A stretch of DNA of 64,000 nucleotides from contig NZ_VHLG01000008.1 of the NCBI RefSeq assembly GCF_006516955.1, positions 62,001-126,000 of the forward strand. The letters are read 5' to 3'. The position numbers and the translations under genes were made by a program. This document shows, in pieces, positions 1 to 64,000 of this stretch. The DNA is from Martelella alba. GTDB lineage: Bacteria; Pseudomonadota; Alphaproteobacteria; Rhizobiales; Rhizobiaceae. Position 1 is the first letter of the stretch, and each line of letters starts with the position of its first letter. A model generated the notes under the pieces. It searched no databases, was not told where the DNA came from, and worked only from the letters and a program-made list of their open reading frames with translations.

Positions 1-319
1 TGCCTTCCTGCTGACGCGGCTGAGAACCTGCCCCGCCAGACGTCATTTTCATGTCTGAATCGCGGTCTATCTGCTCTAGAATCAGCCTCAGGTCTGGCGA
101 TAGCGACATCAGACTGCGCATGCGTTTGATGTCGCGATTGCGCACAGAAGCGAAGACTTCCCGCCAGAAATCACCGCGCTCGGCAAATTCATTCCGCCAC
201 CTCACATTGCGTTCTTCAATCTTGCGCCGCCGCTCAGCGGCAGCGTCTGTTTCTGGCACCGGCTCGCTGGTCGAAGACCGGGCTGCGGACGCGGCTGTGT
301 GTTCATTATTGGCTCTCAT
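1..319 (-). CDS. Hypothetical protein, C-terminus beyond window
   Basis: The reverse strand is open from an ATG at 319 to the window edge, giving at least 106 residues with no stop. A strong ribosome-binding site (AGGGGGAG) lies about 6 bases upstream of this ATG. The product starts MRANNEHTAASAARSS, has an Ala/Ser/Glu-rich head, then a charged stretch rich in Arg and Glu around residues 30-65 and a predicted helical segment (MRSLMSLSPDLRLILEQ). There is no signal peptide or membrane segment. I do not recognise a family. The alternative is a plus-strand ORF at 51-335, but that is Arg/Ser-rich and lacks a ribosome-binding site, so I treat it as a shadow. Confidence 0.55.
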   Translation of the reverse strand, partial: MRANNEHTAASAARSSTSEPVPETDAAAERRRKIEERNVRWRNEFAERGDFWREVFASVRNRDIKRMRSLMSLSPDLRLILEQIDRDSDMKMTSGGAGSQPRQQEG

Positions 320-423
320 ACTCAACTCCCCCTGATCGCTCGGCATGGTTTGCCGATGGGAAGAAAGTAATAAAAGGGAAAATGAACTAAAATTCGTGTT
401 TTTCGATAGTCCGGAGATCCAGC

Positions 424-1026
424 CTAAAGCCCGAAGAAGCTCCGGTTCATCGCCGCCCATTGCAGCAGGATCACGGTCTTGGCATCGACAATTTCGCCGG
501 AAACGACCATGGCAATTGCCTCATCAAAACCGATGGTGACAATCTCCAGATCCTCGTTTTCCTCGTCGAGCCCACCGCCTTCGGCGACCCGCATGCCAGC
601 ATCGACAATAGTGGCATAACAGTGGATATGTTCCGTCATCAGGCCAGGCGCGGTAAGGGTCGTGAGCACGTGGTGGAGTGCCTCAACACGAAAGCCCGTT
701 TCCTCCAGAACTTCCCGCTGCGCCGCTTTCAGCGGCACTTCGCCATCATCGATCAGACCGGCCGCCACCTCAAGCATGAAACCATCGCCATCCATGCTCA
801 GATAGGCCGGCATGCGAAACTGCCGCACGAATACAAACTTGCCGAGATCTCGATCAAATACCAGAACCGCAGCGGCTTCGGGCCGCATGCAGACTTCCCA
901 AGTCACCTCATAGGCTTCACCATTCGCCTTTGCATAGGAGAAACGATAGGCATTGAGTGTCGTCCAGCCGCTATAGATCTGTTTCGTCTCAAGAATACTG
1001 ACACGGTCTGATGTCTTATCGGTCAT
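424..1026 (-). CDS. NUDIX hydrolase, ADP-ribose/GDP-mannose pyrophosphatase type
   Basis: This is a 200-residue NUDIX enzyme that probably cleaves a nucleoside diphosphate sugar such as ADP-ribose. A complete Nudix box (GX5EX7REUXEEXGU) spans residues 90-112, with the catalytic REVLEETGF in the middle. The segment after it (TLTAPGLMTEHIHCY) resembles the NudF/NudK branch, where a Pro-Gly-x-x-x-Glu signature is linked to ADP-ribose or GDP-mannose use. I chose the ATG at 1026 (MTDKTSD) over the upstream one at 1104 because the extra 26 residues look non-coding and the family starts near here. It is divergent from rlmJ. The exact substrate cannot be told from sequence. Confidence 0.88.
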   Translation of the reverse strand: MTDKTSDRVSILETKQIYSGWTTLNAYRFSYAKANGEAYEVTWEVCMRPEAAAVLVFDRDLGKFVFVRQFRMPAYLSMDGDGFMLEVAAGLIDDGEVPLKAAQREVLEETGFRVEALHHVLTTLTAPGLMTEHIHCYATIVDAGMRVAEGGGLDEENEDLEIVTIGFDEAIAMVVSGEIVDAKTVILLQWAAMNRSFFGL

Positions 1027-1230
1027 TCCCAATCCATTTCCGGCCTCAGTCAGGCCCGTTTCTCGCACGGCACTGCAAAATCGCACTGCAACCGCTCTTA
1101 GCAATGCGGCGCGCCCGTGTCACCAGTCCCGCCGCCACTCCACTTGTCTTTCACCGGCCACACACCTAAGAACTATCCGAAGGCGCGGCGAGCCATATCA
1201 GCGTCGCGCGATGCGAGAAGCGAGCCATCT

Positions 1231-2097
1231 ATGAATTATCGCCACATCTACCACGCCGGAAATTTCGCTGATGTGTTCAAACACGCAATCTTTGCGCGGA
1301 TGATCACCTATTTTCAGCGCAAGGAGGCCGCCTTTCGCATCCTTGACACCCATGCCGGGATCGGCCTTTACGACCTGACCTCAGACGAAGCACAGAAGAC
1401 CGGCGAATGGCGCGAGGGCATTGCCCGCCTGCTGGAGGCGGATCTCTCCCCCGTGACCGCCGATCTGCTGGCGCCTTATCTTCAAAGCGTCAGAACACTC
1501 AATCCCGAAGGCGGCATCAATCGCTATCCAGGCTCCCCCATGCTCGCCCGCCACCTGATGCGGCCACAGGACCGGCTTTCGGCCATCGAGCTCCACCCGG
1601 AAGATGCCGGGCACCTGCACGCCCTGTTTTCCGGCGACCATCAGGTTCGCGTGACCGAGCTTGACGGCTGGCTGTCGCTCGGCAGCCATCTGCCGCCGAA
1701 AGAACGTCGCGGCCTCGTTCTTGTCGATCCGCCCTTCGAGCGCGACGGCGAGTTCGACCGCATGGTTGTCGGCCTTGCCCGGGCCTGGCGGCGTTTTGCC
1801 ACCGGCACCTACTGCTTCTGGTATCCGCTGAAAAAGGGCGCACCGGTCAAGGAATTTCATGGTGCGCTCGAAGCGCTGAAAATCCCGAAAGTCCTCTGCG
1901 CCGAAATGTCGGTCAAAAGCGACCGCAACACGACCGGGCTGACAGGAACCGGCATGATCATCGTCAATCCGCCCTTCACACTGAAACAGGAACTGCATGC
2001 CATATTACCGGAGATGAAGGACATTCTGGCTCAGGACCGCTTCGCCAGCCAGCGCTGCTTCTGGATCACCGGAGAACATATTACCGAGGAAGACTGA
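1231..2097 (+). CDS. rlmJ: 23S rRNA (adenine2030-N6)-methyltransferase
   Basis: RlmJ (YhiR family) methylates N6 of A2030 of 23S rRNA using S-adenosylmethionine. The 288-residue product starts with the canonical MNYRHIYHAGNFADVFKH, which fixes the start at 1231; the upstream in-frame extension from 1117 is unlike the family. A SAM-binding segment (ILDTHAGIGLYD) lies near residue 35, and the catalytic amino-methyltransferase motif DPPF is at residues 166-169, matching the DPPY of the E. coli enzyme. Length agrees with the family (about 280). The GST gene begins two bases after its stop, so the two are probably co-transcribed. Confidence 0.93.
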   Translation: MNYRHIYHAGNFADVFKHAIFARMITYFQRKEAAFRILDTHAGIGLYDLTSDEAQKTGEWREGIARLLEADLSPVTADLLAPYLQSVRTLNPEGGINRYPGSPMLARHLMRPQDRLSAIELHPEDAGHLHALFSGDHQVRVTELDGWLSLGSHLPPKERRGLVLVDPPFERDGEFDRMVVGLARAWRRFATGTYCFWYPLKKGAPVKEFHGALEALKIPKVLCAEMSVKSDRNTTGLTGTGMIIVNPPFTLKQELHAILPEMKDILAQDRFASQRCFWITGEHITEED

Positions 2098-2098
2098 T

Positions 2099-2701
2099 AT
2101 GATGAAACTCTATTGCTCGCCCGCCTCACCCTATTCCGCCAAGGTTCGCATGGCCGCCCGCTATCTTGCACTGCCGATCGAGGAAGTGCATGTCGCCACG
2201 CCTGAGAACCCGGCTGAGCTGCTGGCGGTCAACCCGCTGGGCAAAATCCCGACACTCGTGAGCGAAGACGGCGAATCCTTTTTCGACAGCCGCGTCATCA
2301 TGCACTACATGGACAGCCTCAGCGAAGACGCACACATCTATCCGCACAGCGCCGAAAAGCGTGCCCGTGTCGAACGCATGGAAGCGCTTTGTGACGGCAT
2401 TACCGATGCAGCCCTGCTGGTGGTTTATGAGACCCGGTTCCGCTCGCCGGAAACCTGGCACGGTCCATGGGTCGAACGTCAGTGGGAAAAGGTCCGCCGC
2501 GGCCTCGATGTGCTGGAAGCCGATCCGCCGAAGATCGGCAACAAGCTCAATGCCGGTCATTTTGCCCTTGCAAGCCTGCTTGCCTATCTGATGATCCGCT
2601 TCCCCGGCCAGTGGGAGGAAGCGCGCGTACGGCTGACGGAATGGCCCGCAGCTTTCCAGGAACGCTTTCCCGCCTTTGCCGACACCCGCCCGAAGGTTTA
2701 G
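2099..2701 (+). CDS. Glutathione S-transferase family protein
   Basis: This is a 200-residue cytosolic GST. The N-terminal thioredoxin-like domain begins MKLYCSPASPYSAKVR, with a Ser/Cys glutathione-activating region at residues 6-13; the glutathione-binding loop NPLGKIPTLV is at 45-54, followed by SRVIMHYMD in place of the usual ES-x-x-I. The C-terminal part is all-helical. Two ATG codons occur in tandem (2099 and 2102), with GAGGA about 9 bases upstream. It follows rlmJ by a single base, suggesting one transcript. The substrate is unknown; detoxification or stress protection is a family-level inference. Confidence 0.88.
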   Translation: MMKLYCSPASPYSAKVRMAARYLALPIEEVHVATPENPAELLAVNPLGKIPTLVSEDGESFFDSRVIMHYMDSLSEDAHIYPHSAEKRARVERMEALCDGITDAALLVVYETRFRSPETWHGPWVERQWEKVRRGLDVLEADPPKIGNKLNAGHFALASLLAYLMIRFPGQWEEARVRLTEWPAAFQERFPAFADTRPKV

Positions 2702-2768
2702 GCCGTTTTCAGCAAAACCGGACCCCGGTTTCCATGCGGAAACATGGAAAAGCTCTGAAACAGCAGAA

Positions 2769-2792
2769 AGCCCGCCGGTTTCCCGACGGGCT
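2769..2792 (-). repeat. Duplicated terminator hairpin, distal copy
   Basis: A 24-base hairpin with AGCCCG...CGGGCT arms (one mismatch) that repeats the hairpin at 3000-3023 with a single base difference. Read on the minus strand it is followed by TTTCTGCTGTTT, so this copy retains the T-run of what looks like the original terminator of the outer-membrane protein gene. Confidence 0.7.
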
Positions 2793-2999
2793 CAGATTGC
2801 TGACAAACCTTGCTCCTTTTTCTGACGTCATGCCTGTGCTTGTCACAGGCATCCAGCCGACGCGCGTCCGCGCGGCGAAAGGACTGATCTATTCAATGCC
2901 TTATGAATCTGGATCCCCGTGACAAGCACGGGGATGACGACAGAGGGAGGGGCTGTGCCACATCAAACATGCAATATGAATGGCTTTGTCAACAGTCTA
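2793..2999. mobile_element. MITE-like palindromic element, copy 1
   Basis: This 207-bp non-coding element is almost identical to the element at 37266-37472 and related, in reverse, to 62547-62743. The ends form an imperfect terminal inverted repeat: CAGATTGCTGACAAACC on the left, and the complement of GGCTTTGTCAACAGTCT on the right. Inside are two perfect 9-bp-stem hairpins, ATGCCTGTG/CACAGGCAT near 2830 and ATCCCCGTG/CACGGGGAT near 2923, resembling the intergenic palindromic repeats common in rhizobia (RIME-type). It is flanked on both sides by copies of the same terminator hairpin. No transposase is encoded, so any movement would need one in trans. Confidence 0.75.
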
Positions 3000-3023
3000 A
3001 GCCCGCCGGTTTCCCGGCGGGCT
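3000..3023 (-). terminator. Terminator hairpin of omp gene, proximal copy
   Basis: A perfect AGCCCGCCGG/CCGGCGGGCT stem with a 4-base loop, 36 bases past the stop of the minus-strand outer-membrane protein gene. On the minus strand the following bases are TAGACTGTTGAC from the inserted element, so it has no T-run; the T-run is on the distal copy at 2769. It is palindromic and could also stop plus-strand transcripts coming from the GST gene. Confidence 0.7.
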
Positions 3024-3058
3024 TTCGTGTCGCAGTCGCGACAATGATCTGCATCAGA

Positions 3059-3706
3059 TCAGAAGTGGAAGGCAAGACCGGCCTTGATAGTGTTTTCCTC
3101 AAAGCCCTTCTTGTAGCTGCCAGAGCTCAGATTATAGGTCTGATCGCCGTAATCCGTGTAACGATATTCAAGACGTGCCGACAGGTTGTCGGTGATCATC
3201 GCTTCAGCACCGGCACCAACCGTGTAGCCCCATGCACCTTCGCTCTTGCTCGAGCTGTAGTCGACAGCCTTGGTGTCCGTTGCGGCGACACCGGCAGTGC
3301 CGTAAATCAGAACCGGGTCGAGCGAATAGCCGACACGCCCGCGCATCGAGCCGTTCCAGCCCTGTTCGAAATGGGCGGCCCCGATGGTCTGCTCCTGGCT
3401 CGAATTCGAAAGATCGCCTTCAACGCCGTAGACAACCGAACCGTCCTGAAGGTTGTAACCGCCGAACAGCGTTCCGCCAAAGCCAGAGGCGTTGAAATCA
3501 CCACCATTGAAAGTGCCCCAGTCATAATTGAGGGCGCCACCGACATAAGCACCACCCCAGTTATTGGTCTTGGGGGCGCTGTAGGTCATTGCCGGGGCCG
3601 GCTCATAGGACTGGGTGTTTACGACTGCATCTGCAGCCGATGCAACGCCGGCGCCCATCGCGGTGGAAGCGGCAGCGGCGAGAAGAGTCTTTGTCCAGAT
3701 CCGCAT
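3059..3706 (-). CDS. Outer membrane beta-barrel protein, Omp25/31-like
   Basis: A 215-residue porin-like 8-stranded barrel of the Omp25/Omp31/RopB type that is common in Rhizobiales surface layers. Residues 1-24 are a signal peptide ending in ASA before ADAVVN. The mature protein has the family opening NNWGGAYVGG, alternating amphipathic strands, the motif RLEYRYTDYG near 180, and ends in Phe (GLAFHF), the usual signal for the BAM machinery. AAGGAG lies 7 bases before the ATG. It is monocistronic and divergent from the SDR-uvrC operon across an AT-rich region with paired palindromes. Confidence 0.92.
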   Translation of the reverse strand: MRIWTKTLLAAAASTAMGAGVASAADAVVNTQSYEPAPAMTYSAPKTNNWGGAYVGGALNYDWGTFNGGDFNASGFGGTLFGGYNLQDGSVVYGVEGDLSNSSQEQTIGAAHFEQGWNGSMRGRVGYSLDPVLIYGTAGVAATDTKAVDYSSSKSEGAWGYTVGAGAEAMITDNLSARLEYRYTDYGDQTYNLSSGSYKKGFEENTIKAGLAFHF

Positions 3707-3847
3707 CTTAATTCTCCTTGGTCAATTCAGACCGGTCGGGTGGCCGCTATACTACGATCCGTCAACCCTCATCCCGGCTCTGCTTGTATAAATTAAATAG
3801 GATTGCGCCTGGAAAATAGCAATATTACGAATTTTTTGTGGTGATTT

Positions 3848-3905
3848 ATAGTTAACACTATATTTAAATTTGACGCAGAAGAACCTAGATTATAGTTAAT
3901 ACTAT
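3848..3905. promoter_or_regulatory. Paired palindromes ATAGT-N4-ACTAT
   Basis: Two inverted repeats with the same form, ATAGTTAACACTAT at 3848-3861 and ATAGTTAATACTAT at 3892-3905, are 44 bp apart start to start. They lie in the AT-rich region between the divergent omp gene (start 3706) and the SDR gene (start 4068). Paired, nearly identical dyads suggest a DNA-binding regulator of one or both genes, but I cannot name it. The rest of 3707-4067 contains no convincing ORF. Confidence 0.5.
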
Positions 3906-4067
3906 GTAAATGTAATGAATACAAAGACGAGATGAAAATTTAAACCAACAACAAGACAAAATAACATTCAACACTCCTTCCAAAATGACAGAAGTGTAAC
4001 CCTTCCCCCTGCAATAGATTCACCTATATGAAGGGACTGCAATTCGTTCATGGCGTGGAGAATGACA

Positions 4068-4835
4068 ATGCCGGCCGCCTTCAAGAGCACCGTTCTGGTT
4101 ACAGGGGCGGCCCGTCGACTGGGACGGGCAATCGCTTTCGATCTGGCGAAATCCGGCCACAATGTGGCAGTGCACGCCCACCGCTCGCACGATGAAGCCA
4201 AGGCACTTGTCGACGCGATTGTGCAAGGTGGCGGTCACGCCGCCTTCTTTCAGGCAGACCTCACCGATCCAGCACAAACGGATGGTCTTCTGAAAGACGT
4301 TGCAGACAGGCTCGGGCCGGTAGACCTTCTTGTCAACAATGCCTCCATTTTCATGGATGACAGTGCGGAAGCCTTCGACGCCGCTCGCTTTGAAGCCCAC
4401 TTTGCCATCCACCTCAAGGCACCACTGATTCTCGGTGCCGCGATGCTGCGCCAGCTTCCGAAAAACCAGAACGGCCTGATCGTCAACATGATCGATCAGC
4501 GCGTCTTTGCCCTCAATCCCCGCTTCTTCAGCTACACGCTTTCCAAGTCCGCCCTGTGGACCGCCACCCAGACCATGGCGCAGGCCTTTGCACCGCGCAT
4601 CCGCGTCAATGCCATCGGTCCCGGTCCCAGCATGAAGAGTGAACGGCAGGCGCAGGAAGACTTCGACCGGCAGATTGACGGTCTCATCCTGAAACGCGGC
4701 CCTGGCCTTGATGAATTCGGACGTACCATTCGCTTTCTTTTTGACACGCCCTCGATTACCGGCCAGATGATCGCCCTTGATGGCGGCCAGCATCTTGCCT
4801 GGGAGACGCCGGATGTGACAGGAATACCGGAATGA
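4068..4835 (+). CDS. SDR-family oxidoreductase, pteridine reductase-like
   Basis: A 255-residue short-chain dehydrogenase. The cofactor motif is TGAARRLG, i.e. TGxxxRxG, which in this superfamily is typical of pteridine reductases (PTR1/FolM) and NADPH use; NNAS near residue 92 and the catalytic YTLSK (Y-x-x-x-K) around 154-158 are intact. A dihydropteridine or dihydrofolate reductase role is therefore plausible but not proven. The ATG at 4068 is chosen because GGAGA lies 6 bases upstream; in-frame ATGs at 4050 and 4062 are alternatives. The gene overlaps uvrC by 4 bases (ATGA), so they are translationally coupled. Confidence 0.86.
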
Positions 4836-6859
4836 CAAGCAAATCTCCGGCCGATGGCGGCATCATCTATGAAGACGACGACAATGATGCCGAGACGGTC
4901 GAGGCTCAGCCGGCCGGGGCAAGCACTGCAATCTCGTGGAATGATGGCAAGCTTGTTGAACACGACCTGAAGGGCGCGGAACTGATCGGCGAATTCGTCA
5001 AGCACCTGCCGAACAGTCCCGGCGTCTACCGGATGATGAATGCCAACGGTGATGTGCTTTATGTCGGCAAGGCCCGATCACTGAAGAAACGCGTCACCAA
5101 CTATGCGCAAGGGCGCGGGCACTCCAACCGCATCACCCGGATGATCACCCAGACCGCGCATATGGAATTTGTCACGACGCGCACGGAGACGGAAGCCCTC
5201 CTTCTCGAAGCCAATCTTATCAAAAGGTTGCGACCTCGTTTTAATGTTCTTCTTCGCGATGACAAATCCTTTCCCTATATTCTGATTACCGGCGATCACC
5301 GGGCTCCGGCGCTCTACAAGCATCGCGGCGCGCGGGCGCGAAAGGGCGATTATTTCGGCCCCTTTGCCTCCGCCAGTGCGGTTGGACGTACGATCAACGC
5401 CATGCAGCGCGCCTTCCTGATCCGCTCCTGCACCGACAGTGTTTTCGAAAGCCGCACGCGTCCTTGCTTGCTGTTTCAGATCAAGCGTTGTGCCGGCCCC
5501 TGCACCAACGAGATCCCGCCGGAAGAATATGACCGTCTGATTGACGAGGCCCGCGCCTTCCTCTCTGGCAAGAGCCAGAGCGTTCAGGGCCAGCTTGCCA
5601 CCGCCATGAATGCGGCGGCCGAGGATCTCGATTTCGAGCGCGCTGCGGTCTATCGCGACCGTCTTGCCGCCCTCTCCCATGTACTCGGTCGTCAAGACGT
5701 CAATCCGAGCGGGATCGAGGAAGCGGATGTGTTTGCGATCCACCATGAAGGCGGGCTTTGCTGCATTCAGGTCTTCTTCTTCCGCACCGGGCAGAACTGG
5801 GGCAACCGTGCCTATTTCCCGAAAGCCGATCCGACGCTCAGCGGCGCGGAAATTCTCAATGCCTTCCTCGCCCAGTTCTACGATGACAAGCCTGTTCCGC
5901 GGCAGATCCTGCTGTCGGAGGACATTGAAGAGATGACGCTTCTGGAGGAGGCGCTGTCCGAACGCGCCGGACGCCGGGTGCAGATCGCCGTGCCAAAACG
6001 CGGCGAAAAGCGCGATGTCGTTGCCCAGGTGGAAGCCAATGCCCGTGAGGCGCATGGGCGCAAGCTGGCGGAAACGGCAACCCAGACCCGGCTTCTTGCC
6101 GGTTTCGCCGAAACATTTGGCCTTGGCTATGCACCTCGCCGGATCGAGATCTACGACAACTCCCACATCATGGGCACCAATGCCGTTGGCGGCATGGTGG
6201 TTGCCGGACCGGATGGTTTCGTCAAAGGCCAGTATCGCAAGTTCAATATCCGCTCGACCGATATCACGCCCGGCGATGACTTCGGCATGATGCGCGAAGT
6301 CATGACCCGCCGCTTCACCCGGCTGATCAAGGAACATGGCATTCCCGACCGCTCCGCGCCGCCTGCCACCGACAGCGAGGACGATGCCGCCTTCCCGGCC
6401 TGGCCGGATGTGATTCTCATTGACGGCGGCCAGGGCCAGATGACGGCCGTGCGGGCAATCCTTGACGAGCTTGGCATTCGCAATGCCGTCACCGCGATCG
6501 GTATCGCCAAGGGCGCTGACCGTGAGGCGGGCCGCGAGCGTTTCTTCATGGATGGCCGCGCCGATTTTTCCCTGCCGCCGCGCGACCCGGTGCTTTACTT
6601 CATCCAGCGCCTGCGCGATGAGGCCCACCGCTTCGCCATCGGCTCGCACCGGGCGCGGCGCAAGAAGGCGCTGGTCAAGAACCCGCTCGACGAAATCGCC
6701 GGCATCGGCCCGTCCAGAAAGCGGGCGCTCTTGCAGCATTTCGGCACGGCCAAGGCGGTCTCACGTGCGGGCGTAAGCGATCTCACATCCGTCGATGGCA
6801 TTTCCGAAGCCATGGCTAAGCTGATCTACAATCATTTCAACGATAATGGCAGCGAATAG
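4832..6859 (+). CDS. uvrC: Excinuclease ABC subunit C
   Basis: UvrC makes the two incisions in nucleotide excision repair with UvrA and UvrB. The 675-residue product has a GIY-YIG nuclease domain (GVYRMMN at 64-70 and [14 protein letters not shown] at 75-88) for the 3' cut, a UVR motif near 255-275 ([19 protein letters not shown]) for UvrB contact, the RNase H-like C-terminal nuclease ([17 protein letters not shown] and [11 protein letters not shown]) for the 5' cut, and a helix-hairpin-helix end ([17 protein letters not shown]). It carries an acidic N-terminal extension of about 50 residues ahead of the GIY-YIG domain, as in many alphaproteobacteria. It is second in the SDR-uvrC unit. Confidence 0.97.
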
Positions 6860-7045
6860 ACGAAATGTGGCTTTGCCGCCTCAGAGACAAAGTTTAACAA
6901 ATTCATGATTGACCGGCGTGGCCGACGCTCCCAATTCTGGTAAACTCCGCAGTAATGTTCGAATTGATTATCAAACCGGCCTCTCCCAGCCGGCGCACAA
7001 GGCGCCCCCTCCCAAAAAAGGGCGGCGAAATGATGGAATAAAGTC

Positions 7046-7642
7046 ATGGCCTCCAAAGCGCTGAATATCCCGAACCTTTTGACCTATGGCCGTATCCTTG
7101 CGGTTCCGCTGATCGTGCTGTGCTTTTTCGTTCAGGGCGACCTGTCGAGCTCGGACCCGGCGCGCTGGACGGCGCTGGCCATCTTCATCCTCGCCTCGGT
7201 GACGGATTTCTTTGACGGCTATCTGGCGCGCGCCTGGAATCAGCAATCCAATATCGGCCGCATGCTCGACCCGATCGCCGACAAGCTGTTGGTATCGACT
7301 TGCCTGCTGCTGCTGGCCGCCGATGTGGAGCGCGTCATTGCCGGATGGACCCTTTGGGCGGCAATCATCATCCTCTGCCGCGAAGTGCTTGTCTCGGGGC
7401 TGCGCGAATATCTCGCAACGCTTTCGGTTTCCGTTCCCGTCACCCGGATCGCCAAATGGAAGACGACCTTCCAGATGATCGCGATCGGCATGCTGCTGGC
7501 GGGACCGGCTGGCGACAAGATCTTCCCCTACACAACCAGTCTCGGCATCGCCCTTTTGTGGGTCGCCGCCGTACTGACCATGTATACCGGCTACGACTAT
7601 TTCCGGGCCGGCCTGAAACATGTGGTGGAGGCGGAGAAGTGA
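7046..7642 (+). CDS. pgsA: CDP-diacylglycerol-glycerol-3-phosphate 3-phosphatidyltransferase
   Basis: PgsA makes phosphatidylglycerol phosphate, the committed step to phosphatidylglycerol and cardiolipin, in the inner membrane. The 198-residue product starts NIPNLLTYGRI, has four to five hydrophobic segments, and carries the complete CDP-alcohol phosphotransferase signature DGX2ARX8GX3DX3D at residues 57-79 with all three metal-binding Asp residues. A second conserved part is KWKTTFQM near residue 139. The stop overlaps the GTG start of moaD by 3 bases. The upstream 186 bp (6860-7045) shows no other gene. Confidence 0.95.
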   Translation: MASKALNIPNLLTYGRILAVPLIVLCFFVQGDLSSSDPARWTALAIFILASVTDFFDGYLARAWNQQSNIGRMLDPIADKLLVSTCLLLLAADVERVIAGWTLWAAIIILCREVLVSGLREYLATLSVSVPVTRIAKWKTTFQMIAIGMLLAGPAGDKIFPYTTSLGIALLWVAAVLTMYTGYDYFRAGLKHVVEAEK

Positions 7643-7893
7643 CGAAACTTGTCTACTTTGCCTGGGTGCGTGAGCGCATCGGCCAGCAGGAAGAGGAAAT
7701 CGCCCTGCCCGCGACGGTTTCTACGGTTGCGGACCTGCTCGGCTTCCTGAAGCAGCGCGGCGACAATTACGCCCATGCGCTGGAACAGGAACGCTTCATC
7801 CGCGTCGCACTCGACAAGATGCATGCCGAACACGACATGCCAATCGCCGGTGCCTCCGAGATCGCCCTCTTTCCGCCGATGACGGGCGGCTGA
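7639..7893 (+). CDS. moaD: Molybdopterin synthase small subunit
   Basis: MoaD is the ubiquitin-like sulfur carrier that, as a C-terminal thiocarboxylate, donates sulfur to precursor Z in molybdopterin synthase. The 84-residue product is short and ends in PPMTGG, the obligatory Gly-Gly tail, preceded by the EIALFPP strand typical of the family. It uses a GTG start at 7639 that overlaps the pgsA stop (GTGA), with GGAGGCGGAG just upstream inside pgsA; this is easily missed because it lies at the end of a longer out-of-frame ORF. moaE follows after 4 bases. Confidence 0.93.
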   Translation: MTKLVYFAWVRERIGQQEEEIALPATVSTVADLLGFLKQRGDNYAHALEQERFIRVALDKMHAEHDMPIAGASEIALFPPMTGG

Positions 7894-7897
7894 GATC

Positions 7898-8359
7898 ATG
7901 GCGGCAAAACCGACAATCCGCGTTCAGGCCGAAGATTTCGACATCACCGCCGAAATGCGTGCACTGAGCGAAGGGCGGAGGGATATCGGCGCGACGGTAA
8001 CCTTTACCGGCCTTTGCCGGGATGAGGCAGGCACGCTCGCCGCGCTTGAACTGGAGCACTATCCGGGCATGGCCGAGGCGGAAATGACCCGCATTGCCAA
8101 TGAAGCCATAGACCGCTTCTCGCTTCTCGGGCTGACGGCAATTCATCGCTTCGGCAGGATTGCGCCCGGCGAGAACATTGTTGTGGTCATTGCCGCTGCA
8201 CCGCACCGCCAAGCCGCCTTTGATGGCGCATCCTTCATGATGGACTTCCTCAAGACGTCAGCCCCCTTCTGGAAAAAGGAACACCTGACTGACGGAAGCA
8301 GCAGTAGCTGGGTCGAGGCAAAGGACAGCGACGACAGCGCAGCCCGACGCTGGGACTGA
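7898..8359 (+). CDS. moaE: Molybdopterin synthase catalytic subunit
   Basis: MoaE is the large subunit of molybdopterin synthase, converting cyclic pyranopterin monophosphate to molybdopterin together with MoaD. The 153-residue product has the family core GATVTFTGLCRDE at 31-43, HRFGRI at 83-88, and the active-site stretch FLKTSAPFWKKE at 117-128; the two lysines at 119 and 126 fall at the positions found essential in the E. coli enzyme. An acidic, Ser-rich C-terminal tail (residues 132-153) extends past the conserved fold. It is the last gene of the pgsA-moaD-moaE unit. Confidence 0.95.
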   Translation: MAAKPTIRVQAEDFDITAEMRALSEGRRDIGATVTFTGLCRDEAGTLAALELEHYPGMAEAEMTRIANEAIDRFSLLGLTAIHRFGRIAPGENIVVVIAAAPHRQAAFDGASFMMDFLKTSAPFWKKEHLTDGSSSSWVEAKDSDDSAARRWD

Positions 8360-8417
8360 AATTCTTTTTTTCACCGCCCTTGTCCCGTCATATGTCGGCG
8401 CTATGCTCTTGTCTTAT

Positions 8418-8451
8418 GGAGCGGTTCAAATCGATTGAGTCTGAACGCTCC
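8418..8451. repeat. Short palindromic intergenic hairpin
   Basis: GGAGCGGTTCA and TGAACGCTCC form a 10-bp stem with one bulged base and a 13-base loop containing a GANTC site. It lies 25 bases before the start of the downstream DJ-1/PfpI gene. Similar dyads are common between genes in rhizobia, so I regard it as a dispersed repeat rather than a gene-specific operator. Confidence 0.4.
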
Positions 8452-8476
8452 CTGATGCGGTTTTTCGAGGGAAGCC

Positions 8477-9184
8477 ATGGCAGAGAACAATTCTCAGCTT
8501 ACCATCGGGTTCATCATGTATCCGGGGCTCACCCAGCTTGACCTGTTCGGTCCGGCTGACGTGCTCAGCAGGATGCAGGGAACCGAAATCAAGTATCTCT
8601 GGCGCAATACCGATCCGGTGATCGTCGATCGCGGCCTCAGGATCATGCCAAACACCACCTATAATCAGTGTCGCTCGCTCGACATGATTTGCGTGCCCGG
8701 CGGGCCTGGGCAAATCGCGGTGATGGATGACGAGGAAACGCTTGCCTTTCTCCGGCGCATCGCGCCGGGCTGCAAGCTCGTCACCTCGGTATGCACCGGC
8801 TCGCTGATCCTCGGCGCCGCCGGCCTGTTGCGCGGCTATAACGCCACCTGCCACTGGACCTGCCTTGACCAGCTTTCAATCTTTGGTGCCAAACCGGTGG
8901 CAGAGCGGGTCGTCACCGACCGCAACCGCATCACCGGCGCAGGCGTCACCTCCGGGATCGATTTTGCGCTCAAAGTCGTCGAATCGCTCACAGACAAGCG
9001 CACGGCGCAGCAGATCCAGTTGCAGATGGAATATGATCCTCAGCCGCCCTATAATTGCGGATCGCCGCGCACGGCACCGGAAGAGATCGTCGACAGCGTC
9101 CGCGCCCGGCTGCATATGTTCCTCTCCACAAGACGCGCAGCCAGCGAACGCGCGGCCGAGCGGCTGAAGGAATTGAAGGACTGA
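8477..9184 (+). CDS. DJ-1/PfpI family protein, isonitrile hydratase-like
   Basis: A 235-residue class I glutamine-amidotransferase-like fold protein. It starts IGFIMYPGLTQLDLFGPADVL, has the nucleophile-elbow motif VCTGSLILGAAGLL with Cys106, and a following TCHW segment, the arrangement seen in Pseudomonas isonitrile hydratase InhA and in the N-terminal domain of GlxA-type regulators. There is no C-terminal AraC DNA-binding domain; the tail is a charged helix. So a hydratase or hydrolase is more likely than a regulator, but the substrate is inference. GAGGGA lies 6 bases before the ATG. It stands alone between moaE and a bidirectional terminator. Confidence 0.82.
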   Translation: MAENNSQLTIGFIMYPGLTQLDLFGPADVLSRMQGTEIKYLWRNTDPVIVDRGLRIMPNTTYNQCRSLDMICVPGGPGQIAVMDDEETLAFLRRIAPGCKLVTSVCTGSLILGAAGLLRGYNATCHWTCLDQLSIFGAKPVAERVVTDRNRITGAGVTSGIDFALKVVESLTDKRTAQQIQLQMEYDPQPPYNCGSPRTAPEEIVDSVRARLHMFLSTRRAASERAAERLKELKD

Positions 9185-9218
9185 AGACGCCGCGAACCAT
9201 CCGCGTTCTCGCGACTGA

Positions 9219-9250
9219 AAAAGCCGCCCGGATCACTCCGGACGGCTTTA
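9219..9250. terminator. Bidirectional terminator
   Basis: AAAGCCGCCCGGA and TCCGGACGGCTTT form a 13-bp stem with one mismatch and a short loop, flanked by A-run and T-run. It lies between the convergent PfpI-like gene (stop 9184) and ndk (stop 9287), and can stop transcripts from both sides. Confidence 0.8.
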
Positions 9251-9286
9251 TTAATTGCCTCATAAAAGTCCGTCAGACTTTTGAAA

Positions 9287-9709
9287 TCAGCCAACAATTT
9301 CGGTTTCAGAGAACCAGAAACCGATTTCGCGCTTGGCGGTTTCAACGGCGTCGGAACCGTGAACCGAGTTTTCGCCCATCGACAGCGCGAAGGTCTTGCG
9401 GATCGTGCCTTCGTCAGCCTTTTCCGGGTTGGTCGCACCCATGATTTCGCGGTTCTTGAGAACGGCATTTTCACCTTCGAGAACCTGAACGACGGTCGGG
9501 CCCGAGCTCATGAACTCAACCAGTTCACCGAAGAAGGGGCGTTCCTTGTGCTCGGCATAGAAGGCTTCCGCTTCGCGACGCGACATCCAGACGCGCTTGG
9601 AAGCGACAACGGCCAGGCCGTTTTCTTCCAGCATCTTGATAATGGCGCCGGTCAGGTTGCGCTTGGTGGCATCAGGCTTGATCATCGAAAAGGTGCGTTC
9701 AATCGCCAT
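9287..9709 (-). CDS. ndk: Nucleoside diphosphate kinase
   Basis: Ndk transfers the gamma phosphate of ATP to nucleoside diphosphates through a phospho-histidine intermediate, balancing (d)NTP pools. The 140-residue product is the standard length, begins [14 protein letters not shown] (the P-loop-like Kpn region), and carries the catalytic motif NSVHGSD with His117. It has all conserved substrate residues expected in the family. GAGGA lies ahead of the ATG at 9709. It is monocistronic, ending at the shared terminator at 9219-9250. Confidence 0.97.
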
Positions 9710-9822
9710 GTCATTCGTCCTCTGACAGAGTGTTCTTCAAGAAATTGAGCCGGTGTTTACCCGGCAAAGCCCTTGAAAACAAGGTGGCATGGATATTTTC
9801 ACTGAAGCGTCACGATGTCGCC

Positions 9823-10488
9823 TCAGACACCGGCAACCTCAATGCAGCGCTCATACCATGCGGTAACCGGATCATTCGGCTCCATGACCGCGATTTTAGC
9901 GGTCATGGACAGCCAGCGCAGCGCACCGAACACAATGTAATCGGCAAATAGCGGGCTCGCACCGCCGATAAAGGGCTGGCTCTTCAGCATCTGGCGCAGC
10001 GGCTGCAACTTGCGGCCAAACTGTTCGGCTTCTGCTTCGCGGCCCGTGGCCACCTCTTCAAGCGTCATGCCGAGCATCTTCTCGCGGCTTTCCCGGAAAT
10101 AGCTCTGATCGACGGGGCCAAGCATGTCATGAATATCCTTGACCGCCATCCTGGTGACTGCCGGATGCAGTGTTGTCTGCGACCAGGCCTCGACAAAGCG
10201 GGCCATGGCCATGCCGCCCTCGCCCTTGAACAGCGACGGTGCGTCCGGATAGGCCTGCTCCAGATAGAGCGCGATGGCGAAGCTGTCGGAAACCAGCTTG
10301 TCGCCGTCCAGCAGGATCGGCACCGTCTTCGAAAAGCCGTTCTCAAGCTTCGGGATCTCGGTAAAAGCTGTTGGCTTTTCCTCAAATTCGAGGCCCTTGT
10401 GCCTCAGCGCCATAACCACTTTCCAGCAATGAGGCGAAAAAGGCACAGCGCTGTCGGCACCGCAGAGCGTATAGAGAACCCGTGTCAT
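9823..10488 (-). CDS. Glutathione S-transferase, beta-etherase-like
   Basis: A 221-residue GST. The N-terminal thioredoxin fold has the phrase FSPHCWKVVMALRHKGLEFEE, as in bacterial GSTs related to the LigE/LigF beta-etherases, followed by TVPILLDGDKLVSDSFAIALYLE, where VPIL carries the cis-Pro and DS contacts the glutathione gamma-glutamyl group. The helical C-terminal domain follows from about residue 85. The ATG at 10488 has GAGGAG 9 bases upstream; the longer in-frame extension to 10704 would overlap the divergent DJ-1 gene and is rejected. Its natural substrate is unknown. Confidence 0.86.
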   Translation of the reverse strand: MTRVLYTLCGADSAVPFSPHCWKVVMALRHKGLEFEEKPTAFTEIPKLENGFSKTVPILLDGDKLVSDSFAIALYLEQAYPDAPSLFKGEGGMAMARFVEAWSQTTLHPAVTRMAVKDIHDMLGPVDQSYFRESREKMLGMTLEEVATGREAEAEQFGRKLQPLRQMLKSQPFIGGASPLFADYIVFGALRWLSMTAKIAVMEPNDPVTAWYERCIEVAGV

Positions 10489-10663
10489 TGATGAACTCCT
10501 CTGTTGGGCAGGCAGGTTTGACCAAAGGGCGGTAAATTGCAAGACGGGCCATGGTCTGAGATGCGCACCAGTTCCGCTGAGCGAACGGTAGTATGCCGAT
10601 GCTACCCGCACGGAATTGTCTTTTGCTAGTTTCAACCTGGCACATTGAACACGGGAGGAGACA

Positions 10664-11230
10664 ATGGCAGCCAGGAAGATCCTGATGATTACCGGTGATT
10701 TCACCGAGGACTACGAAACCATGGTTCCGTTCCAGACGCTACTGGCCGTCGGCCACAGCGTTGATGCGGTCTGCCCGGACAAGAAGGCTGGCGACACGGT
10801 TCCAACTGCGATTCACGATTTCGAGGGCGACCAGACCTATTCGGAAAAGCCCGGCCACCGCTTCGCGCTGACGGCGGATTTCGATACAATCAACCCGGCC
10901 GATTACGACGCGCTGGTCATTCCGGGCGGCCGTGCACCGGAATATCTGCGCCTCAACAGCACCGTGATCGCCATGGTGCGCCACTTCTTCGAGGCGGACA
11001 AGCCGGTGGCGGCGATCTGCCACGGCGCGCAGATACTGGCGGCAGCCGGCGTCCTGTCCGGCCGTACCTGCTCGGCCTACCCGGCCTGCGCCCCCGAGGT
11101 AAAGCTCGCCGGTGGAAGCTATGCCGATATCGCCGTCACCGACGCCGTGACCGACGGCAAGCTGGTAACCGCCCCGGCATGGCCCGCACATCCGGCATGG
11201 CTTAGCCAGTTCATGGCACTGCTTGCCTGA
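10664..11230 (+). CDS. DJ-1/PfpI family protein
   Basis: A 188-residue single-domain DJ-1/PfpI protein. The usual triad is visible: Glu15 in [10 protein letters not shown], and Cys119-His120 in the nucleophile elbow [16 protein letters not shown], with the following block [15 protein letters not shown] typical of the PfpI-like protease/deglycase/glyoxalase branch. It has no signal peptide, so it is cytoplasmic. GGGAGGAGAC sits just before the ATG. It is divergently arranged to the GST gene with a 175-bp shared region, a combination that suggests response to reactive carbonyls or oxidants, but this is inference. Confidence 0.86.
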
Positions 11231-11308
11231 CTAAAACGGAACGCCGGGGGCGCTTTAGTTGCAGCCCCTGGCGGACTATAGTGCCCCCGGGAGAACCGGG
11301 AGGAAATC

Positions 11309-11668
11309 ATGTGCAGACTGTTTATCGGGGCCGATCCGGCTCTCTGGGAAAGCGTCAGCCGCTCCGTCAGGATTGACGGGGTGGTGACGAGTGTGCGGCT
11401 GGAGCGCTTTTTCTGGGACACACTCGGCGCGATTGCCGAACGCGATGGCCTCAGCGTCACCCAGCTGATCAGCCGGCTCTATCGCGAATCGATCGATGCC
11501 GGGCATGATCTCGGCAATTTCACCTCATTCCTCAGGGTCTGTTGCGGACGTTTTCTGGCGCTTCAGGCCGAAGGCGACATTCCGCCCGCCAGCGCCATTG
11601 CCGGGCTTGATGCCCGTGCGATCCTTGAGCGGGAACGCCGCCGCGCCGCTGCTGCCCTGCATGCATAA
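11309..11668 (+). CDS. Ribbon-helix-helix domain protein
   Basis: A 119-residue protein of the RHH_4 type found in alphaproteobacteria. The core reads SVRIDGVVTSVRLERFFWDTLGAIAERDGLSVTQLISRLYRES (residues about 19-62, shown here only as its conserved beta-strand SVRLERFFW and the following two helices), a ribbon-helix-helix DNA-binding fold. A helical C-terminal half (FTSFLRVCCGRFLALQ) and an Arg/Ala-rich tail follow. GGGAGGAAA lies 6 bases before the ATG. Target genes are unknown; it has no obvious partner, and the DinB gene follows after 87 bases. Confidence 0.75.
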   Translation: MCRLFIGADPALWESVSRSVRIDGVVTSVRLERFFWDTLGAIAERDGLSVTQLISRLYRESIDAGHDLGNFTSFLRVCCGRFLALQAEGDIPPASAIAGLDARAILERERRRAAAALHA

Positions 11669-11755
11669 GCAGCGGCGATGGCGGCTATAAAATAGTTTCA
11701 CAAAAAGGCCATGCCGATTTCGATTATGATGGCGGCAACCATGAAGGAGAGCCCC

Positions 11756-12268
11756 ATGCTGTCGCATTTTCGTATGTTCGCCGCCTATAATAACTGGGCC
11801 AATAGCCTGGTCTATTCGAGCGCGTCCCATCTCGCCTATGATGATTATACCCGCGATCTCGGCGCCTTCTTTCACTCCGTACACGGCACGCTCAATCATC
11901 TGCTCTTCACCGACCGGATCTGGATGAAGCGCTTTGCCGGCGAATATACCGGCTCAGTCAAGCTCGATAGCATCGTCAGCGATGATTTCGAAGACCTGCG
12001 GCTTGCCCGCGAGGTCGAGGATCAGGCCATCATCGCCTATATCGACAGCCTGTCGGAAGCGCAGCTTGCCGGGCGTTTCAGCTATATGCGCGGCAATCCG
12101 CCGGAACAGTATAATGACAGTATTTCAAAGGCTTTGGCGCATCTCTTCAACCATCAGACACACCATCGCGGCCAGATCCACATGATGCTGACAACGCTTG
12201 GCCGGCCGTCACTGGAAATGGATCTGATCTATTTCCTGCGTTCCGATGCAGGCCGGCCATTCGCATGA
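11756..12268 (+). CDS. DinB family metal-binding protein
   Basis: A 170-residue four-helix-bundle DinB protein. Metal ligands expected for the family are present: His48 in HGTLNHLLFTDRIWM, and the C-terminal motif HQTHHRGQIH with His133, His136 and His137. DinB proteins include thiol-dependent transferases such as bacillithiol or mycothiol S-transferases as well as uncharacterised members, so the reaction here is open. The ATG at 11756 is preceded by GAAGGAGA at good spacing; the in-frame ATG at 11711 would add a 15-residue Met-rich tail and is less likely. Confidence 0.82.
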   Translation: MLSHFRMFAAYNNWANSLVYSSASHLAYDDYTRDLGAFFHSVHGTLNHLLFTDRIWMKRFAGEYTGSVKLDSIVSDDFEDLRLAREVEDQAIIAYIDSLSEAQLAGRFSYMRGNPPEQYNDSISKALAHLFNHQTHHRGQIHMMLTTLGRPSLEMDLIYFLRSDAGRPFA

Positions 12269-12286
12269 TCTGTCCGTGACACCGCC

Positions 12287-12520
12287 TCAGGCAAACCAGC
12301 CCTCGACCTTGGCTTCGTCCGGCAGGCCACCGGCATGGACCAACTTGCCATCAATTGCGACACCCGGCGTCGACATGACGCCGGCCATGGCGATTGCCTT
12401 GGGATCAGAGACCTTTTCGAGGCTGATCTCCTCGCCGTGACGGGCAGCGGCATCGGCGATCAGCTTGGCGGTTGCCTCGCAGCGCTTGCATCCGGGGCCG
12501 TAGACCTTGACCGTTTTCAT
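12287..12520 (-). CDS. Thioredoxin-like redox-active disulfide protein
   Basis: A 77-residue mini-thioredoxin of the redox-active disulfide protein 2 type (TIGR00412). It reads MKTVKVYGPGCKRCEAT with a Cys11-x-x-Cys14 pair and a cis-Pro at TPGVAIDG. Proteins of this kind are often encoded next to permeases of the DUF318/ArsP group, as here, and presumably reduce a thiol-bound metalloid or the permease's own cysteines; that role is inference. It is third in the arsR-permease-thioredoxin operon, 12 bases after the permease. Confidence 0.87.
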   Translation of the reverse strand: MKTVKVYGPGCKRCEATAKLIADAAARHGEEISLEKVSDPKAIAMAGVMSTPGVAIDGKLVHAGGLPDEAKVEGWFA

Positions 12521-12532
12521 GGGTCATCTCCT

Positions 12533-13588
12533 TCAAAACATCAGGTTGAACATAAATCCGACCATCAGGATGCCGCTGCCAACCACCGCGATAAACACGG
12601 CAATCAGGCGCAGCGTCAGCACCTGACGCAGGATGATCATTTCCGGCAGGCTGAGCGCAATCACCGACATCATGAAGGCGAGCACTGTTCCAAGCGCCGC
12701 CCCCTTGCCGATCAGCGCTTCGACAATCGGGATCACACCGGCCGCATTGGAATACATCGGAATGCCGATCAGCACGGCAGCAGGCACGCTCCACCATGCA
12801 TCAGCGCCCATGATGGTGGCCATCAGCGTTTCCGGCACATAGCCATGGATCAACGCGCCAAGACCGATACCGAGCAGGATGTAGAGCCAGATCTTGCCGA
12901 CGATTTCCTTCACCCCGGCAAGAGCGGCGAGATAGCGTTCATGCATTGCCGGCCGCTCCTCATCCAGCGCCCCGGCCCCGGCATCCATGGTGATCTCGCG
13001 CACCCAATCCTGCAGCCAGCCTTCAAGGTGCAGCCGCCCGATCACCAGACCGGCGGCAACCGCGATGGCCAGACCGAAGCCAAGATAGGCCAGCGCCACC
13101 GGCCAGCCGACAAGGCCGAAAAGCAGGATCAGCGCCACCTCATTGACCATCGGCGCGGCGATCAGAAACGAGAATGTGACCCCGAGCGGAACGCCAGCCG
13201 AGACAAAGCCGATGAAAAGCGGCACGGCCGAGCATGAACAGAAAGGCGTCAGCACGCCAAGGCAGGCGGCAAGCACATTGCCAATGCCGAGCGCCCGCCC
13301 GGCCAAGAGCGCCCGCGTGCGTTCCGGGCTGAAGAAGCTGCGCACCACGCCCATGCCGAAGACCACCAGCACCAGCAGCATGAAGACCTTCGGCACGTCA
13401 TAGAAGAAGAAGGCCAGCGCCTCGCCGGTGTGGCTTGCGGGATCAACGGGCAGAAGACCGACGAGAAAATCTGAAAACGGCTGCAATACGCGGTAGACAT
13501 TCCACCACGCCACCAGCGCCAGAATCAGCGCGACATGCCAGAGCCATTCCGGCCGGCGGTGCGCCATATGCGGTGTCGACATGCTCAT
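12533..13588 (-). CDS. DUF318/ArsP-type permease
   Basis: A 351-residue inner-membrane permease with about eight to ten hydrophobic segments in two homologous halves. The hallmark TPFCSCSAVPLFIGF begins at residue 114, where the Cys-x-Cys is thought to bind the substrate in the ArsP trivalent organoarsenical exporter; the second half has the mirrored segment GIPMYSNAAGVIP. The central cytoplasmic loop (residues about 180-215) is hydrophilic. The start overlaps the ArsR stop by 4 bases (ATGA). Operon partners ArsR and a mini-thioredoxin support metalloid or soft-metal efflux, but the substrate cannot be read from sequence. Confidence 0.88.
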   Translation of the reverse strand: MSMSTPHMAHRRPEWLWHVALILALVAWWNVYRVLQPFSDFLVGLLPVDPASHTGEALAFFFYDVPKVFMLLVLVVFGMGVVRSFFSPERTRALLAGRALGIGNVLAACLGVLTPFCSCSAVPLFIGFVSAGVPLGVTFSFLIAAPMVNEVALILLFGLVGWPVALAYLGFGLAIAVAAGLVIGRLHLEGWLQDWVREITMDAGAGALDEERPAMHERYLAALAGVKEIVGKIWLYILLGIGLGALIHGYVPETLMATIMGADAWWSVPAAVLIGIPMYSNAAGVIPIVEALIGKGAALGTVLAFMMSVIALSLPEMIILRQVLTLRLIAVFIAVVGSGILMVGFMFNLMF

Positions 13589-13884
13589 GCCACCCTCCTC
13601 TCATCCTCTGCCACGCAGGCGATGGTCGCATTGAGGACATCACCAAGCATGGGATCCAGATCCGGATTGAGGCGATAGCGCACCCATTGCGCATCGCGGC
13701 GGTCAACCACAAGGCCCGCGGCCTTGAGCACGCCCATATGCCGCGACATGCGCGACTGGGTGGCCTGGCAATGGCGCATCAATTCGCAGACGCAATGCTC
13801 CCTGCCATCGGCAGCGAGCACAGCCATGGCCGAAAGCCGTGTCGGCTCGGCCAGCGCCGCAAGAACATCAAGAACCATCGCCAT
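13585..13884 (-). CDS. ArsR/SmtB-family metalloregulator
   Basis: A 99-residue winged-helix repressor. It contains the alpha-3 metal motif variant HCVCEL (Cys31, Cys33) plus Cys39, as in As(III)/Sb(III)-sensing ArsR proteins, then the recognition helix SRMSRHMGVLKAAGLV and the wing RDAQWVRYRL. AGGTGA precedes the ATG. It is first in a three-gene operon with the permease and thioredoxin, and a palindrome overlapping its own promoter (13915-13930) indicates autoregulation: the repressor would release DNA when metal binds. Confidence 0.9.
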   Translation of the reverse strand: MAMVLDVLAALAEPTRLSAMAVLAADGREHCVCELMRHCQATQSRMSRHMGVLKAAGLVVDRRDAQWVRYRLNPDLDPMLGDVLNATIACVAEDERRVA

Positions 13885-13901
13885 ATCACCTGTCCCGGAT
13901 C

Positions 13902-13930
13902 ATTATACCTGCTTATGCGCATATGCGCAT
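13902..13930 (-). promoter_or_regulatory. arsR promoter and palindromic operator
   Basis: On the minus strand a perfect 16-bp palindrome, ATGCGCATATGCGCAT (13915-13930), sits over the -35 position and a consensus TATAAT lies at 13902-13907, 18 bases before the ArsR start codon. Spacing and symmetry fit an ArsR operator that blocks RNA polymerase. No equally good -35 hexamer is visible outside the palindrome. Confidence 0.7.
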
Positions 13931-13979
13931 TTACGTATGTATTCCTTGATCTGGAACAAATGGCCGGCATTCCGCCGAT

Positions 13980-15041
13980 TCAGTTGGCCTTTTCTGCCGA
14001 TGCGTCCGGTTGGGCGAAGAGATCGTATTCCATGAGGTCCTGACCGGCGATCACCGGACCGGAAAAGCGGCTGGCAACGCCGGTGGTGAAGTCATCGCTC
14101 ACCGTCGTGTCAGGTCCACCGGCAAAATGCGACAGGATCACCAGACCGACGCCTGCATCATGCGCCATCTGGCCCACGTCTTGCGGTGAGAGATGTTCCT
14201 GTTCCATATGAACGCGATAGGCCTTGGCATCAGCTCCGCCCTCGACCATATGGCTCGGCACGGTCAGCATTTTGCCGCTGGCATCGATATAGGGAAGCCG
14301 CACCTCGCTCACCAGCACGGCAGCCCCCTTGGCCAGTGCTGTGACGGCATCGCTCTTGCCGGTATCCCCGGTGAAGACAATGGCGCCATAGGGCGTGTCA
14401 AAGCGATATGAAAACGAAATGTCGCGACCGGCCGGACCTTCTGAGGAATTTAGGAAGTGGGTATTTTCTGCCGCTGTTACGGTGATATTGGCATCGCGAT
14501 AGACCAGCCCGTCATGATCGATATCATGCGCGGCAAACATGCCCGTATCAGGCTTCAGCATGGGAATACCGGCACGAAAGATCCGCTCCGAAGTTGCAAG
14601 CATGTGCAGACTGTCTTCCAGCAGCAACTGCGTTGCCGGCGGTCCGTAAAGCACGAGCGGTACAGGATTGTCCTGATTGGCCTTGGCAAACCAGTCCGTC
14701 ATGATCAGCGACGGAATGCTTGCCGTGTGATCGAGATGCTGATGGGTGATGAAGATTGCCGAAAGATCGGCAACATCAAATCCTGCGCTGGCCAGCTGCC
14801 GATCCGTGCCGAGCCCCGCATCGACCAGATAGGATGTGCCATTGACGATGAGCAAAGTCGAAATACCCGAGCGCCCGGACTGGGCCACCGGACCGCCGCC
14901 CGTGCCCAGCAAGATGATCCGCGCATCATGTGACCGCGCGACAGCACTGTCCGCCTCCGCCGCCTGGCAAGGAGCGGAAACCGTGAACATAGCGGCCGTA
15001 ACAAGACTGGCCGCACACAGATTGGAAAAACTGTCCCTCAT
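13980..15041 (-). CDS. Exported metallo-beta-lactamase-fold hydrolase
   Basis: A 353-residue MBL-fold enzyme related to the RNase Z/arylsulfatase-like branch. A signal peptide (residues 1-28, hydrophobic AASLVTAAMFTVSA, ending CQAAEA) predicts periplasmic location, unlike tRNA-processing RNase Z. Zinc motifs are intact: HQHLDH at 100-105, FTGDTGKSD near 225-233, and a late ILSHF. The opening LLGTGGGPVAQSGRSG is the group's typical N-terminus. The substrate is unknown. AT-rich DNA (15042-15230) separates it from the divergent ABC-F gene. Confidence 0.85.
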   Translation of the reverse strand: MRDSFSNLCAASLVTAAMFTVSAPCQAAEADSAVARSHDARIILLGTGGGPVAQSGRSGISTLLIVNGTSYLVDAGLGTDRQLASAGFDVADLSAIFITHQHLDHTASIPSLIMTDWFAKANQDNPVPLVLYGPPATQLLLEDSLHMLATSERIFRAGIPMLKPDTGMFAAHDIDHDGLVYRDANITVTAAENTHFLNSSEGPAGRDISFSYRFDTPYGAIVFTGDTGKSDAVTALAKGAAVLVSEVRLPYIDASGKMLTVPSHMVEGGADAKAYRVHMEQEHLSPQDVGQMAHDAGVGLVILSHFAGGPDTTVSDDFTTGVASRFSGPVIAGQDLMEYDLFAQPDASAEKAN

Positions 15042-15230
15042 TAAAATTCCCCCTTTAATTTCAATTACTAATAAAGATAATCTGAATTGGAATATGGCAA
15101 GTTGGGGGCACTGCGAAGACTGTCCCGCGGTGATTTGGAGTCACAACACAGCACAGCCAGAATTTTTCACGGCGCAAACGATATTCTCGGCATCTTGCCA
15201 AGCCGGGCGATTTCGGACACAACCGCGGTC

Positions 15231-17114
15231 ATGATCACGATTTCCGACCTCTCCGTCCGCATCGCCGGGCGACTGCTCATCGAAAACGCTTCCGTGTCCA
15301 TTCCTGACGGGATGAAGGCCGGCATTGTCGGGCGCAATGGTGCGGGAAAATCCACGCTCTTCAAGGTCATTACCGGCGACCTCGCCTCCGAAACCGGCTT
15401 TGTGTCCCTGCCCAAACGCGCGCGCATCGGCCAGGTCGCCCAGGAAGCGCCCGGCACCCAGGAGCCGCTGATCGAAATCGTGCTGAAAGCAGACAAGGAG
15501 CGGACTGCCCTTCTGGCCGAAGCAGAAACTGCGACAGACCCGCACCGGATCGCCGAAATCCAGACGCGGCTGGCCGATATCGGCGCCCATTCGGCAGAAG
15601 CGCGTGCCGCCAGCATTCTCTCCGGTCTCGGCTTTGATGCGGCCGCCCAGCTTCGCCCTGCCGCCGCCTTTTCCGGCGGCTGGCGCATGCGTGTGGCGCT
15701 TGCCGCCGTCCTGTTTTCCGAGCCGGACCTTTTGCTGCTCGACGAGCCAACCAACTATCTCGATCTCGAAGGCACGCTGTGGCTGGAGGACTATATCCGC
15801 CACTACCCCTATAGTGTGCTGATTATCAGCCATGACCGCGATCTCCTGAACACCGCAGCCAATGCCATCATCCACCTCGACCAGAAGAAGCTGACCTTCT
15901 ATCGCGGCTCCTATGATCAGTTTGAGCGGCAGAAGGCGGAAGCGGACGAATTGCAGATGAAAGCGCGCGCCAAGAACGAGGCGGCGCGCAAGCATCTGGA
16001 AAGCTTCATCACCCGCTTCAAGGCCAAGGCAACGAAGGCACGGCAGGCGCAGAGCCGTGTCAAGGCGCTGGAACGGATGGGGACGGTCGCGGCCGTGATC
16101 GAGGATCATGTCCAGGGCTTCTCCTTTCCCGAGCCGGAAAAGCAGCCGGCTTCACCGATCGTCGCCATCGAAAACGGTATTGTCGGCTATGAACCCGGCC
16201 GCCCGATCCTGTCGAAACTCGATCTAAGGCTCGATAATGACGACCGCATCGCGCTGCTTGGTGCCAACGGCAACGGCAAATCGACCTTCGCCAAATTCAT
16301 CTCCGGCAGGCTTGCACCGCAGGACGGTATTCTGAAAGTCGCGCCCGGTTTGAAGATCGGGTTCTTCGCCCAGCATCAGATCGATGATCTTGTCCCGGAG
16401 CAATCTGCCGTCGATCACGTCCGAAAGCTCATGCCCGAAGCCCCCGAGGCCAGGGTGCGCGCCCGCGTCGCCCAGATGGGCCTTGCGACCGAGAAGATGG
16501 ACACCAAGGCGAAGGATCTGTCCGGCGGCGAAAAGGCACGGCTCCTGATGGGGCTTGCCGCCTTTGATGCGCCCAACCTGCTGATCCTTGACGAACCGAC
16601 CAACCATCTCGACATTGACAGCCGCAACGCGCTGATCACCGCGCTCAACGATTTTCCTGGCGCCGTCATCCTGATCTCCCATGACCGGCACCTGATCGAG
16701 GCAACCGTTGACCGGCTGTGGCTGGTGCATGACGGCACGGTTAAAAGTTATGACGGCGACCTTGAGGACTATCGCGCGCTGATCGTTTCCGGCGGCAAGG
16801 CAAGGGCCAGAAAATCTGAGCCAGCGACCGATACCGGCTCCAAATCAGACCAGCGGCGCGAAGCTGCCGAAAAGCGCGCAGCCCTTGCGCCACTGAAGAA
16901 GAAGATTGACGAGGCGGAGAAGAAAACCGGCAAGATCGAAAAGATCATCGCCAAACTCGACAACGACCTTGCCGATCCTGAACTCTATGCCAAATCGCCG
17001 GAAAAGGCAGCTGTCATGGCCCAGGCACGCGCCAATGCCGCAGCCGAACTGACCCGGGTTGAAGAGGAATGGCTGATGCTTTCAGCCGAATATGAAGAAG
17101 CAATGCAGAACTAG
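15231..17114 (+). CDS. ABC-F family ATPase, YheS/Uup-like
   Basis: A 627-residue soluble ABC-F protein with two ATPase domains and no membrane segment; such proteins bind the ribosome E-site. The first domain has GRNGAGKS near residue 36 and [15 protein letters not shown]; the second has GANGNGKSTFAKF, LSGGEKARLLMGL and [15 protein letters not shown]. Between them lies the charged interdomain linker (residues about 240-300), and the C-terminal 90 residues form a Lys/Glu-rich coiled coil (LKKKIDEAEKKTGKIEK). The start MITISDLSVRI at 15231 is the family start; the upstream in-frame ATG at 15087 adds a non-homologous stretch. Which YheS/Uup subgroup it belongs to is uncertain. Confidence 0.92.
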   Translation: MITISDLSVRIAGRLLIENASVSIPDGMKAGIVGRNGAGKSTLFKVITGDLASETGFVSLPKRARIGQVAQEAPGTQEPLIEIVLKADKERTALLAEAETATDPHRIAEIQTRLADIGAHSAEARAASILSGLGFDAAAQLRPAAAFSGGWRMRVALAAVLFSEPDLLLLDEPTNYLDLEGTLWLEDYIRHYPYSVLIISHDRDLLNTAANAIIHLDQKKLTFYRGSYDQFERQKAEADELQMKARAKNEAARKHLESFITRFKAKATKARQAQSRVKALERMGTVAAVIEDHVQGFSFPEPEKQPASPIVAIENGIVGYEPGRPILSKLDLRLDNDDRIALLGANGNGKSTFAKFISGRLAPQDGILKVAPGLKIGFFAQHQIDDLVPEQSAVDHVRKLMPEAPEARVRARVAQMGLATEKMDTKAKDLSGGEKARLLMGLAAFDAPNLLILDEPTNHLDIDSRNALITALNDFPGAVILISHDRHLIEATVDRLWLVHDGTVKSYDGDLEDYRALIVSGGKARARKSEPATDTGSKSDQRREAAEKRAALAPLKKKIDEAEKKTGKIEKIIAKLDNDLADPELYAKSPEKAAVMAQARANAAAELTRVEEEWLMLSAEYEEAMQN

Positions 17115-17179
17115 AATAAAGCCACCCAATATATTGTTTCTACGATGTTTCATTCGAAAAAATCACCACTTCGAACAGG

Positions 17180-18451
17180 TCATCGCGGCAGTTCATAATG
17201 CAGAGGCTGAATGCGCATGTCGCGTTCAATGCGCTCCAGATAAGGCGAAGGAAGATGATCCCGAACCTCACCTTTGCGCACGATTGTGGAATAGGAAAAG
17301 ACCGTTCGCCACTCATCAGACCGGTCCGCTTTTTCCTGAAGCGCCCAGTGAGCGCGAGCGCCATCGGGTAGCTGGACTTTTATCGCAAATCCGCCATGGC
17401 TGATATTGGCGCCGATATGATCCCCCATCCATTTTCCCGCATCAATCGGCTGTGAATCGCCGAAACCAAACCATGAATCATGCATGTAGAGGCTCTTTTT
17501 CGCATAGGGCCAGACATGTTCGCGCAGAAAATGCTGGTCGGAAAAGTGGTTCGGTTCGGGGTTTAATCGCCTGAAGCGCGACACCAGTCCCACCATTGCG
17601 GGCAACGCCCCGCCGACCACCCCCCAGAGCCCTGCATGCAGCAATTCCGTATGCGTGTACCAATCCCGGATATGATGAAATCGCTTTCCGCTCTCAACCC
17701 ATTCGCCGACGATACGGGCTTCGCGTTCGGTGATCAGCGAGTCGGCGTCGCGAAAGATCACGCGGTGCACATCGGGCATGTCATAGGCCGCAAAGCGCCA
17801 CATCGGCCCGGCCCATCGGGCAAGCGCGGCATCAATGCCGACAACTTCCGCGCCCAGCGCCTTCAGGCGCTCGACATAGTGCTTCGGAACGGAACGATCG
17901 ACATGGAAACGACAGATCCACCCCGGATAAACCCTGTCCACCGCCTCGGCATTCATCAATGCCACTTCGCAATAACGCGGTGCATCGCCGAAGAGCGAAA
18001 AGGCAATGATATTATGGCGTCGGGTTTCGGGCGATGGCGGCGGTGGCAGAGCCGCCTTTTCCGGATCAAAATCAACCGGTATGGAAAAGCGCATATCACG
18101 CAGCTCCAGCGCCTTGCGGCCGTAGCATGCAACCTTCTCCCGCTGTCCGAGTTCGCCGTAGGCATGCGCAAGGGTATCGTAACCAATAAAGTCATCCGGT
18201 GAGAGAGCGATCGCGCCAAAGCCGCACTCTGCCGCGTTCTGCCACCGGCCCAGCCGCAGATAGAAATAACCAGCACTATGCCAGACTGCAGGATTTTCCG
18301 GCGCCAGGTGCCTGGCTTCAAGCGCACAGGTGAGCGCCGCCTCGAAATCGCCCGTGGCCTCAGCCCGTCGAGTTTCACCCCATAGACGTTCGAGCCGATG
18401 CTGTACACCATCCTGAGCCCCGCACTCGCGGCTTGCTAAAGCTATGACCAT
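17180..18451 (-). CDS. TPR protein with glycosyltransferase-like domain
   Basis: A 423-residue protein of two parts. Residues about 10-125 are TPR-like helices (AEATGDFEAALTCALEARHL, LGRWQNAAECGFGAIALSP, ELGQREKVACYGRKALEL). The rest, from RHNIIAFSLFGDAPRY, resembles a GT-A-type transferase: FHVDRSVPKHYVERLKALGAEV, then VIFRDADSLI with a DxD motif, and a late SDQHFLREHVW. I infer a cytoplasmic glycosyltransferase-like enzyme, with acceptor unknown. The ATG at 18451 (MVIALASREC) is preferred, having GGAGGC upstream; the track's longer start at 18496 is possible. It has AT-rich flanks, and no glycan genes nearby, so it looks like an isolated insertion. Confidence 0.62.
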   Translation of the reverse strand: MVIALASRECGAQDGVQHRLERLWGETRRAEATGDFEAALTCALEARHLAPENPAVWHSAGYFYLRLGRWQNAAECGFGAIALSPDDFIGYDTLAHAYGELGQREKVACYGRKALELRDMRFSIPVDFDPEKAALPPPPSPETRRHNIIAFSLFGDAPRYCEVALMNAEAVDRVYPGWICRFHVDRSVPKHYVERLKALGAEVVGIDAALARWAGPMWRFAAYDMPDVHRVIFRDADSLITEREARIVGEWVESGKRFHHIRDWYTHTELLHAGLWGVVGGALPAMVGLVSRFRRLNPEPNHFSDQHFLREHVWPYAKKSLYMHDSWFGFGDSQPIDAGKWMGDHIGANISHGGFAIKVQLPDGARAHWALQEKADRSDEWRTVFSYSTIVRKGEVRDHLPSPYLERIERDMRIQPLHYELPR

Positions 18452-18591
18452 TCCAACTTGCCTCCACCATCCGGCATAAGGAGATGATGGTGGCAAGAAA
18501 GCCTGACGGCAATATCACATGCAACAAAAATCTATAAATACATATTATTATTCATAGTGTTACATGTAAAAAATAAAGTCATATATCAGCG

Positions 18592-19491
18592 TCAGGACAC
18601 CGCAGATAGAGCCGCAAAGCCGATCCGTTCCAGAACGGCACTCATCAGCTTCGAACGGTTCATGGTGTAGAAATGGAAATCGGTCAGGCCGCGGCGCTTC
18701 AGGTCCAGCACCTGTTCGGCGGCGATATCGGCAGCCACTTCGAAACGCCCGGCCGGATCATCATCCAGCCCCTCGAAACGCGCCTCGACAGCGGCCGGGA
18801 TCGATGCACCGCACAGCGCGGCGAAATTCTTCAGCTGCTTGATGTTCTGGATCGGCATGATCCCCGGCACGACGGGAATGCTGACGCCGGCGGCACGCAC
18901 CGCATTGAGATAGTTTTCGAAAACATCATTGTCGAAAAAGAACTGCGTCAACGCCCGGTTCGCACCATTGTCCGCCTTCAGCTTCAGCATGGCGATATCG
19001 GCCGCCCGATCAGCACTCTCGGGATGTTTTTCCGGATAGGCAGAAACGGAAATATCAAAGTCATCAATTCCGCGCAGACCTTCAACCAGAGCCGCCGCAT
19101 TGGCGTAACCGCCCGGAAATGGCGTATAGGCCGTACCGATGCCGCCGGGCGGATCATCATCCAGCCCCTCGAAACGCGTCACGCCCATATCCCGAAACTG
19201 GCCGATAACCTCATCCACCTCCGCACGCGTGGACTTTACCACGGTAAGATGCGATGCCACCACAAGATCGGTCTCCGCCAGCATGCGCTTGACGGTGGCA
19301 AAGGTCGGCGTGCGGCTGGAAGCACCGGCACCATAGGTGACCGAGACGAAATCCGGCTGATAGGCAGCAAGGACCTTGACGGCCTTGAAGAGCTGCTCTT
19401 CCGCATCCGGGTTTTTCGGCGGGAAAAACTCGAAGGAGATCCGGGGCAGATCATCCGTTGCTGTCGCGTTCGGGGACATGGGTTCAGGCAC
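18592..19491 (-). CDS. metF: Methylenetetrahydrofolate reductase with altered active-site motif
   Basis: MetF reduces 5,10-methylene-THF to 5-methyl-THF for methionine synthesis using FAD. The 299-residue product has the family fold: ISFEFFPPKN with the catalytic Glu, VSVTYGAG, SAYPEKHPES, TQFFFDN and VPGIMPI. The usual flavin/folate motif ALRGD-PP is here GLDDD-PP at residues 109-115: Asp113, matching E. coli Asp120, is kept, but Arg-Gly became Asp-Asp. The odd stretch RFEGLDDDP recurs at about 238-246, encoded by 29 identical bases (19150-19178 and 18754-18782), so the first looks copied from the second. Expected function is kept in outline, but activity is uncertain. Confidence 0.9.
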   Translation of the reverse strand: MPEPMSPNATATDDLPRISFEFFPPKNPDAEEQLFKAVKVLAAYQPDFVSVTYGAGASSRTPTFATVKRMLAETDLVVASHLTVVKSTRAEVDEVIGQFRDMGVTRFEGLDDDPPGGIGTAYTPFPGGYANAAALVEGLRGIDDFDISVSAYPEKHPESADRAADIAMLKLKADNGANRALTQFFFDNDVFENYLNAVRAAGVSIPVVPGIMPIQNIKQLKNFAALCGASIPAAVEARFEGLDDDPAGRFEVAADIAAEQVLDLKRRGLTDFHFYTMNRSKLMSAVLERIGFAALSAVS

Positions 19492-20488
19492 TCCTCACTG
19501 AATGGGTGTCTTTTTGTTCGGCAACGAGAAGGCGCGGATCACGCGCAAGCCAGACGGAAACCGTAAGGGCTTCCCTGCCCTCATGGCCCGACGGCAGATC
19601 GACAACGCGTTCGACCTTGAGGCCAGCGCGGGTCATCCAGTCCTCCATCGTCTGATGCGAGAAGCCAAGCCTCAGATGGGCATGCTCCTCCCTCAGATAT
19701 TCAAGATCATGCGGGGCAAAATCGACCACCAGAAGACGCCCTTCAGGGCGCAGCACCCGCGCGGCCTCGGCAATCGCCTGATCCGGGTGGTCAAGAAAAT
19801 GCAGCACCTGGTGAACGATCACCAGATCGAAATCCTCCCGCTCCAGCGGCAGGTTCAGGATATCGCCCAGCCGCACCACGGCCCGGTTGAGACCTTCGGC
19901 ATCCAGATTGGCACGCGCCACGGCAAGCATGTCACGGCTCGCATCCACCCCGACAGCGCGGCGATAGATATCCTTCAACAGCAAAAGCATCCGCCCGGTA
20001 CCCGTTCCGAGATCAAGCAGCGCCTGAACCGGTTTCGTACCGACCAGATCGACAAGGCAGCGCTCGACCTCTTCTTCAGCCACATGCAGACGCCGCATCT
20101 CATCCCATTCACCGGCATGACGGGCGAAATAGGCCTGAGCCCGCTTGGAACGCTGCTGACGCACCGAAGCGAGACGCGCAGCATCGCGCAAAAGGGTCGG
20201 ATCATCGCCGGCAGCACTGGCCAGAAGCTGGCGCGCCAGATTGACGGCGCCGCCATCTTCGCGCAGCCGGAAATAGGCCCAGGCACCTTCCTGATAGCGA
20301 TCCACCAGCCCCGCCTCGCCTAAAAGCTTCAGATGGCGCGAAATACGCGGCTGGGACTGGCCAAGAATATCCGTCAGATCGGAAACGGTCAGATCGGCGC
20401 TGGCCAGCAATGACAGCAGACGCAGCCGGCTCGGTTCTCCCGCTGCCTTCAGCACCTCTACCAGTTCATCCAGTCCGAAGCTTGCCAT
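19484..20488 (-). CDS. ArsR-type regulator fused to SAM-dependent methyltransferase
   Basis: A 334-residue fusion: an ArsR winged helix at residues 1-75 (EPSRLRLLSLLASADLTVSDLTDILGQSQ in pieces, with recognition helix QPRISRHLKLLGEAGLV) and a class I methyltransferase-like domain from about 120 (motif I DLGTGTG at 159-165; DLVIVHQVLHFL near 225). It lacks the ArsR cysteine metal site. Its overlap of 8 bases with metF and its palindrome upstream fit the SahR-type regulators of methionine metabolism, which sense S-adenosylhomocysteine or SAM; here the methyltransferase domain would be the sensor. That assignment is family-based inference. The start at 20488 has GGAAGAAG upstream. Confidence 0.83.
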   Translation of the reverse strand: MASFGLDELVEVLKAAGEPSRLRLLSLLASADLTVSDLTDILGQSQPRISRHLKLLGEAGLVDRYQEGAWAYFRLREDGGAVNLARQLLASAAGDDPTLLRDAARLASVRQQRSKRAQAYFARHAGEWDEMRRLHVAEEEVERCLVDLVGTKPVQALLDLGTGTGRMLLLLKDIYRRAVGVDASRDMLAVARANLDAEGLNRAVVRLGDILNLPLEREDFDLVIVHQVLHFLDHPDQAIAEAARVLRPEGRLLVVDFAPHDLEYLREEHAHLRLGFSHQTMEDWMTRAGLKVERVVDLPSGHEGREALTVSVWLARDPRLLVAEQKDTHSVRSA

Positions 20489-20558
20489 TCTTCTTCCATT
20501 CCGCGACACCGCCCGGCAAAGGCGAATCCATCGCGACCGGCAGCACCACTCCATCAAG

Positions 20559-20578
20559 ACATAAACATGTCTTTATGT
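20559..20578. promoter_or_regulatory. Operator, ACATAAA-N6-TTTATGT
   Basis: A perfect 7-bp inverted repeat with a 6-base spacer, 71 bases before the start of the ArsR/methyltransferase-metF operon. Position and symmetry suit autoregulation by the ArsR-fused regulator. It is the only strong dyad between that gene and the ettA terminator. Confidence 0.55.
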
Positions 20579-20616
20579 GATCGCGCAAAATATTGCAAGC
20601 TATCTTCTCAACATAT

Positions 20617-20640
20617 AGAAAAGGCCGCCCGAAGGCGACC
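20617..20640 (-). terminator. ettA terminator
   Basis: On the minus strand, GGTCGCC-TTCG-GGCGGCC followed by TTTTCT: a 7-bp stem with one G-U pair, a stable UUCG tetraloop and a short T-run, 30 bases past the ettA stop. Confidence 0.8.
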
Positions 20641-20669
20641 TCTCCCAAAGTTCCAGACGACAAATTGCC

Positions 20670-22319
20670 TCAGCGGGTCAGCCGCTTGTAAGTGACGCGC
20701 TTCGGATTGACGCTTTCAGGACCGAGACGGCGGATCTTGTCAGCCTCGTAATCCTCGAAATTGCCCTCGAACCACTCGACATGGCTATCGCCTTCAAACG
20801 CGAGAATATGGGTCGCCAGACGGTCAAGGAACATACGGTCATGGCTGATGATAACGGCGCAGCCAGCATAGCTTTCCAGCGCCTCTTCGAGTGCCGACAG
20901 CGTTTCGGTATCGAGGTCGTTGGTCGGCTCGTCGAGCAGCAGAACATTGCCGCCGGACTTCAGCATCTTGGCGAGGTGAACGCGGTTGCGCTGACCGCCG
21001 GAAAGCGTGCCGACCTTCTGCTGCTGATCGCCACCCTTGAAGTTGAAGGCGCCGCAATAGGCGCGGCTGTTCACTTCATGGGGGCCGAGCTTGATGATGT
21101 CGTTGCCGCCGGAGATCTCTTCCCAAACCGTCTTGTTACCGTCCAGTGCATCGCGGCTCTGGTCGACATAGGAAAGCTCGACCGTATCACCAACGCGGAT
21201 TTCGCCTGAATCTGGCGTTTCCTGGCCGGTGATCATGCGGAACAATGTCGACTTACCCGCACCGTTGGGTCCGATGACGCCGACAATACCGCCCGGCGGC
21301 AGCTTGAATTCGAGACCATCGATCAGCAGGCGGTCACCATAGCCCTTGGAAAGACCTTCCGCCTCGATAACCACCTGGCCGAGACGCTCGCCAGCCGGAA
21401 TGACGATCTGTGCGTCACCGGGACGCCGGTCGGCAGCAGCCGCCACCAGCTCATCATAGGCACGGATACGCGCCTTGGACTTTGCCTGACGGGCTTTCGG
21501 GCTTGAGGAAATCCACTGCTGTTCGCGCGACAGCGACTTCTGGCGGGCAGCCTCTTCACGGCCCTCTTGCGCCATGCGCTTGGCCTTGGCTTCCAGATAG
21601 GCGGTGTAATTGCCCTCATAGGGAATGCCGCGACCGCGATCGAGTTCGAGAATCCAGCCCGTGACATTGTCGAGGAAGTAGCGGTCATGGGTGATCATCA
21701 GCACGGCGCCGGGATATTCGCGCAGGTGCTTTTCAAGCCATGCAATGGTTTCGGCATCAAGATGGTTGGTCGGCTCATCAAGCAGCAGCAGGTCAGGCTG
21801 CGACAAAAGCAGCTTGCACAATGCCACGCGGCGACGCTCACCACCGGAAAGCTTATCAACCGCGCTATCGCCGGGCGGGCAGCGCAGCGCGTCCATGGCC
21901 ATTTCGACCTGACTTTCGAGATCCCAGAGGTTCTGGCTGTCGATGATATCCTGCAACTGGGCCGCCTCGTCGGCGGTCTCGTCGGAATAATTCATCATCA
22001 GCTCATTGTAGCGATCAAGAACAGCCTGTTTCTTGGCAACGCCTTCCATGGCGTTTTCCATAACCGTCTTTTCCGGATCAAGCTGCGGCTCCTGCGGCAG
22101 ATAGCCAAGGGTCGCCCCTTCGGCCAGCCAGGCCTCGCCGGTAAATTCCTTGTCCAGACCGGCCATGATCTTCAGGACGGTCGACTTACCGGCGCCGTTG
22201 GGACCGAGAATACCGATCTTGGCGTCGGGATAAAATGACAGATGAATATTCTCAAGCACCTTCTTGGCGCCATAGGCCTTGTTGAGGCCGGCCATGTGAT
22301 AGATGAACTGACGTGCCAT
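20670..22319 (-). CDS. ettA: Energy-dependent translational throttle protein EttA
   Basis: EttA is an ABC-F ATPase that binds the ribosomal E-site and gates the first elongation step according to the ATP/ADP ratio. The 549-residue product is of typical length (about 555) with two nucleotide-binding domains: GPNGAGKST at 39-47 and again in the second half, both with LSGG signatures ([27 protein letters not shown]) and [11 protein letters not shown] / [11 protein letters not shown] Walker B boxes. The EttA-specific opening [16 protein letters not shown] and the arm region (about 95-140) are present. It has its own terminator at 20617-20640. Confidence 0.96.
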
Positions 22320-22522
22320 GGGCTAAATGTTTCCTGCTCCGCTCGCGTGGGGGGATCTTGAGGCGCTATTTAGGCTAAAGCAAAGCAACCTACAATGCGA
22401 CAGGGCGGTTTTTCCCCGCCCCGCAGCCACAACCTTCGGTCAATCTCCCCGGCACCATGCCGCTTTGGACAAGCCCCAAGCGCCGAAAAGGGCCGAACTC
22501 TCCAGCCCGACCCTTCCAGTCC

Positions 22523-23239
22523 TCACTGATTGCCAACAGCATCGACGATACCGCCATCACAGCCGATATCGGTGCTGCCGGCGCCGTCGATCAGCGTTTC
22601 CATCGCGATGCCCGGTGCATATTGATCCGAAAGGCCGATGGTGATCTCGTCAATCAGCTGGCGATTGCCATCGCTGACACAGCTGATCTTGATACGTTTG
22701 CTGGCCCCCTTGCCGAAGGCATCATCAAAGGCCTTGCCGATCTCCACAGCCGTCAATTCCTTGCCGATATTGTTCGCAAACACCTTTTGCACGGCCGAAC
22801 CATTGACCTGCTGCAGCAGATCCACCGCTGTCTGGTAATAATTCTGCGGCGTAAAACGGGTGCAGGTGCCATGCTTGATCCATTCATGACGATCAAGACC
22901 GGACTGCGTGCCCGGCATAACCTCAGCCAGCGAGTTTTTCAGATCGTCGCTCAGATCAAGCGCCGGCAGTGCTGTCCAGTTGCCACTCTTGTCCTGGGCC
23001 TGAAGATCAGCGGAAACACCGCAATATTCATCCTTTACCGGCCAGAGCCCGTGCAGGGCGAAATGGCTCGCATCGAAGCGGTCCTTCGTCTGCGAGCTAC
23101 ATTCGGCCTTGCTGCCATTGCCCTCACAAAAGGCAGGCTGCCAGCTGATCGCCAAAATCGCCGATGTCGACTTTGCCATCGCTGGCACGCCACCGGCAAT
23201 GCTCATCAAAATCGCCAGGCTCCCAATCCAGTATCTCAT
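22523..23239 (-). CDS. Ribonuclease T2 family protein, periplasmic
   Basis: RNase T2 cleaves single-stranded RNA through 2',3'-cyclic phosphates with little base specificity. The 238-residue product has a signal peptide (residues 1-22, ending VPAMA) and both catalytic segments: CAS1 HFALHGLWP with His63, and CAS2 RHEWIKHGTC with His118, Glu119, Lys122 and His123. Six or more cysteines fit the disulfides of the family. The periplasmic enzyme probably scavenges RNA-derived nucleotides, which a 2',3'-cyclic phosphodiesterase such as the CpdB-like protein at 35.2 kb could use; that link is inference. Confidence 0.92.
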   Translation of the reverse strand: MRYWIGSLAILMSIAGGVPAMAKSTSAILAISWQPAFCEGNGSKAECSSQTKDRFDASHFALHGLWPVKDEYCGVSADLQAQDKSGNWTALPALDLSDDLKNSLAEVMPGTQSGLDRHEWIKHGTCTRFTPQNYYQTAVDLLQQVNGSAVQKVFANNIGKELTAVEIGKAFDDAFGKGASKRIKISCVSDGNRQLIDEITIGLSDQYAPGIAMETLIDGAGSTDIGCDGGIVDAVGNQ

Positions 23240-23402
23240 TCCCCAAGCTCCGCTTCGTCGTTGGTGTTATTTCCAGACTGCCGCACCTGTCAGACACAAA
23301 AATGGCGGGCTGGCAGAAAAATGCCCGGATCGACAGTGCCGTCGTCCGGGCATCATCATGTCTTATGCTTCATGCATCAGCCGATGCATCCGCCCGGCCA
23401 GA

Positions 23403-23747
23403 TCAGTCGAGCGCGGCAATGACGGTGAACTCAACGAGGATATGCGGTGCAGCAAGGCTGGCTTCGCTGGTCGCACGCGCCGGGGTATTGGCCGGATCAA
23501 CCCAGGCCTTCCAGACGTCGTTCATCTCGGCGAAATTGCGAATGTCCTTAAGGTAGATGAGCGTCTGCAGGATCTTGGACTTGTCAGTTCCTGCTTCCGC
23601 CAGAAGCGCATCGACCTTGGCGAGGCAGTCCTTGGCCTGCTCGGTGACAGTCGCACCTTCGCCGGTCTGGCCGGAAAGATAGACGGTGTTGCCATGAATA
23701 ACAGCGCCGCTCATGATAGGGCCGACATTAATACGTTTTACAGTCAT
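23403..23747 (-). CDS. RidA (YjgF/YER057c) family protein
   Basis: A 114-residue Rid-family protein, a trimer in characterised members that hydrolyses reactive enamines/imines formed by PLP enzymes. Recognisable parts are VYLSGQTGE, AKDCLAKVDALLAEAGTDKSKILQTLIYLKDI (read in pieces) and NTPARATSEASLA with the conserved Arg, and a C-terminal VEFTVIAA. It resembles the Rid subfamily often annotated as YoaB-like more than canonical RidA. It lies 90 bases before the TIGR01244 gene on the same strand, without clear operon evidence. Confidence 0.86.
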   Translation of the reverse strand: MTVKRINVGPIMSGAVIHGNTVYLSGQTGEGATVTEQAKDCLAKVDALLAEAGTDKSKILQTLIYLKDIRNFAEMNDVWKAWVDPANTPARATSEASLAAPHILVEFTVIAALD

Positions 23748-23838
23748 TTAGCTCATCTTTCTTATGTTATGTATCAGCAAGACGCCCACCATGAACAAAA
23801 TCATCAAGATGGATCGTCAATGATTTGATTTATATGAA

Positions 23839-24177
23839 TTAACCGCGCATATGCTCGGCCGCTTCATAAATCCGCGTGGAGCGCGCGCCCGAACGGCAGT
23901 AGCCGAGCATCGGCCGCGGCAATTCATCCAGCGCATCGACCATGCCAATCACGGCCTGCTCCGTCAGCCCCATGCCACCGACCGGCACATGGGCGATCTC
24001 GATCCCCGCAGCTTCGGCAGCAGCCGCAACATCAGCAAAGGCGGGCTGGCCCGGCTCTTCGGCGTCAGGCCTGTTGCAAACAATCGAGCGAAAGCCGAGC
24101 GACTTCAGCATTTCGATATCAGCGACCGTGATCTGGCCGCTTACGGAATAGTCGTCATCAATCTTGCGGATATCCAT
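23839..24177 (-). CDS. TIGR01244 family phosphatase-like protein (DUF442)
   Basis: A 112-residue protein of the beta-lactamase hydrolase-like/DUF442 type. It opens MDIRKIDDDYSVSGQI, has LGFRSIVCNRPDAEEPGQP and the phosphatase-like loop GYCRSGARST with Cys94. In sulfur-metabolising bacteria the same domain is fused to persulfide dioxygenases, but here it is alone. It is expected to act on a phospho-ester or persulfide, uncertain. The start at 24177 has GGAAAG 6 bases upstream; the alternative ATG at 24210 adds 11 residues. Confidence 0.8.
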   Translation of the reverse strand: MDIRKIDDDYSVSGQITVADIEMLKSLGFRSIVCNRPDAEEPGQPAFADVAAAAEAAGIEIAHVPVGGMGLTEQAVIGMVDALDELPRPMLGYCRSGARSTRIYEAAEHMRG

Positions 24178-24280
24178 GGCACTTTCCAGAAATTGCGCTT
24201 CGCCATCCATGCTGTGAAATGCTCACCGATGCAAGGGCGGATCCGGTCGCGATCCACCCTTCTTTCCGGCTCAAGCACCA

Positions 24281-25135
24281 TCAGGCGAAGCGGAAACGCA
24301 GCGAAAATTCCTTTTCTGCCCCCGGCGCCAGAGCCTCAAGCTCACCCGAACCGGCCAGTTCGCGCCGCGGAGCCCAGCGATGAGAAGCCGGCTCAATCCC
24401 GAGGATATGGGCAGGCCGCTCCTGATTGCGCCAGATCTGCAAAAAGGGAAGCGACGCGGTATCCACCTCCAGAATGAAGGACCGGCCGCCCAGCGCCGCG
24501 ATCGGCCCCAGGACGGTCTTCGACCAGCCATCCGGTCCGGCCACGGCCGGCACGCAGAAAATGCCATGTTCACCTTCACCAAAATGCCAGGGCAGCACGC
24601 CGTCAGGGCTTTTTCCGCCTTCAGCAAGAGCGACATCGGCAAGAGCGACACCATCGTCAAAATGCCTTGCGCCGAAATTGATATGATACATCATCATCAC
24701 CGGAAACGGTCTGTCCCCGACATTGATCACGCGATCCCTCAGCGTCACCAGACCGGTCACGCCGTCCATGGCCCAGCTGCGCTCGATCAGCGCTTCGCTG
24801 CCATCGGCATTTCTGACAGGAATGGAAGCCAGACATTCGGCCCCCGCATCTGTCTTTTCCAGTGACTTGATGCTCGCCGCGTTTGACGAGGCGGAACCAT
24901 GGAGCGGATAAAACGTTTCTTCCGAAACGCCGATCGGCTCCGGATGGCGGATATGATCCGGGCCGCAGGTGAAAAGAAAACCTTCCAGCGAATGGTCGAT
25001 TCGCGGATCTCCGTCATCGGGTACTGCTCTTTTCGGGGCAATATCAACGCCGGCGACCACAAGGGCGCCGATATCGAGCACAGAAGTTGGGTCAAGGGCC
25101 AAATTCGGCCCGATTCCCGCTGCAAATTCTATCAT
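24281..25135 (-). CDS. DUF4432 family aldose-epimerase-like protein
   Basis: A 284-residue galactose-mutarotase-fold protein of the DUF4432 type. Visible are the stretch [14 protein letters not shown] with a conserved His, YPLHGSASS (residues about 76-84, His of the active site), [12 protein letters not shown], and C-terminal [11 protein letters not shown] with Glu-Pro. These parallel the catalytic His/Glu positions of aldose 1-epimerases. It has no signal peptide. The substrate sugar is unknown and there is no sugar operon beside it. Confidence 0.75.
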
Positions 25136-25250
25136 GATTGTTACCAGGGTGTTTCGCTTTTTGGATTTCGTTATAACGGGTCGCCGCCCGCCTTTATTGT
25201 CTAGATTAGTCCAAAGCAGCCCGTTATCTCAACGCAAAGTTAGTCGGTTC

Positions 25251-26555
25251 ATGCGCTTCAGATCTTTTATCCCCGGCCTGGTTTTCACGGCTCTGATGGC
25301 AATGCCGGTTCTGGCGAATGCTCATCAGCCCCTATACCGCGACGGGCAGCAGATTTTTCTCGTCGCACCGAATGGCGCCCTCCTGGATTATATCCCGGAA
25401 GAGGGTACGGTGATCATGGGCGAGGACACTTTCGGCCACAGGATCCTGCTCGATTACAACGGCAACCTGGTCGCAACCGAACTGACGGCGCGGCAATATG
25501 ACAGCTACGCCGTGCGCAATGGCGGCCGTACGCCAGACGGAAACGGGCGCAGCTATGGCGCAGCTTTCAATCGCGGCTACGGCAATTTCGACGATTATGG
25601 CGGCCAGGTTGACAGCCGCGACCTGGCGCCGCCGCCGGCCGCCGATCCCGGCTCCTATCAGCGGCAGGGACCGGACACGACCATCGCCCCCAAGGTGACG
25701 GCCTCTTCCAAACCCGACATGAAAGTGGTCGCCCTGCAGGTCCTGCTTGACCGTGAAGGCTTTTCACCGGGCGTCATCGACGGCCGCATGGGTGACAATG
25801 TCCGCAAGGCGCTTGCAGCCTATGAAGAGGCCAGCGGCCAGAGGCTGGACCCCAATGACAGCGAGGCGATCATGTCCGATCTGTCGCTCGGCGGCGGCCT
25901 GCCTTTCCAGAGCTATACCATTACCGCCAAGGATGCCGCCGGCCCCTATGTCGCAGCCATTCCCACCGACTACAGTGAAAAAGCGCTATTGCCGGCCATG
26001 TCCTACACCTCGGTCGCCGAAATGCTGGCCGAAAAATTTCACATGGATCAGAATTTCCTGCGCAGCCTGAACCCGGATGCAGACTTCACCCGTCCCGGCA
26101 CCGTCATCAAGGTCATCAATCCAGGGACGCCAAAGACAGGCAAGGTTGCATCCATCATCGCCGACAAGGGCCGCAAGCAGGTGCGCGCCTATGATGCGGA
26201 CGGCGCGTTGATTGCCGCCTACCCCGCTACGATCGGCTCATCGGACACGCCCTCGCCCTCCGGCACGGTCACGGTCGAGCGCATCGCCATTGATCCGAGC
26301 TATACCTATAATCCGTCGAAAAACTTCAAACAGGGCAATAATAACAAGGTGCTGACCATCAATCCCGGCCCGAACGGCCCCGTCGGTAATGTCTGGATCG
26401 CGCTTTCGAAACCGACCTATGGCATTCACGGCACGCCAGAGCCGGAAAAGATCGGCAAGACATCTTCGCATGGCTGTGTTCGCCTGACCAACTGGGATGC
26501 AACCGAGCTTGCCCACATGGTTTCGCCCGGCGTGACGGTGACCTTTACCGATTAA
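25251..26555 (+). CDS. Periplasmic L,D-transpeptidase (YkuD) with PG-binding domain
   Basis: A 434-residue cell-wall enzyme that forms 3-3 cross-links or attaches proteins to peptidoglycan. A signal peptide covers residues 1-24 (ending ANA). There follow a low-complexity linker, a peptidoglycan-binding segment ([23 protein letters not shown], read as the typical LQ...G..PG.IDG), a LysM-like piece, and the YkuD domain with HGTPEP and the catalytic [10 protein letters not shown], Cys409. The start at 25251 has no strong ribosome-binding site, but it is the only Met giving a signal peptide. Such enzymes matter in polar-growing Rhizobiales, whose walls are rich in 3-3 cross-links. Confidence 0.92.
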
Positions 26556-26754
26556 AGCATGATGTTTTCGCAAAACTGTCAAAAAAGTCTTCGCTAAGCC
26601 GTCAAAATCTGATGATTGCTCAAATCAATGGCTTCTTTTACATCAATTCCATGTACACTTATCGTGATTAACTGACCTGAACAGCAACCAGGCCACGGGC
26701 CGGAGGGGAAGCAGTCGCAGCGATTTCCTCTCTGACTAATGATCACGGAGACAT

Positions 26755-27381
26755 ATGAGCGACATTACTTCATTTGATATTATCGGAATGTTTTCAGAGA
26801 TTGCCGTTTCGATTTCCCGCAACAGCCTCTGGCTGAGCCGGCTCGATACCATCAATGGCGATGGCGACCACGGTGAGGTCATGATGGCGGGTTTCACCGC
26901 CATGGAAAACCAGCTGGCAGCGCTGAATCCGTCCAAGGTCACGCCGGCCGGCGTCTTCGACATGGCCGCCGAGACCTTTCTGACGGTCGATTCCCGCTCG
27001 GCCCGGCTCTACGCCTCGGCCTTTCGCCGGGCCGGCAGCGCCCTGCCGGGCAAGGCCGTCATCAGTTCTGGCCAGTTCGATCTCGCCTTTGCCGCGATGG
27101 CCAAAGGCATCATCACCCATGGTCAGGCCCATGCGCCGGACAAGAATATGGTCGATGCCTGGCAACCCGCCATTGATGCCTATCAGGCGACAAAGGCAGG
27201 CGGCGGTACGCTTTTCGACTGCCTTGCAGCCGCTGCCGACGCAGCGCTGGAAGGAGCCGAACCCGCCACGGGTGAGCCAACGGCAGCACTTCCCTTCGGC
27301 AATCCGAACAAGGTTATGAATGCTGGCGCGGCGTCCGCCGTGCTGATCATCTCGGCCATGCGGGATTCGCTGCAGGAATAG
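26755..27381 (+). CDS. DhaL-like dihydroxyacetone kinase subunit domain
   Basis: A 208-residue DhaL/DAK2 domain protein. The ADP/Mg motif LDTINGDGDHG is intact at residues 31-40 (Asp31, Asp36, Asp38, His39), and the C-terminal region GNPNKVMNAGAASAVLIISAM matches the DhaL helix bundle. DhaL normally needs DhaK and, in PTS types, DhaM; neither is nearby, so it may act on another phospho-substrate or use a distant partner. An upstream ribosome-binding site is weak (GGAGACAT). The region 26556-26754 holds no gene. Confidence 0.78.
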   Translation: MSDITSFDIIGMFSEIAVSISRNSLWLSRLDTINGDGDHGEVMMAGFTAMENQLAALNPSKVTPAGVFDMAAETFLTVDSRSARLYASAFRRAGSALPGKAVISSGQFDLAFAAMAKGIITHGQAHAPDKNMVDAWQPAIDAYQATKAGGGTLFDCLAAAADAALEGAEPATGEPTAALPFGNPNKVMNAGAASAVLIISAMRDSLQE

Positions 27382-27453
27382 TGGACCGGCACTGGTCACC
27401 GGCGGGCTGCCGCTCTACATGCTGCACAACGTAATACACTGCCGGAGCATGAC

Positions 27454-28881
27454 ATGCCGCCAAGGCCCGCCCTTATCTGGTTCCGCAAGGATCTGCGCCT
27501 TGCCGACAATCACGCCCTTCTGGCCGCAGCCGAGGGCGACAGACCGGTCGTGGCGGTCTATATCCGCGAAACTAACGGCAATGGCGCGCTTGGGGCAGCG
27601 CAGGCCTGGTGGCTGGAAAAATCACTTGAAGCCCTTGGCCGGGCGCTCACAGATCTTGGCACGCCGCTTGTCCTGAGAAGCGGTGATGCCCTAGATGTGC
27701 TGCGCGATCTCGTTATCGCGACCGGCGCCGATGCCATCTACTGGAACCGCCGCTACGATCCTTCTGGCATGACAACCGATGCTGCCATCAAGCAGGCGCT
27801 GCGCGAAGATGGCCTGACTGTCACAAGCTTTGGCGGACAGATCCTGCATGAGCCAGGCAGGGTGAAAACCGGCACCGGCGGACCCTACAAGGTCTATACC
27901 CCGTTCTGGAAGGCACTACAGACAGGCCTCCATGTTCCGCCGCCTGCTGACCCGCCGAAACGCCTCAAAGCACCGGAAAAACAACCCGACAGCGAACAGC
28001 TTTCGAGCTGGCAGTTCTATACGGCACGGCCGGACTGGGCGAAATGCTTCGGCGACATCTGGATGCCCGGCGAGAACGGCGCCCGCAAACGTCTCGCCGC
28101 TTTCCTGTCAAAACGGCTTGATGGCTATGGCGCGGCCCGCGACATTCCCGCCCGCGCGGCCACATCCATGCTGTCGCCGCATCTGGCGCTTGGCGAGATC
28201 AGCCCAGCGACGATCTGGCACGCCATCGACGATGCCCATGATGGACCGGCAGAAGACAGAAAGAAATTCCTGCAGGAACTGGTCTGGCGCGATTTCTGCT
28301 ACCACCTTCTGTTTCATGCGCCAGACCTTGCAGACAGAAACTGGAACAAGAAATTTGACAGCTTTGACTGGGATAGCAACAACGCGGGCTTTGAGGCCTG
28401 GACCAAAGGCCTGACCGGCTATCCGATTGTCGATGCCGGCATGCGGCAGCTCTGGCGCGAAGGCTATATGCATAACCGCGTGCGCATGATCGCCGCCTCC
28501 TTCCTGATCAAGGATCTGATGATCGACTGGCGGCGCGGTGAAGCCTGGTTCCGCGATACGCTGGTGGATGCCGATCCCGCCGCCAACCCGGCCAGCTGGC
28601 AATGGGTTGCTGGTTCCGGCGCGGATGCAGCCCCGTTTTTCCGCATTTTCAACCCCGTACTGCAGGGTCAAAAATTCGATCCTGAAGGTGATTATGTGCG
28701 CCGCTATGTTCCCGAGCTTGCCGCACTGCCAGAAAAACATATCCACGCCCCGTTCGCGGCGCCGGAGACCATCCTCAACCAGTCAGGCGTTATCCTCGGC
28801 AAAACCTATCCGGCACCGGTCGTCAGCCACAAGCAGGCCCGCGACCGAGCGCTTGCTGCGTATAAGAGCCTGAGTGCGTGA
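27454..28881 (+). CDS. phrB: Deoxyribodipyrimidine photolyase
   Basis: Photolyase splits UV-induced cyclobutane pyrimidine dimers using reduced FAD and blue light. The 475-residue product has the N-terminal antenna domain (LIWFRKDLRLADNHAL) and the FAD-binding C-terminal domain with TSMLSPHLALGEISP, FLQELVWRDFCYHLLFH, TGYPIVDAGMRQLW and GYMHNRVRMIAASFL; conserved Trp residues for electron transfer appear in WQWVAGSGADAAPFFRIF. This is the CPD class I pattern rather than (6-4) or cryptochrome. GGAG lies 6 bases before the ATG. Confidence 0.95.
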   Translation: MPPRPALIWFRKDLRLADNHALLAAAEGDRPVVAVYIRETNGNGALGAAQAWWLEKSLEALGRALTDLGTPLVLRSGDALDVLRDLVIATGADAIYWNRRYDPSGMTTDAAIKQALREDGLTVTSFGGQILHEPGRVKTGTGGPYKVYTPFWKALQTGLHVPPPADPPKRLKAPEKQPDSEQLSSWQFYTARPDWAKCFGDIWMPGENGARKRLAAFLSKRLDGYGAARDIPARAATSMLSPHLALGEISPATIWHAIDDAHDGPAEDRKKFLQELVWRDFCYHLLFHAPDLADRNWNKKFDSFDWDSNNAGFEAWTKGLTGYPIVDAGMRQLWREGYMHNRVRMIAASFLIKDLMIDWRRGEAWFRDTLVDADPAANPASWQWVAGSGADAAPFFRIFNPVLQGQKFDPEGDYVRRYVPELAALPEKHIHAPFAAPETILNQSGVILGKTYPAPVVSHKQARDRALAAYKSLSA

Positions 28882-28983
28882 AACGAGATCCTCAATATCA
28901 GGCCTTTCACGCAAAATCATTTCTTGTTTTTCGAATGCCCGCACCGGAAAAGTCAGCGTTTAAATCAACAAGGATTTCATCAC

Positions 28984-30015
28984 ATGCCCGCCTCCCCTTC
29001 GGTCCTCGATCTGATCGGCAACACCCCGCTTGTCCGTCTTCGCGCGGCATCCGAGGCGACCGGCTGCGAAATTCTCGGCAAGGCCGAATTCCTCAATCCC
29101 GGCCAGTCGGTCAAGGATCGCGCCGCCCTTTACATCATCCGCGATGCCGAGCGGCGCGGCCTGCTGCGCCCCGGCGGCACGATTGTCGAAGGCACTGCCG
29201 GCAATACCGGCATCGGTCTGACGCTGGTGGCCAAGGCGCTCGGCTATCGCACCGTGATCGTCATTCCTGAAACGCAGGCTGAAGAAAAGAAGGATGCCCT
29301 AAGACTTCTCGGCGCCGAGCTGATCGAGGTTCCGGCCAAGCCCTATCGCGACCCGAATAATTACGTAAAGCTGTCCGGACGGCTGGCCGAAGAATTGGCC
29401 CGCACGGATGAGAACGGCGCCATCTGGGCCAATCAGTTTGATAATGTCGCCAACCGTCAGGCCCATATCGAAACCACCGCGCAGGAAATCTGGCGCGATC
29501 TCGACGGTAAGGTCGACGGCTTTGTTTCAGCGGTCGGATCCGGCGGCACCTTTGCCGGCACCGGCATCGGGCTGAAGGAGAAGAACCCTGGCATCAAGGT
29601 CGCTCTTGCCGATCCCGACGGGGCAGCTCTTTTCTCCTATTATACCACCGGTGAACTGAAAAGTGCGGGCAATTCCATCACCGAAGGCATCGGACAAGGC
29701 CGGATCACCGCCAATCTGGAAGGGTTTGAGCCAGATTTCGCCTATAATATTCCCGATCGTGAAGCCCTGCCGATTATCTTCCAACTTGTCAGGAATGAGG
29801 GCTTGTGCCTTGGCGGATCATCGGGCATCAATATAGCAGGTGCTATCCGTCTTGCCCGCACCCTCGGCCCCGGCCATACCATCGTCACGGTGCTTTGTGA
29901 CTATGGAAACCGGTATCAGTCGAAGCTGTTCAACCCTTCCTTCCTTGCGGAAAAAGGGCTGCCGCAGCCCGAATGGATGAAGAACAAGACGGAGATTGCC
30001 GTTCCGTTCGCATAA
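28984..30015 (+). CDS. cysK: Cysteine synthase A family, PLP-dependent
   Basis: O-acetylserine sulfhydrylase makes cysteine from O-acetylserine and sulfide. The 343-residue product opens LDLIGNTPLVRL, with the PLP lysine in SVKDR (Lys44), the substrate loop GTAGNTGIGL, the phosphate-binding loop SGGTFAGTG, and the late GGSSGINIAG. It is slightly longer than E. coli CysK (323) and its sequence is nearer the alphaproteobacterial group annotated as cysteine synthase A; a cystathionine beta-synthase-like activity is not excluded. AAGGA precedes the ATG at 28984. It heads a compact run with alaX and sseA. Confidence 0.9.
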   Translation: MPASPSVLDLIGNTPLVRLRAASEATGCEILGKAEFLNPGQSVKDRAALYIIRDAERRGLLRPGGTIVEGTAGNTGIGLTLVAKALGYRTVIVIPETQAEEKKDALRLLGAELIEVPAKPYRDPNNYVKLSGRLAEELARTDENGAIWANQFDNVANRQAHIETTAQEIWRDLDGKVDGFVSAVGSGGTFAGTGIGLKEKNPGIKVALADPDGAALFSYYTTGELKSAGNSITEGIGQGRITANLEGFEPDFAYNIPDREALPIIFQLVRNEGLCLGGSSGINIAGAIRLARTLGPGHTIVTVLCDYGNRYQSKLFNPSFLAEKGLPQPEWMKNKTEIAVPFA

Positions 30016-30031
30016 GAAGTGTCAGAAATCC

Positions 30032-30760
30032 ATGCCCGTCACAGCCCTCTACCGAGACGACTTCTATTCAGCCAGTTGCCGGTCGGTTGTGACAGCAGTG
30101 CATGAGGATGGCAGCTTCGAGACGGATCAAACCGTTTTTTACGCCACCTCCGGCGGACAGCCGGGGGATAGCGGCGTGGCAAGACGCGCGGATGGCAGCG
30201 CCATCCGGCTGGATGTGACACGCCACGGCGATACAAAGGACATCATTCTGCACATTCCCGCCGAAGGTGAGGCAAGCCCTGCCCCCGGCGAGGAAATCGT
30301 GCTTGAAATCGACTGGGCGCGCCGCCACAGGCTGATGCGCATGCATACGGCCTGCCACCTCCTGTCCGTCGTCTGCCCCTTCCCGATCACCGGCGCATCC
30401 GTCGGCGAGAATGAGGCACGTGTTGATTTCGACATGAGCGAGACCGTCGACAAGACTGAGGTCAGCGCCCGGCTGATGCAGCTTGTCGAAGAAGACCATC
30501 CGATCTATGTGCAGTGGATCACGGATGAAGACCTTGCAGCCAATCCCGACATCGTCAAATCCAAGAATGTCCGTCCACCGATGGGCATGGGGCGCGTTTC
30601 ACTGGTCGTCATCGGCGAAAACGCCGCCGTGGACAGCCAGCCCTGCGGCGGTACGCATGTCCGCTCGACCGGCGAAGTCGGAAATATCGAAGTCGGCAAG
30701 ATCGAGAAGAAGGGGCGTGAGAACCGGCGGTTCCGCCTCCGCTTCACCGACATGGCCTGA
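30032..30760 (+). CDS. Alanyl-tRNA editing protein, AlaX type
   Basis: AlaX proteins are free-standing homologues of the AlaRS editing domain that deacylate Ser-tRNA(Ala) or Gly-tRNA(Ala). This 242-residue product has the zinc-binding motifs HTACH (His105, His109) and CGGTH (Cys205, His209), and the family stretch VFYATSGGQPGDSG. The start at 30032 (MPVTALYRDD) matches the usual AlaX start; the in-frame codon at 29996 overlaps cysK. Its placement between cysK and sseA suggests co-expression with cysteine metabolism, though no mechanism links them. Confidence 0.9.
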   Translation: MPVTALYRDDFYSASCRSVVTAVHEDGSFETDQTVFYATSGGQPGDSGVARRADGSAIRLDVTRHGDTKDIILHIPAEGEASPAPGEEIVLEIDWARRHRLMRMHTACHLLSVVCPFPITGASVGENEARVDFDMSETVDKTEVSARLMQLVEEDHPIYVQWITDEDLAANPDIVKSKNVRPPMGMGRVSLVVIGENAAVDSQPCGGTHVRSTGEVGNIEVGKIEKKGRENRRFRLRFTDMA

Positions 30761-30785
30761 CAATCCAGCATACAGGGAGATCCTC

Positions 30786-31640
30786 ATGGGCACGGGCAAG
30801 AGCCGGTTCATCGTAACGCCGCAATGGGTTGAGGAGCGCATCGCGTCTCCGGGCTTTTCCATCATTGATGCCTCCTGGTACCTGCCAGCCCACGGACGCG
30901 ATGGTGCAGCCGAATATGCCGCGGCCCATGTGCCGAGCGCGGCTTTCTTTGACCATGACAGGGTTTGTGACCAGTCGACCGGCCTGCCGCATTCGCTGCC
31001 GTCACCGGAAAAATTCGCTACGGAAATGGAACGGCTCGGCGTATCCAACCGCGATCTCATCGTCGTTTATGACGGCCCAGGCTTTTTCTCCGCGCCGCGC
31101 TTGTGGTGGATGCTCCGCGTCATGGGTGCCGATGCAGTATTCCTGATGGATGGCGGCTTCGACGGCTGGAAAGCCGCCGGAAGGCCAGTCGAAACCAAGA
31201 CGCGCGAAGCCAGAGCCACGCGCTTCAAGACGGATTTCCGCTCCGAACGTGTTACCTCGCTTGCCGAGATGCGCGAACTTGTGGCTTCGGGGACGACCCA
31301 GATTGCCGATGCACGCGGCGCCGGACGTTTTGAAGCAACAGAGCCCGAGCCTCGTCCCGGTATGCGTGGCGGCCATATGCCGGGTGCGAAAAACCTGCCG
31401 GCCACGGCATTTTCCGAAAATGGCCATTTCCGCGATCTCGGCACTCTCGCCACCATGTTCGAGGAGGCCGGCATCGATCTGTCAAAACCGGTTGTGACCA
31501 GTTGCGGATCAGGTGTAACCGCTGCCATTATCACGCTTGCACTCGAATCGCTCGGCCATGACGACAACAGCCTTTATGACGGGTCATGGTCGGAATGGGG
31601 TAGCCTCGCCGATACGCCGATTGTCACCGGGAAGGCCTGA
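30786..31640 (+). CDS. sseA: 3-mercaptopyruvate sulfurtransferase
   Basis: SseA transfers sulfur from 3-mercaptopyruvate to thiophilic acceptors. The 284-residue product has the two rhodanese domains of the family: an inactive N-terminal one (IDASWYLP; MDGGFDGW) and the catalytic one with VTSCGSGVTAA, Cys240, the CG[S/T]GVT loop typical of mercaptopyruvate rather than thiosulfate transferases. CAGGGAG lies before the ATG at 30786. It follows alaX by 25 bases and precedes a GNAT gene by 5 bases. Confidence 0.93.
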   Translation: MGTGKSRFIVTPQWVEERIASPGFSIIDASWYLPAHGRDGAAEYAAAHVPSAAFFDHDRVCDQSTGLPHSLPSPEKFATEMERLGVSNRDLIVVYDGPGFFSAPRLWWMLRVMGADAVFLMDGGFDGWKAAGRPVETKTREARATRFKTDFRSERVTSLAEMRELVASGTTQIADARGAGRFEATEPEPRPGMRGGHMPGAKNLPATAFSENGHFRDLGTLATMFEEAGIDLSKPVVTSCGSGVTAAIITLALESLGHDDNSLYDGSWSEWGSLADTPIVTGKA

Positions 31641-31645
31641 CAGAC

Positions 31646-32206
31646 ATGACAAAAACAGCGAGCCCAATCACGGTTCACATCACCGCACTGGAGATGACCG
31701 CACCGCCGCGCACCCATATGCCGGCCCCGGCCAACCTCCATATCGCGCTGATGCGAGTGCCGGAAATTCCCTTGCCCTATTATCGCTTCCTCTACCGCCA
31801 GGTCGGCTCGCGCTGGCAGTGGGTGGATCGCATGCGGCTGAGTGACGAAAAGCTGTCGGAGACCATTCACAACGACATGACAACGGTGACGGTGCTCTAT
31901 ATCGAAGGAGCACCGGCCGGCTTTTATGAATATCAGCGCCGCACTGACGGTGTCACCGAACTGGTTCATTTCGGTCTGTTCGAACGGGCGCTCGGCCTTG
32001 GTGTCGGCAAGTGGTTCCTGCTGCAGGGGCTTTATGCCATCTGGGGTGACAAGCCGGAAAAAGTGGTGACGACGACGAATAATCTCGACCACCCCCGCGC
32101 GCTCCAGCTCTATCAGCGCTTCGGCTTCTCGCCCGTTTCAACCTATGAAGGCGAGATCGAACCATTGACCGACACGGAATTGCTGGCGCTTGCCCGCGGG
32201 CTCTGA
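31646..32206 (+). CDS. GNAT-family N-acetyltransferase
   Basis: A 186-residue Gcn5-related acetyltransferase. The acetyl-CoA loop reads GLGVGKWFLLQGL (positions about 118-130, the R/Q-x-x-G-x-G/A variant LGLGVGK), preceded by the strand ELVHFGLFER and followed by TTNNLDHPRALQLYQRFGF, a common C-terminal GNAT signature. The substrate is unknown. It starts 5 bases after sseA, likely on the same transcript. Confidence 0.82.
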   Translation: MTKTASPITVHITALEMTAPPRTHMPAPANLHIALMRVPEIPLPYYRFLYRQVGSRWQWVDRMRLSDEKLSETIHNDMTTVTVLYIEGAPAGFYEYQRRTDGVTELVHFGLFERALGLGVGKWFLLQGLYAIWGDKPEKVVTTTNNLDHPRALQLYQRFGFSPVSTYEGEIEPLTDTELLALARGL

Positions 32207-32237
32207 CGTCACCTACAACCGCACCGGAAAGCCGCCC

Positions 32238-33077
32238 ATGAACGATGAAGGCAACGCCGGTGCACCGGTCCCGCGCCACAGGAATTGCGGCGTGATCTAT
32301 GTCGCGACGGGCAATGATTATCGCGACCTCGCCCGCCAGTCGGCAATCACGCTGAAGGCGCATAATCCCGGCCTTCCGGTGGATCTTTTCACCGATGATC
32401 TCGCGCGGGCGGACCGCCAGATCTTCGATGCCGTCCATAAGGTTCCGAAAAATCATGATCGTGCGAAACTTGAATGTCTTCCCCTAAGCCGTTTTGATAG
32501 AACGCTTTACCTTGATTGTGACACACTTATTCTGCGTTCCTTCGGCGATCTCTTCGCGCTCGCCGACCGGTTTGATCTTTCACTCGCCCATGATGTCAGA
32601 CGCAGGTCTGAGCTGGTGCGCCAGGGACTTGAAGAGGTAACGCCCTACGCCTTTCCGCAACTCAATTCCGGCGTCATGGTCTATCGCAAGTCGGCAGTCA
32701 TGCTGGCTTTCTTTGCTGAATGGGCACGGCGCTATCATGCGCACCCCGAGATCGGCCGCGATCAGGTTTTCCTCAAGGACATGTTGTGGTCGTCGGGTCT
32801 CAGCTTCTATGTCCTGCCGCCGGAATTCAACCTCAGACGCGTGACCATGCTGGATGCCTGGGAGCCGCTCGACGCGGCCCCGACAATCATCCATTCGCAT
32901 CGCCTGCTGGACCATATCCGCAAGCCGGGTGCGACACGGATCAACGATATTGGTGACATCCTCAAAGCCGAGCGCCTCGCCCTGCTTGACGAGTGGCAGG
33001 ATGCGCATGCCACGAAAAAACGCCCGCGTCCCGGGGATATCGGAACGTGGGCGCTCAGCGGAAACGATCAGGACTGA
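32238..33077 (+). CDS. GT-A-type glycosyltransferase-like protein
   Basis: A 279-residue protein with GT8-like features: the opening VIYVATGNDYRDLARQSA, the DxD metal motif LYLDCDTLIL (Asp93, Asp95), PYAFPQLNSGVMVYRKS near 160-175 (an NSG loop typical of GT8) and IGRDQVFLKD. It is probably a cytoplasmic nucleotide-sugar transferase; donor and acceptor are unknown. The ATG at 32238 is chosen over 32190, which would overlap the GNAT gene; the ribosome-binding site is weak. It converges with the PadR gene, whose stop is 3 bases beyond. Confidence 0.75.
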   Translation: MNDEGNAGAPVPRHRNCGVIYVATGNDYRDLARQSAITLKAHNPGLPVDLFTDDLARADRQIFDAVHKVPKNHDRAKLECLPLSRFDRTLYLDCDTLILRSFGDLFALADRFDLSLAHDVRRRSELVRQGLEEVTPYAFPQLNSGVMVYRKSAVMLAFFAEWARRYHAHPEIGRDQVFLKDMLWSSGLSFYVLPPEFNLRRVTMLDAWEPLDAAPTIIHSHRLLDHIRKPGATRINDIGDILKAERLALLDEWQDAHATKKRPRPGDIGTWALSGNDQD

Positions 33078-33079
33078 AG

Positions 33080-33742
33080 TCACTCCAGGCTGTCGGCAAC
33101 CTTCAGCAGTTCACGGACAATCTCGCTGGCATTGGCCGGATCCTGCTCCAGCCGGCGGGCAATGACCTCGCGCAGGTTGAGCAATGCCGCATCGACGCTG
33201 CGCGGCAGACCGTCACGGCCAGCAGGCCGACCGCGTCCGCGCTGTTCGTCCCGGTCCGTTGCGCGCGCCGCGATCATTTCAAGCGCCCTGATCGCCATTT
33301 TCGCGATCATCTCGTTTTCGTCGAGATGGGCGCGGCCCTCCTCGGTAATCCGATAGCGTTTCTTGTTGCCCTCGGCCTCGGCCAGCACGAATCCGCCTTC
33401 TTCGAGGAAGGACAGTGTCGGATAGATCACGCCCGGGCTCGGCGCATAGGCGCCACCGCTCATATCCTCAATCGCCTTGATGATCTCATAGCCGTGACGC
33501 GGCTCATCAGCAATCAGCTTCAGCACCAGAATGCGGATATTGCCCTGGCGCAGGAAGCGGCCGCCGCGGCCGAAGCCTTCTCCATCATCACCAAAACCGC
33601 CTGGGCCGCCACGGCGACCATGTCCCCGGCCGGGGCCGCGTCCCTCAAAACCGGCAGCGAACATCGCTCGCATCCGCTCGCCACGGCCGTGCATTTTCTT
33701 GCCGAAGCGGGCCATTTTCTCTTCATCATACATGCCACGCAT
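33080..33742 (-). CDS. PadR-family transcriptional regulator
   Basis: A 220-residue regulator. The N-terminal 70 residues are low complexity and very Gly/Arg-rich (GRGPGRGHGRRGGPGG), then the PadR winged helix: NIRILVLKLIADEPRHGYEIIKAI (in pieces) and SPGVIYPTLSFLEEGG, followed by KKRYRITEEGRAHL. The tail is a Vir-like helix for dimerisation. The ATG at 33742 is preceded by AAAAGGAA; the ORF is open upstream to 34438 only because it runs antisense to the next gene. Paired GATATATC palindromes upstream suggest autoregulation, and control of the divergent DUF1203 gene. Confidence 0.88.
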   Translation of the reverse strand: MRGMYDEEKMARFGKKMHGRGERMRAMFAAGFEGRGPGRGHGRRGGPGGFGDDGEGFGRGGRFLRQGNIRILVLKLIADEPRHGYEIIKAIEDMSGGAYAPSPGVIYPTLSFLEEGGFVLAEAEGNKKRYRITEEGRAHLDENEMIAKMAIRALEMIAARATDRDEQRGRGRPAGRDGLPRSVDAALLNLREVIARRLEQDPANASEIVRELLKVADSLE

Positions 33743-33765
33743 AACAAAATTCCTTTTCGTTATGT

Positions 33766-33825
33766 TTTCGATATATCTAAAAATAAACTTATATCGCAAA
33801 ATTACAATAGTTTGATATATCGAAA
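33766..33825. promoter_or_regulatory. Paired GATATATC operators between padR-like and DUF1203 genes
   Basis: Two GATATATC palindromes at 33770-33777 and 33814-33821, 44 bp apart start to start. The first has TTTC before it and the second has GAAA after it, so together they suggest a 16-bp consensus TTTCGATATATCGAAA. They lie in an AT-rich divergent region and are the best candidates for the PadR binding sites. Confidence 0.55.
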
Positions 33826-33919
33826 TATATCTTTTTTGAAATCGACAGGAAACGGGTGGCGCCAGGGCGGACGGCAGGGCAAATCTGGTGCAGATCCGAC
33901 AAATAACGAGGAACCCCAT

Positions 33920-34390
33920 ATGACGATCCGGTTTGAAGCCCTTGCGACAGAGACCTGCGACACGATCTGGCAGGGTGGTCACGATGCCTATGATATGGCG
34001 CCGGAGCGGCGCATATCCGATGGCAATGGCGTCCCCTGCCGCCATTGCCTGCAGCTTGTGGCAAGCGGCGCACCCTATCTTGTTCTGGCGCATCGCCCCT
34101 TCCCGGCCCTGCAGCCCTATGCCGAGACAGGACCGATCTTTCTGCATGCCGAGGCCTGCCGCCGCTATGAACCCGATGACAGCCTGCCACCGATCCTCGC
34201 GGACAGTCCTGACTATATTCTGCGCGGCTATGGCGATGATGACAGAATTGTCTACGGAACCGGCAGGGTTACCCCGACCCCGCAGATTGCAGCACGAGCG
34301 GCCGATTTGCTGTCGCGCGATGATATTGCCTATGTGCATATTCGCTCGGCCCGCAACAACTGCTATCAGTGCCGGGTTGTCCGTGATTGA
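33920..34390 (+). CDS. DUF1203 family protein
   Basis: A 156-residue cytoplasmic protein of the DUF1203 family, function unknown. It opens MTIRFEALATE, has a Cys-rich motif CRHCLQLV (Cys-x-x-Cys) and LVLAHRPF, then GPIFLHAEAC, and ends in NNCYQCRVVRD with a second Cys-x-x-Cys. The pairs could bind a metal or be redox active, but no data support this here. GAGGAA lies 6 bases before the ATG at 33920. It is divergent from the PadR regulator across paired operators, so PadR control is likely. Confidence 0.8.
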   Translation: MTIRFEALATETCDTIWQGGHDAYDMAPERRISDGNGVPCRHCLQLVASGAPYLVLAHRPFPALQPYAETGPIFLHAEACRRYEPDDSLPPILADSPDYILRGYGDDDRIVYGTGRVTPTPQIAARAADLLSRDDIAYVHIRSARNNCYQCRVVRD

Positions 34391-34488
34391 GGCCGATTTC
34401 GGCGGCATCGATGCCCCAACGGGTTGCCCTTGCGACAAAATCGTATATTATTGCGTATAAATTGATTTTTTCGAAGGAATGCCTAGTT

Positions 34489-34950
34489 TTGGAGCTGGAT
34501 GAAATAGATCATGCGATCCTGAAAGCGCTTCAGCGCAATGGTCGCATTACCAATGCGGAACTTGCCGAAACGGTCGGACTGTCGCCCTCCGCCTGCTCCC
34601 GTCGTCTCGACATATTGGAGAAAAATAGTGTGATCGAGAGCTATACGGCCAAGATATCGGCCGATGCGCTTGGTTACAAGATGGTGGCAATCGTCCATAT
34701 TTCGCTATCCGGGCAGTTTGCCCGCACGCTGGCCGAATTCGAGGATGCCGTAATCAGCTGCCCCAACGTGCTGGCCTGCTACATGGTCTCGGGACAATAT
34801 GACTATATCCTGCGTGTCGCCGCCAAAGATCTGAAGGATTATGAGCGCATCCACCGCGACTGGCTCTCAGCCCTTCCCCATGTGGCGCAGATCAACTCCT
34901 CGTTTGCACTGCGCCCCGTCATCGAACGGGTAAACGTCGGCATCGACTGA
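34489..34950 (+). CDS. Lrp/AsnC-family transcriptional regulator
   Basis: A 153-residue Lrp-type regulator. The helix-turn-helix is at residues 3-50 (ELDEIDHAILKALQRNGRIT..LAETVGLSPSACSRRLDILE, read in pieces), followed by the RAM effector domain (GYKMVAIVHISLSG, CYMVSGQYDYIL, SALPHVAQINSSF). It starts with TTG at 34489 and AAGGA ten bases upstream; the in-frame TTG at 34387 is much farther from homologous sequence. The effector amino acid is unknown. A hairpin terminator follows its stop. Confidence 0.88.
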   Translation: MELDEIDHAILKALQRNGRITNAELAETVGLSPSACSRRLDILEKNSVIESYTAKISADALGYKMVAIVHISLSGQFARTLAEFEDAVISCPNVLACYMVSGQYDYILRVAAKDLKDYERIHRDWLSALPHVAQINSSFALRPVIERVNVGID

Positions 34951-34959
34951 ACCACACTC

Positions 34960-34988
34960 AGGCCGGGTGCTTGCGCCCCGGCCTTTTC
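34960..34988 (+). terminator. Terminator of Lrp-type gene
   Basis: AGGCCGGG and CCCGGCCT form an 8-bp stem with a 9-base loop, followed by TTTCC, 10 bases after the stop codon at 34950. Confidence 0.8.
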
Positions 34989-35140
34989 CTATTCGTCTTT
35001 TCAACCACGAATTCAGGCCGCCTGCGGCATTTCGTGTAAAATTTTGTCCAGACGGAAAATAATCTTCACATTGTCATCTGTCATGCTACGGTTCGCCGCG
35101 ACGCTTAAGCCGATACTTGCATGCAGCCAGCGTTGAAACA

Positions 35141-35158
35141 CTGTCACTGGCCTGTCAC
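35141..35158 (+). promoter_or_regulatory. Pho box
   Basis: CTGTCAC-TGGC-CTGTCAC: two identical 7-bp direct repeats with a 4-bp spacer, the PhoB binding pattern, 76 bases before the start of the CpdB-type phosphatase gene. Further TTGTCAT and CTGTCAT half-sites at 35071-35084 are out of the 11-bp phase. Phosphate-starvation control of the phosphatase is the simple reading. Confidence 0.75.
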
Positions 35159-35233
35159 GTGCCGGTGCCAGAGAGTGAAGCACGTTCTCATATCAAGATT
35201 GCCATACATCCATTTCGACTGTGGGAGACCTCG

Positions 35234-37219
35234 ATGTCCTTGATTGACCTGCAATCCATTTCCCGCCGCAGCCTTCTCAAAGGCCTTGCCGCCAGTGCCA
35301 CCCTGATCACGCTGCACCCGTTTTCGGCGCGCGCAGCGGATAATCAGGCCCATCTTCGCCTGATGGAAACCACCGATATCCACGTCAACGTCTTCCCTTA
35401 CGACTATTATTCCGACAAGCCCAATGACACGATGGGCCTTGCGCGCACTGCATCGATCATTGATGCGATCCGCGCCGAATCGACCAATTCGCTACTGATC
35501 GACAATGGCGACTTTCTGCAGGGCAACCCGATGGGCGACTATATCGCCTATGAGCGCGGCATGAATGACGGCGATGTCCACCCGGTCATCAAGGCGATGA
35601 ATGTGCTCGGCTATGAGGTCGGCACGCTCGGCAATCACGAGTTCAATTACGGCCTCGATTTCATGTTCAAGGTCTGTAACGGCGCCAATTTCCCCTATGT
35701 CTGCGCCAACCTGACCAAGGGTGAGCTTGCTGCTAATCCGACCGATGACCAGTTGTTCTTCAAGCCCTACATGATCAAGGAAAAGATGATCACCGATGGC
35801 GCTGGCAATAGCAGCCCGGTCAAGATCGGCTTTATCGGCTTTGTTCCGCCGCAGATCATGACCTGGGACGAAAAGAACCTGTCCGGCAAGGCGCAAACGC
35901 GCGATATCGTCGAGGCGGCAAAGGCCTGGGTGCCGGTGATGCAGGAAGACGGCGCCGACATTATCATCGCACTGTCCCATTCCGGCATTGACGGCTCCGG
36001 CCCCTCCGACATGATGGAAAATGCCTCGCTCTATCTCGCTGGCGTCGAAGGCATTGACGCGATCTTCACCGGCCACCAGCATCTGGTGTTCCCTGGCCCG
36101 ACCGATTTCCAGAACATCGCCGGCGCCGATACCACCAAGGGCACGCTGATGGGCAAGCCCGCTGTCATGGCCGGCTTCTGGGGCTCGCATATGGGGCTGA
36201 TCGACCTGCTTCTGGAGAAGGACGGCAATAGCTGGAAGATCGTCGACTTCACCAGCGAAGCCCGCCCGATCTATCACCGCGACGCCGACCGCAAGGTGGT
36301 CGCCGATGTTGCCTCGGACCAGCGCGTCGTCGATGCCGCTGAAACCGATCATGAGGCAACGCTAACCTATGTCCGCACCCCCGTCGGCAAGACCTCGGCG
36401 CCGCTGCAGTCCTATTTCGCACTTGTGGCCGATGACCCGTCGGTGCAGATCGTCTCGCAGGCGCAGACCTGGTACACCAAGGACATGCTGAAGGACGGCG
36501 CTTACAAGGATCTGCCGATCCTGTCGGCGGCAGCGCCGTTCAAATGCGGCGGCCGTGGCGGCCCGGACTATTACACCGAAGTTCCCGCCGGTGATGTCGC
36601 GATCAAGAATGTCGCCGACCTCTATCTCTATCCCAACACCACCCGCGCGGTCGTCATCAACGGCGCGCAGGTGCGCGAATGGCTGGAAATGTCGGCCGGC
36701 ATGTTCAATCAGGTGGCCGAAGGGTCGAAGGACGCGCCGCTTCTCAACCCTGACTTCCCGTCTTACAATTTCGATGTCATCGACGGCGTCACCTATCAGA
36801 TCGACCTGTCGCAGCCGGCCCGCTACGCCAAGAATGGCGATCTCGCCAATCCCGATGCCCACCGCATCGTCAACCTTGCCTTTGACGGCAAGCCGATCGA
36901 CGAGACGCAGAAATTCGTTGTCGCGACCAATAATTACCGCGCTGGCGGCGGCGGTAATTTCCCCGACATCAACTCCGATGTTGTGGTCTTTGTCGGCCCC
37001 GACACCAACCGTGATGTGATCGTCCGCTACATCGTCGACAAGGGCACGATCAATCCGTCGGCCGATTTCAACTGGACCTTCAAGCCGATGCCCGGCACCA
37101 CGGCCACTTTCGAGACCGGCCCGCGCGCGACGAACTATATCGCCGACGTCAAGGGCGCCAAGATTGAAGCTGCCGGCGACGGTCAGAACGGCTTCGCGCT
37201 CTATCGCATCGTCCTCTAG
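35234..37219 (+). CDS. cpdB: 2',3'-cyclic-nucleotide 2'-phosphodiesterase/3'-nucleotidase
   Basis: A 661-residue exported CpdB-type enzyme that dephosphorylates 2',3'-cyclic and 3' nucleotides in the periplasm. A twin-arginine leader (SRRSLLKGL at 10-18, then LITLHPFSARA) predicts Tat export. Metal ligands of the metallophosphoesterase domain are clear: TTDIH (Asp48, His50), DNGDFLQGN, GNHEFNYG, ALSHSGID and FTGHQH. The C-terminal 5'-nucleotidase domain has NNYRAGGGGNFPD for base binding. The ATG at 35234 has GGGAGACC upstream. The Pho box upstream and the RNase T2 at 22.5 kb suggest phosphate recovery from RNA. Confidence 0.92.
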   Translation: MSLIDLQSISRRSLLKGLAASATLITLHPFSARAADNQAHLRLMETTDIHVNVFPYDYYSDKPNDTMGLARTASIIDAIRAESTNSLLIDNGDFLQGNPMGDYIAYERGMNDGDVHPVIKAMNVLGYEVGTLGNHEFNYGLDFMFKVCNGANFPYVCANLTKGELAANPTDDQLFFKPYMIKEKMITDGAGNSSPVKIGFIGFVPPQIMTWDEKNLSGKAQTRDIVEAAKAWVPVMQEDGADIIIALSHSGIDGSGPSDMMENASLYLAGVEGIDAIFTGHQHLVFPGPTDFQNIAGADTTKGTLMGKPAVMAGFWGSHMGLIDLLLEKDGNSWKIVDFTSEARPIYHRDADRKVVADVASDQRVVDAAETDHEATLTYVRTPVGKTSAPLQSYFALVADDPSVQIVSQAQTWYTKDMLKDGAYKDLPILSAAAPFKCGGRGGPDYYTEVPAGDVAIKNVADLYLYPNTTRAVVINGAQVREWLEMSAGMFNQVAEGSKDAPLLNPDFPSYNFDVIDGVTYQIDLSQPARYAKNGDLANPDAHRIVNLAFDGKPIDETQKFVVATNNYRAGGGGNFPDINSDVVVFVGPDTNRDVIVRYIVDKGTINPSADFNWTFKPMPGTTATFETGPRATNYIADVKGAKIEAAGDGQNGFALYRIVL

Positions 37220-37242
37220 GACAAGCGAATTATACCGCATAC

Positions 37243-37265
37243 AGGGCCACCTTCCGGGGTGGCCC
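37243..37265 (+). repeat. Duplicated terminator hairpin, proximal copy
   Basis: AGGGCCACC-TTCCG-GGTGGCCC, identical over 23 bases to 37473-37495. It lies 24 bases after the CpdB-type stop but lacks a T-run because element DNA begins directly after it. Confidence 0.75.
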
Positions 37266-37472
37266 GCAGATTGCTGACAAACCCTATCCCCTCTCTAGCG
37301 TCATGCCTGTGCTCGTCACAGGCATCCAGCCGACGCGCGTCCGCGCGGCGAAAGGACTGGTCTATTCAATGCCTTATGAATCTGGATCCCCGTGACAAGC
37401 ACGGGGATGACGACGGAGAGAGGGGTTACCCCACCTCAAACATGCAATATGAATGGCTTTGTCAACGGTCTG
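37266..37472. mobile_element. MITE-like palindromic element, copy 2
   Basis: A 207-bp copy of the element at 2793-2999, in the same orientation and nearly identical except for a short variable stretch near 37290 and near 37425. It has the same GCAGATTGCTGACAAACC left end, inverted-repeat right end, and two inner hairpins. It separates two copies of the CpdB-type gene's terminator. From 37500 to 37789 I see no further gene or structure. Confidence 0.75.
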
Positions 37473-37499
37473 AGGGCCACCTTCCGGGGTGGCCCTTTC
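37473..37499 (+). terminator. Terminator of CpdB-type gene, distal copy
   Basis: AGGGCCACC/GGTGGCCCT stem with TTTCC after it; this is the complete version of the terminator whose hairpin is duplicated at 37243. It now lies 254 bases past the stop codon. Confidence 0.75.
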
Positions 37500-37789
37500 C
37501 ATTTCGCCAAGCCCCTTGAACAATGCCCTCGATCAGGCAGATGGCGACTGCACCGGGCTGAAGCCTCACGATACAAATATCAATGTTGCCGACATGCCTT
37601 GGCGTCGGGCGAAAAAGTGGTTGCCGGACTTTCGAGAAGCTGGCGCATCAAAAGAAAGAATCGAGAGCACCGGACGATGCTCGAACCCGCCAATGAAGGG
37701 CAGTCGGCGCTTGTGTGCACATCGCAATCATCTATTCTGCCCGCCATCCGAAAGAGCAATCCTAACAATGGCAGTGATGGAATTTCCAC

Positions 37790-38650
37790 ATGGCAGCGCT
37801 TCAATTCCGTTCCGACTACGCCCACACAGACGAGGGACGCAAAGGCCTCAAGGCGCTGATTGGCGACATTTTCGCCGTTGACATCACGCCGCTCGACCGG
37901 CTCGGCCATGATCCGAGCGTTATCGCCTTCGGCTGGTGGCAGGGCGACAGGCTGGTCGCAAATGTAAGCCTTTATGCGCGGCAACTCTGGCTGAAGGGAG
38001 AATGCGTGCAGGCCTTCGGCGTTCAATCCGTCGCCGTTCGTCCTGAATGGCGCGGCCGCGGCCTGTTTCGCAGCTTGATGCAGCATGCATTGGCCTATGC
38101 CGATCGTCATGCCGAACTGATGATCCTGACGACGGGAACCCCGGATCTCTATCGCCCCTTCGGCTTTCATTCGCTCAAGGAACACCGCTTCCATGCCAAG
38201 GCGGCCATCCCTTCCCGTCCGCCATGCAACCGCCAGCTCTCACTTGCCGATCCTGCAGACGTCACCCTTGTGCAGTCCCTGTTTGCCCGGCGCAGCCCGA
38301 CATCAGCAATTGCCGCAGCCACGGATCACCCTGCATTGTTCATGCTGAAAGCCTGGCTGACGCCTGAGATCGCCGTCATGCACCTGCCTGAACACGATGC
38401 TGTTGTCGCTGTTGACGGGCTGGACCAGGATACACTCATGCTTCTGGATGTGGTGGCGGCGAAGATCCCGACCCTGGATGCAATTGTCGCAGCACTCGGC
38501 TTTGCAAGGCAGAGTGTCGACATTCGCCTGACGCCGGATATCATCTGCCCGAGCGCCAAACGAGGCGAAACCGTTGAAAACGGCCATATGCTGCGCGGCC
38601 TGTTCCCACTGCAACAAGATGCCATCATCTTCACGCAAATGCACATTTGA
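37790..38650 (+). CDS. GNAT-family N-acetyltransferase, Eis-like
   Basis: A 286-residue protein. The N-terminal GNAT domain has LWLKGECVQAFGVQSVAVRPEWRGRGLFRSLMQHAL (acetyl-CoA loop RGRGLF, about residues 86-91) followed by ILTTGTPDLYRPFGF. The C-terminal 140 residues form a second domain, as in Eis-type enhanced GNATs, though the sterol-carrier part typical of Eis is not obvious. No signal peptide or membrane segment. The ribosome-binding site is weak. Substrate unknown. Confidence 0.78.
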   Translation: MAALQFRSDYAHTDEGRKGLKALIGDIFAVDITPLDRLGHDPSVIAFGWWQGDRLVANVSLYARQLWLKGECVQAFGVQSVAVRPEWRGRGLFRSLMQHALAYADRHAELMILTTGTPDLYRPFGFHSLKEHRFHAKAAIPSRPPCNRQLSLADPADVTLVQSLFARRSPTSAIAAATDHPALFMLKAWLTPEIAVMHLPEHDAVVAVDGLDQDTLMLLDVVAAKIPTLDAIVAALGFARQSVDIRLTPDIICPSAKRGETVENGHMLRGLFPLQQDAIIFTQMHI

Positions 38651-38771
38651 AATCCATAACAAACTGATATTAAATTACTATTTTTAAATTCCAAAATTTG
38701 CAAAACCGCCAGGGAAGCAACCCTGAACTGAAAGAATAGTTATAACCACTTTATACTTCAAACGCCGCCTC

Positions 38772-38788
38772 TTATCGTTTTACGATAA
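38772..38788. promoter_or_regulatory. Inverted repeat TTATCG-N5-CGATAA
   Basis: A perfect 6-bp dyad with a TTTTA spacer, 145 bases before the DUF2975 gene and just upstream of a leader ORF. It could bind the HTH regulator encoded third in this module. A related half-site (CATCCGATAA) follows 4 bases later. Confidence 0.45.
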
Positions 38789-38805
38789 TTTCATCCGATA
38801 ACACA

Positions 38806-38838
38806 GGAGGTTTCCAGTGACACAAACTGGTCGCCTCC
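38806..38838 (+). promoter_or_regulatory. Hairpin hiding the leader ORF ribosome-binding site
   Basis: GGAGG pairs with CCTCC and CCAGT with ACTGG, separated by a small internal loop and closed by GACACAA. The 5' arm is the AGGAGG ribosome-binding site of the leader ORF and the GTG start lies in the loop, so the folded RNA would block translation. There is no T-run, so it is not a terminator. Confidence 0.45.
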
Positions 38839-38903
38839 GACCTTTGAGTGCCCTCTGCAAAGTGATGAAATGTCTCACGCCCGGCTTTGAGAGCATTGTT
38901 TGA
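38817..38903 (+). CDS. Possible 28-residue leader peptide
   Basis: A short ORF with a GTG start and a perfect AGGAGG 6 bases upstream. It encodes MTQTGRLRPLSALCKVMKCL plus PGFESIV-like tail, 28 residues with two Cys and several basic residues, and stops 13 bases before the DUF2975 gene. It may act as a leader that couples translation to the downstream gene. It could also be chance, since the product matches nothing I know. Confidence 0.35.
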   Translation: MTQTGRLRPLSALCKVMKCLTPGFESIV

Positions 38904-38916
38904 AGAAAACCCTATC

Positions 38917-39507
38917 ATGATGACTGTCAAAGCCAGACCAACAAACACCAGCCAAGCTCAGCCGGGAATCCGGCTCGGACAGAAGCGTCTCTGCGCAGGT
39001 TTTGTGCTCATGACGCAAGGCGCGGAAATTGCCCTTTTGCTGCTCACAGCAGGGATTGGGTGGATATGGGCTACGGATTTTGATGGTTTCGCCCTTCTGA
39101 TGGCCGCCAGGCTTGGTCTCGAACCACATCTGATGTCGCCAACCGCCGCGACCCTTTCCTATGCGTTGATCAGCGCCGTGCTCATCACGGCCATCATCGG
39201 CCTGGAAAGGAGCCGGCAGTTCCTTTGCCAGTGTGTCTGCGACGCCAAATTGGCCTGCGATGCAGGCATTCTGCTCCGTAAGAGTGGTTTCTCGGCGCTC
39301 CTTCTCTATTTCGCCCTGCGCTTCATGCAGAATATCCTGACATTGCCTGTCCTAACCTACTGGCCGGCATACTACCGGGATCCGGAGATATTCGGCATCA
39401 ACGCCTATGACCTGACGGTGATCCTTTTTACCGGGCTTCTCGTCTACGCCGGTCACATCATGCTGCTGACCGCGAAAGCAAACCGCAGCAATGCAAAAAT
39501 CATCTGA
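38917..39507 (+). CDS. DUF2975 membrane protein, YoaS-like
   Basis: A 196-residue inner-membrane protein with four hydrophobic segments (AEIALLLLTAGIGWIW; ATLSYALISAVLITAIIGL; a short one near 130; YDLTVILFTGLLVYAGHIML), the layout of DUF2975. In Bacillus the homologue YoaS is encoded with the HTH protein YozG, and the same gene order holds here. Cys residues in FLCQCVCDAKLACDAG are unusual. Role unknown; membrane signalling to the partner regulator is inference. It starts ATGATG at 38917, with a weak ribosome-binding site. Confidence 0.7.
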   Translation: MMTVKARPTNTSQAQPGIRLGQKRLCAGFVLMTQGAEIALLLLTAGIGWIWATDFDGFALLMAARLGLEPHLMSPTAATLSYALISAVLITAIIGLERSRQFLCQCVCDAKLACDAGILLRKSGFSALLLYFALRFMQNILTLPVLTYWPAYYRDPEIFGINAYDLTVILFTGLLVYAGHIMLLTAKANRSNAKII

Positions 39508-39511
39508 AGCC

Positions 39512-39769
39512 ATGGCCATTCTCGTCGATCTTGATGTCATGCTTGCATTGCGTAAAATGCGCCTCAAGACGCTGGCCGAGCATGTGGGTATCACCGAACA
39601 GAATATGTCGCTGCTGAAATCGGGTAAGGTAAAGGGCATTCGCTTCGAAACACTGGAGAAAATCTGCGCCACTCTGGACTGCCAGCCAGGGGACCTGCTC
39701 GAATTCCGGCGGGACAAGCAAGACGAAACCATGAGCGCAGCACTCAGTCTGCGCAAACTTAGAAGCTGA
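39512..39769 (+). CDS. HTH regulator, YozG-like (DUF2975 partner)
   Basis: An 85-residue Xre-type helix-turn-helix protein: MAILVDLDVMLALRKMRLKT, AEHVGITEQNMSLLKSGKVKGIRFETLEKIC (in pieces), CQPGDLLEF. This is the compact HTH_26 pattern of YozG, which pairs with DUF2975 membrane proteins. It starts 4 bases after the DUF2975 stop. It probably autoregulates the module through the dyad at 38772. Confidence 0.82.
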   Translation: MAILVDLDVMLALRKMRLKTLAEHVGITEQNMSLLKSGKVKGIRFETLEKICATLDCQPGDLLEFRRDKQDETMSAALSLRKLRS

Positions 39770-39916
39770 GGCACACAGACAAGCACCCGCCCGGGCAAAA
39801 GCACGCTCTCCCCAACGCCAGGCCTCAGCCAGGAGTCAACGTTGATGACCCCACCGGCATTGAACGCGTTTCAAGCCGGAACTCAGGCGACACTTCATAT
39901 ATTCAATAGGTTACAG

Positions 39917-42535
39917 CTATCCGTTTTCACGCAGCATATCCCAGACAGAGGCGACCAGCTGCTTGAGATTATATGGCTTTGGCAGGAAGCCGAATTTAGC
40001 GTCTTCTGGCAGGTTCTTTGCGAAGGCATCATCGGCATAGCCCGAAACGAAAATGAACTTCAGCTCCGGATAATCCTTGCGTGCCTCGCGCAGCAGCGTC
40101 GGCCCATCCATTTCCGGCATGACAACGTCGGAAACGACGATATCGACCTTGCCGCCCAGCTCCGTGAGAATCTTCAGCGCATGAACGCCCGTATCGGCTT
40201 CGTGGACGGTAAAGCCGCGCATTTCCAGCATCCGCTTGCCGGAACGGCGCACGGCGTCCTCATCTTCCACCAGCAAGACGACTGCCGACTGCCCGGTCAG
40301 ATCCATTTCGGCTTCCCGCACGGGCGCTTCATCATCGTCATCGGTTGCAGCTTCTGAAAAGGCCGCATTGATCGGAACGCCCTTATGATCGGTTGGCTGA
40401 TGTTTATGGACCATCGCCGCGGTCGCCTCACGCTGATGGCGCGGAAGAAGAATGAGGAATTTGGTTCCCTTGCCAAGCTCAGAGACCGGATGGATGAAAC
40501 CGCCCGACTGCGTGACAATGCCGTACACCATGGCAAGGCCGAGACCCGTACCCTTGCCCACATCCTTGGTAGTGAAGAATGGTTCAAAGATCTTGTCGAG
40601 TACTTCTGGCGAAATGCCCGTGCCGGTGTCGGACACCTCTACCATGACGAAATCCCGTTCCGGGACTTCCCGCGCCCCGAGCGCAGCCACTTCCGAAGCA
40701 GGCACATTGCGCGTCCTGACCGTCAGCGTGCCGCCCTCCGGCATGGCGTCCCGCGCATTGACGCAGAGATTGGTGACAACCTGACCGAACTGGCCCGGGT
40801 CGGTCTTCACCGCCCACAGATCACGCTCGAAATCAATCTTCAGCTTGATATCTGCGCCACCGGTCAGGCGCTCGATCATCATCCGCATGTCATCAATCAC
40901 ATCGGTAAGATCCACCACCTGAGGCCGCATGGTCTGCTGCCGCGAGAAGGCGAGAAGCTGCCGCACCAGCTGTGAAGCGCGATTGGCATTGCGCTTGATC
41001 TCGATAAGGTCGGCGAAATCGGGATCGGCTGGCCGCGACTGCAGGAGAAGATGGTCAGCCGACAGAAGAATTGCCGTCAGTACGTTATTGAAATCATGCG
41101 CAATTCCGCCTGCGAGCGTTCCAACCGCATTGAGCTTCTGCGTCCGTGCCATCTGCGCCTCAAGCGCTTTCTGCTCGGAAATATCGATCACATAGACAAG
41201 CGCAACCGCGTCATCGTCACCATTGCTTGCATGGACGAAGAACCGGAAATGGCGCCCGTCATCAACAGCATGCCGCGCCTCGAAAGGCGCAATCTCACCC
41301 TGCCCGTCAGCTGCGGCAAGCAGCGCGTCCTGCATTTTCGTGCGATCGGCGTCATCGATAACCGATGCGATCTGCGCCGTGCCGTTAACATCCTCACGCC
41401 GGACCAGCCCCCTGAACATGGAAAGGAAACGGCTATTTGTTGCGAGCAGCGCGCCGTTGCGTGCCACCGTCGCAATCGCCATCGGCGTGTCGTTGAAGAA
41501 GCGCTCGGCGCCGGCGCCGGCCAGGCTTTCATTATCGCGCCGTTTCAGCACAACCGTCCGGCTTTCTGCGATATTGCCCTCGCGTGCGGTTGAGACATCA
41601 TGCAGCAGCCGAACCGGCATGTGACGTCCACTCGGCAGGCGCAGCGAAACATCCATGCTCTCGCTGCGCCGCTCGCCGGGCGCTGCATAGACCGAACGCA
41701 GCAGCACCATATCTTCGCCGGCCAGAATATCGCTGAGGCTCAGACTGCCCGGCTCAAAGGCGGCAAGATCAATGTCCAGCCATTCGGCGAAAGTGGCATT
41801 GATATATTGAACGCTGCCGTCGCCGTTCGCTGTCAGAAACCCGACCGGTGCATGGTCAAGATAGTCAATCGCCTTTTGCAGTTCACGGAAATAGCGCTCC
41901 TGTTCCTGACGCTCCTGGGTGATGTCGCGCACCTGCCAGACATGGTGATTGCGATGCCTGCCCTGATCATTCTCGACAGCCATGAAGCGAGCCGACAGGC
42001 GGTACCAATGCGGATCCTCCGCACTGCTTTGGCGCGCAGAAAGCGGCCGGGAAAGACGGAACTCCTCCTGGCCATCCTGACCACTGCGCACGACATGGCT
42101 GAGACGGTAAAGGCTTTCGGCGCTTTCGGCCTCAGCGGAAAACAATGCATCCAGACTTTGGGTGACGCCCGCCTCGCCGATCAGCTTGCCATAGGCCGAA
42201 TTGGTATAAATAATCCGGTCCTTGTGATCGGTCACGATTACCGCTTCAGGATATTGATCAAGAAAACCTTTTGCGACCAGGCGGTTCCCGTCGGAGGGAA
42301 ACATGCGAACAAGACCAAGAACCAGTGAGATAATGAAGAAGACGCCCACCACCGCAAGGACCGCCAGCGCAATCAGATAGGTCTCCGCCGTAAAAAAGGA
42401 GCGATACTGAAAATAAAGGCCGCAGAGAATGGCCAGAGCGAGAATCAGCAACACAACACGCAGCGCCAGCCCCGTCCACCGTCCGCCGATCACGACCGGT
42501 TCAAATCCGTCTTTCTCAGGCTTGACCGCCTTCAT
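39917..42535 (-). CDS. cckA: Hybrid sensor kinase/phosphatase CckA
   Basis: CckA is the essential alphaproteobacterial kinase that feeds phosphate through ChpT to the cell-cycle regulator CtrA. The 872-residue product has two membrane helices (residues 23-43 and 52-76), PAS domains at about 90-205, 220-335 and 345-455, the H-box GGIAHDFNN with His480, N-box VNARDAMPEGG with Asn593, G-boxes DTGTG and GKGTGLGL, and a receiver domain whose phospho-acceptor is Asp803 in VVSDVVMPEMDG. Domain order and length match Brucella/Rhizobium CckA. It is transcribed from the shared region 42536-42998. Confidence 0.96.
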   Translation of the reverse strand: MKAVKPEKDGFEPVVIGGRWTGLALRVVLLILALAILCGLYFQYRSFFTAETYLIALAVLAVVGVFFIISLVLGLVRMFPSDGNRLVAKGFLDQYPEAVIVTDHKDRIIYTNSAYGKLIGEAGVTQSLDALFSAEAESAESLYRLSHVVRSGQDGQEEFRLSRPLSARQSSAEDPHWYRLSARFMAVENDQGRHRNHHVWQVRDITQERQEQERYFRELQKAIDYLDHAPVGFLTANGDGSVQYINATFAEWLDIDLAAFEPGSLSLSDILAGEDMVLLRSVYAAPGERRSESMDVSLRLPSGRHMPVRLLHDVSTAREGNIAESRTVVLKRRDNESLAGAGAERFFNDTPMAIATVARNGALLATNSRFLSMFRGLVRREDVNGTAQIASVIDDADRTKMQDALLAAADGQGEIAPFEARHAVDDGRHFRFFVHASNGDDDAVALVYVIDISEQKALEAQMARTQKLNAVGTLAGGIAHDFNNVLTAILLSADHLLLQSRPADPDFADLIEIKRNANRASQLVRQLLAFSRQQTMRPQVVDLTDVIDDMRMMIERLTGGADIKLKIDFERDLWAVKTDPGQFGQVVTNLCVNARDAMPEGGTLTVRTRNVPASEVAALGAREVPERDFVMVEVSDTGTGISPEVLDKIFEPFFTTKDVGKGTGLGLAMVYGIVTQSGGFIHPVSELGKGTKFLILLPRHQREATAAMVHKHQPTDHKGVPINAAFSEAATDDDDEAPVREAEMDLTGQSAVVLLVEDEDAVRRSGKRMLEMRGFTVHEADTGVHALKILTELGGKVDIVVSDVVMPEMDGPTLLREARKDYPELKFIFVSGYADDAFAKNLPEDAKFGFLPKPYNLKQLVASVWDMLRENG

Positions 42536-42998
42536 GATGTCCTCATTCCTTGTCGACGGACAAACGCCGACACTTGCATCCCCATCTCATGGGAACAGCC
42601 CTTGCCGGGGAGAGATAAGCCAACCCGGGCAGGCGAAACAACAGTATTATCGGGCTGAAAATGGTCGAAAAAGCTTAATTTTGGGTTTTGTCTTCAAATC
42701 GCCCGGATACCACCCACAAAAGGAGCCTGTCCGCTCACATGATGCCGGCAAAATCACGCACGCAATCGTGACAAACGCCTGCCGCAATAGTTTGGCAAAT
42801 CGGCCAAGAAGGCACCTTCAGGCGATTGCCTCAAATTGACTTTTTGGCCATATATATGAAGCACAACATTACGCCCAAAGGTCGAATCGACGAAAGAAAA
42901 TCCACCTCAAGTTTGAATCGATCAATCTTTGCCGCATGGATCAGCTTCAGGACCGGATTCAGCGGGAAAATGGCATATTGAAAGGAGCATGGGGGCAC
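42536..42998. other. Intergenic region between cckA and fliO-like gene
   Basis: This 463-bp divergent region holds no convincing ORF. An AT-rich core near 42655-42690 and a TTGACT-N-TATATATGAA stretch at about 42836-42858 look promoter-like. GANTC sites, the CcrM methylation target, occur near 42885 and 42917, upstream of the fliO-like gene. Confidence 0.35.
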
Positions 42999-43361
42999 AT
43001 GATGCAGTCTCTGTTTGACGAGACAATCTTTAACTATCCGGCAGTCGCCGTCGCCGTAATTGTCGTGGCCATTGCCTGCATCTGGCTCTTGCTGCGCCAT
43101 CGGCCGCCGTCGCCCTTCATCCGGGGTGGACGCAACAGGCGGCCGCGTCTTCTGGTGGTTGATGCTGCCGCTGTCGATGCGAAGCGCCGCGTCGTTTTGA
43201 TCCGCCGCGACAATGTCGAACATCTGGTGATGATTGGTGGCCCGAACGACATTTTGCTGGAAACCCGCATCCCCGCCCCGATCGGGGCGCGCCATGGCGC
43301 AGAAGCAGAGCGCAAAGCAGGCAATGGCGAAGAGAACGCGAAAGACGCGCCGCCGCAATGA
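42999..43361 (+). CDS. FliO-like membrane protein
   Basis: A 120-residue protein with one membrane helix (residues 14-32, YPAVAVAVIVVAIACIWLL in pieces) and a short cytoplasmic domain RLLVVDAAAVDAKRRVVLIRRDNVEHLVMIGG, the core pattern of FliO, which helps assemble the flagellar FliP pore. Many Rhizobiales have this gene beside cckA far from the flagellar cluster, and its true role there is unclear. The ATG pair at 42999/43002 has AAAGGAG about 12 bases upstream. Confidence 0.72.
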   Translation: MMQSLFDETIFNYPAVAVAVIVVAIACIWLLLRHRPPSPFIRGGRNRRPRLLVVDAAAVDAKRRVVLIRRDNVEHLVMIGGPNDILLETRIPAPIGARHGAEAERKAGNGEENAKDAPPQ

Positions 43362-43431
43362 TTGCAGGCAAGCAAATCGCGTCGGACAATAATCCGGCGC
43401 CGATCACCGAGTAACATGGCAGCCAAAAGCA

Positions 43432-43462
43432 AATAGCCGCACCTGATCAGCGCGGCTATTTG
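43432..43462. terminator. Bidirectional terminator
   Basis: AAATAGCCGC and GCGGCTATTT form a perfect 10-bp stem with an 11-base loop, between the convergent fliO-like gene and dksA. Confidence 0.85.
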
Positions 43463-43471
43463 AGTGCAGTT

Positions 43472-43897
43472 TTACTCGTCACGATAGACTTTTTCGCGCC
43501 TTTCGTGACGTTCCTGTGCCTCGATCGACAAGGTGGCGATCGGCCGGGCATCCAATCGCTTCAGACCAATCGGCTCGCCGGTCTCCTCACAAAAGCCATA
43601 TGTTCCATCATCAATGCGCCGCAATGCCGCATCAATCTTGGAAATAAGCTTACGCTGCCTGTCTCTTGCGCGAAGCTCAATGGAACGGTCGGTTTCGGAG
43701 GAAGCACGGTCTGCCAGGTCGGGATGATTGGCGCTTTCCGTGGCAAGATTTTCGAGCGTTTCCCGTGCCTCGCGCAGAATGTCATTCTTCCAGGCGATCA
43801 GTTTGGCGCGAAAATAGGCCCGCTGATTGGGATTCATGAACTCTTCATCATCGGAGAGAACATAGCGACTAAGGTCAATGCTCTTGTTCAAAGCCAT
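43472..43897 (-). CDS. dksA: DksA/TraR-family RNA polymerase-binding regulator
   Basis: DksA enters the RNA polymerase secondary channel and works with ppGpp. The 141-residue product has the coiled coil (FRAKLIAWKNDILREARETL ... ASSETDRSIELRARDRQRKL) with the tip acidic residues, and the globular end DDGTYGFCEETGEPIG. Only one of the four zinc-finger cysteines is present, as in the zinc-independent alphaproteobacterial DksA group. The ATG at 43897 is adjacent to AGGAGA (very short spacing); the in-frame TTG at 43891 has better spacing and could be the true start. It ends at a bidirectional terminator. Confidence 0.92.
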   Translation of the reverse strand: MALNKSIDLSRYVLSDDEEFMNPNQRAYFRAKLIAWKNDILREARETLENLATESANHPDLADRASSETDRSIELRARDRQRKLISKIDAALRRIDDGTYGFCEETGEPIGLKRLDARPIATLSIEAQERHERREKVYRDE

Positions 43898-44459
43898 TCT
43901 CCTGAACAATACCCCACGCCGCGAGTGTATAATCAAAGCTGATGCGGCATTCAAGCCTTTGCTTTCAATTTGGGCATTTATAAAACTGTCAAAAAAATAG
44001 GCTTTCATGCTATATTTTTGTCAATTCCGGGTGTTTCAAGCGCTAAAATTCCCGTTTTTAAGTTTTTTTCGCGTTCTTCATGCGAAGAAAAGCAGATTTT
44101 GAACGCAAATTTGCTGCATTGATGGGCAATTCAAAATATGTGTTTTTCACAAGTTTCCTGCGACCACCACCCGCATGAGGCGCAACTTAAGCCCCGAATC
44201 GCCCCACAGCGAACACGGTTTCATGTCAGCGCCACCAGGGGGATTGCGTTGCAACGCTTCTGACGCCATTCTGCCCCCGCCCATAGTTGCAGTCAGAACC
44301 AAGGTTGTTGAAATGCCCTGACATTTGTCACGCTGGCGAGATGTCTCTTGCCATCTTTCGGCATTCGGCGCATGGAGCTATGCAACACAAGACCCGACCC
44401 CGTGACGCCTCGAAAAGAACAGACCAGCCCAGAAGCATTTTGCTTTTCCGAGATTGACG
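43898..44459. other. Intergenic region upstream of dksA and sixA
   Basis: This 562-bp divergent region has no gene that I can support. Bases 43985-44160 are AT-rich with T-runs, consistent with dksA promoters. A 12-bp palindrome GCGTTGCAACGC lies at 44246-44257. Short ORFs here lack ribosome-binding sites. Confidence 0.4.
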
Positions 44460-44978
44460 ATGACGCCCATCACGCCCCCACCCCACCGGATTTTCCTCGT
44501 ACGCCATGCCCAGGCCGTCTGGCCGGAACCGACCATGCGCGATTACGACCGGCTGCTATCCGCCCGGGGAGAAATCGATGCTGAGCATATCGCCAGACGG
44601 CTGGCGGCGGCAGGATACAGGCCGGACCTTATTCTCTCCTCATCGGCGATGCGCTGCCGGCAAACGGCCGACGCTGCCTATCGGGCGCTTGAGCGCACGC
44701 CGCGCATGCAGTTTTCAGATGATCTCTATCAAGCCGCCCCGATCACCTATATCGAAATGATCGAGGATATAGATGCCTATGAAGGCATCATGGTGGTTGG
44801 CCACAATCCGGGCATTGAGGAAATCCTTCTGATGCTGACTGGTTACGAATCCTTCAACCGGGCCTGCCCCTACGGCTACCCGACTGCCGGTGTTGCCGTC
44901 CTGGATTTTACCGGCCCAACCGAAGGCAAGCCTGACGACAGCCCACAGTGGAAATTGACGGAATTCCTGACCCCGTAA
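44460..44978 (+). CDS. sixA: SixA-type histidine phosphatase
   Basis: A 172-residue phosphoglycerate-mutase-fold enzyme. The catalytic RHG-type motif is LVRHAQAV with His16, the second His is in VVGHNPGIEE, and LILSSSAMRCRQTADAAY is the family core. SixA dephosphorylates phospho-His in phosphotransfer proteins of phosphorelays or the nitrogen PTS. ATG at 44460 is taken as the start, the in-frame TTG at 44454 being an alternative; the ribosome-binding site is weak. The relation to cckA, a phosphorelay kinase 2 kb away, is only suggestive. Confidence 0.88.
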   Translation: MTPITPPPHRIFLVRHAQAVWPEPTMRDYDRLLSARGEIDAEHIARRLAAAGYRPDLILSSSAMRCRQTADAAYRALERTPRMQFSDDLYQAAPITYIEMIEDIDAYEGIMVVGHNPGIEEILLMLTGYESFNRACPYGYPTAGVAVLDFTGPTEGKPDDSPQWKLTEFLTP

Positions 44979-44988
44979 CTTTTGCCCG

Positions 44989-45010
44989 TTCCAGGCATTT
45001 TCTGGAATCA
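44989..45010 (+). terminator. Weak terminator after sixA
   Basis: TTCCAG and CTGGAA form a 6-bp stem with a 7-base loop, followed by TCATTTTCC, shortly after the sixA stop. The stem is short and the T-run interrupted, so efficiency is doubtful. From 45011 to 45254 the only signal is a possible promoter (TTGACT at 45058, TAAAGT 16 bases later) for the ABC operon. Confidence 0.35.
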
Positions 45011-45254
45011 TTTTCCTTTCTTCTTTCCCCGCCGCCCTGAAATGACGCCGGTTCGCCTTGACTCACTGTCAATGCGCGGTAAAGTTTTTGCGTCGGCAGC
45101 GGTCCCGGATCCATTATGAGATACAACCGACTGGCGCAGGCGGCCAAGCTGGGGGAGTACTGGAAGCCACCTGCATTTCGGGACATCATTCGCTCCGGTA
45201 GCCAAGCGGACCGGTATCCTCCGGCCGCGACACCTTGAGGAATGTGGGAGGAAC

Positions 45255-46601
45255 ATGATGAGGATCCTTGCTCCGTTGGCGGCAGCGCTTGTGCTGTCGG
45301 CAAGTGGTATTACGTTGGCTCATGCTGACACTATTCGCTTCTGGACAACCGAGGAACAGCCGGAGCGACTGGCCAAGCAGCAACAGATAGCTGATGCCTT
45401 CAAGGAGGCGACCGGCAATGAAGTACAGGTGATCCCGGTCACCGAAAGCGAGCTCGGCACACGCGCGACAGCGGCTTTTGCCGCCGGTGACCTGCCGGAT
45501 GTTATCTATCTCACCTTGCAATATGTGTTGCCCTGGTCAGAAGCCGGCATTCTTGATGTCGAAACCGATGACGAGATCGTCAAGGATCTCGGCACAGATA
45601 CCTTCGCGCCCGGACCGATCGAAATGGCGCAGTTTGACGGCATGACCGCCGCCGTTCCCGTCGACGGCTGGACGCAGATGATCATCTACCGCAAGGACCT
45701 TTTCGATGAAAAGGGGCTGGCGCCGCCGAACTCCTATGCCAATATCGAGACCGCCATAAAGGCCCTGCACAATCCGCCGGATATGTACGGCTTTGTCGCT
45801 GCCACCAAGATTGACGAGAACTTCATGAGCCAGGTGCTCGAACATGTGTTTCTCGCCAATGGCGTCACACCGGTCGATGCCGATGGTTTCAAGCCGCTTG
45901 ATGAGAAGAAAACGATAGAAGTCCTTGATTTCTACAAGACACTTGCCGACGCATCACCGGCCGGCGAGCTTTATTGGCAGCAGTCACGCGCGCTTTATTT
46001 CGATGGCAAGGCGGCGATGATCATCTGGTCGCCCTTCATTCTCGATGAACTGGCGGGCCTGCGCGATTCGGCCCCGCCGACCATCAATGACGACCCGACC
46101 TCGACCGAACTGGCGCAGAAGACCGATGTCGTCACCACGCTTTCCGGTCCGTCCAATCCCGATGGTTCAGCCTGGGCGGATGTGCGTTATCTTGGTGTCA
46201 CGGCGGATGCCAATACCGATATCGCGGCTGATTTCGTCAAATTCTCGATGGATCAGGGCTATCTCGACACGCTGTCCATGGCGCCGGAAGGCAAGTTCCC
46301 GGTCCGTCGGGGTACTGAGGCCGAACCGACGAAGTTCATTGATGGCTGGGCCAAGCTTCCGGTCGGGGTCGACCGCAAGGCACCGCTTGCAGATCTCTAT
46401 CCGCCGGAAACGGTTCAGAAGATCGTCACGGGCCTGGAAACCGGCAATCGCTGGGGCGTGAAGGAAGGACAGCTGGCGCTGGCCTCGAAGATGATCAATG
46501 CCCAGATCTTCAATCAGGTGGTCCGCGAATATATCGATGGCGAGATCGACGGGCCCGATGCCGTGGCCAAACTGAATGACGAGCTTTCGCAGATCAACTG
46601 A
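45255..46601 (+). CDS. ABC transporter substrate-binding protein (carbohydrate)
   Basis: A 448-residue periplasmic binding protein of the MalE-like family 1. A signal peptide covers residues 1-24 (LAHADT), then IRFWTTEEQPERLAKQQQI, FAAGDLPDVIYLT, VPVDGWTQMIIYRKDLFDE and the hinge/late part KFSMDQGYLDTLSMAPEGKFPVR (in pieces). ATGATG at 45255/45258 follows GGGAGGAAC; the second ATG has the better spacing. It heads a five-gene operon with two permeases, a glycoside hydrolase and an ATPase. The ligand is probably a glycoside, perhaps glucosyl- or mannosylglycerate, judged only from the hydrolase. Confidence 0.9.
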   Translation: MMRILAPLAAALVLSASGITLAHADTIRFWTTEEQPERLAKQQQIADAFKEATGNEVQVIPVTESELGTRATAAFAAGDLPDVIYLTLQYVLPWSEAGILDVETDDEIVKDLGTDTFAPGPIEMAQFDGMTAAVPVDGWTQMIIYRKDLFDEKGLAPPNSYANIETAIKALHNPPDMYGFVAATKIDENFMSQVLEHVFLANGVTPVDADGFKPLDEKKTIEVLDFYKTLADASPAGELYWQQSRALYFDGKAAMIIWSPFILDELAGLRDSAPPTINDDPTSTELAQKTDVVTTLSGPSNPDGSAWADVRYLGVTADANTDIAADFVKFSMDQGYLDTLSMAPEGKFPVRRGTEAEPTKFIDGWAKLPVGVDRKAPLADLYPPETVQKIVTGLETGNRWGVKEGQLALASKMINAQIFNQVVREYIDGEIDGPDAVAKLNDELSQIN

Positions 46602-46662
46602 TCTGGCAGAGCCGGGCGCTGACAGGCGCCCGGTCCACCATCTTCAGTGAAAGGCCCTTTTC

Positions 46663-47967
46663 ATGACCGATGCGCCGGTAGACAGCGCGAAGAACGCGGC
46701 TCCGCCCAACAGGCTCGGACGGATGGCGCGGCGCGAAATGCGCTTTGCCTATGGCATGCTTGCGCCGACATTTCTGATCGTGCTGGCGGTTGTGCTTTTG
46801 CCGCTGATCGCCAATTTCTGGATTTCCTTCAAGCCGGTTCAGCTCTCCGACCTGCGCGCACCGACGCTCTCGGTCAATGAACGCCTGCGTGGCACGCTGG
46901 AACAGGCGGGCGACACGGCCGAAATCGAATACCGGCTGCGCAACACATCACAAAAAGCCATCATCGCCGAGGCCGGTTTCTCCGATACGCTGCCAAAGGG
47001 ACTGACCGTCTCAGACCTTGACCCTCGCTGTGCCCTAGCCGGTCAGGAACTGACCTGCAGGCTGGGCGACATCCCCGCCAAGTTTCGCGAAACAATCAAG
47101 CTGCCGGTCACAGCAGATGAGGCCTATATCGCCGATCCGGTCAATCCGCGTGACAGCGAGGCCCAGAACTTCGGCAGGGCTGACAATGTGCTGACCAATA
47201 TGACCTTCACGCTGGATAATTACCGCAAGGTCTTTTCGTCATCCGATTTCTGGCACGTGCTGCGGGTGACTTTTTATTACACCGTTTTCGGTACGCTGAG
47301 CGCGCTGGTGCTCGGCCTGTTTGCGGCGCAGCTTCTAAACCAGAATTTTCGCGGCCGCTCCGTGCTGCGTGGCCTGTTTCTGTTTCCCTATGTCGCGCCG
47401 GTGATCGCGGTTGCCTTCACCTGGATCATTTTGCTTGATCCCTATTCCGGCACGCTAAACGCACTTCTGGTGCAGGCGGGCATGATCGGAACCCCGATTG
47501 ATTTCTTTGGCCAGCGCTCCGTTGATATCAGCCTTTTCGGCTTCACCTTCGGCTTCCCCGTCGCGCTCACCACCGTCATCGCCTTTGAGGCCTGGCGCTA
47601 TTTCCCGCTGGCCTTCCTGTTTATTCTGGCGCGCATGCAGGCGCTTTCAAGCGATGTCTATGAAGCGGCCGAAATTGACGGGGCAACGCCGCTGCAGCAA
47701 TTCTGGTATATATCGCTGCCACAGCTGGTCGGCATTCTCGCCGTTCTCTTCCTGCTGCGCTTCATCTGGACCTTCAACAAGTTCGACGACATTTTCCTGC
47801 TCACCGGCGGGGGGGCGGGAACGCGCACCTTAACCGTCGATGTCTATGAACAGGCCTTCGCCATCTCCAATCTCGGCGCGGGTGCTGCAGTCGCCGTTGT
47901 CGTCTTCGCGGTTCTGCTCGCCTTCTCGCTGCTTTTCTTCACCTTCTCGCCACAGGATGACGGTTGA
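46663..47967 (+). CDS. Carbohydrate ABC permease with large periplasmic insertion
   Basis: A 434-residue MalF-type permease. After the first membrane helix (residues about 28-53) comes a 120-residue extracytoplasmic insertion (about 58-180) with a beta-rich, DUF11-like look (FSDTLPKGLTVSDLDP, then Cys123 and Cys132 bracketing ALAGQELT). Helices two to six follow, and the EAA loop YEAAEIDGATPLQQF is intact. The insertion is at the place of the MalF P2 loop that contacts the binding protein. Typical permeases are about 300 residues. AAAGG lies before the ATG. The stop overlaps the next start (TGATG). Confidence 0.9.
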   Translation: MTDAPVDSAKNAAPPNRLGRMARREMRFAYGMLAPTFLIVLAVVLLPLIANFWISFKPVQLSDLRAPTLSVNERLRGTLEQAGDTAEIEYRLRNTSQKAIIAEAGFSDTLPKGLTVSDLDPRCALAGQELTCRLGDIPAKFRETIKLPVTADEAYIADPVNPRDSEAQNFGRADNVLTNMTFTLDNYRKVFSSSDFWHVLRVTFYYTVFGTLSALVLGLFAAQLLNQNFRGRSVLRGLFLFPYVAPVIAVAFTWIILLDPYSGTLNALLVQAGMIGTPIDFFGQRSVDISLFGFTFGFPVALTTVIAFEAWRYFPLAFLFILARMQALSSDVYEAAEIDGATPLQQFWYISLPQLVGILAVLFLLRFIWTFNKFDDIFLLTGGGAGTRTLTVDVYEQAFAISNLGAGAAVAVVVFAVLLAFSLLFFTFSPQDDG

Positions 47968-49214
47968 TGCGTATCGGAACAGGTTTCCTCGCCGCCCTTG
48001 TCGCCGGGGCCGTCTGGGGCGCGGCCTGGATGATTGTATTTGGCCTTATGCTTACCCTTATCACCGGCGCGCCGAGCGCCCCGCCGGTTGGCATTGCGGC
48101 CCTTGCCGGCGCCATCGGCGCGGCCATCATGTCACTGGCCCCGGTCAGAAGTCGCTCCAACCCGGACGGACGCGGCGCATCGCTGCAGATCGCCGTACTG
48201 ATCGCGATCACGGCTGTGCTTCTGGCTTTGACCTTCGGGCGCCCTTTCGGCATCGCGCTCGATCAGAGCGCCGCGCTGCAGGTGATCGGTGTTTTATTCT
48301 TCATTTTCGCGACCTGGTGGAGCGTTCACGCCGCGATTTTTGACCAGCCCTCCGGCCGGCTCAATCGCTATCATCTTGAAACCGTGATGCTGCGGATCGC
48401 CAAAGGCTTAGGCCTGACGCTGTTTGCCATCGTCGTCGCCCTGCCCTTCTACGTGATGGTGATGACCAGCCTGAAAAGCCAGCAGTCGCTGATTTCAAAT
48501 CCGCTTGATTTCTCGCTCGACCTTTCGCAAGGGATCGGCAATCTGCTGCGCTCCTATGTCGAGCTGTTCACCAATTATCATTTCGGCACCTTTCTGATGA
48601 ATTCGGCCATCGTCTCGGTGGCGACCGTTATCATCACCCTGCTCTTCGCCGTTCCCGGCGCCTATTCAGTGGCGCGGTTGAAATTTCCCGGACAGGCCTT
48701 TCTGTCACGCTCGATCCTGCTCATCTATATGGTGCCGGCAATCGTACTGGTGATCCCGCTCTATTCGGTCTTCTCGCAAGTGGGACTGCGTAACTCGCTG
48801 GTCGGGCTGATGATCGTCTATCCGGCAACCACAATTCCGGTCGCGCTCTACATGCTGCAGGGCTATTTCCGCGGCCTGCCCTCGGAGCTTGAGGAAGCAG
48901 GCCTGATGGACGGGCTGAAGCGCCCCGGCGTGATCCTCAAGATCACCCTGCCGCTGGCGCTTCCGGCGCTTGCCTCGGTCGCGCTTTACGTTTTCATGAT
49001 TGCCTGGAACGAATTCCTGTTCGCCTTCATGTTTCTCGACGACATCAACATGTTCACGCTCTCGCGCGGCGTCGTCTCGCTCAATTCCTCCGAAGTGCCA
49101 CGCCAGCATCTGATGGCCGGTGCCGTGATTGCCACGGTGCCTGTGCTGTTCATCTTCCTGTGGTTCGAGCGCTTTTTGGTATCCGGGCTCACCGCCGGTA
49201 GCGTCAAGGGATAG
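47967..49214 (+). CDS. Carbohydrate ABC permease with extra N-terminal helices
   Basis: A 415-residue MalG-type permease. The core six helices and the loop EEAGLMDGLKRPGVILKITLP (EAA motif, about residues 310-330) occupy the last 280 residues. The first ~125 residues hold four more hydrophobic segments (about 5-32, 39-60, 71-90, 101-124), absent from ordinary MalG-type subunits. The start is the ATG at 47967, whose A is the last base of the upstream stop; a TTG at 47964 is in frame but out of place. Function of the extra helices is unknown. Confidence 0.88.
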   Translation: MRIGTGFLAALVAGAVWGAAWMIVFGLMLTLITGAPSAPPVGIAALAGAIGAAIMSLAPVRSRSNPDGRGASLQIAVLIAITAVLLALTFGRPFGIALDQSAALQVIGVLFFIFATWWSVHAAIFDQPSGRLNRYHLETVMLRIAKGLGLTLFAIVVALPFYVMVMTSLKSQQSLISNPLDFSLDLSQGIGNLLRSYVELFTNYHFGTFLMNSAIVSVATVIITLLFAVPGAYSVARLKFPGQAFLSRSILLIYMVPAIVLVIPLYSVFSQVGLRNSLVGLMIVYPATTIPVALYMLQGYFRGLPSELEEAGLMDGLKRPGVILKITLPLALPALASVALYVFMIAWNEFLFAFMFLDDINMFTLSRGVVSLNSSEVPRQHLMAGAVIATVPVLFIFLWFERFLVSGLTAGSVKG

Positions 49215-49217
49215 ACC

Positions 49218-50483
49218 ATGCAGAAAACGCTCCGCCAGCAGGCCATCGATATCCTGCGTGACAATGATCGCGGCGGTTACACCGTGCCGACAGCAAGACT
49301 TTATCCCTATCAGTGGAACTGGGATTCGGTCTTTGCAGCGCTCGGTTTTGCCACCTTCGACCGCAATCGCGCCTGGGAAGAAATCGAAACGCTGTTCTCC
49401 GGCCAGTGGGAGGATGGCATGCTGCCGCATATCATCTTCCACAAGACCGATCCGGATTATTTTCCCGGCCCCGAACTGTGGCAGTCCAATACCGTGCCGC
49501 CAAGCTCAGGCCATTCCCAGCCGCCGGTCGCGGCAAGCGCGATCCTGACACTGATGCAGACCGGCGGTGCGATGGACCGGGCGCGCGCCAAGGCGCTTTT
49601 GCCAAAACTGATCGGCTATCATCGCTGGTTCCACCATTTCCGTGATCCTGATGACACCGGCGTGGTCGGGATCATCCATCCCTGGGAATCAGGCCGCGAC
49701 AACTGCCCCGACTGGGATGTCGGCATGAATGCAATCGAAGTACCGGATGATCTTGGTGATCTGCCGCGCCGCGATATCACCCATGTCGATCCCTCCGAAC
49801 GGCCGACAGCGGAGCAATATAACCGCTACCTCACCATCGTGAAATTCGGCCATGACTGCCGCTGGGATCATCTCGAAATCGCCCGCAACGGCCCGTTTTT
49901 CATGGTCGACCCCTGCGTCCAGTTCGCTCTGATGCGGGCCGACCACGATCTGGCGCAGCTCGCTGATGAATTCGGCGCACCCGGCATCCGCAACGAGGCA
50001 GAGACCTGGGTGAAGCAGGCCAAGGCAGGCTGTTCGTCCTTCTGGAGCGAGGAGGCTGGCGGTTTCGTCGCCAGGGATCTACGGTCCGGCACGCTTTCAA
50101 CGGCGCTGACGAATGCCTCGGCCATGGCTTTTTATGCCGATGCGGGAACCGAAGACCAGCAGCGCAGGCTGCTGTCAGAAATCAGTGCCATTCTGGAAGA
50201 ATGCGTTTTCGGTTTTCCAAGCTGGGACCCGCGCGACAGCCGGTTTGAATCGCGGCGCTACTGGCGTGGACCGATCTGGTCGGTCGTCAATTACATGATC
50301 GCGATCGGCCTTGCCGAAAAGGGCCATGGCGAGATTGCCGAGCGGCTGCGAGATGACACGCGCCGCGTGGTCGAGCAGTCCGGCTTTTTTGAATATTTCG
50401 ATCCACTGACCGGCGAAGGTCTGGGCGGCAAGCTGTTCACCTGGACGGCGGCCATCCACCTTGCCTGGGCGGATCAGACTTGA
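49218..50483 (+). CDS. Glycoside hydrolase, GH63-like (glucosyl/mannosylglycerate hydrolase type)
   Basis: A 421-residue cytoplasmic (alpha/alpha)6-barrel protein. [13 protein letters not shown] (residues 31-43), [33 protein letters not shown] (likely catalytic Asp/Glu region) and [13 protein letters not shown] are the pattern of GH63-related mannosylglycerate/glucosylglycerate hydrolases and of trehalase-like enzymes. No signal peptide: the substrate is hydrolysed after uptake. It lies 3 bases after the permease stop and just before the ATPase, so uptake and hydrolysis are co-expressed. Trehalase or another glucosidase remains possible. Confidence 0.78.
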
Positions 50484-50496
50484 GAGGAGACACGGC

Positions 50497-51549
<1,053 letters not shown>

Positions 51550-51588
51550 TACGCCGCACGATAAGAAGCCTTTTTTCCGGCCCGGCAT

Positions 51589-51619
51589 TTTCCTATATTG
51601 GGTCCAGCAATATAGGAAA
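51589..51619 (+). promoter_or_regulatory. AU-rich hairpin over ycjX-like ribosome-binding site
   Basis: TTTCCTATATTG and CAATATAGGAAA form a perfect 12-bp stem with the loop GGTCCAG. The 3' arm contains the AGGAAA ribosome-binding site of the YcjX-like gene, whose TTG start follows 9 bases after the stem. It also lies 40 bases past the ABC operon, but lacks a T-run. Translation control or a protein operator are both possible. Confidence 0.5.
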
Positions 51620-51627
51620 GCCTGCCT

Positions 51628-53106
51628 TTGACGCCCCTCAATATTTCTCTTGGCGACAGCGCCCGCATCGCGATCGATAATCTCGCCGACCGGGCCGGTG
51701 ACATGGTTCAGCCGACTTTAAGGCTCGGCGTGACTGGCCTGTCACGTGCCGGCAAGACCGTGTTCATCTCGGCACTGGTACATAATCTCCTGCATGGCGG
51801 ACGCATGCCGATGTTCGAGGCGATGCGCGCCGGGCGGATTTCGGCAACGCGGCTGGAAGAACAGCCAGACGAACATATCGCCCGCTTCGACTACGAAACC
51901 CATATCGAGCGGCTGCTTGACGAGCGCGTCTGGCCGGAATCCACCCGTGCCATTTCCGAATTGCGCCTGACGATTGAATTCGAAAGCACCAGTCGCTGGA
52001 GCCGCTTATTGTCCCGTGGCAAGATCGCCATTGATATCGTTGATTATCCTGGAGAATGGCTACTCGATCTTCCGCTTCTCGGTCAGGATTTCTTCGAATT
52101 TTCCCGCAAAACGCAGGAGCTGGCCAGCCATGGCATCCGCGCCGATCTGGCGAAGGACTGGTTCGCTTTTGCCAAAGGCCTCGACTATGACGCTCCGGCT
52201 GACGAGAAGACGGCACGCCAGCTTTTCGAGACCTTCTCGACCTATCTGGCGGCATGCCGGGCAGATGAGCGCTCGCTTTCGACATTGCCGCCGGGGCGCT
52301 TCCTGATGCCGGGCGATCTCGAAGGCTCCCCGGCACTGACCTTTGCGCCACTTCCCGATCTGCCCGAAGGTCGGGCCAGGCGCGGCTCGCTTGCCGCGAT
52401 GATGGAAAAGCGCTTCGAGGCTTACAAGTCCCATGTGGTCAAGCCCTTCTTCCGCGATCATTTCGCAAGGCTGGATCGTCAGATCGTGCTGGTTGACGCA
52501 CTTCAGGCGCTAAGCCGCGGCAATGAGGCGGTCAGTGACCTTGAACGGGCGCTGTCCGATGTACTGGCCTGCTTTCGGCCCGGACGTAATTCCTGGCTGT
52601 CAGCCCTCCTCACCCGCCGGATCGACCGCGTGCTGATCGCCGCGACCAAGGCCGATCACCTGCATCACGAGAGCCACGACCGGCTGGAGCGGCTGACCCG
52701 CAAGCTTGTTGACGATGCAGCAAAGCGCATCGGCGCCTCTGGTGCCGGCATCGAGGTCATGGCGCTAGCTTCGGTGCGCGCCACCCGCGAAGCGACGGTG
52801 GAGAATGGCGAGACTATTTTGCCCGTGATCGTCGGCACGCCGATCGCAGGCGAGAAGATCGGCGGAGAAATGTTTGACGGCACCCGCAAGACGGCCATTT
52901 TTCCCGGTGATCTTCCCGCCAATCCGGATGCTTTCTTCCGCATGCTGAAAAAGGGCGGGGCACCGCAAAAGCCGCTGACCGAGATGAATGCCATCCGGTT
53001 CCGTCCGCCGGAACTGGAACCGGCAGACGAAGGCGGCGAAGTGACGATCCCGCATATCCGCCTCGATCGGGCGCTGCAGTTTCTATTGGGAGACCGGCTG
53101 CGATGA
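51628..53106 (+). CDS. YcjX family P-loop protein (DUF463)
   Basis: A 492-residue YcjX-type NTPase-like protein. The P-loop is GLSRAGKTVF (Gly37-Thr44 region), followed by DYPGEWLLDLPLL (a Walker-B-like Asp-Tyr-Pro-Gly) and RVLIAATKADHL (TKAD, a GTPase-type specificity motif). In E. coli ycjX-ycjF belong to the heat-shock regulon; their role is poorly known, possibly stress-linked membrane maintenance. The start is TTG at 51628 with AGGAAAG 8 bases upstream inside a hairpin. The stop overlaps the next start by 4 bases. Confidence 0.9.
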   Translation: MTPLNISLGDSARIAIDNLADRAGDMVQPTLRLGVTGLSRAGKTVFISALVHNLLHGGRMPMFEAMRAGRISATRLEEQPDEHIARFDYETHIERLLDERVWPESTRAISELRLTIEFESTSRWSRLLSRGKIAIDIVDYPGEWLLDLPLLGQDFFEFSRKTQELASHGIRADLAKDWFAFAKGLDYDAPADEKTARQLFETFSTYLAACRADERSLSTLPPGRFLMPGDLEGSPALTFAPLPDLPEGRARRGSLAAMMEKRFEAYKSHVVKPFFRDHFARLDRQIVLVDALQALSRGNEAVSDLERALSDVLACFRPGRNSWLSALLTRRIDRVLIAATKADHLHHESHDRLERLTRKLVDDAAKRIGASGAGIEVMALASVRATREATVENGETILPVIVGTPIAGEKIGGEMFDGTRKTAIFPGDLPANPDAFFRMLKKGGAPQKPLTEMNAIRFRPPELEPADEGGEVTIPHIRLDRALQFLLGDRLR

Positions 53107-54191
53107 GCGACCAGAAAGACAGCCGCCGGCCAGCCGCCTTTGACCTTGAAGGTGCCGAAAAGAAGAGTGCGGCAGCGACGGCGGAACCGCGCCGGCCGCA
53201 GCATTTTGAAGCCCCGGCCGCGCAGCTGACGCCAGATGAAGACGACCCCTTCATCCGCGAGGCAATCGCGGCGGCGGAAGAAGACGTCGTTACCATGCGG
53301 CCTCGCCGCTTCACCTTCACCAAACTTGCGGCGTTTGCCTTTTCCATCGTGCTGAGCCTTGCCATCGGCCTGGCGCTTGATGATCTGGTACGCAGCCTGT
53401 TTGACCGTGCGCCTTGGCTCGGCTGGCTGGCGCTTGGTGCGGTGATCATCGGCGTTTCCGCCGTCATCGTGATCCTGGTGCGCGAGGCGATTGCCATTTT
53501 CCGCCTCGGCGCCATCCAGCATATCAAGCAAAGAGCGGCAGAGGCCCATGGCAGTGCGGAGCCGAAAAAAGCCCGCGCCGTCGTCCGGGAGCTTGAAACG
53601 CTGCTTTCAGCCAAGGCTGAAACCGCGCGCGGGCGCGAGAAGCTGAAACAGACCGAAGACGAGGTCGTCGACGCACCGCAGCTGATCGCGCTGGCCGAAC
53701 GCGAGCTGATGGGCCCCCTCGACCTGAAAGCCCGCAGCCTGATCGTCGGCGCATCGAAGCGCGTCTCCGTCGTCACAGCCGTTAGTCCCCGCGCCGTGGT
53801 CGATCTTGCCTATGTGGCCTATGAATCCATTCGTCTTGTCCGGGCCATGGCCGAACTTTACGGTGGCCGTCCGGGATCACTCGGCATGTTCCGGCTGATG
53901 CGTGATGTGCTGGCCCACCTCGCCGTCACGGGATCGATAGCGGTCGGCGACGGTCTCGTGCAACAGGTGCTTGGACACGGCATCGCCTCGAAACTCTCCG
54001 CCCGCTTCGGTGAAGGCGTCATCAACGGGCTGATGACGGCGCGGATAGGCATTGCTGCCATGGATCTTTGCCGTCCCATGCCCTTCCGCGCACTGAAGCG
54101 CCCCGGCATTGGCGATTTCATCGGCGATCTTGCGCCCGGTTCGAAGCGCGACCTCGAAGGGCGGCCCGATCCGGCCAAAACCAAGTCTTAA
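53103..54191 (+). CDS. YcjF family membrane protein (DUF697/TIGR01620)
   Basis: A 362-residue inner-membrane protein. A hydrophilic N-terminus of about 65 residues is followed by two helices (FAFSIVLSLAIGLALDDL; LGWLALGAVIIGVSAVIVILV), a charged cytoplasmic region, and a C-terminal part with hydrophobic stretches (SLIVGASKRVSVVTAVSP ... GDGLVQQVLGHGIASKLSARFGEGV, in pieces) typical of TIGR01620. It overlaps the ycjX-like gene and is certainly co-expressed. Function unknown beyond the pairing. Confidence 0.9.
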   Translation: MSDQKDSRRPAAFDLEGAEKKSAAATAEPRRPQHFEAPAAQLTPDEDDPFIREAIAAAEEDVVTMRPRRFTFTKLAAFAFSIVLSLAIGLALDDLVRSLFDRAPWLGWLALGAVIIGVSAVIVILVREAIAIFRLGAIQHIKQRAAEAHGSAEPKKARAVVRELETLLSAKAETARGREKLKQTEDEVVDAPQLIALAERELMGPLDLKARSLIVGASKRVSVVTAVSPRAVVDLAYVAYESIRLVRAMAELYGGRPGSLGMFRLMRDVLAHLAVTGSIAVGDGLVQQVLGHGIASKLSARFGEGVINGLMTARIGIAAMDLCRPMPFRALKRPGIGDFIGDLAPGSKRDLEGRPDPAKTKS

Positions 54192-54268
54192 CCAATAACA
54201 GGCATGCTCTCATCTCCAAAACGGCCGAAACCGGTCGCCCACGCCATATTCGCGAGCGGGAGATGACC

Positions 54269-54808
54269 ATGCCGAAATTCCAGACAGGGACGATCAGGCT
54301 CGCCGCCATCGCGCTTTTGATGAGCGGTCTGCCAGCCGCGGCCGAACCCGACGACAGCCCGTTCTTCACGGCCATCGCCGGTGCATGGTCCGGCAAGGGC
54401 GAGATCATCGGAGGCACGATGAAAGGAAAACGCTTCTCCTGTTCTCTCGACGGTAAGCCGCTCACCAGCCAGAAGACCGGTTTCACGCTGCAAGGCAGTT
54501 GCAGATCCGGCCTGTTCAGCAAACATGTCGAGGCTGTTTTCGAAAGAGGCGATCAGGGTTTCACCGGCCGCTTTCTCGACGGCGCTGCCGGGGAAGGCCT
54601 GGACGTCACCGGCGGCAGCGTCACCCCTCGGCAGGCGGTTCTCGATATCAGTCGCGAAGATATTGACGGCGCGCTGATCACGACCCTTAACGGCGATGAC
54701 ACGCTCAACATCACGATATCGCTTTATGGTACCTCACGACTCGTGCCGGTTATCGAGCTGTCATTGGAACGCCATCTCGATTCGCACACGGTCGGGTCAA
54801 TCAGATGA
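54269..54808 (+). CDS. Secreted protein of unknown function
   Basis: A 179-residue exported protein: signal peptide at about residues 1-24 (LAAIALLMSGLPAAAEPD), then a domain of about 150 residues beginning FFTAIAGAWSGKGEIIGG, with two Cys (SCSL and GSCRS) that may pair. The pattern of a GxWxGxGxxxxG opening followed by beta strands suggests a lipocalin-like barrel; this is only a guess. CGGGAG 6 bases ahead favours the ATG at 54269 over 54263. It follows the ycjF-like gene by 77 bases. Confidence 0.7.
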   Translation: MPKFQTGTIRLAAIALLMSGLPAAAEPDDSPFFTAIAGAWSGKGEIIGGTMKGKRFSCSLDGKPLTSQKTGFTLQGSCRSGLFSKHVEAVFERGDQGFTGRFLDGAAGEGLDVTGGSVTPRQAVLDISREDIDGALITTLNGDDTLNITISLYGTSRLVPVIELSLERHLDSHTVGSIR

Positions 54809-55084
54809 AAAACAAAACACAATCCAAGATTTAAATTTTAGAATCTACACAATCTACTGAAACATAAACGCCAAGGCCAAGAGCGCAGCCAAAAATACGA
54901 CCAAAAGTTGTTATTCTTTGCGTTCGAACGCGATTTCCTGCAAAGACAGCGCAAGCATAGCTGAAAAGCAACAATCAAGGATTACATTATATTTTGCTTC
55001 AATATAACTGACACATGCACGTTAAGTTTTTTTCTTAGTTAACCTTGTTATCGCCATAAAGAGTATTATTATTTATAGCACTAT
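54809..55084. other. AT-rich non-coding region
   Basis: No gene is visible. The region holds a 12-bp palindrome GCGTTCGAACGC at 54920-54931 and several A/T runs. Its right end (TTGTTA at 55045, then TATTAT and TTTATAGC) could be a promoter for the small RNA candidate that follows. Confidence 0.35.
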
Positions 55085-55196
55085 AACCTTGCATGATTTT
55101 TTTGGCGCGTCGGAAAATCCAACGGATTTTCAGCCCCTGAAGAACGGCGCGCCCTTGCCTCGCTTTTCGTCCCCCCATCGAAAAGCGAGGCTTTTT
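55085..55196 (+). ncRNA. Candidate small RNA with rho-independent terminator
   Basis: A stretch of about 110 bases starting after AT-rich promoter-like DNA and ending in a strong terminator. It contains a GAAAATCC-AAC-GGATTTTC hairpin (near 55112-55130), enclosed by complementary GGCGCG and CGCGCC segments, then a C-rich terminator loop. No protein-coding frame is plausible. The upstream CDS ends 277 bases earlier, so the terminator is not simply its own. The exact 5' end and family are unknown. Confidence 0.4.
55157..55196 (+). terminator. Strong rho-independent terminator
   Basis: GCCTCGCTTTTCG and CGAAAAGCGAGGC form a perfect 13-bp stem with the loop TCCCCCCAT, then TTTTTC. It reads on the plus strand. 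Confidence 0.85.
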
Positions 55197-55236
55197 CATG
55201 CGCCATTGACGGAACCAACCCCGTATTGTCCGGAAA

Positions 55237-55557
55237 TCAACCTTGACGTTCGGGAACGCGCACGACCAGGCCATCAAACTCGCCGGTCATCTTGATCTGA
55301 CAGGACAGCCGCGAGTTCGGGCGAACATCGAAAGCGAAATCGAGCATATCCTCTTCCATGGGCTCAGGTTCGCCGACCTTCTCGATCCAGGCGTCATCAA
55401 CATAGACGTGACAGGTCGCGCAGGCGCAGGCGCCGCCGCATTCAGCTTCAATACCGGGCACGCTGTTGCGAACCGCGTTCTCCATGACGGTCGAACCCTC
55501 CTGTACGTCGAGTTCATAAGGCGTATCGTCATTGGCGATAATTGTCAGTTTCAGCAT
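55237..55557 (-). CDS. 2Fe-2S ferredoxin, adrenodoxin/FdxB type
   Basis: A 106-residue ferredoxin. Cluster cysteines are in the adrenodoxin arrangement C-x5-C-x2-C (Cys40, Cys46, Cys49) plus Cys86; an extra Cys44 lies inside the loop. The acidic motif [14 protein letters not shown] matches the partner-binding helix of this group, and the sequence ends RVPERQG. Such ferredoxins serve Fe-S cluster assembly or P450 electron transfer. It is monocistronic and no reductase or P450 gene is adjacent. It converges on the small RNA candidate. Confidence 0.93.
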
Positions 55558-56086
55558 TTTAAGGACTTCCGCATTATTTTCGTGGCATACATGACTATGC
55601 GCCTAATTCAGGGAATTCGGGGAAACAGTCAATATAATATGGCTGGTCCAGAGCCCGCTTTCGACCCGTCCACAGATCAGAACCGTGAACGAAGCAAAGG
55701 CCTCACAAAAGGCGCATTATGGTTAATATTTGTTAAACGTCGGAATTTGATTGGTTTTTGGACATCCGAATTCCGTTTAGGCTCGCTCAACCCGGTAGCG
55801 TCCGCCCCTGAACACCGGATCCTTGTTGTATGGATTTTGTGAATATGTCATTAGAAAACAGGGTAATCCCTTGAAATAGCAGACATTTGCCGTTTCAACA
55901 GGTCCCACGCAGGTTCTCCGGGCTCCTGCGAAGAAGGCCAAAGGCCGTCTTCACAAAGGTTCTGGCGCGTATCGGACGGGAAATGTTCCCCGATCGGGCG
56001 TGAAGCAGTAAAGTTAATGATCCAGACGCGATCTGCCCTGTCGACGGGGTTGGATGGCTGCGGATCGCGTGTCACGAGGCGTATTC
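55558..56086. other. Intergenic region before the GPR-like gene
   Basis: This 529-bp divergent region shows no gene. TTAA-N6-TTAA at 55723-55736 resembles a CtrA site with one base less spacing. Downstream, 55890-56010 has several small stems (for example AGGCC-AAA-GGCC near 55940) that could form a structured leader of the long coiled-coil gene. None is strong enough to name. Confidence 0.35.
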
Positions 56087-59000
56087 ATGGCTAAACAACT
56101 CGGCGAAACCTCGCTTGACGAGAAGGCAATCAGTGCATTGGAAGATGCCCTGGAGTTTGACCTGACCGATGGCGACGAACCGCAGCAAAAACAAGCCGAC
56201 GCCACGGCCGGGCATGAGGAAAACGCGACAGGTGAAGACAGTCGCCAGGCGCAGGACGCCCCCGCGCGTCCCCCCAAGAACGAAGCCCCGCAACGCGCGA
56301 CCTCGCATCGTCCCAAGTCTCCGGAATTCAAGCCCGCCAACGATCCGGGACGTTTTTCGACTCACAACATTCTTCGGGCTTTTGACAGCCGCTCGATCTT
56401 TCCGGTTCTGAAGAATGTTTCCATCGCTGCGGTGATCTGGCTGATTGTCGGCCTCGGCACAACAATGCTGATCTTCGGGTCAGAAATTTCCGCAGCACCG
56501 TCCCTGCGTGCCATCTTCGCCATCAACGGCATGGGCATCGCGCTCGTCCTCACCTTCATTCCGGTCTTCCTGCTCTTTGCCTCGACCATCATGATGGCGC
56601 GCGCCCGCGACATGCATGAGGCAGCCCGTTCGATGGCAGAAGTGGCTCTGCGTCTGGCAGAACCCGATGAAACCGGCGTTCAGCAGGTGCGCAGCGTCGG
56701 CCAGGCCGTGCGCCGTGAAGTCTATGCCATGAATGAAGGCATCGAACGCACAATCGCGCGGGCGACCGAGCTGGAAAACCTTGTTCATTCGGAAGTCAAC
56801 GCACTGGAGCGCTCCTATGCGGATAATGAGATCCGCGTTCGCAATCTGGTGCAGGAACTGTCGGCCGAGCGTGAGGCGGTCATCAACCACGCTGCTCGCC
56901 TGCGCACATCGATCCTCGGCACCAACGACCAGCTGCGCAAGGATGTCTCCTCTGCCATGGACGAGCTGACCCGCACGGTCAGCACGGCCGGCGGTGGCGT
57001 TGCCGAAATGCTTGAAACGCGCGCCGCCCTGATCGAAGAACGTTCAAGCACCGCTGCGCAGAAGATCGAGGAAAGCCTCGACCAGCGCTCCGCATCGCTT
57101 CAGGAAAGTTTCGAGCGTGCCCATGCGTCGCTGTCTGACCTGTTCGAAAACCGCTTCGAATCGATCACATCGCAGATGACGGATAGCAGCCGCGCGCTGA
57201 TCGGAGAATTTGAGACCAAGGCCGCCTCCTTCAGCCAGGATGCAGAGCGGCTGAATGCAAGCCTTGCCGAGCGCAACCGCGAACTCGACGATATTCTGAC
57301 CAATCGTGCCCGTGCGCTTCTCGATGCCGCAGAGACCGGCGAAAAGTCGATGAGCGAGGCGCTCGACCGCATCATGGGCGGCCTTTCGGCCACGATCAGC
57401 CAGACCCAGGCGAGCTTCAACCAGCAGCTCGGCGAAGCCGGTGCCGAAATCGATCGCCAGATCGAGGAGCGCGGCAATTTCGTCGACCAGCGCCTCGAAG
57501 CCTCGATCACCCGATTCTCGGCCAATCTTGGCGATCGCCTGACAAGCTTCACCGACGGTTTCGATGAGCAGAGCAGCGCGCTTGAGAACAGGCTGGACAA
57601 CAATCTCGGCCGGCTCAACCAGGCCATTGTGGAAGGCCGCTCCTCACTCGATTCGCTTCTGTCGAGTGCGCGTGACGATTTTGAGCAGCGCTTTGCCGAC
57701 CAAACCATGGCACTCGCCGCCACGCTTGGCACAAGCGAGGACGCCATCGCCCAGACACTTGATTCCGGTGCCAGCCGCATCGACCAGTCGCTTGACCAGG
57801 GACATCGCCAGATCGCCGCATCGCTCGACACCGCATCGAGCAAGCTCGAAAACACCCTTTTCGAACGCTCCGATAGTTTCAACAAGAATGTCGAAGCCGT
57901 CGAAAACCGTATCGCCGCAACATTCGAGGAAGGCGGCAAATCACTGCGCGACGCCTATGAAGGTCAGCAGACCCGCCTGGAGGCCAGCCTGCGTGATGGC
58001 GCTGAGCGCATGGAACAGAGCCTCGACGGCCGCATCGAGCAGATCGACAAGAGCTTCGATGGCCGGGTTCGCGATCTCGACACCGCCCTTGGCGACCGCC
58101 TGATCGAGCTTGATTTCACCCTCGACACCAAGACCGACCGTATCGAACAGACGCTGGATGACCGCCTGACCAAGCTCGACAGCCATCTCGACGAGCGTAT
58201 CGAGCACATCGGCCAAGGCTTTGACGGCCGCATCGAGAAGCTTGACAGCCGCATTGGCGAATTCGACAGAAGCTTCGACAGCCGCATTGAAAAGCTGGAC
58301 GGCAACCTCGACAGCCGCATTGACCAGATCGGTCAGAATATAGACGGCCGTATCGGCCAGATCGACAGCCGAATTGGCGAGTTCGACAAAAGTCTCGACA
58401 GCCGCATTGAAAAGCTGGATGGCAATCTCGATAGCCGTATCGGCCAGATCGGTCAAAATATAGACGGCCGTATCGGCCAGATCGACAGTCGCATTGGCGA
58501 GTTCGACAAAAGTCTCGACAGCCGCATTGAAAAGCTGGACGGCAACCTCGATAGCCGCATCGAAAAGCTCGACAGCAATCTCGATAGTCGCATCAACCAG
58601 ATCGGCCAGAGTTTTGACGGTCGCATTGATCAGCTCGACAGCCGCATCGGTGAGTTCGACAAAAGCTTCGACAACCGCATCAACCAGATCGGTGACAGCT
58701 TCGATGGGCGCATGCAGCAGCTTGACAGCACGCTTGGCAACCGCATCGGCCAGATCGGTGATAGCATGGACGGGCGTATCCGTCAGCTTGACGGCAGTCT
58801 GGATGAGCGGCTCGGTCGCTTCGACCAGAATCTCGATCAGCGTCTGAGCCACCTCGACACGCAAATTTCCACCGCTGACAGCCGGATCGACGCGACAATG
58901 GCGCGCGGCAGCAAGGCCATAGAGACGGCGCTCACCCAGCAGGTCTCTCAGCTGGAAAACACACTGGCTGAAGAAACAACCAATATAAGCGCCACGCTTG

Positions 59001-62000
59001 CGGCAACCACCAGCCTGCTTGAAATGTCATTCGAAGGCCGCGAGGAAGCCCTGCGCGAGATGATTGACAAGTCCGGCCAGGCATTGGACCAGCGCTTGCG
59101 CGGCTCGGCCGGTGCAATTGCAGAAAAGGTCGGCACCGCCGCCCAGCTGATCGGCCAGTCGGCAGAAGCCATGACCAGCAGGGTCGAAAACTCTTTCAAC
59201 GGCATCAACCAGACGCTGACCGAAAATGCCGGCCGTCTGGATGAGCGAATCAACAGCCTCAATGCGCTGGTAAGCGATGGCACCCAGCGTGTTGAAAGCA
59301 CGATCACGACCACCGGCGAAAAGCTCGATGACGCCCTGAGCCGCCATGCCGCTTCAGTCGATTATTCGGCGCGCAATGCCTCTGACAAGCTGACATCGGC
59401 CCTTTCGGACTACGCCCAGCGGATTGACAATGTCGGCGATGACGCCCGTAACCGACTTGACCACACGCTTGAAAGCCATGTCGGACGCATTGAGGCAACG
59501 ACGGCTTCGGCGCGAGAGCAGATCGACGCAACGCTCAACACCCATACCGCACGGATCAGCGACACAGGCGAACAATCCGCAGCACGCATGGATCACCTCC
59601 TGTCGGCCCATGAAGAACGCCTCACCAACACCTATGCGGCCCACGCCGCGCATATTGGCGAAACCGGTGAGCAGTCCGCCAGCCGTGTCGACCAGATCCT
59701 CACCGGTCATGCCAACCGTTTCGACGTTGCCACTGCAAATGCGCAGAACCGTCTCGACCAGACCCTTGGCAATCACGCAACCCGGTTCGACGCCGCCGCA
59801 GAAAATGCCCAGACCAGGCTTGATCAGACCCTCTCCCACCATGCAGAAAAGGTGGAAGAAGCAAGCCGCGGAACCGCAGAACGCGTCGCTGGTGTGATGA
59901 GCGAACAGACACGGATGTTCGAACAGGCAAGCGAGAATGCCGCCCTGCAGATTTCCGACACGCTATCGACCCATGCCCGCGCACTTGCCGAGAGCGGTGA
60001 GCAAATTGATACGCGCCTTACCGGCATGCTGGATGAAAAGACCCGACGTCTGGAAAATGCAGGTCAGGCCGCAAGCGATCGCATGTCGGTGACACTGGAA
60101 AATCAACGTGCCCAGCTGGAACGCAGCATCGAAAGTGGTGCTGGCCATATCGGCGAGCGCTTCTCTTCTCTGGAGAACGCGCTTGATGCCGGCCTCAACA
60201 ATGTCAACCAGGTGATGCAGGATCAGGTCGACCGTCTGACCGGCGATCTGCGCAGCACGCTTGCCGAAACCTCGGCCAGCATGAATGCCGGCGCCGAGCA
60301 GGCCCGCATGCTCCTGGAAGACGCCGGTCGCGACTTTGCTGATCAGCTTTCAGCAACAAGCGCATCCTTCATGCAGGGCCTCGAAAACAGCACAAGCAGC
60401 ATTTTCAACCGCGCCAGTGACCTGCAGAACCGGCTGGCTGCCCAGGCAGAGGCCGCAGGCGAAAGCGCGAGCGAAAACAGCAACCGTATCGCCGAGATCA
60501 TTGCGGCGACAATGCAGCGCATCGACAGCCAGGTTGGCGCCATCCGCCAGACGATCAGCAGCGCCGAACAGCAACTCACCGTTCGCACCGACGATCTGAA
60601 CGCGATGATGAACACCTCCTCCGACAAGCTGGTCGAGGAACTGCAGAAGACCGAACGCAAGGTCGCAGAGCGCAGCGAAACCATTCGCGTCAATCTCAGC
60701 CAGCAGACCAAGGCCCTTGAAGAAACGCTCGGTGCCGTCGACCGTGCCCTGCAGGCGCGCAGCGCTGCAATCGGCACGACGCTGGACGAGCGCGCCCGCG
60801 ACATGAATTCCATGCTTGCCGGCCATGCAAGCGACCTTAACAACCTGATCGAGCAGAAGGCACGGCCGCTGATTGCCACCTATGCCGGTACAGGCCGCCA
60901 GGCCGCCGAGGAAATCGCCCGCGCGGCAGCGGGTGCCGGCGACAGCCTGCGCAATGACAGCAATGCACTGGCAGAGAATGTTCAAGCGCTGATCAGCTCG
61001 CTCGGCATCAGCCAATCCCAGCTCAGCGAGATGATCGAGAAGGCCTCGGCCGACCTCTCCGTCGCCGATCGCCGCCTCGCCTCCACTGCGCAGCAGCTGA
61101 TGGGAACATCCGCCAATGCCGCCGAAACGCTGGCACGCTCGGGCGAGATGCTCGACGACAAGATCGCAATGCTCGACCAGTCGAGCAGCGGCGCCCTGTC
61201 GGCGATCTCCGACATCGCCAGCCGGATCGACAGCCATTCCTCGATCCTCAGCCAGGCATCGGTGCTTATCGAAAGGGCACAGTCGGGCCTGTCTTCAACA
61301 CTTGCCGAACGGCAGACGGCGCTCAGCCAGCTGTCGGAAGAACTTGCCAGCCGCTCCGGCGAAATCGAAACGGCCCTCAAGGCCGCAGCCGATGCCGTTG
61401 CCGCCTCGATCAGCGACACCCAGCGCAACAGCGAGGCGATGGCTACACGACTGCGCTCCGGCATTTCCACCTCCATGGAAGAGGTTGGCCGCACCGTTGC
61501 CGAAACGGGCAAGGCATCCGAGCTTTCCGCCCAGGCCATCCGCGAAACACTGAAAGGCTCGGTCGAGGACGCTGCCCGCCGCTTTGCCGGCGCGACGGAA
61601 GAGATCCGCAAGATTTCCGCAGAAATCCGCGACGAACTCGACAGCACACGCACTGCCGTCAAGCGCGGTATCCACGACATGCCGGAAGAGGCCCGCGAAT
61701 CGGCAACCAATATGCGCCGTGCCGTCGAAGACCAGATCCGCGCCCTGAAGGATATCTCCGGCCTGATCAGCGCCTCGCGTCAGCAGATCGCACCGCCGCC
61801 GCAAGCGCAGCATGCGCCTGCCAGTGCCGCAGCGCCCGCACGCAGTGCGCCGAGCTACGACCGGCCGAGCATGAGCCCGCCGGCAGGTTCCCTGCCCCAG
61901 CGGCCTGCCATGCCGCAGGTCAGCGACGCACCGCAACTGGGTAGCAGCAGCTCGCCCGCATCCGCATCGCCGTCACTGTCGACGACGCCCGGCCAGATGC

Positions 62001-62491
62001 CCGCAGGTCAGCGCCAGGCCGCATCCGCGGCACCAAGCGGCGATGGATGGATCAGCGATCTCCTGCGCGCTGCAGCGCGTGAGGAAAGCGCCCCGCGCGG
62101 CGTTCAGTCCGCACCGCGCCAGTCCGCCGCCGACCGCAAGCCGAATCAGGTGGTCGACTCGCTCAATTCGCTGTCGGTCGATATCGCCCGCGCCATTGAT
62201 CATGATGCATCGGTTGATCTGTGGCGCCGTTATCAGCAGGGCGAACGCGACATCTTCACCCGCCGACTCTATACGCTGAAGGGTCAGCACACCTTTGACG
62301 AGATCAAATCCAAATATGAGAGCGATCGCGACTTCCGCACGGCCGTGGACCGCTACATCGCCGATTTCGAGAAGCTGCTCGCTGATGTCATGGAGAAGCA
62401 CCGTGACCGGGCCGTCGTCCAGACCTACCTGACCTCGGATACCGGCAAGGTCTACACCATGCTCGCCCATGCATCCGGGCGTCTTCGCTGA
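56087..62491 (+). CDS. Giant polar-growth coiled-coil protein, GPR/RgsE-like
   Basis: A 2134-residue membrane-anchored protein. An acidic N-terminus (1-100) is followed by two membrane helices (about 111-131 and 147-170) and then some 1700 residues of nearly continuous apolipoprotein-like coiled coil rich in 11-residue repeats. A Pro/Ala/Ser-rich linker (about 1900-2020) leads to a conserved C-terminal domain (DLWRRYQQGERDIFTRRLY; KYESDRDFRTAVDRYI). Size and layout match Growth Pole Ring protein of Agrobacterium and RgsE of Sinorhizobium, which organise unipolar growth. The ATG at 56087 (MAKQLGE) has GAGGCG upstream. A minus-strand 307-residue ORF inside is a by-product of the repeats. Confidence 0.88.
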   Translation: MAKQLGETSLDEKAISALEDALEFDLTDGDEPQQKQADATAGHEENATGEDSRQAQDAPARPPKNEAPQRATSHRPKSPEFKPANDPGRFSTHNILRAFDSRSIFPVLKNVSIAAVIWLIVGLGTTMLIFGSEISAAPSLRAIFAINGMGIALVLTFIPVFLLFASTIMMARARDMHEAARSMAEVALRLAEPDETGVQQVRSVGQAVRREVYAMNEGIERTIARATELENLVHSEVNALERSYADNEIRVRNLVQELSAEREAVINHAARLRTSILGTNDQLRKDVSSAMDELTRTVSTAGGGVAEMLETRAALIEERSSTAAQKIEESLDQRSASLQESFERAHASLSDLFENRFESITSQMTDSSRALIGEFETKAASFSQDAERLNASLAERNRELDDILTNRARALLDAAETGEKSMSEALDRIMGGLSATISQTQASFNQQLGEAGAEIDRQIEERGNFVDQRLEASITRFSANLGDRLTSFTDGFDEQSSALENRLDNNLGRLNQAIVEGRSSLDSLLSSARDDFEQRFADQTMALAATLGTSEDAIAQTLDSGASRIDQSLDQGHRQIAASLDTASSKLENTLFERSDSFNKNVEAVENRIAATFEEGGKSLRDAYEGQQTRLEASLRDGAERMEQSLDGRIEQIDKSFDGRVRDLDTALGDRLIELDFTLDTKTDRIEQTLDDRLTKLDSHLDERIEHIGQGFDGRIEKLDSRIGEFDRSFDSRIEKLDGNLDSRIDQIGQNIDGRIGQIDSRIGEFDKSLDSRIEKLDGNLDSRIGQIGQNIDGRIGQIDSRIGEFDKSLDSRIEKLDGNLDSRIEKLDSNLDSRINQIGQSFDGRIDQLDSRIGEFDKSFDNRINQIGDSFDGRMQQLDSTLGNRIGQIGDSMDGRIRQLDGSLDERLGRFDQNLDQRLSHLDTQISTADSRIDATMARGSKAIETALTQQVSQLENTLAEETTNISATLAATTSLLEMSFEGREEALREMIDKSGQALDQRLRGSAGAIAEKVGTAAQLIGQSAEAMTSRVENSFNGINQTLTENAGRLDERINSLNALVSDGTQRVESTITTTGEKLDDALSRHAASVDYSARNASDKLTSALSDYAQRIDNVGDDARNRLDHTLESHVGRIEATTASAREQIDATLNTHTARISDTGEQSAARMDHLLSAHEERLTNTYAAHAAHIGETGEQSASRVDQILTGHANRFDVATANAQNRLDQTLGNHATRFDAAAENAQTRLDQTLSHHAEKVEEASRGTAERVAGVMSEQTRMFEQASENAALQISDTLSTHARALAESGEQIDTRLTGMLDEKTRRLENAGQAASDRMSVTLENQRAQLERSIESGAGHIGERFSSLENALDAGLNNVNQVMQDQVDRLTGDLRSTLAETSASMNAGAEQARMLLEDAGRDFADQLSATSASFMQGLENSTSSIFNRASDLQNRLAAQAEAAGESASENSNRIAEIIAATMQRIDSQVGAIRQTISSAEQQLTVRTDDLNAMMNTSSDKLVEELQKTERKVAERSETIRVNLSQQTKALEETLGAVDRALQARSAAIGTTLDERARDMNSMLAGHASDLNNLIEQKARPLIATYAGTGRQAAEEIARAAAGAGDSLRNDSNALAENVQALISSLGISQSQLSEMIEKASADLSVADRRLASTAQQLMGTSANAAETLARSGEMLDDKIAMLDQSSSGALSAISDIASRIDSHSSILSQASVLIERAQSGLSSTLAERQTALSQLSEELASRSGEIETALKAAADAVAASISDTQRNSEAMATRLRSGISTSMEEVGRTVAETGKASELSAQAIRETLKGSVEDAARRFAGATEEIRKISAEIRDELDSTRTAVKRGIHDMPEEARESATNMRRAVEDQIRALKDISGLISASRQQIAPPPQAQHAPASAAAPARSAPSYDRPSMSPPAGSLPQRPAMPQVSDAPQLGSSSSPASASPSLSTTPGQMPAGQRQAASAAPSGDGWISDLLRAAAREESAPRGVQSAPRQSAADRKPNQVVDSLNSLSVDIARAIDHDASVDLWRRYQQGERDIFTRRLYTLKGQHTFDEIKSKYESDRDFRTAVDRYIADFEKLLADVMEKHRDRAVVQTYLTSDTGKVYTMLAHASGRLR
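58261..58620 (+). repeat. 120-bp tandem repeats inside the GPR-like gene
   Basis: Blocks at 58261-58380 and 58381-58500 are near-identical at DNA level, and a third begins at 58501 and departs after about 55 bases. Each encodes a 40-residue unit of three 11-residue repeats plus RIGEFDK, starting at S-L/F-DSRIEKLDG. The high identity, including silent positions, points to recent duplication by slippage or unequal recombination, in frame. Confidence 0.85.
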
Positions 62492-62518
62492 AGCTCAAAG
62501 CGGGCAATAAACGTGAAA

Positions 62519-62546
62519 GAGGCGCCCCGGGCGCCTTTTTTATTGC
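62519..62546 (+). terminator. Terminator of GPR-like gene, proximal copy
   Basis: GGCGCC-CCG-GGCGCC stem followed by TTTTTTATTGC, 28 bases past the stop at 62491. All 28 bases, save one in the loop, recur at 62744-62771. Confidence 0.85.
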
Positions 62547-62743
62547 TGACAAAGTCCTTCAATTTGTCTGTTTGAGCGAAGAACCACCCCTCAGTCGTCA
62601 TCCCCGTGCTCCTCACGGGGACCCAGGCTCTTCAGGGCATTGGATTAAAATACTCTTTCACCGTGCAGACGTACGGCGGCTGGATGCCTGCGGACCAAGC
62701 ACAGGCATGACGTCAGCGAAGGGGGAAGCTTGTCAGCAGTCAG
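62547..62743. mobile_element. MITE-like palindromic element, copy 3, reversed and diverged
   Basis: About 197 bp related to the elements at 2793 and 37266 but in the opposite orientation: a CGTCATCCCCGTG hairpin is on the left and GGATGCCTG...CAGGCATGACG on the right. Its ends are TGACAAAG and, inverted, CTGACTGCTGACAAG. The middle has diverged. Flanked by copies of the GPR-like gene's terminator. Confidence 0.65.
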
Positions 62744-62771
62744 GAGGCGCCCCTGGCGCCTTTTTTATTGC
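62744..62771 (+). terminator. Terminator of GPR-like gene, distal copy
   Basis: GGCGCC-CCT-GGCGCC stem followed by TTTTTTATTGC, with 27 of 28 bases the same as 62519-62546. Here both copies keep the T-run. Confidence 0.8.
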
Positions 62772-62808
62772 CGGTCTATCACGCATGACGGCCGGGGCTG
62801 GCAAACGC

Positions 62809-62832
62809 AAAAAGCGGCCCGAAAGCCGCTTT
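62809..62832 (-). terminator. Terminator of auxiliary lipoprotein gene
   Basis: On the minus strand AAAGCGGC-TTTCGG-GCCGCTTT, then TTG, 72 bases past the lipoprotein stop. A second hairpin (CCGATCC.../...GGATCGG, about 62871-62902) lies directly at the stop codon. Confidence 0.7.
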
Positions 62833-62904
62833 CATCAGACGATTGCATTCACATAAAGAACATCCGCCAACCGATCCCGGCCTCACTGAGAAGCCGGATC
62901 GGTG

Positions 62905-63540
62905 CTAAAGAATCGAGACCGCCCAGGCCACGATCTCAGCGGTTGCCTGGGCCGAGGCCTGATCCAGCGCACTCACAAGCACACCATTGCTGGCCGTCGG
63001 ATTGACGCCGACCTTGGTATCAAAGACCTTCTGCGCCTTGACGACACCACTGCGATCATCGACCAGCTTGACCGCGAATGAAACATTGGCGGCACCGCCA
63101 CCGGCAGCATCGATCGAGAAATCACGAATTTCCACGACAAGCTGATAATCGATCGCCAGTCCCTGCCCCGGCATGCCGACACCGCCAAATGCTCCCGTCC
63201 GCTCAAGTCCAGCGACAAGATTGGCCTGGACGAGATTTGGCAGATTATCGCCCCATTGCGCCTTGGAAAGGTAGCGGATCTCCGAGCCGGGGAGCCGCAC
63301 CACGATATCCTGGCCGGCCAATGCCTGCATTGCGCCGGGCGTTGGCACCAGAATCTGAAGCTTCTTTCTGGCGGCCGTCGTGGCACTCACCGCTGCAATT
63401 TCGGACGTTGCCGAAAGCGCAAAAGTGTCATTGGTAGGACGAACGGCGCAGCCTGAAACAAGAACAGCACCAAGCATTACCGCAAGCGCGGGCCGAGCCA
63501 TTCGATACAGTCCTTGCCTTGTCGCCTTCACGTTTCTCAT
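62905..63540 (-). CDS. ABC-type transport auxiliary lipoprotein (Mla/MCE-associated)
   Basis: A 211-residue lipoprotein. A signal peptide ends with the lipobox LVSGC (Cys about residue 31), so it is lipid-anchored. The mature part (IAAVSATTAARKKLQILVPTPGAMQAL, DIVVRLPGSEIRYLSKAQWGDNLP in pieces, LVVEIRDFSIDA) is the DUF330-like auxiliary lipoprotein that accompanies MlaD/MCE systems in alphaproteobacteria. ATG at 63540 has GGTGGG upstream; ATG at 63501 is an alternative. It follows the mlaD-like gene by 122 bases. Confidence 0.82.
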   Translation of the reverse strand: MRNVKATRQGLYRMARPALAVMLGAVLVSGCAVRPTNDTFALSATSEIAAVSATTAARKKLQILVPTPGAMQALAGQDIVVRLPGSEIRYLSKAQWGDNLPNLVQANLVAGLERTGAFGGVGMPGQGLAIDYQLVVEIRDFSIDAAGGGAANVSFAVKLVDDRSGVVKAQKVFDTKVGVNPTASNGVLVSALDQASAQATAEIVAWAVSIL

Positions 63541-63662
63541 CAGTCCCACCGATCCGCTTTCCGGTTGCCCTTCCAGCTTTGCACTCAATCGAAAATTATA
63601 AAACATTTCAAGTTCGTGGCGCGCGATTGCGACACTATTCGTGATCCCCGGCCCGTCATCCG

Positions 63663-64000
63663 TCAATAGCGGCTGCGCCCGTCATAGGGTTTAACCGTCT
63701 GGCCACCGAAGATAAGCTGCTGCGGATCACGCGCTATCCCGGAAACCGTCCGGTCAAGCGTCGTAATGGTCGTGCGCAACTGCTCGATAAGCGCGTTGAC
63801 ATTCCGAAGCCCTGAGCCGGAGAAACTGTCGAGATTGTCAGCAATCGGTCCGATGCGGCTATTCAGCGTCTCTGCCACCTGCCGGACCGATTCCAGGGTC
63901 TCACGCGCCTCGACGGAGAGCGACTTGGTATCGTCGGAACCGAGCAGCGTATCAACCTTGGTCAGGATCGTATCGACCCGCGTCGAGGCATCATTCAGCT
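63663..64000 (-). CDS. MlaD/MCE family protein, C-terminal part
   Basis: The minus strand is open from the window edge to the stop at 63663, giving 111 residues: LNDASTRVDTILTKVDTLLG, then a helical region (EARETLESVRQVAETLNSRI, VNALIEQLRTTITTLDRTV) and the ending QQLIFGGQTVKPYDGRSRY. The helical heptad-like tail and its lipoprotein neighbour fit the end of an MlaD-type substrate-binding protein of a phospholipid ABC transporter. The MCE domain itself would be outside the window. Confidence 0.72.
   Translation of the reverse strand, partial: LNDASTRVDTILTKVDTLLGSDDTKSLSVEARETLESVRQVAETLNSRIGPIADNLDSFSGSGLRNVNALIEQLRTTITTLDRTVSGIARDPQQLIFGGQTVKPYDGRSRY

Follow-up and report, generated by a model that had tools for sequence, protein, structure and literature searches.

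What process places a palindromic repeat between two nearly identical stem-loops whose sequence changes from one locus to the next? The question is raised by the 64,000-nucleotide stretch of Martelella alba DNA analysed here (the window), in which one repeat occurs in three copies, each flanked by two stem-loops peculiar to its own locus. At all three sites, the hairpins are alike within the locus and unlike those of the other loci, as an earlier note on this DNA had described. Copy 1 (positions 2792 to 3000, plus strand) is 209 bp long, rather than the 207 bp given in that note. It has imperfect terminal inverted repeats (TCAGATTGCTGACAAA / TTTGTCAACAGTCTAA) and folds strongly, with z scores against shuffled sequence of -7.4 as DNA and -9.1 as RNA (both on positions 2793 to 3001). 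The stem-loop on its left (2770 to 2791) is proximal to a glutathione S-transferase-like gene (2099 to 2701, plus strand) that ends at this copy, and has an A-tract outside and no T-run; the stem-loop on its right (3001 to 3022) is followed by a T-run. An outer-membrane beta-barrel gene (3059 to 3706, minus strand) converges on the copy. The two hairpins, each of 22 bp, show the single difference that had been reported for them.

Copy 2 (37266 to 37473, plus strand, 208 bp) is found behind a 5'-nucleotidase-like gene and between two identical 22-mers (37244 to 37265 and 37474 to 37495). Copy 3 (62538 to 62744, minus strand, 207 bp), whose core is reversed relative to copies 1 and 2, has hairpins of 18 bp at 62520 to 62537 and 62745 to 62762, again with one difference between them; beyond it lies an ABC-transport auxiliary lipoprotein gene on the other strand (62905 to 63666). 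The view that the proximal hairpin has lost its T-run holds for copies 1 and 2 but fails for copy 3, where the left hairpin keeps its T-run (TTTTTT) and the right one is also followed by one.

An Rfam scan of the window element gave matches only below the gathering scores of the families. One of these, at 2804 to 2957 on both strands, was to the Wolbachia RNA WsnRNA46 and perhaps reflects just two large palindromes. Elsewhere in the window, positions 58004 to 58833 contain internal direct repeats, at spacings of, e.g., 33 and 120 bases, within an open frame of 2145 codons.

Most collected copies in the host genome lie between duplicated hairpins

We ran the end pattern CAGAYTGYTGACAAA, allowing up to two mismatches, over the 4.99-Mb host genome and used the reversed pattern as a control. 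This yielded 231 matches (119 + 112), compared with 12 (8 + 4) for the control, from which we estimate that the host contains ∼110 copies of the element. We collected 91 paired copies out of these, each counted singly even when related by descent; two pairs of 225 bp (L007:1982 and L058:963) are probably false and were kept in all denominators of 91. These two aside, the copies are 198 to 221 bp long, which is too short to hold a transposase.

The left and right flanks of a copy reached a local alignment score of at least 12 in 69 of the 91 copies, compared with 1 of 452 flank pairs exchanged between loci, showing that the match is far above chance; the other 22 copies fell under the threshold. 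Under a stricter test, for a gap-free duplication flush with the element, 53 of the 91 copies remained. In the usual layout, the repeat abuts the element end, with an A-tract outside on the left and a T-run outside on the right. One side or both had a flush hairpin in 83 of the 91 copies, and both sides had one in 62, while control positions 80 to 170 bp farther out reached the same hairpin score in 83 of 728 cases. Eight copies have no flush hairpin on either side, two of them being the probable false pairs. Stop-to-stop frames of at least 120 codons end within ∼155 nt of the element on both sides in 52 of the 91 copies and on one side in another 34, these being counts without a control set.

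Some loci depart from this layout. At L004 (1499 to 1942), a tandem pair of copies has a hairpin between its members, giving three hairpins, of which the outer two resemble each other more than they do the middle one. At L016, L024, and L045, the hairpin pair matches better with one hairpin inverted, as if flipped. By eye, L080 (2016 to 2213) and L133 (about 1480 to 1730) have flanking repeats of 15 bp and ∼13 bp, respectively, that do not form hairpins, suggesting that hairpins are preferred and not obligatory.

Empty sites in relatives carry a single hairpin

We searched for eight hand-picked gene 3' ends beside element copies across 13 genomes of the genus, the host among them, and read their states by eye; of the three window copies, the set covers the loci of copies 1 and 2. 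In the sister genome (G011), the element is absent and a single hairpin is present at six of the eight loci (L281, L284, L285, L286, L287, and L288), and the insertion is shared at the remaining two (L255 and L268). At the site of copy 1 (L286), the lone hairpin has the sequence of the right-hand hairpin of the window copy, whereas the hairpins of L284 (window copy 2) and L287 have diverged in sequence from their counterparts in the host. Among the matches listed for more distant members of the genus, the states are mixed and include related elements (L262, L269, L270, and L277) as well as single hairpins. In G012, the orthologous terminator of copy 1 carries a different element with a 22-bp hairpin duplication of its own (L302); the terminator at window positions 2770 to 3022 has been struck independently by another element in that genome.

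The sister genome also has elements of its own. Ends could be paired at 9 of the 10 loci examined, and the repeated hairpin scored at least 11 in all nine. At 15 loci examined in other genomes, a duplication scoring at least 12 was found in eight, none or only a weak one in five, and no end pair in two. Short elements that have other cores but the same type of ends also occupy duplicated hairpins, as seen for those of 98, 142, and 144 bp among the eight.

The earlier note had proposed that the element targets rho-independent terminators and duplicates the whole hairpin, and had suggested checking whether most copies have matching hairpin flanks and whether empty sites in relatives carry one hairpin. 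The first check came out in favour of this proposal (69 of the 91 copies, or 53 by the stricter flush test), and so did the second, both supporting the duplication of the whole hairpin as a target site; targeting of terminators is supported by the target consensus, AAAA|G(G/C)CC...GGCC|TTTT, which resembles an intrinsic terminator. Each gene may keep a terminator in this way, the safe-harbour benefit that the note had proposed; at copy 3, both hairpins retain a T-run. Being short, present in many copies, and devoid of a transposase gene, with terminal inverted repeats, a target duplication, and empty sites, the element is a miniature inverted-repeat transposable element (MITE).

An IS1182-family insertion sequence has the same ends and the same target

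A search for the ends over 151 genomes of the family yielded two full insertion sequences (L153 and L154), which have the same ends as the MITE and each lie within duplicated hairpins. The gene of L154 encodes an IS1182-family transposase (NCBIfam model transpos_IS1182, NF033551, 475.9 bits with a cut-off of 270) that contains the domains PF13751, PF05598, and PF01609. A protein scan of the named genomes with this transposase detected relatives in 124 stretches, and we went on with the best 80 of the 124, which are spread over Rhizobium, Agrobacterium, Mesorhizobium, Brucella oryzae, Consotaella, and others. L173, from Consotaella salsifontis, and L154 are one and the same locus. In 48 of the best 80, both ends could be read along with 20 nt or more of flank, and the remaining 32 are mostly cut by contig ends; three loci (L215, L216, and L247) are full length, yet no end pair was found in them. 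Under an end-pairing rule that admitted only 1420 to 1750 bp, the insertion sequence measures 1498 to 1554 bp in 47 of the 48 copies; the exception, L218, has 1687 bp. With its IS1182-type DDE transposase, its length of about 1.5 kb, and its terminal inverted repeats, it belongs to the IS1182 family.

Each of the 48 readable copies is bounded on either side by the MITE end pattern, its two ends together showing 0 to 3 mismatches. The consensus of 96 ends of the insertion sequence and that of 182 MITE ends are the same 16 nt, TCAGACTGCTGACAAA, an equality that arises partly by construction, because the ends were picked with that pattern. The sequence common to the two kinds of element amounts to only about 16 bp. 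A flush duplication of 16 to 26 bp is present in 39 of these 48 copies (from the best 80 of 124 relatives), compared with 2 of 231 exchanged pairs. All 48, including the nine copies that have no duplication at the threshold, have a flush hairpin on one side or both. In two of the nine (L234 and L245), the left and right hairpins are similar but diverged. Six others (L176, L178, L179, L213, L222, and L249) have clear but different hairpins on the left and right, and are possibly products of recombination between copies of the insertion sequence.

In eight copies that we inspected, the terminal repeat is followed closely on its inner side by a G+C hairpin, which makes the ends of the insertion sequence resemble its target. 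The left end of L174, L175 (from Rhizobium johnstonii 3841), and L177 has a hairpin of its own that starts within the terminal repeat (ACAAACCCC...GGGGTTTGT) and is likewise target-like.

At an E value of 1e-20 or better, the host and sister genomes gave no IS1182 relative. Among 13 genomes of the genus, the only relative is in G005 (L253), a distant one of 33% identity that has other ends and no hairpin duplication.

The duplicated length seems to follow the hairpin

Most DDE transposases generate target duplications of near-constant length, which is taken as a property of the enzyme. The duplications studied here are usually flush, 16 to 28 bp long, and centred on the palindrome. Over 39 duplications of the insertion sequence and 53 of the MITE, the edges have the consensus AAAA|G(G/C)CC ... 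GGCC|TTTT, and the G+C fraction inside versus outside the duplication is 0.93 versus 0.20 for the insertion sequence and 0.89 versus 0.27 for the MITE. When the best hairpin was sought within 12 nt of the duplication, the centre of the palindrome lay no more than 1 nt from that of the duplication in 38 of 39 and 52 of 53 cases, respectively. A step from G+C to A/T coincides exactly with both edges in 20 of 39 duplications of the insertion sequence and 21 of 53 of the MITE, i.e., in only about half of the former and fewer of the latter. The same step was found in at most 4 and 6 cases at any shift of 1 to 5 nt, and a constant median length placed on the same centres would recover it at both edges for just 6 of 39 and 5 of 53. 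Both joins thus tend to fall at the feet of the G+C stem, and the length follows.

We also compared the full length of the palindrome with that of the duplication. The correlation is weak (r of 0.33 for the insertion sequence and 0.52 for the MITE, with A/T extensions counted), because pairing between the A-tract and the T-tract stretches the palindrome past the copied stem, and this comparison was replaced by the test of edge composition. What is copied is the G+C stem and not the full palindrome. It is the hairpin, rather than a fixed ruler, that seems to set the duplicated length, and the variation of this length with the hairpin points to structure-guided cutting of the target.

Proposed mechanism and alternative explanations

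Our main reading, to which we give a probability of about 0.83, is that we are dealing with a MITE, a non-autonomous relative of this IS1182-family clade, and that its insertion copies the whole hairpin, with the stagger set by the hairpin. It builds on what is seen directly in the genomes, namely, the target, the flush duplication of the whole hairpin, the empty sites, the ends that match those of the insertion sequence, and the same behaviour of the insertion sequence itself. The transposase would recognize an extruded or single-stranded hairpin, the stagger of the cut would thereby be set by this hairpin (16 to 28 bp), and gap repair would copy the whole stem-loop to both sides of the element. 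An IS1182-family transposase presumably mobilized the MITE in trans, although neither the host nor the sister genome gave a relative of it at the E value used; the source insertion sequence has probably been lost from this lineage. We lean, with some reserve, toward a more general statement, in which the IS1182 clade would measure its target by DNA structure, joining the element to the two 5' feet of an extruded terminator hairpin, so that the duplication equals the stem-loop, whatever its length. Inside a single family, the choice between 5' and 3' feet would then decide between duplication and the deletion seen with IS1272, and unrelated short elements would exploit the duplicating version to colonize gene ends.

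A conventional DDE transposase might instead read the double-stranded sequence of a terminator-like site (A-tract, G+C block, and T-tract) and cut it with a loose stagger of ∼16 to 28 bp, without reading any structure. Although such an enzyme could make use of the strong base consensus at the edges (A then G, C then T), we consider this account unlikely, given that the duplications remain centred on the palindrome to within 1 nt while their length varies from 16 to 28 bp, and that a fixed length recovers the step at both edges far less often (6 and 5 cases) than it is observed (20 and 21). Furthermore, IS1272, a member of the same family, is described in the available text of two papers as inserting at hairpins that have little sequence, if any, in common (PMC4923244 and PMC5678879). 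The flanking hairpins might also have arisen after insertion, by gene conversion or local duplication, or might belong to the element. This would be very surprising for hairpins that are specific to their locus and match only within it; the six empty sites with one hairpin contradict it, and the same pattern recurs at 39 insertions of the insertion sequence. The three loci with one apparently inverted hairpin (L016, L024, and L045) are the observation in its favour, since they need an extra step.

We give hardly any weight to the notion that the MITE was moved by another transposase, e.g., that of IS481 or IS110 elements found near the same ends. A 1444-bp block with MITE ends at L102 does contain an IS481 gene, and an IS110-like gene, recognized by translation, stands beside a MITE end at L130. 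However, the IS481-family element (L102, 1617 to 3060; host C44:198916 to 200359) splits the core of a MITE copy and has its own ends and a 5-bp repeat (ACGAG), so it looks nested and was ruled out as the autonomous partner. The same decision was taken for the IS110-like gene at L130 (1500 to 1848), which, like its relative at L144 (about 1470 to 2700), lies within a palindromic intergenic repeat at GTCATC and looks nested. The occurrence of these genes at GTCATC in two genomes suggests that this IS110 group targets such repeats. Further candidates that we thought of were group IIC introns, Cas1-type integration, and IS1202, which makes long duplications; among the matches listed for the IS1202 literature, none dealt with terminator duplication.

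Implications

The duplications provide natural evidence for a pathway that has been drawn only as a possibility for IS1272, and structure-guided transposition becomes directly testable with defined hairpins. They also suggest how a palindromic repeat could reach ∼110 sites, most of them behind or at the ends of genes, within a single genome. Duplicated terminator hairpins can serve as a search rule for such elements elsewhere, and the system is a possible tool for the insertion of DNA behind genes.

Comparison with known systems

The transposase of the clade described here matches the model of the IS1182 family at large (NF033551), but the clade differs from other IS1182 members in its hairpin-sized duplication, which the distant L253 of the same genus does not have. 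The direct repeats given in ISfinder for the IS1182 family vary widely, so that isolated instances of hairpin duplication may be recorded there. Repeats similar to the MITE core with its paired hairpins occur on 89 plasmid records of Rhizobium, Sinorhizobium, Agrobacterium, and Neorhizobium, none of which covers 80% of the query. These rhizobial palindromic repeats may be of the RIME type; a search of the literature on RIME found no paper. In the four plasmid copies with related cores that we read by eye (L111 to L114), unlike in the MITE, neither terminal repeats nor hairpin duplications stand out.

The element resembles bacterial MITEs, as the available text of PMC10969869 describes them, in its size of ∼200 bp, terminal inverted repeats, target duplication, high copy number, intergenic location, and strong folding, and differs from such MITEs in general by its preference for terminator hairpins and the duplication of the complete hairpin. 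In the accessible parts of two further papers, the direct repeats given for IS1182-family members are short or absent, with 4 bp for ISPse1 (PMC3281130) and apparently 4 and 0 bp for ISMac2-type MITEs (PMC3852290).

Hairpin targeting by IS1182-family elements is already known, which the earlier note had overlooked together with the IS1182-family partner. According to the available text of PMC5678879 and PMC4923244, IS1272 and TnSha1 of Staphylococcus (IS1182 family) insert into inverted repeats, among them transcription terminators, whose primary sequences are barely conserved or not at all. Furi et al. (PMC4923244) describe there the targeting of hairpins and terminators with deletion. In the corresponding text of Wan et al. 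(PMC5678879), the stem-loop is removed or replaced by IS1272 without target duplication, duplication of the whole stem-loop is drawn solely as a hypothetical route, pathway b, with attack at the 5' feet, and Siguier et al. are cited as having reported palindrome targeting by some IS1182 members, with no detailed data. Among the matches listed in searches of the openly available literature, none described regular duplication of the whole stem-loop in a widespread clade and in MITEs that share its ends. The present insertion sequences share with IS1272 and TnSha1, as far as that text describes them, an IS1182-family transposase, and both they and the MITE share with them terminal repeats of 16 bp, and a hairpin or terminator as the target (48 of 48 copies of the insertion sequence and 83 of 91 of the MITE). 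Unlike in IS1272, where the hairpin is removed or replaced and no duplication is made, the whole stem-loop is retained and duplicated here (39 of 48 copies of the insertion sequence), so that the present case looks like the hypothetical pathway b of IS1272 occurring in nature.
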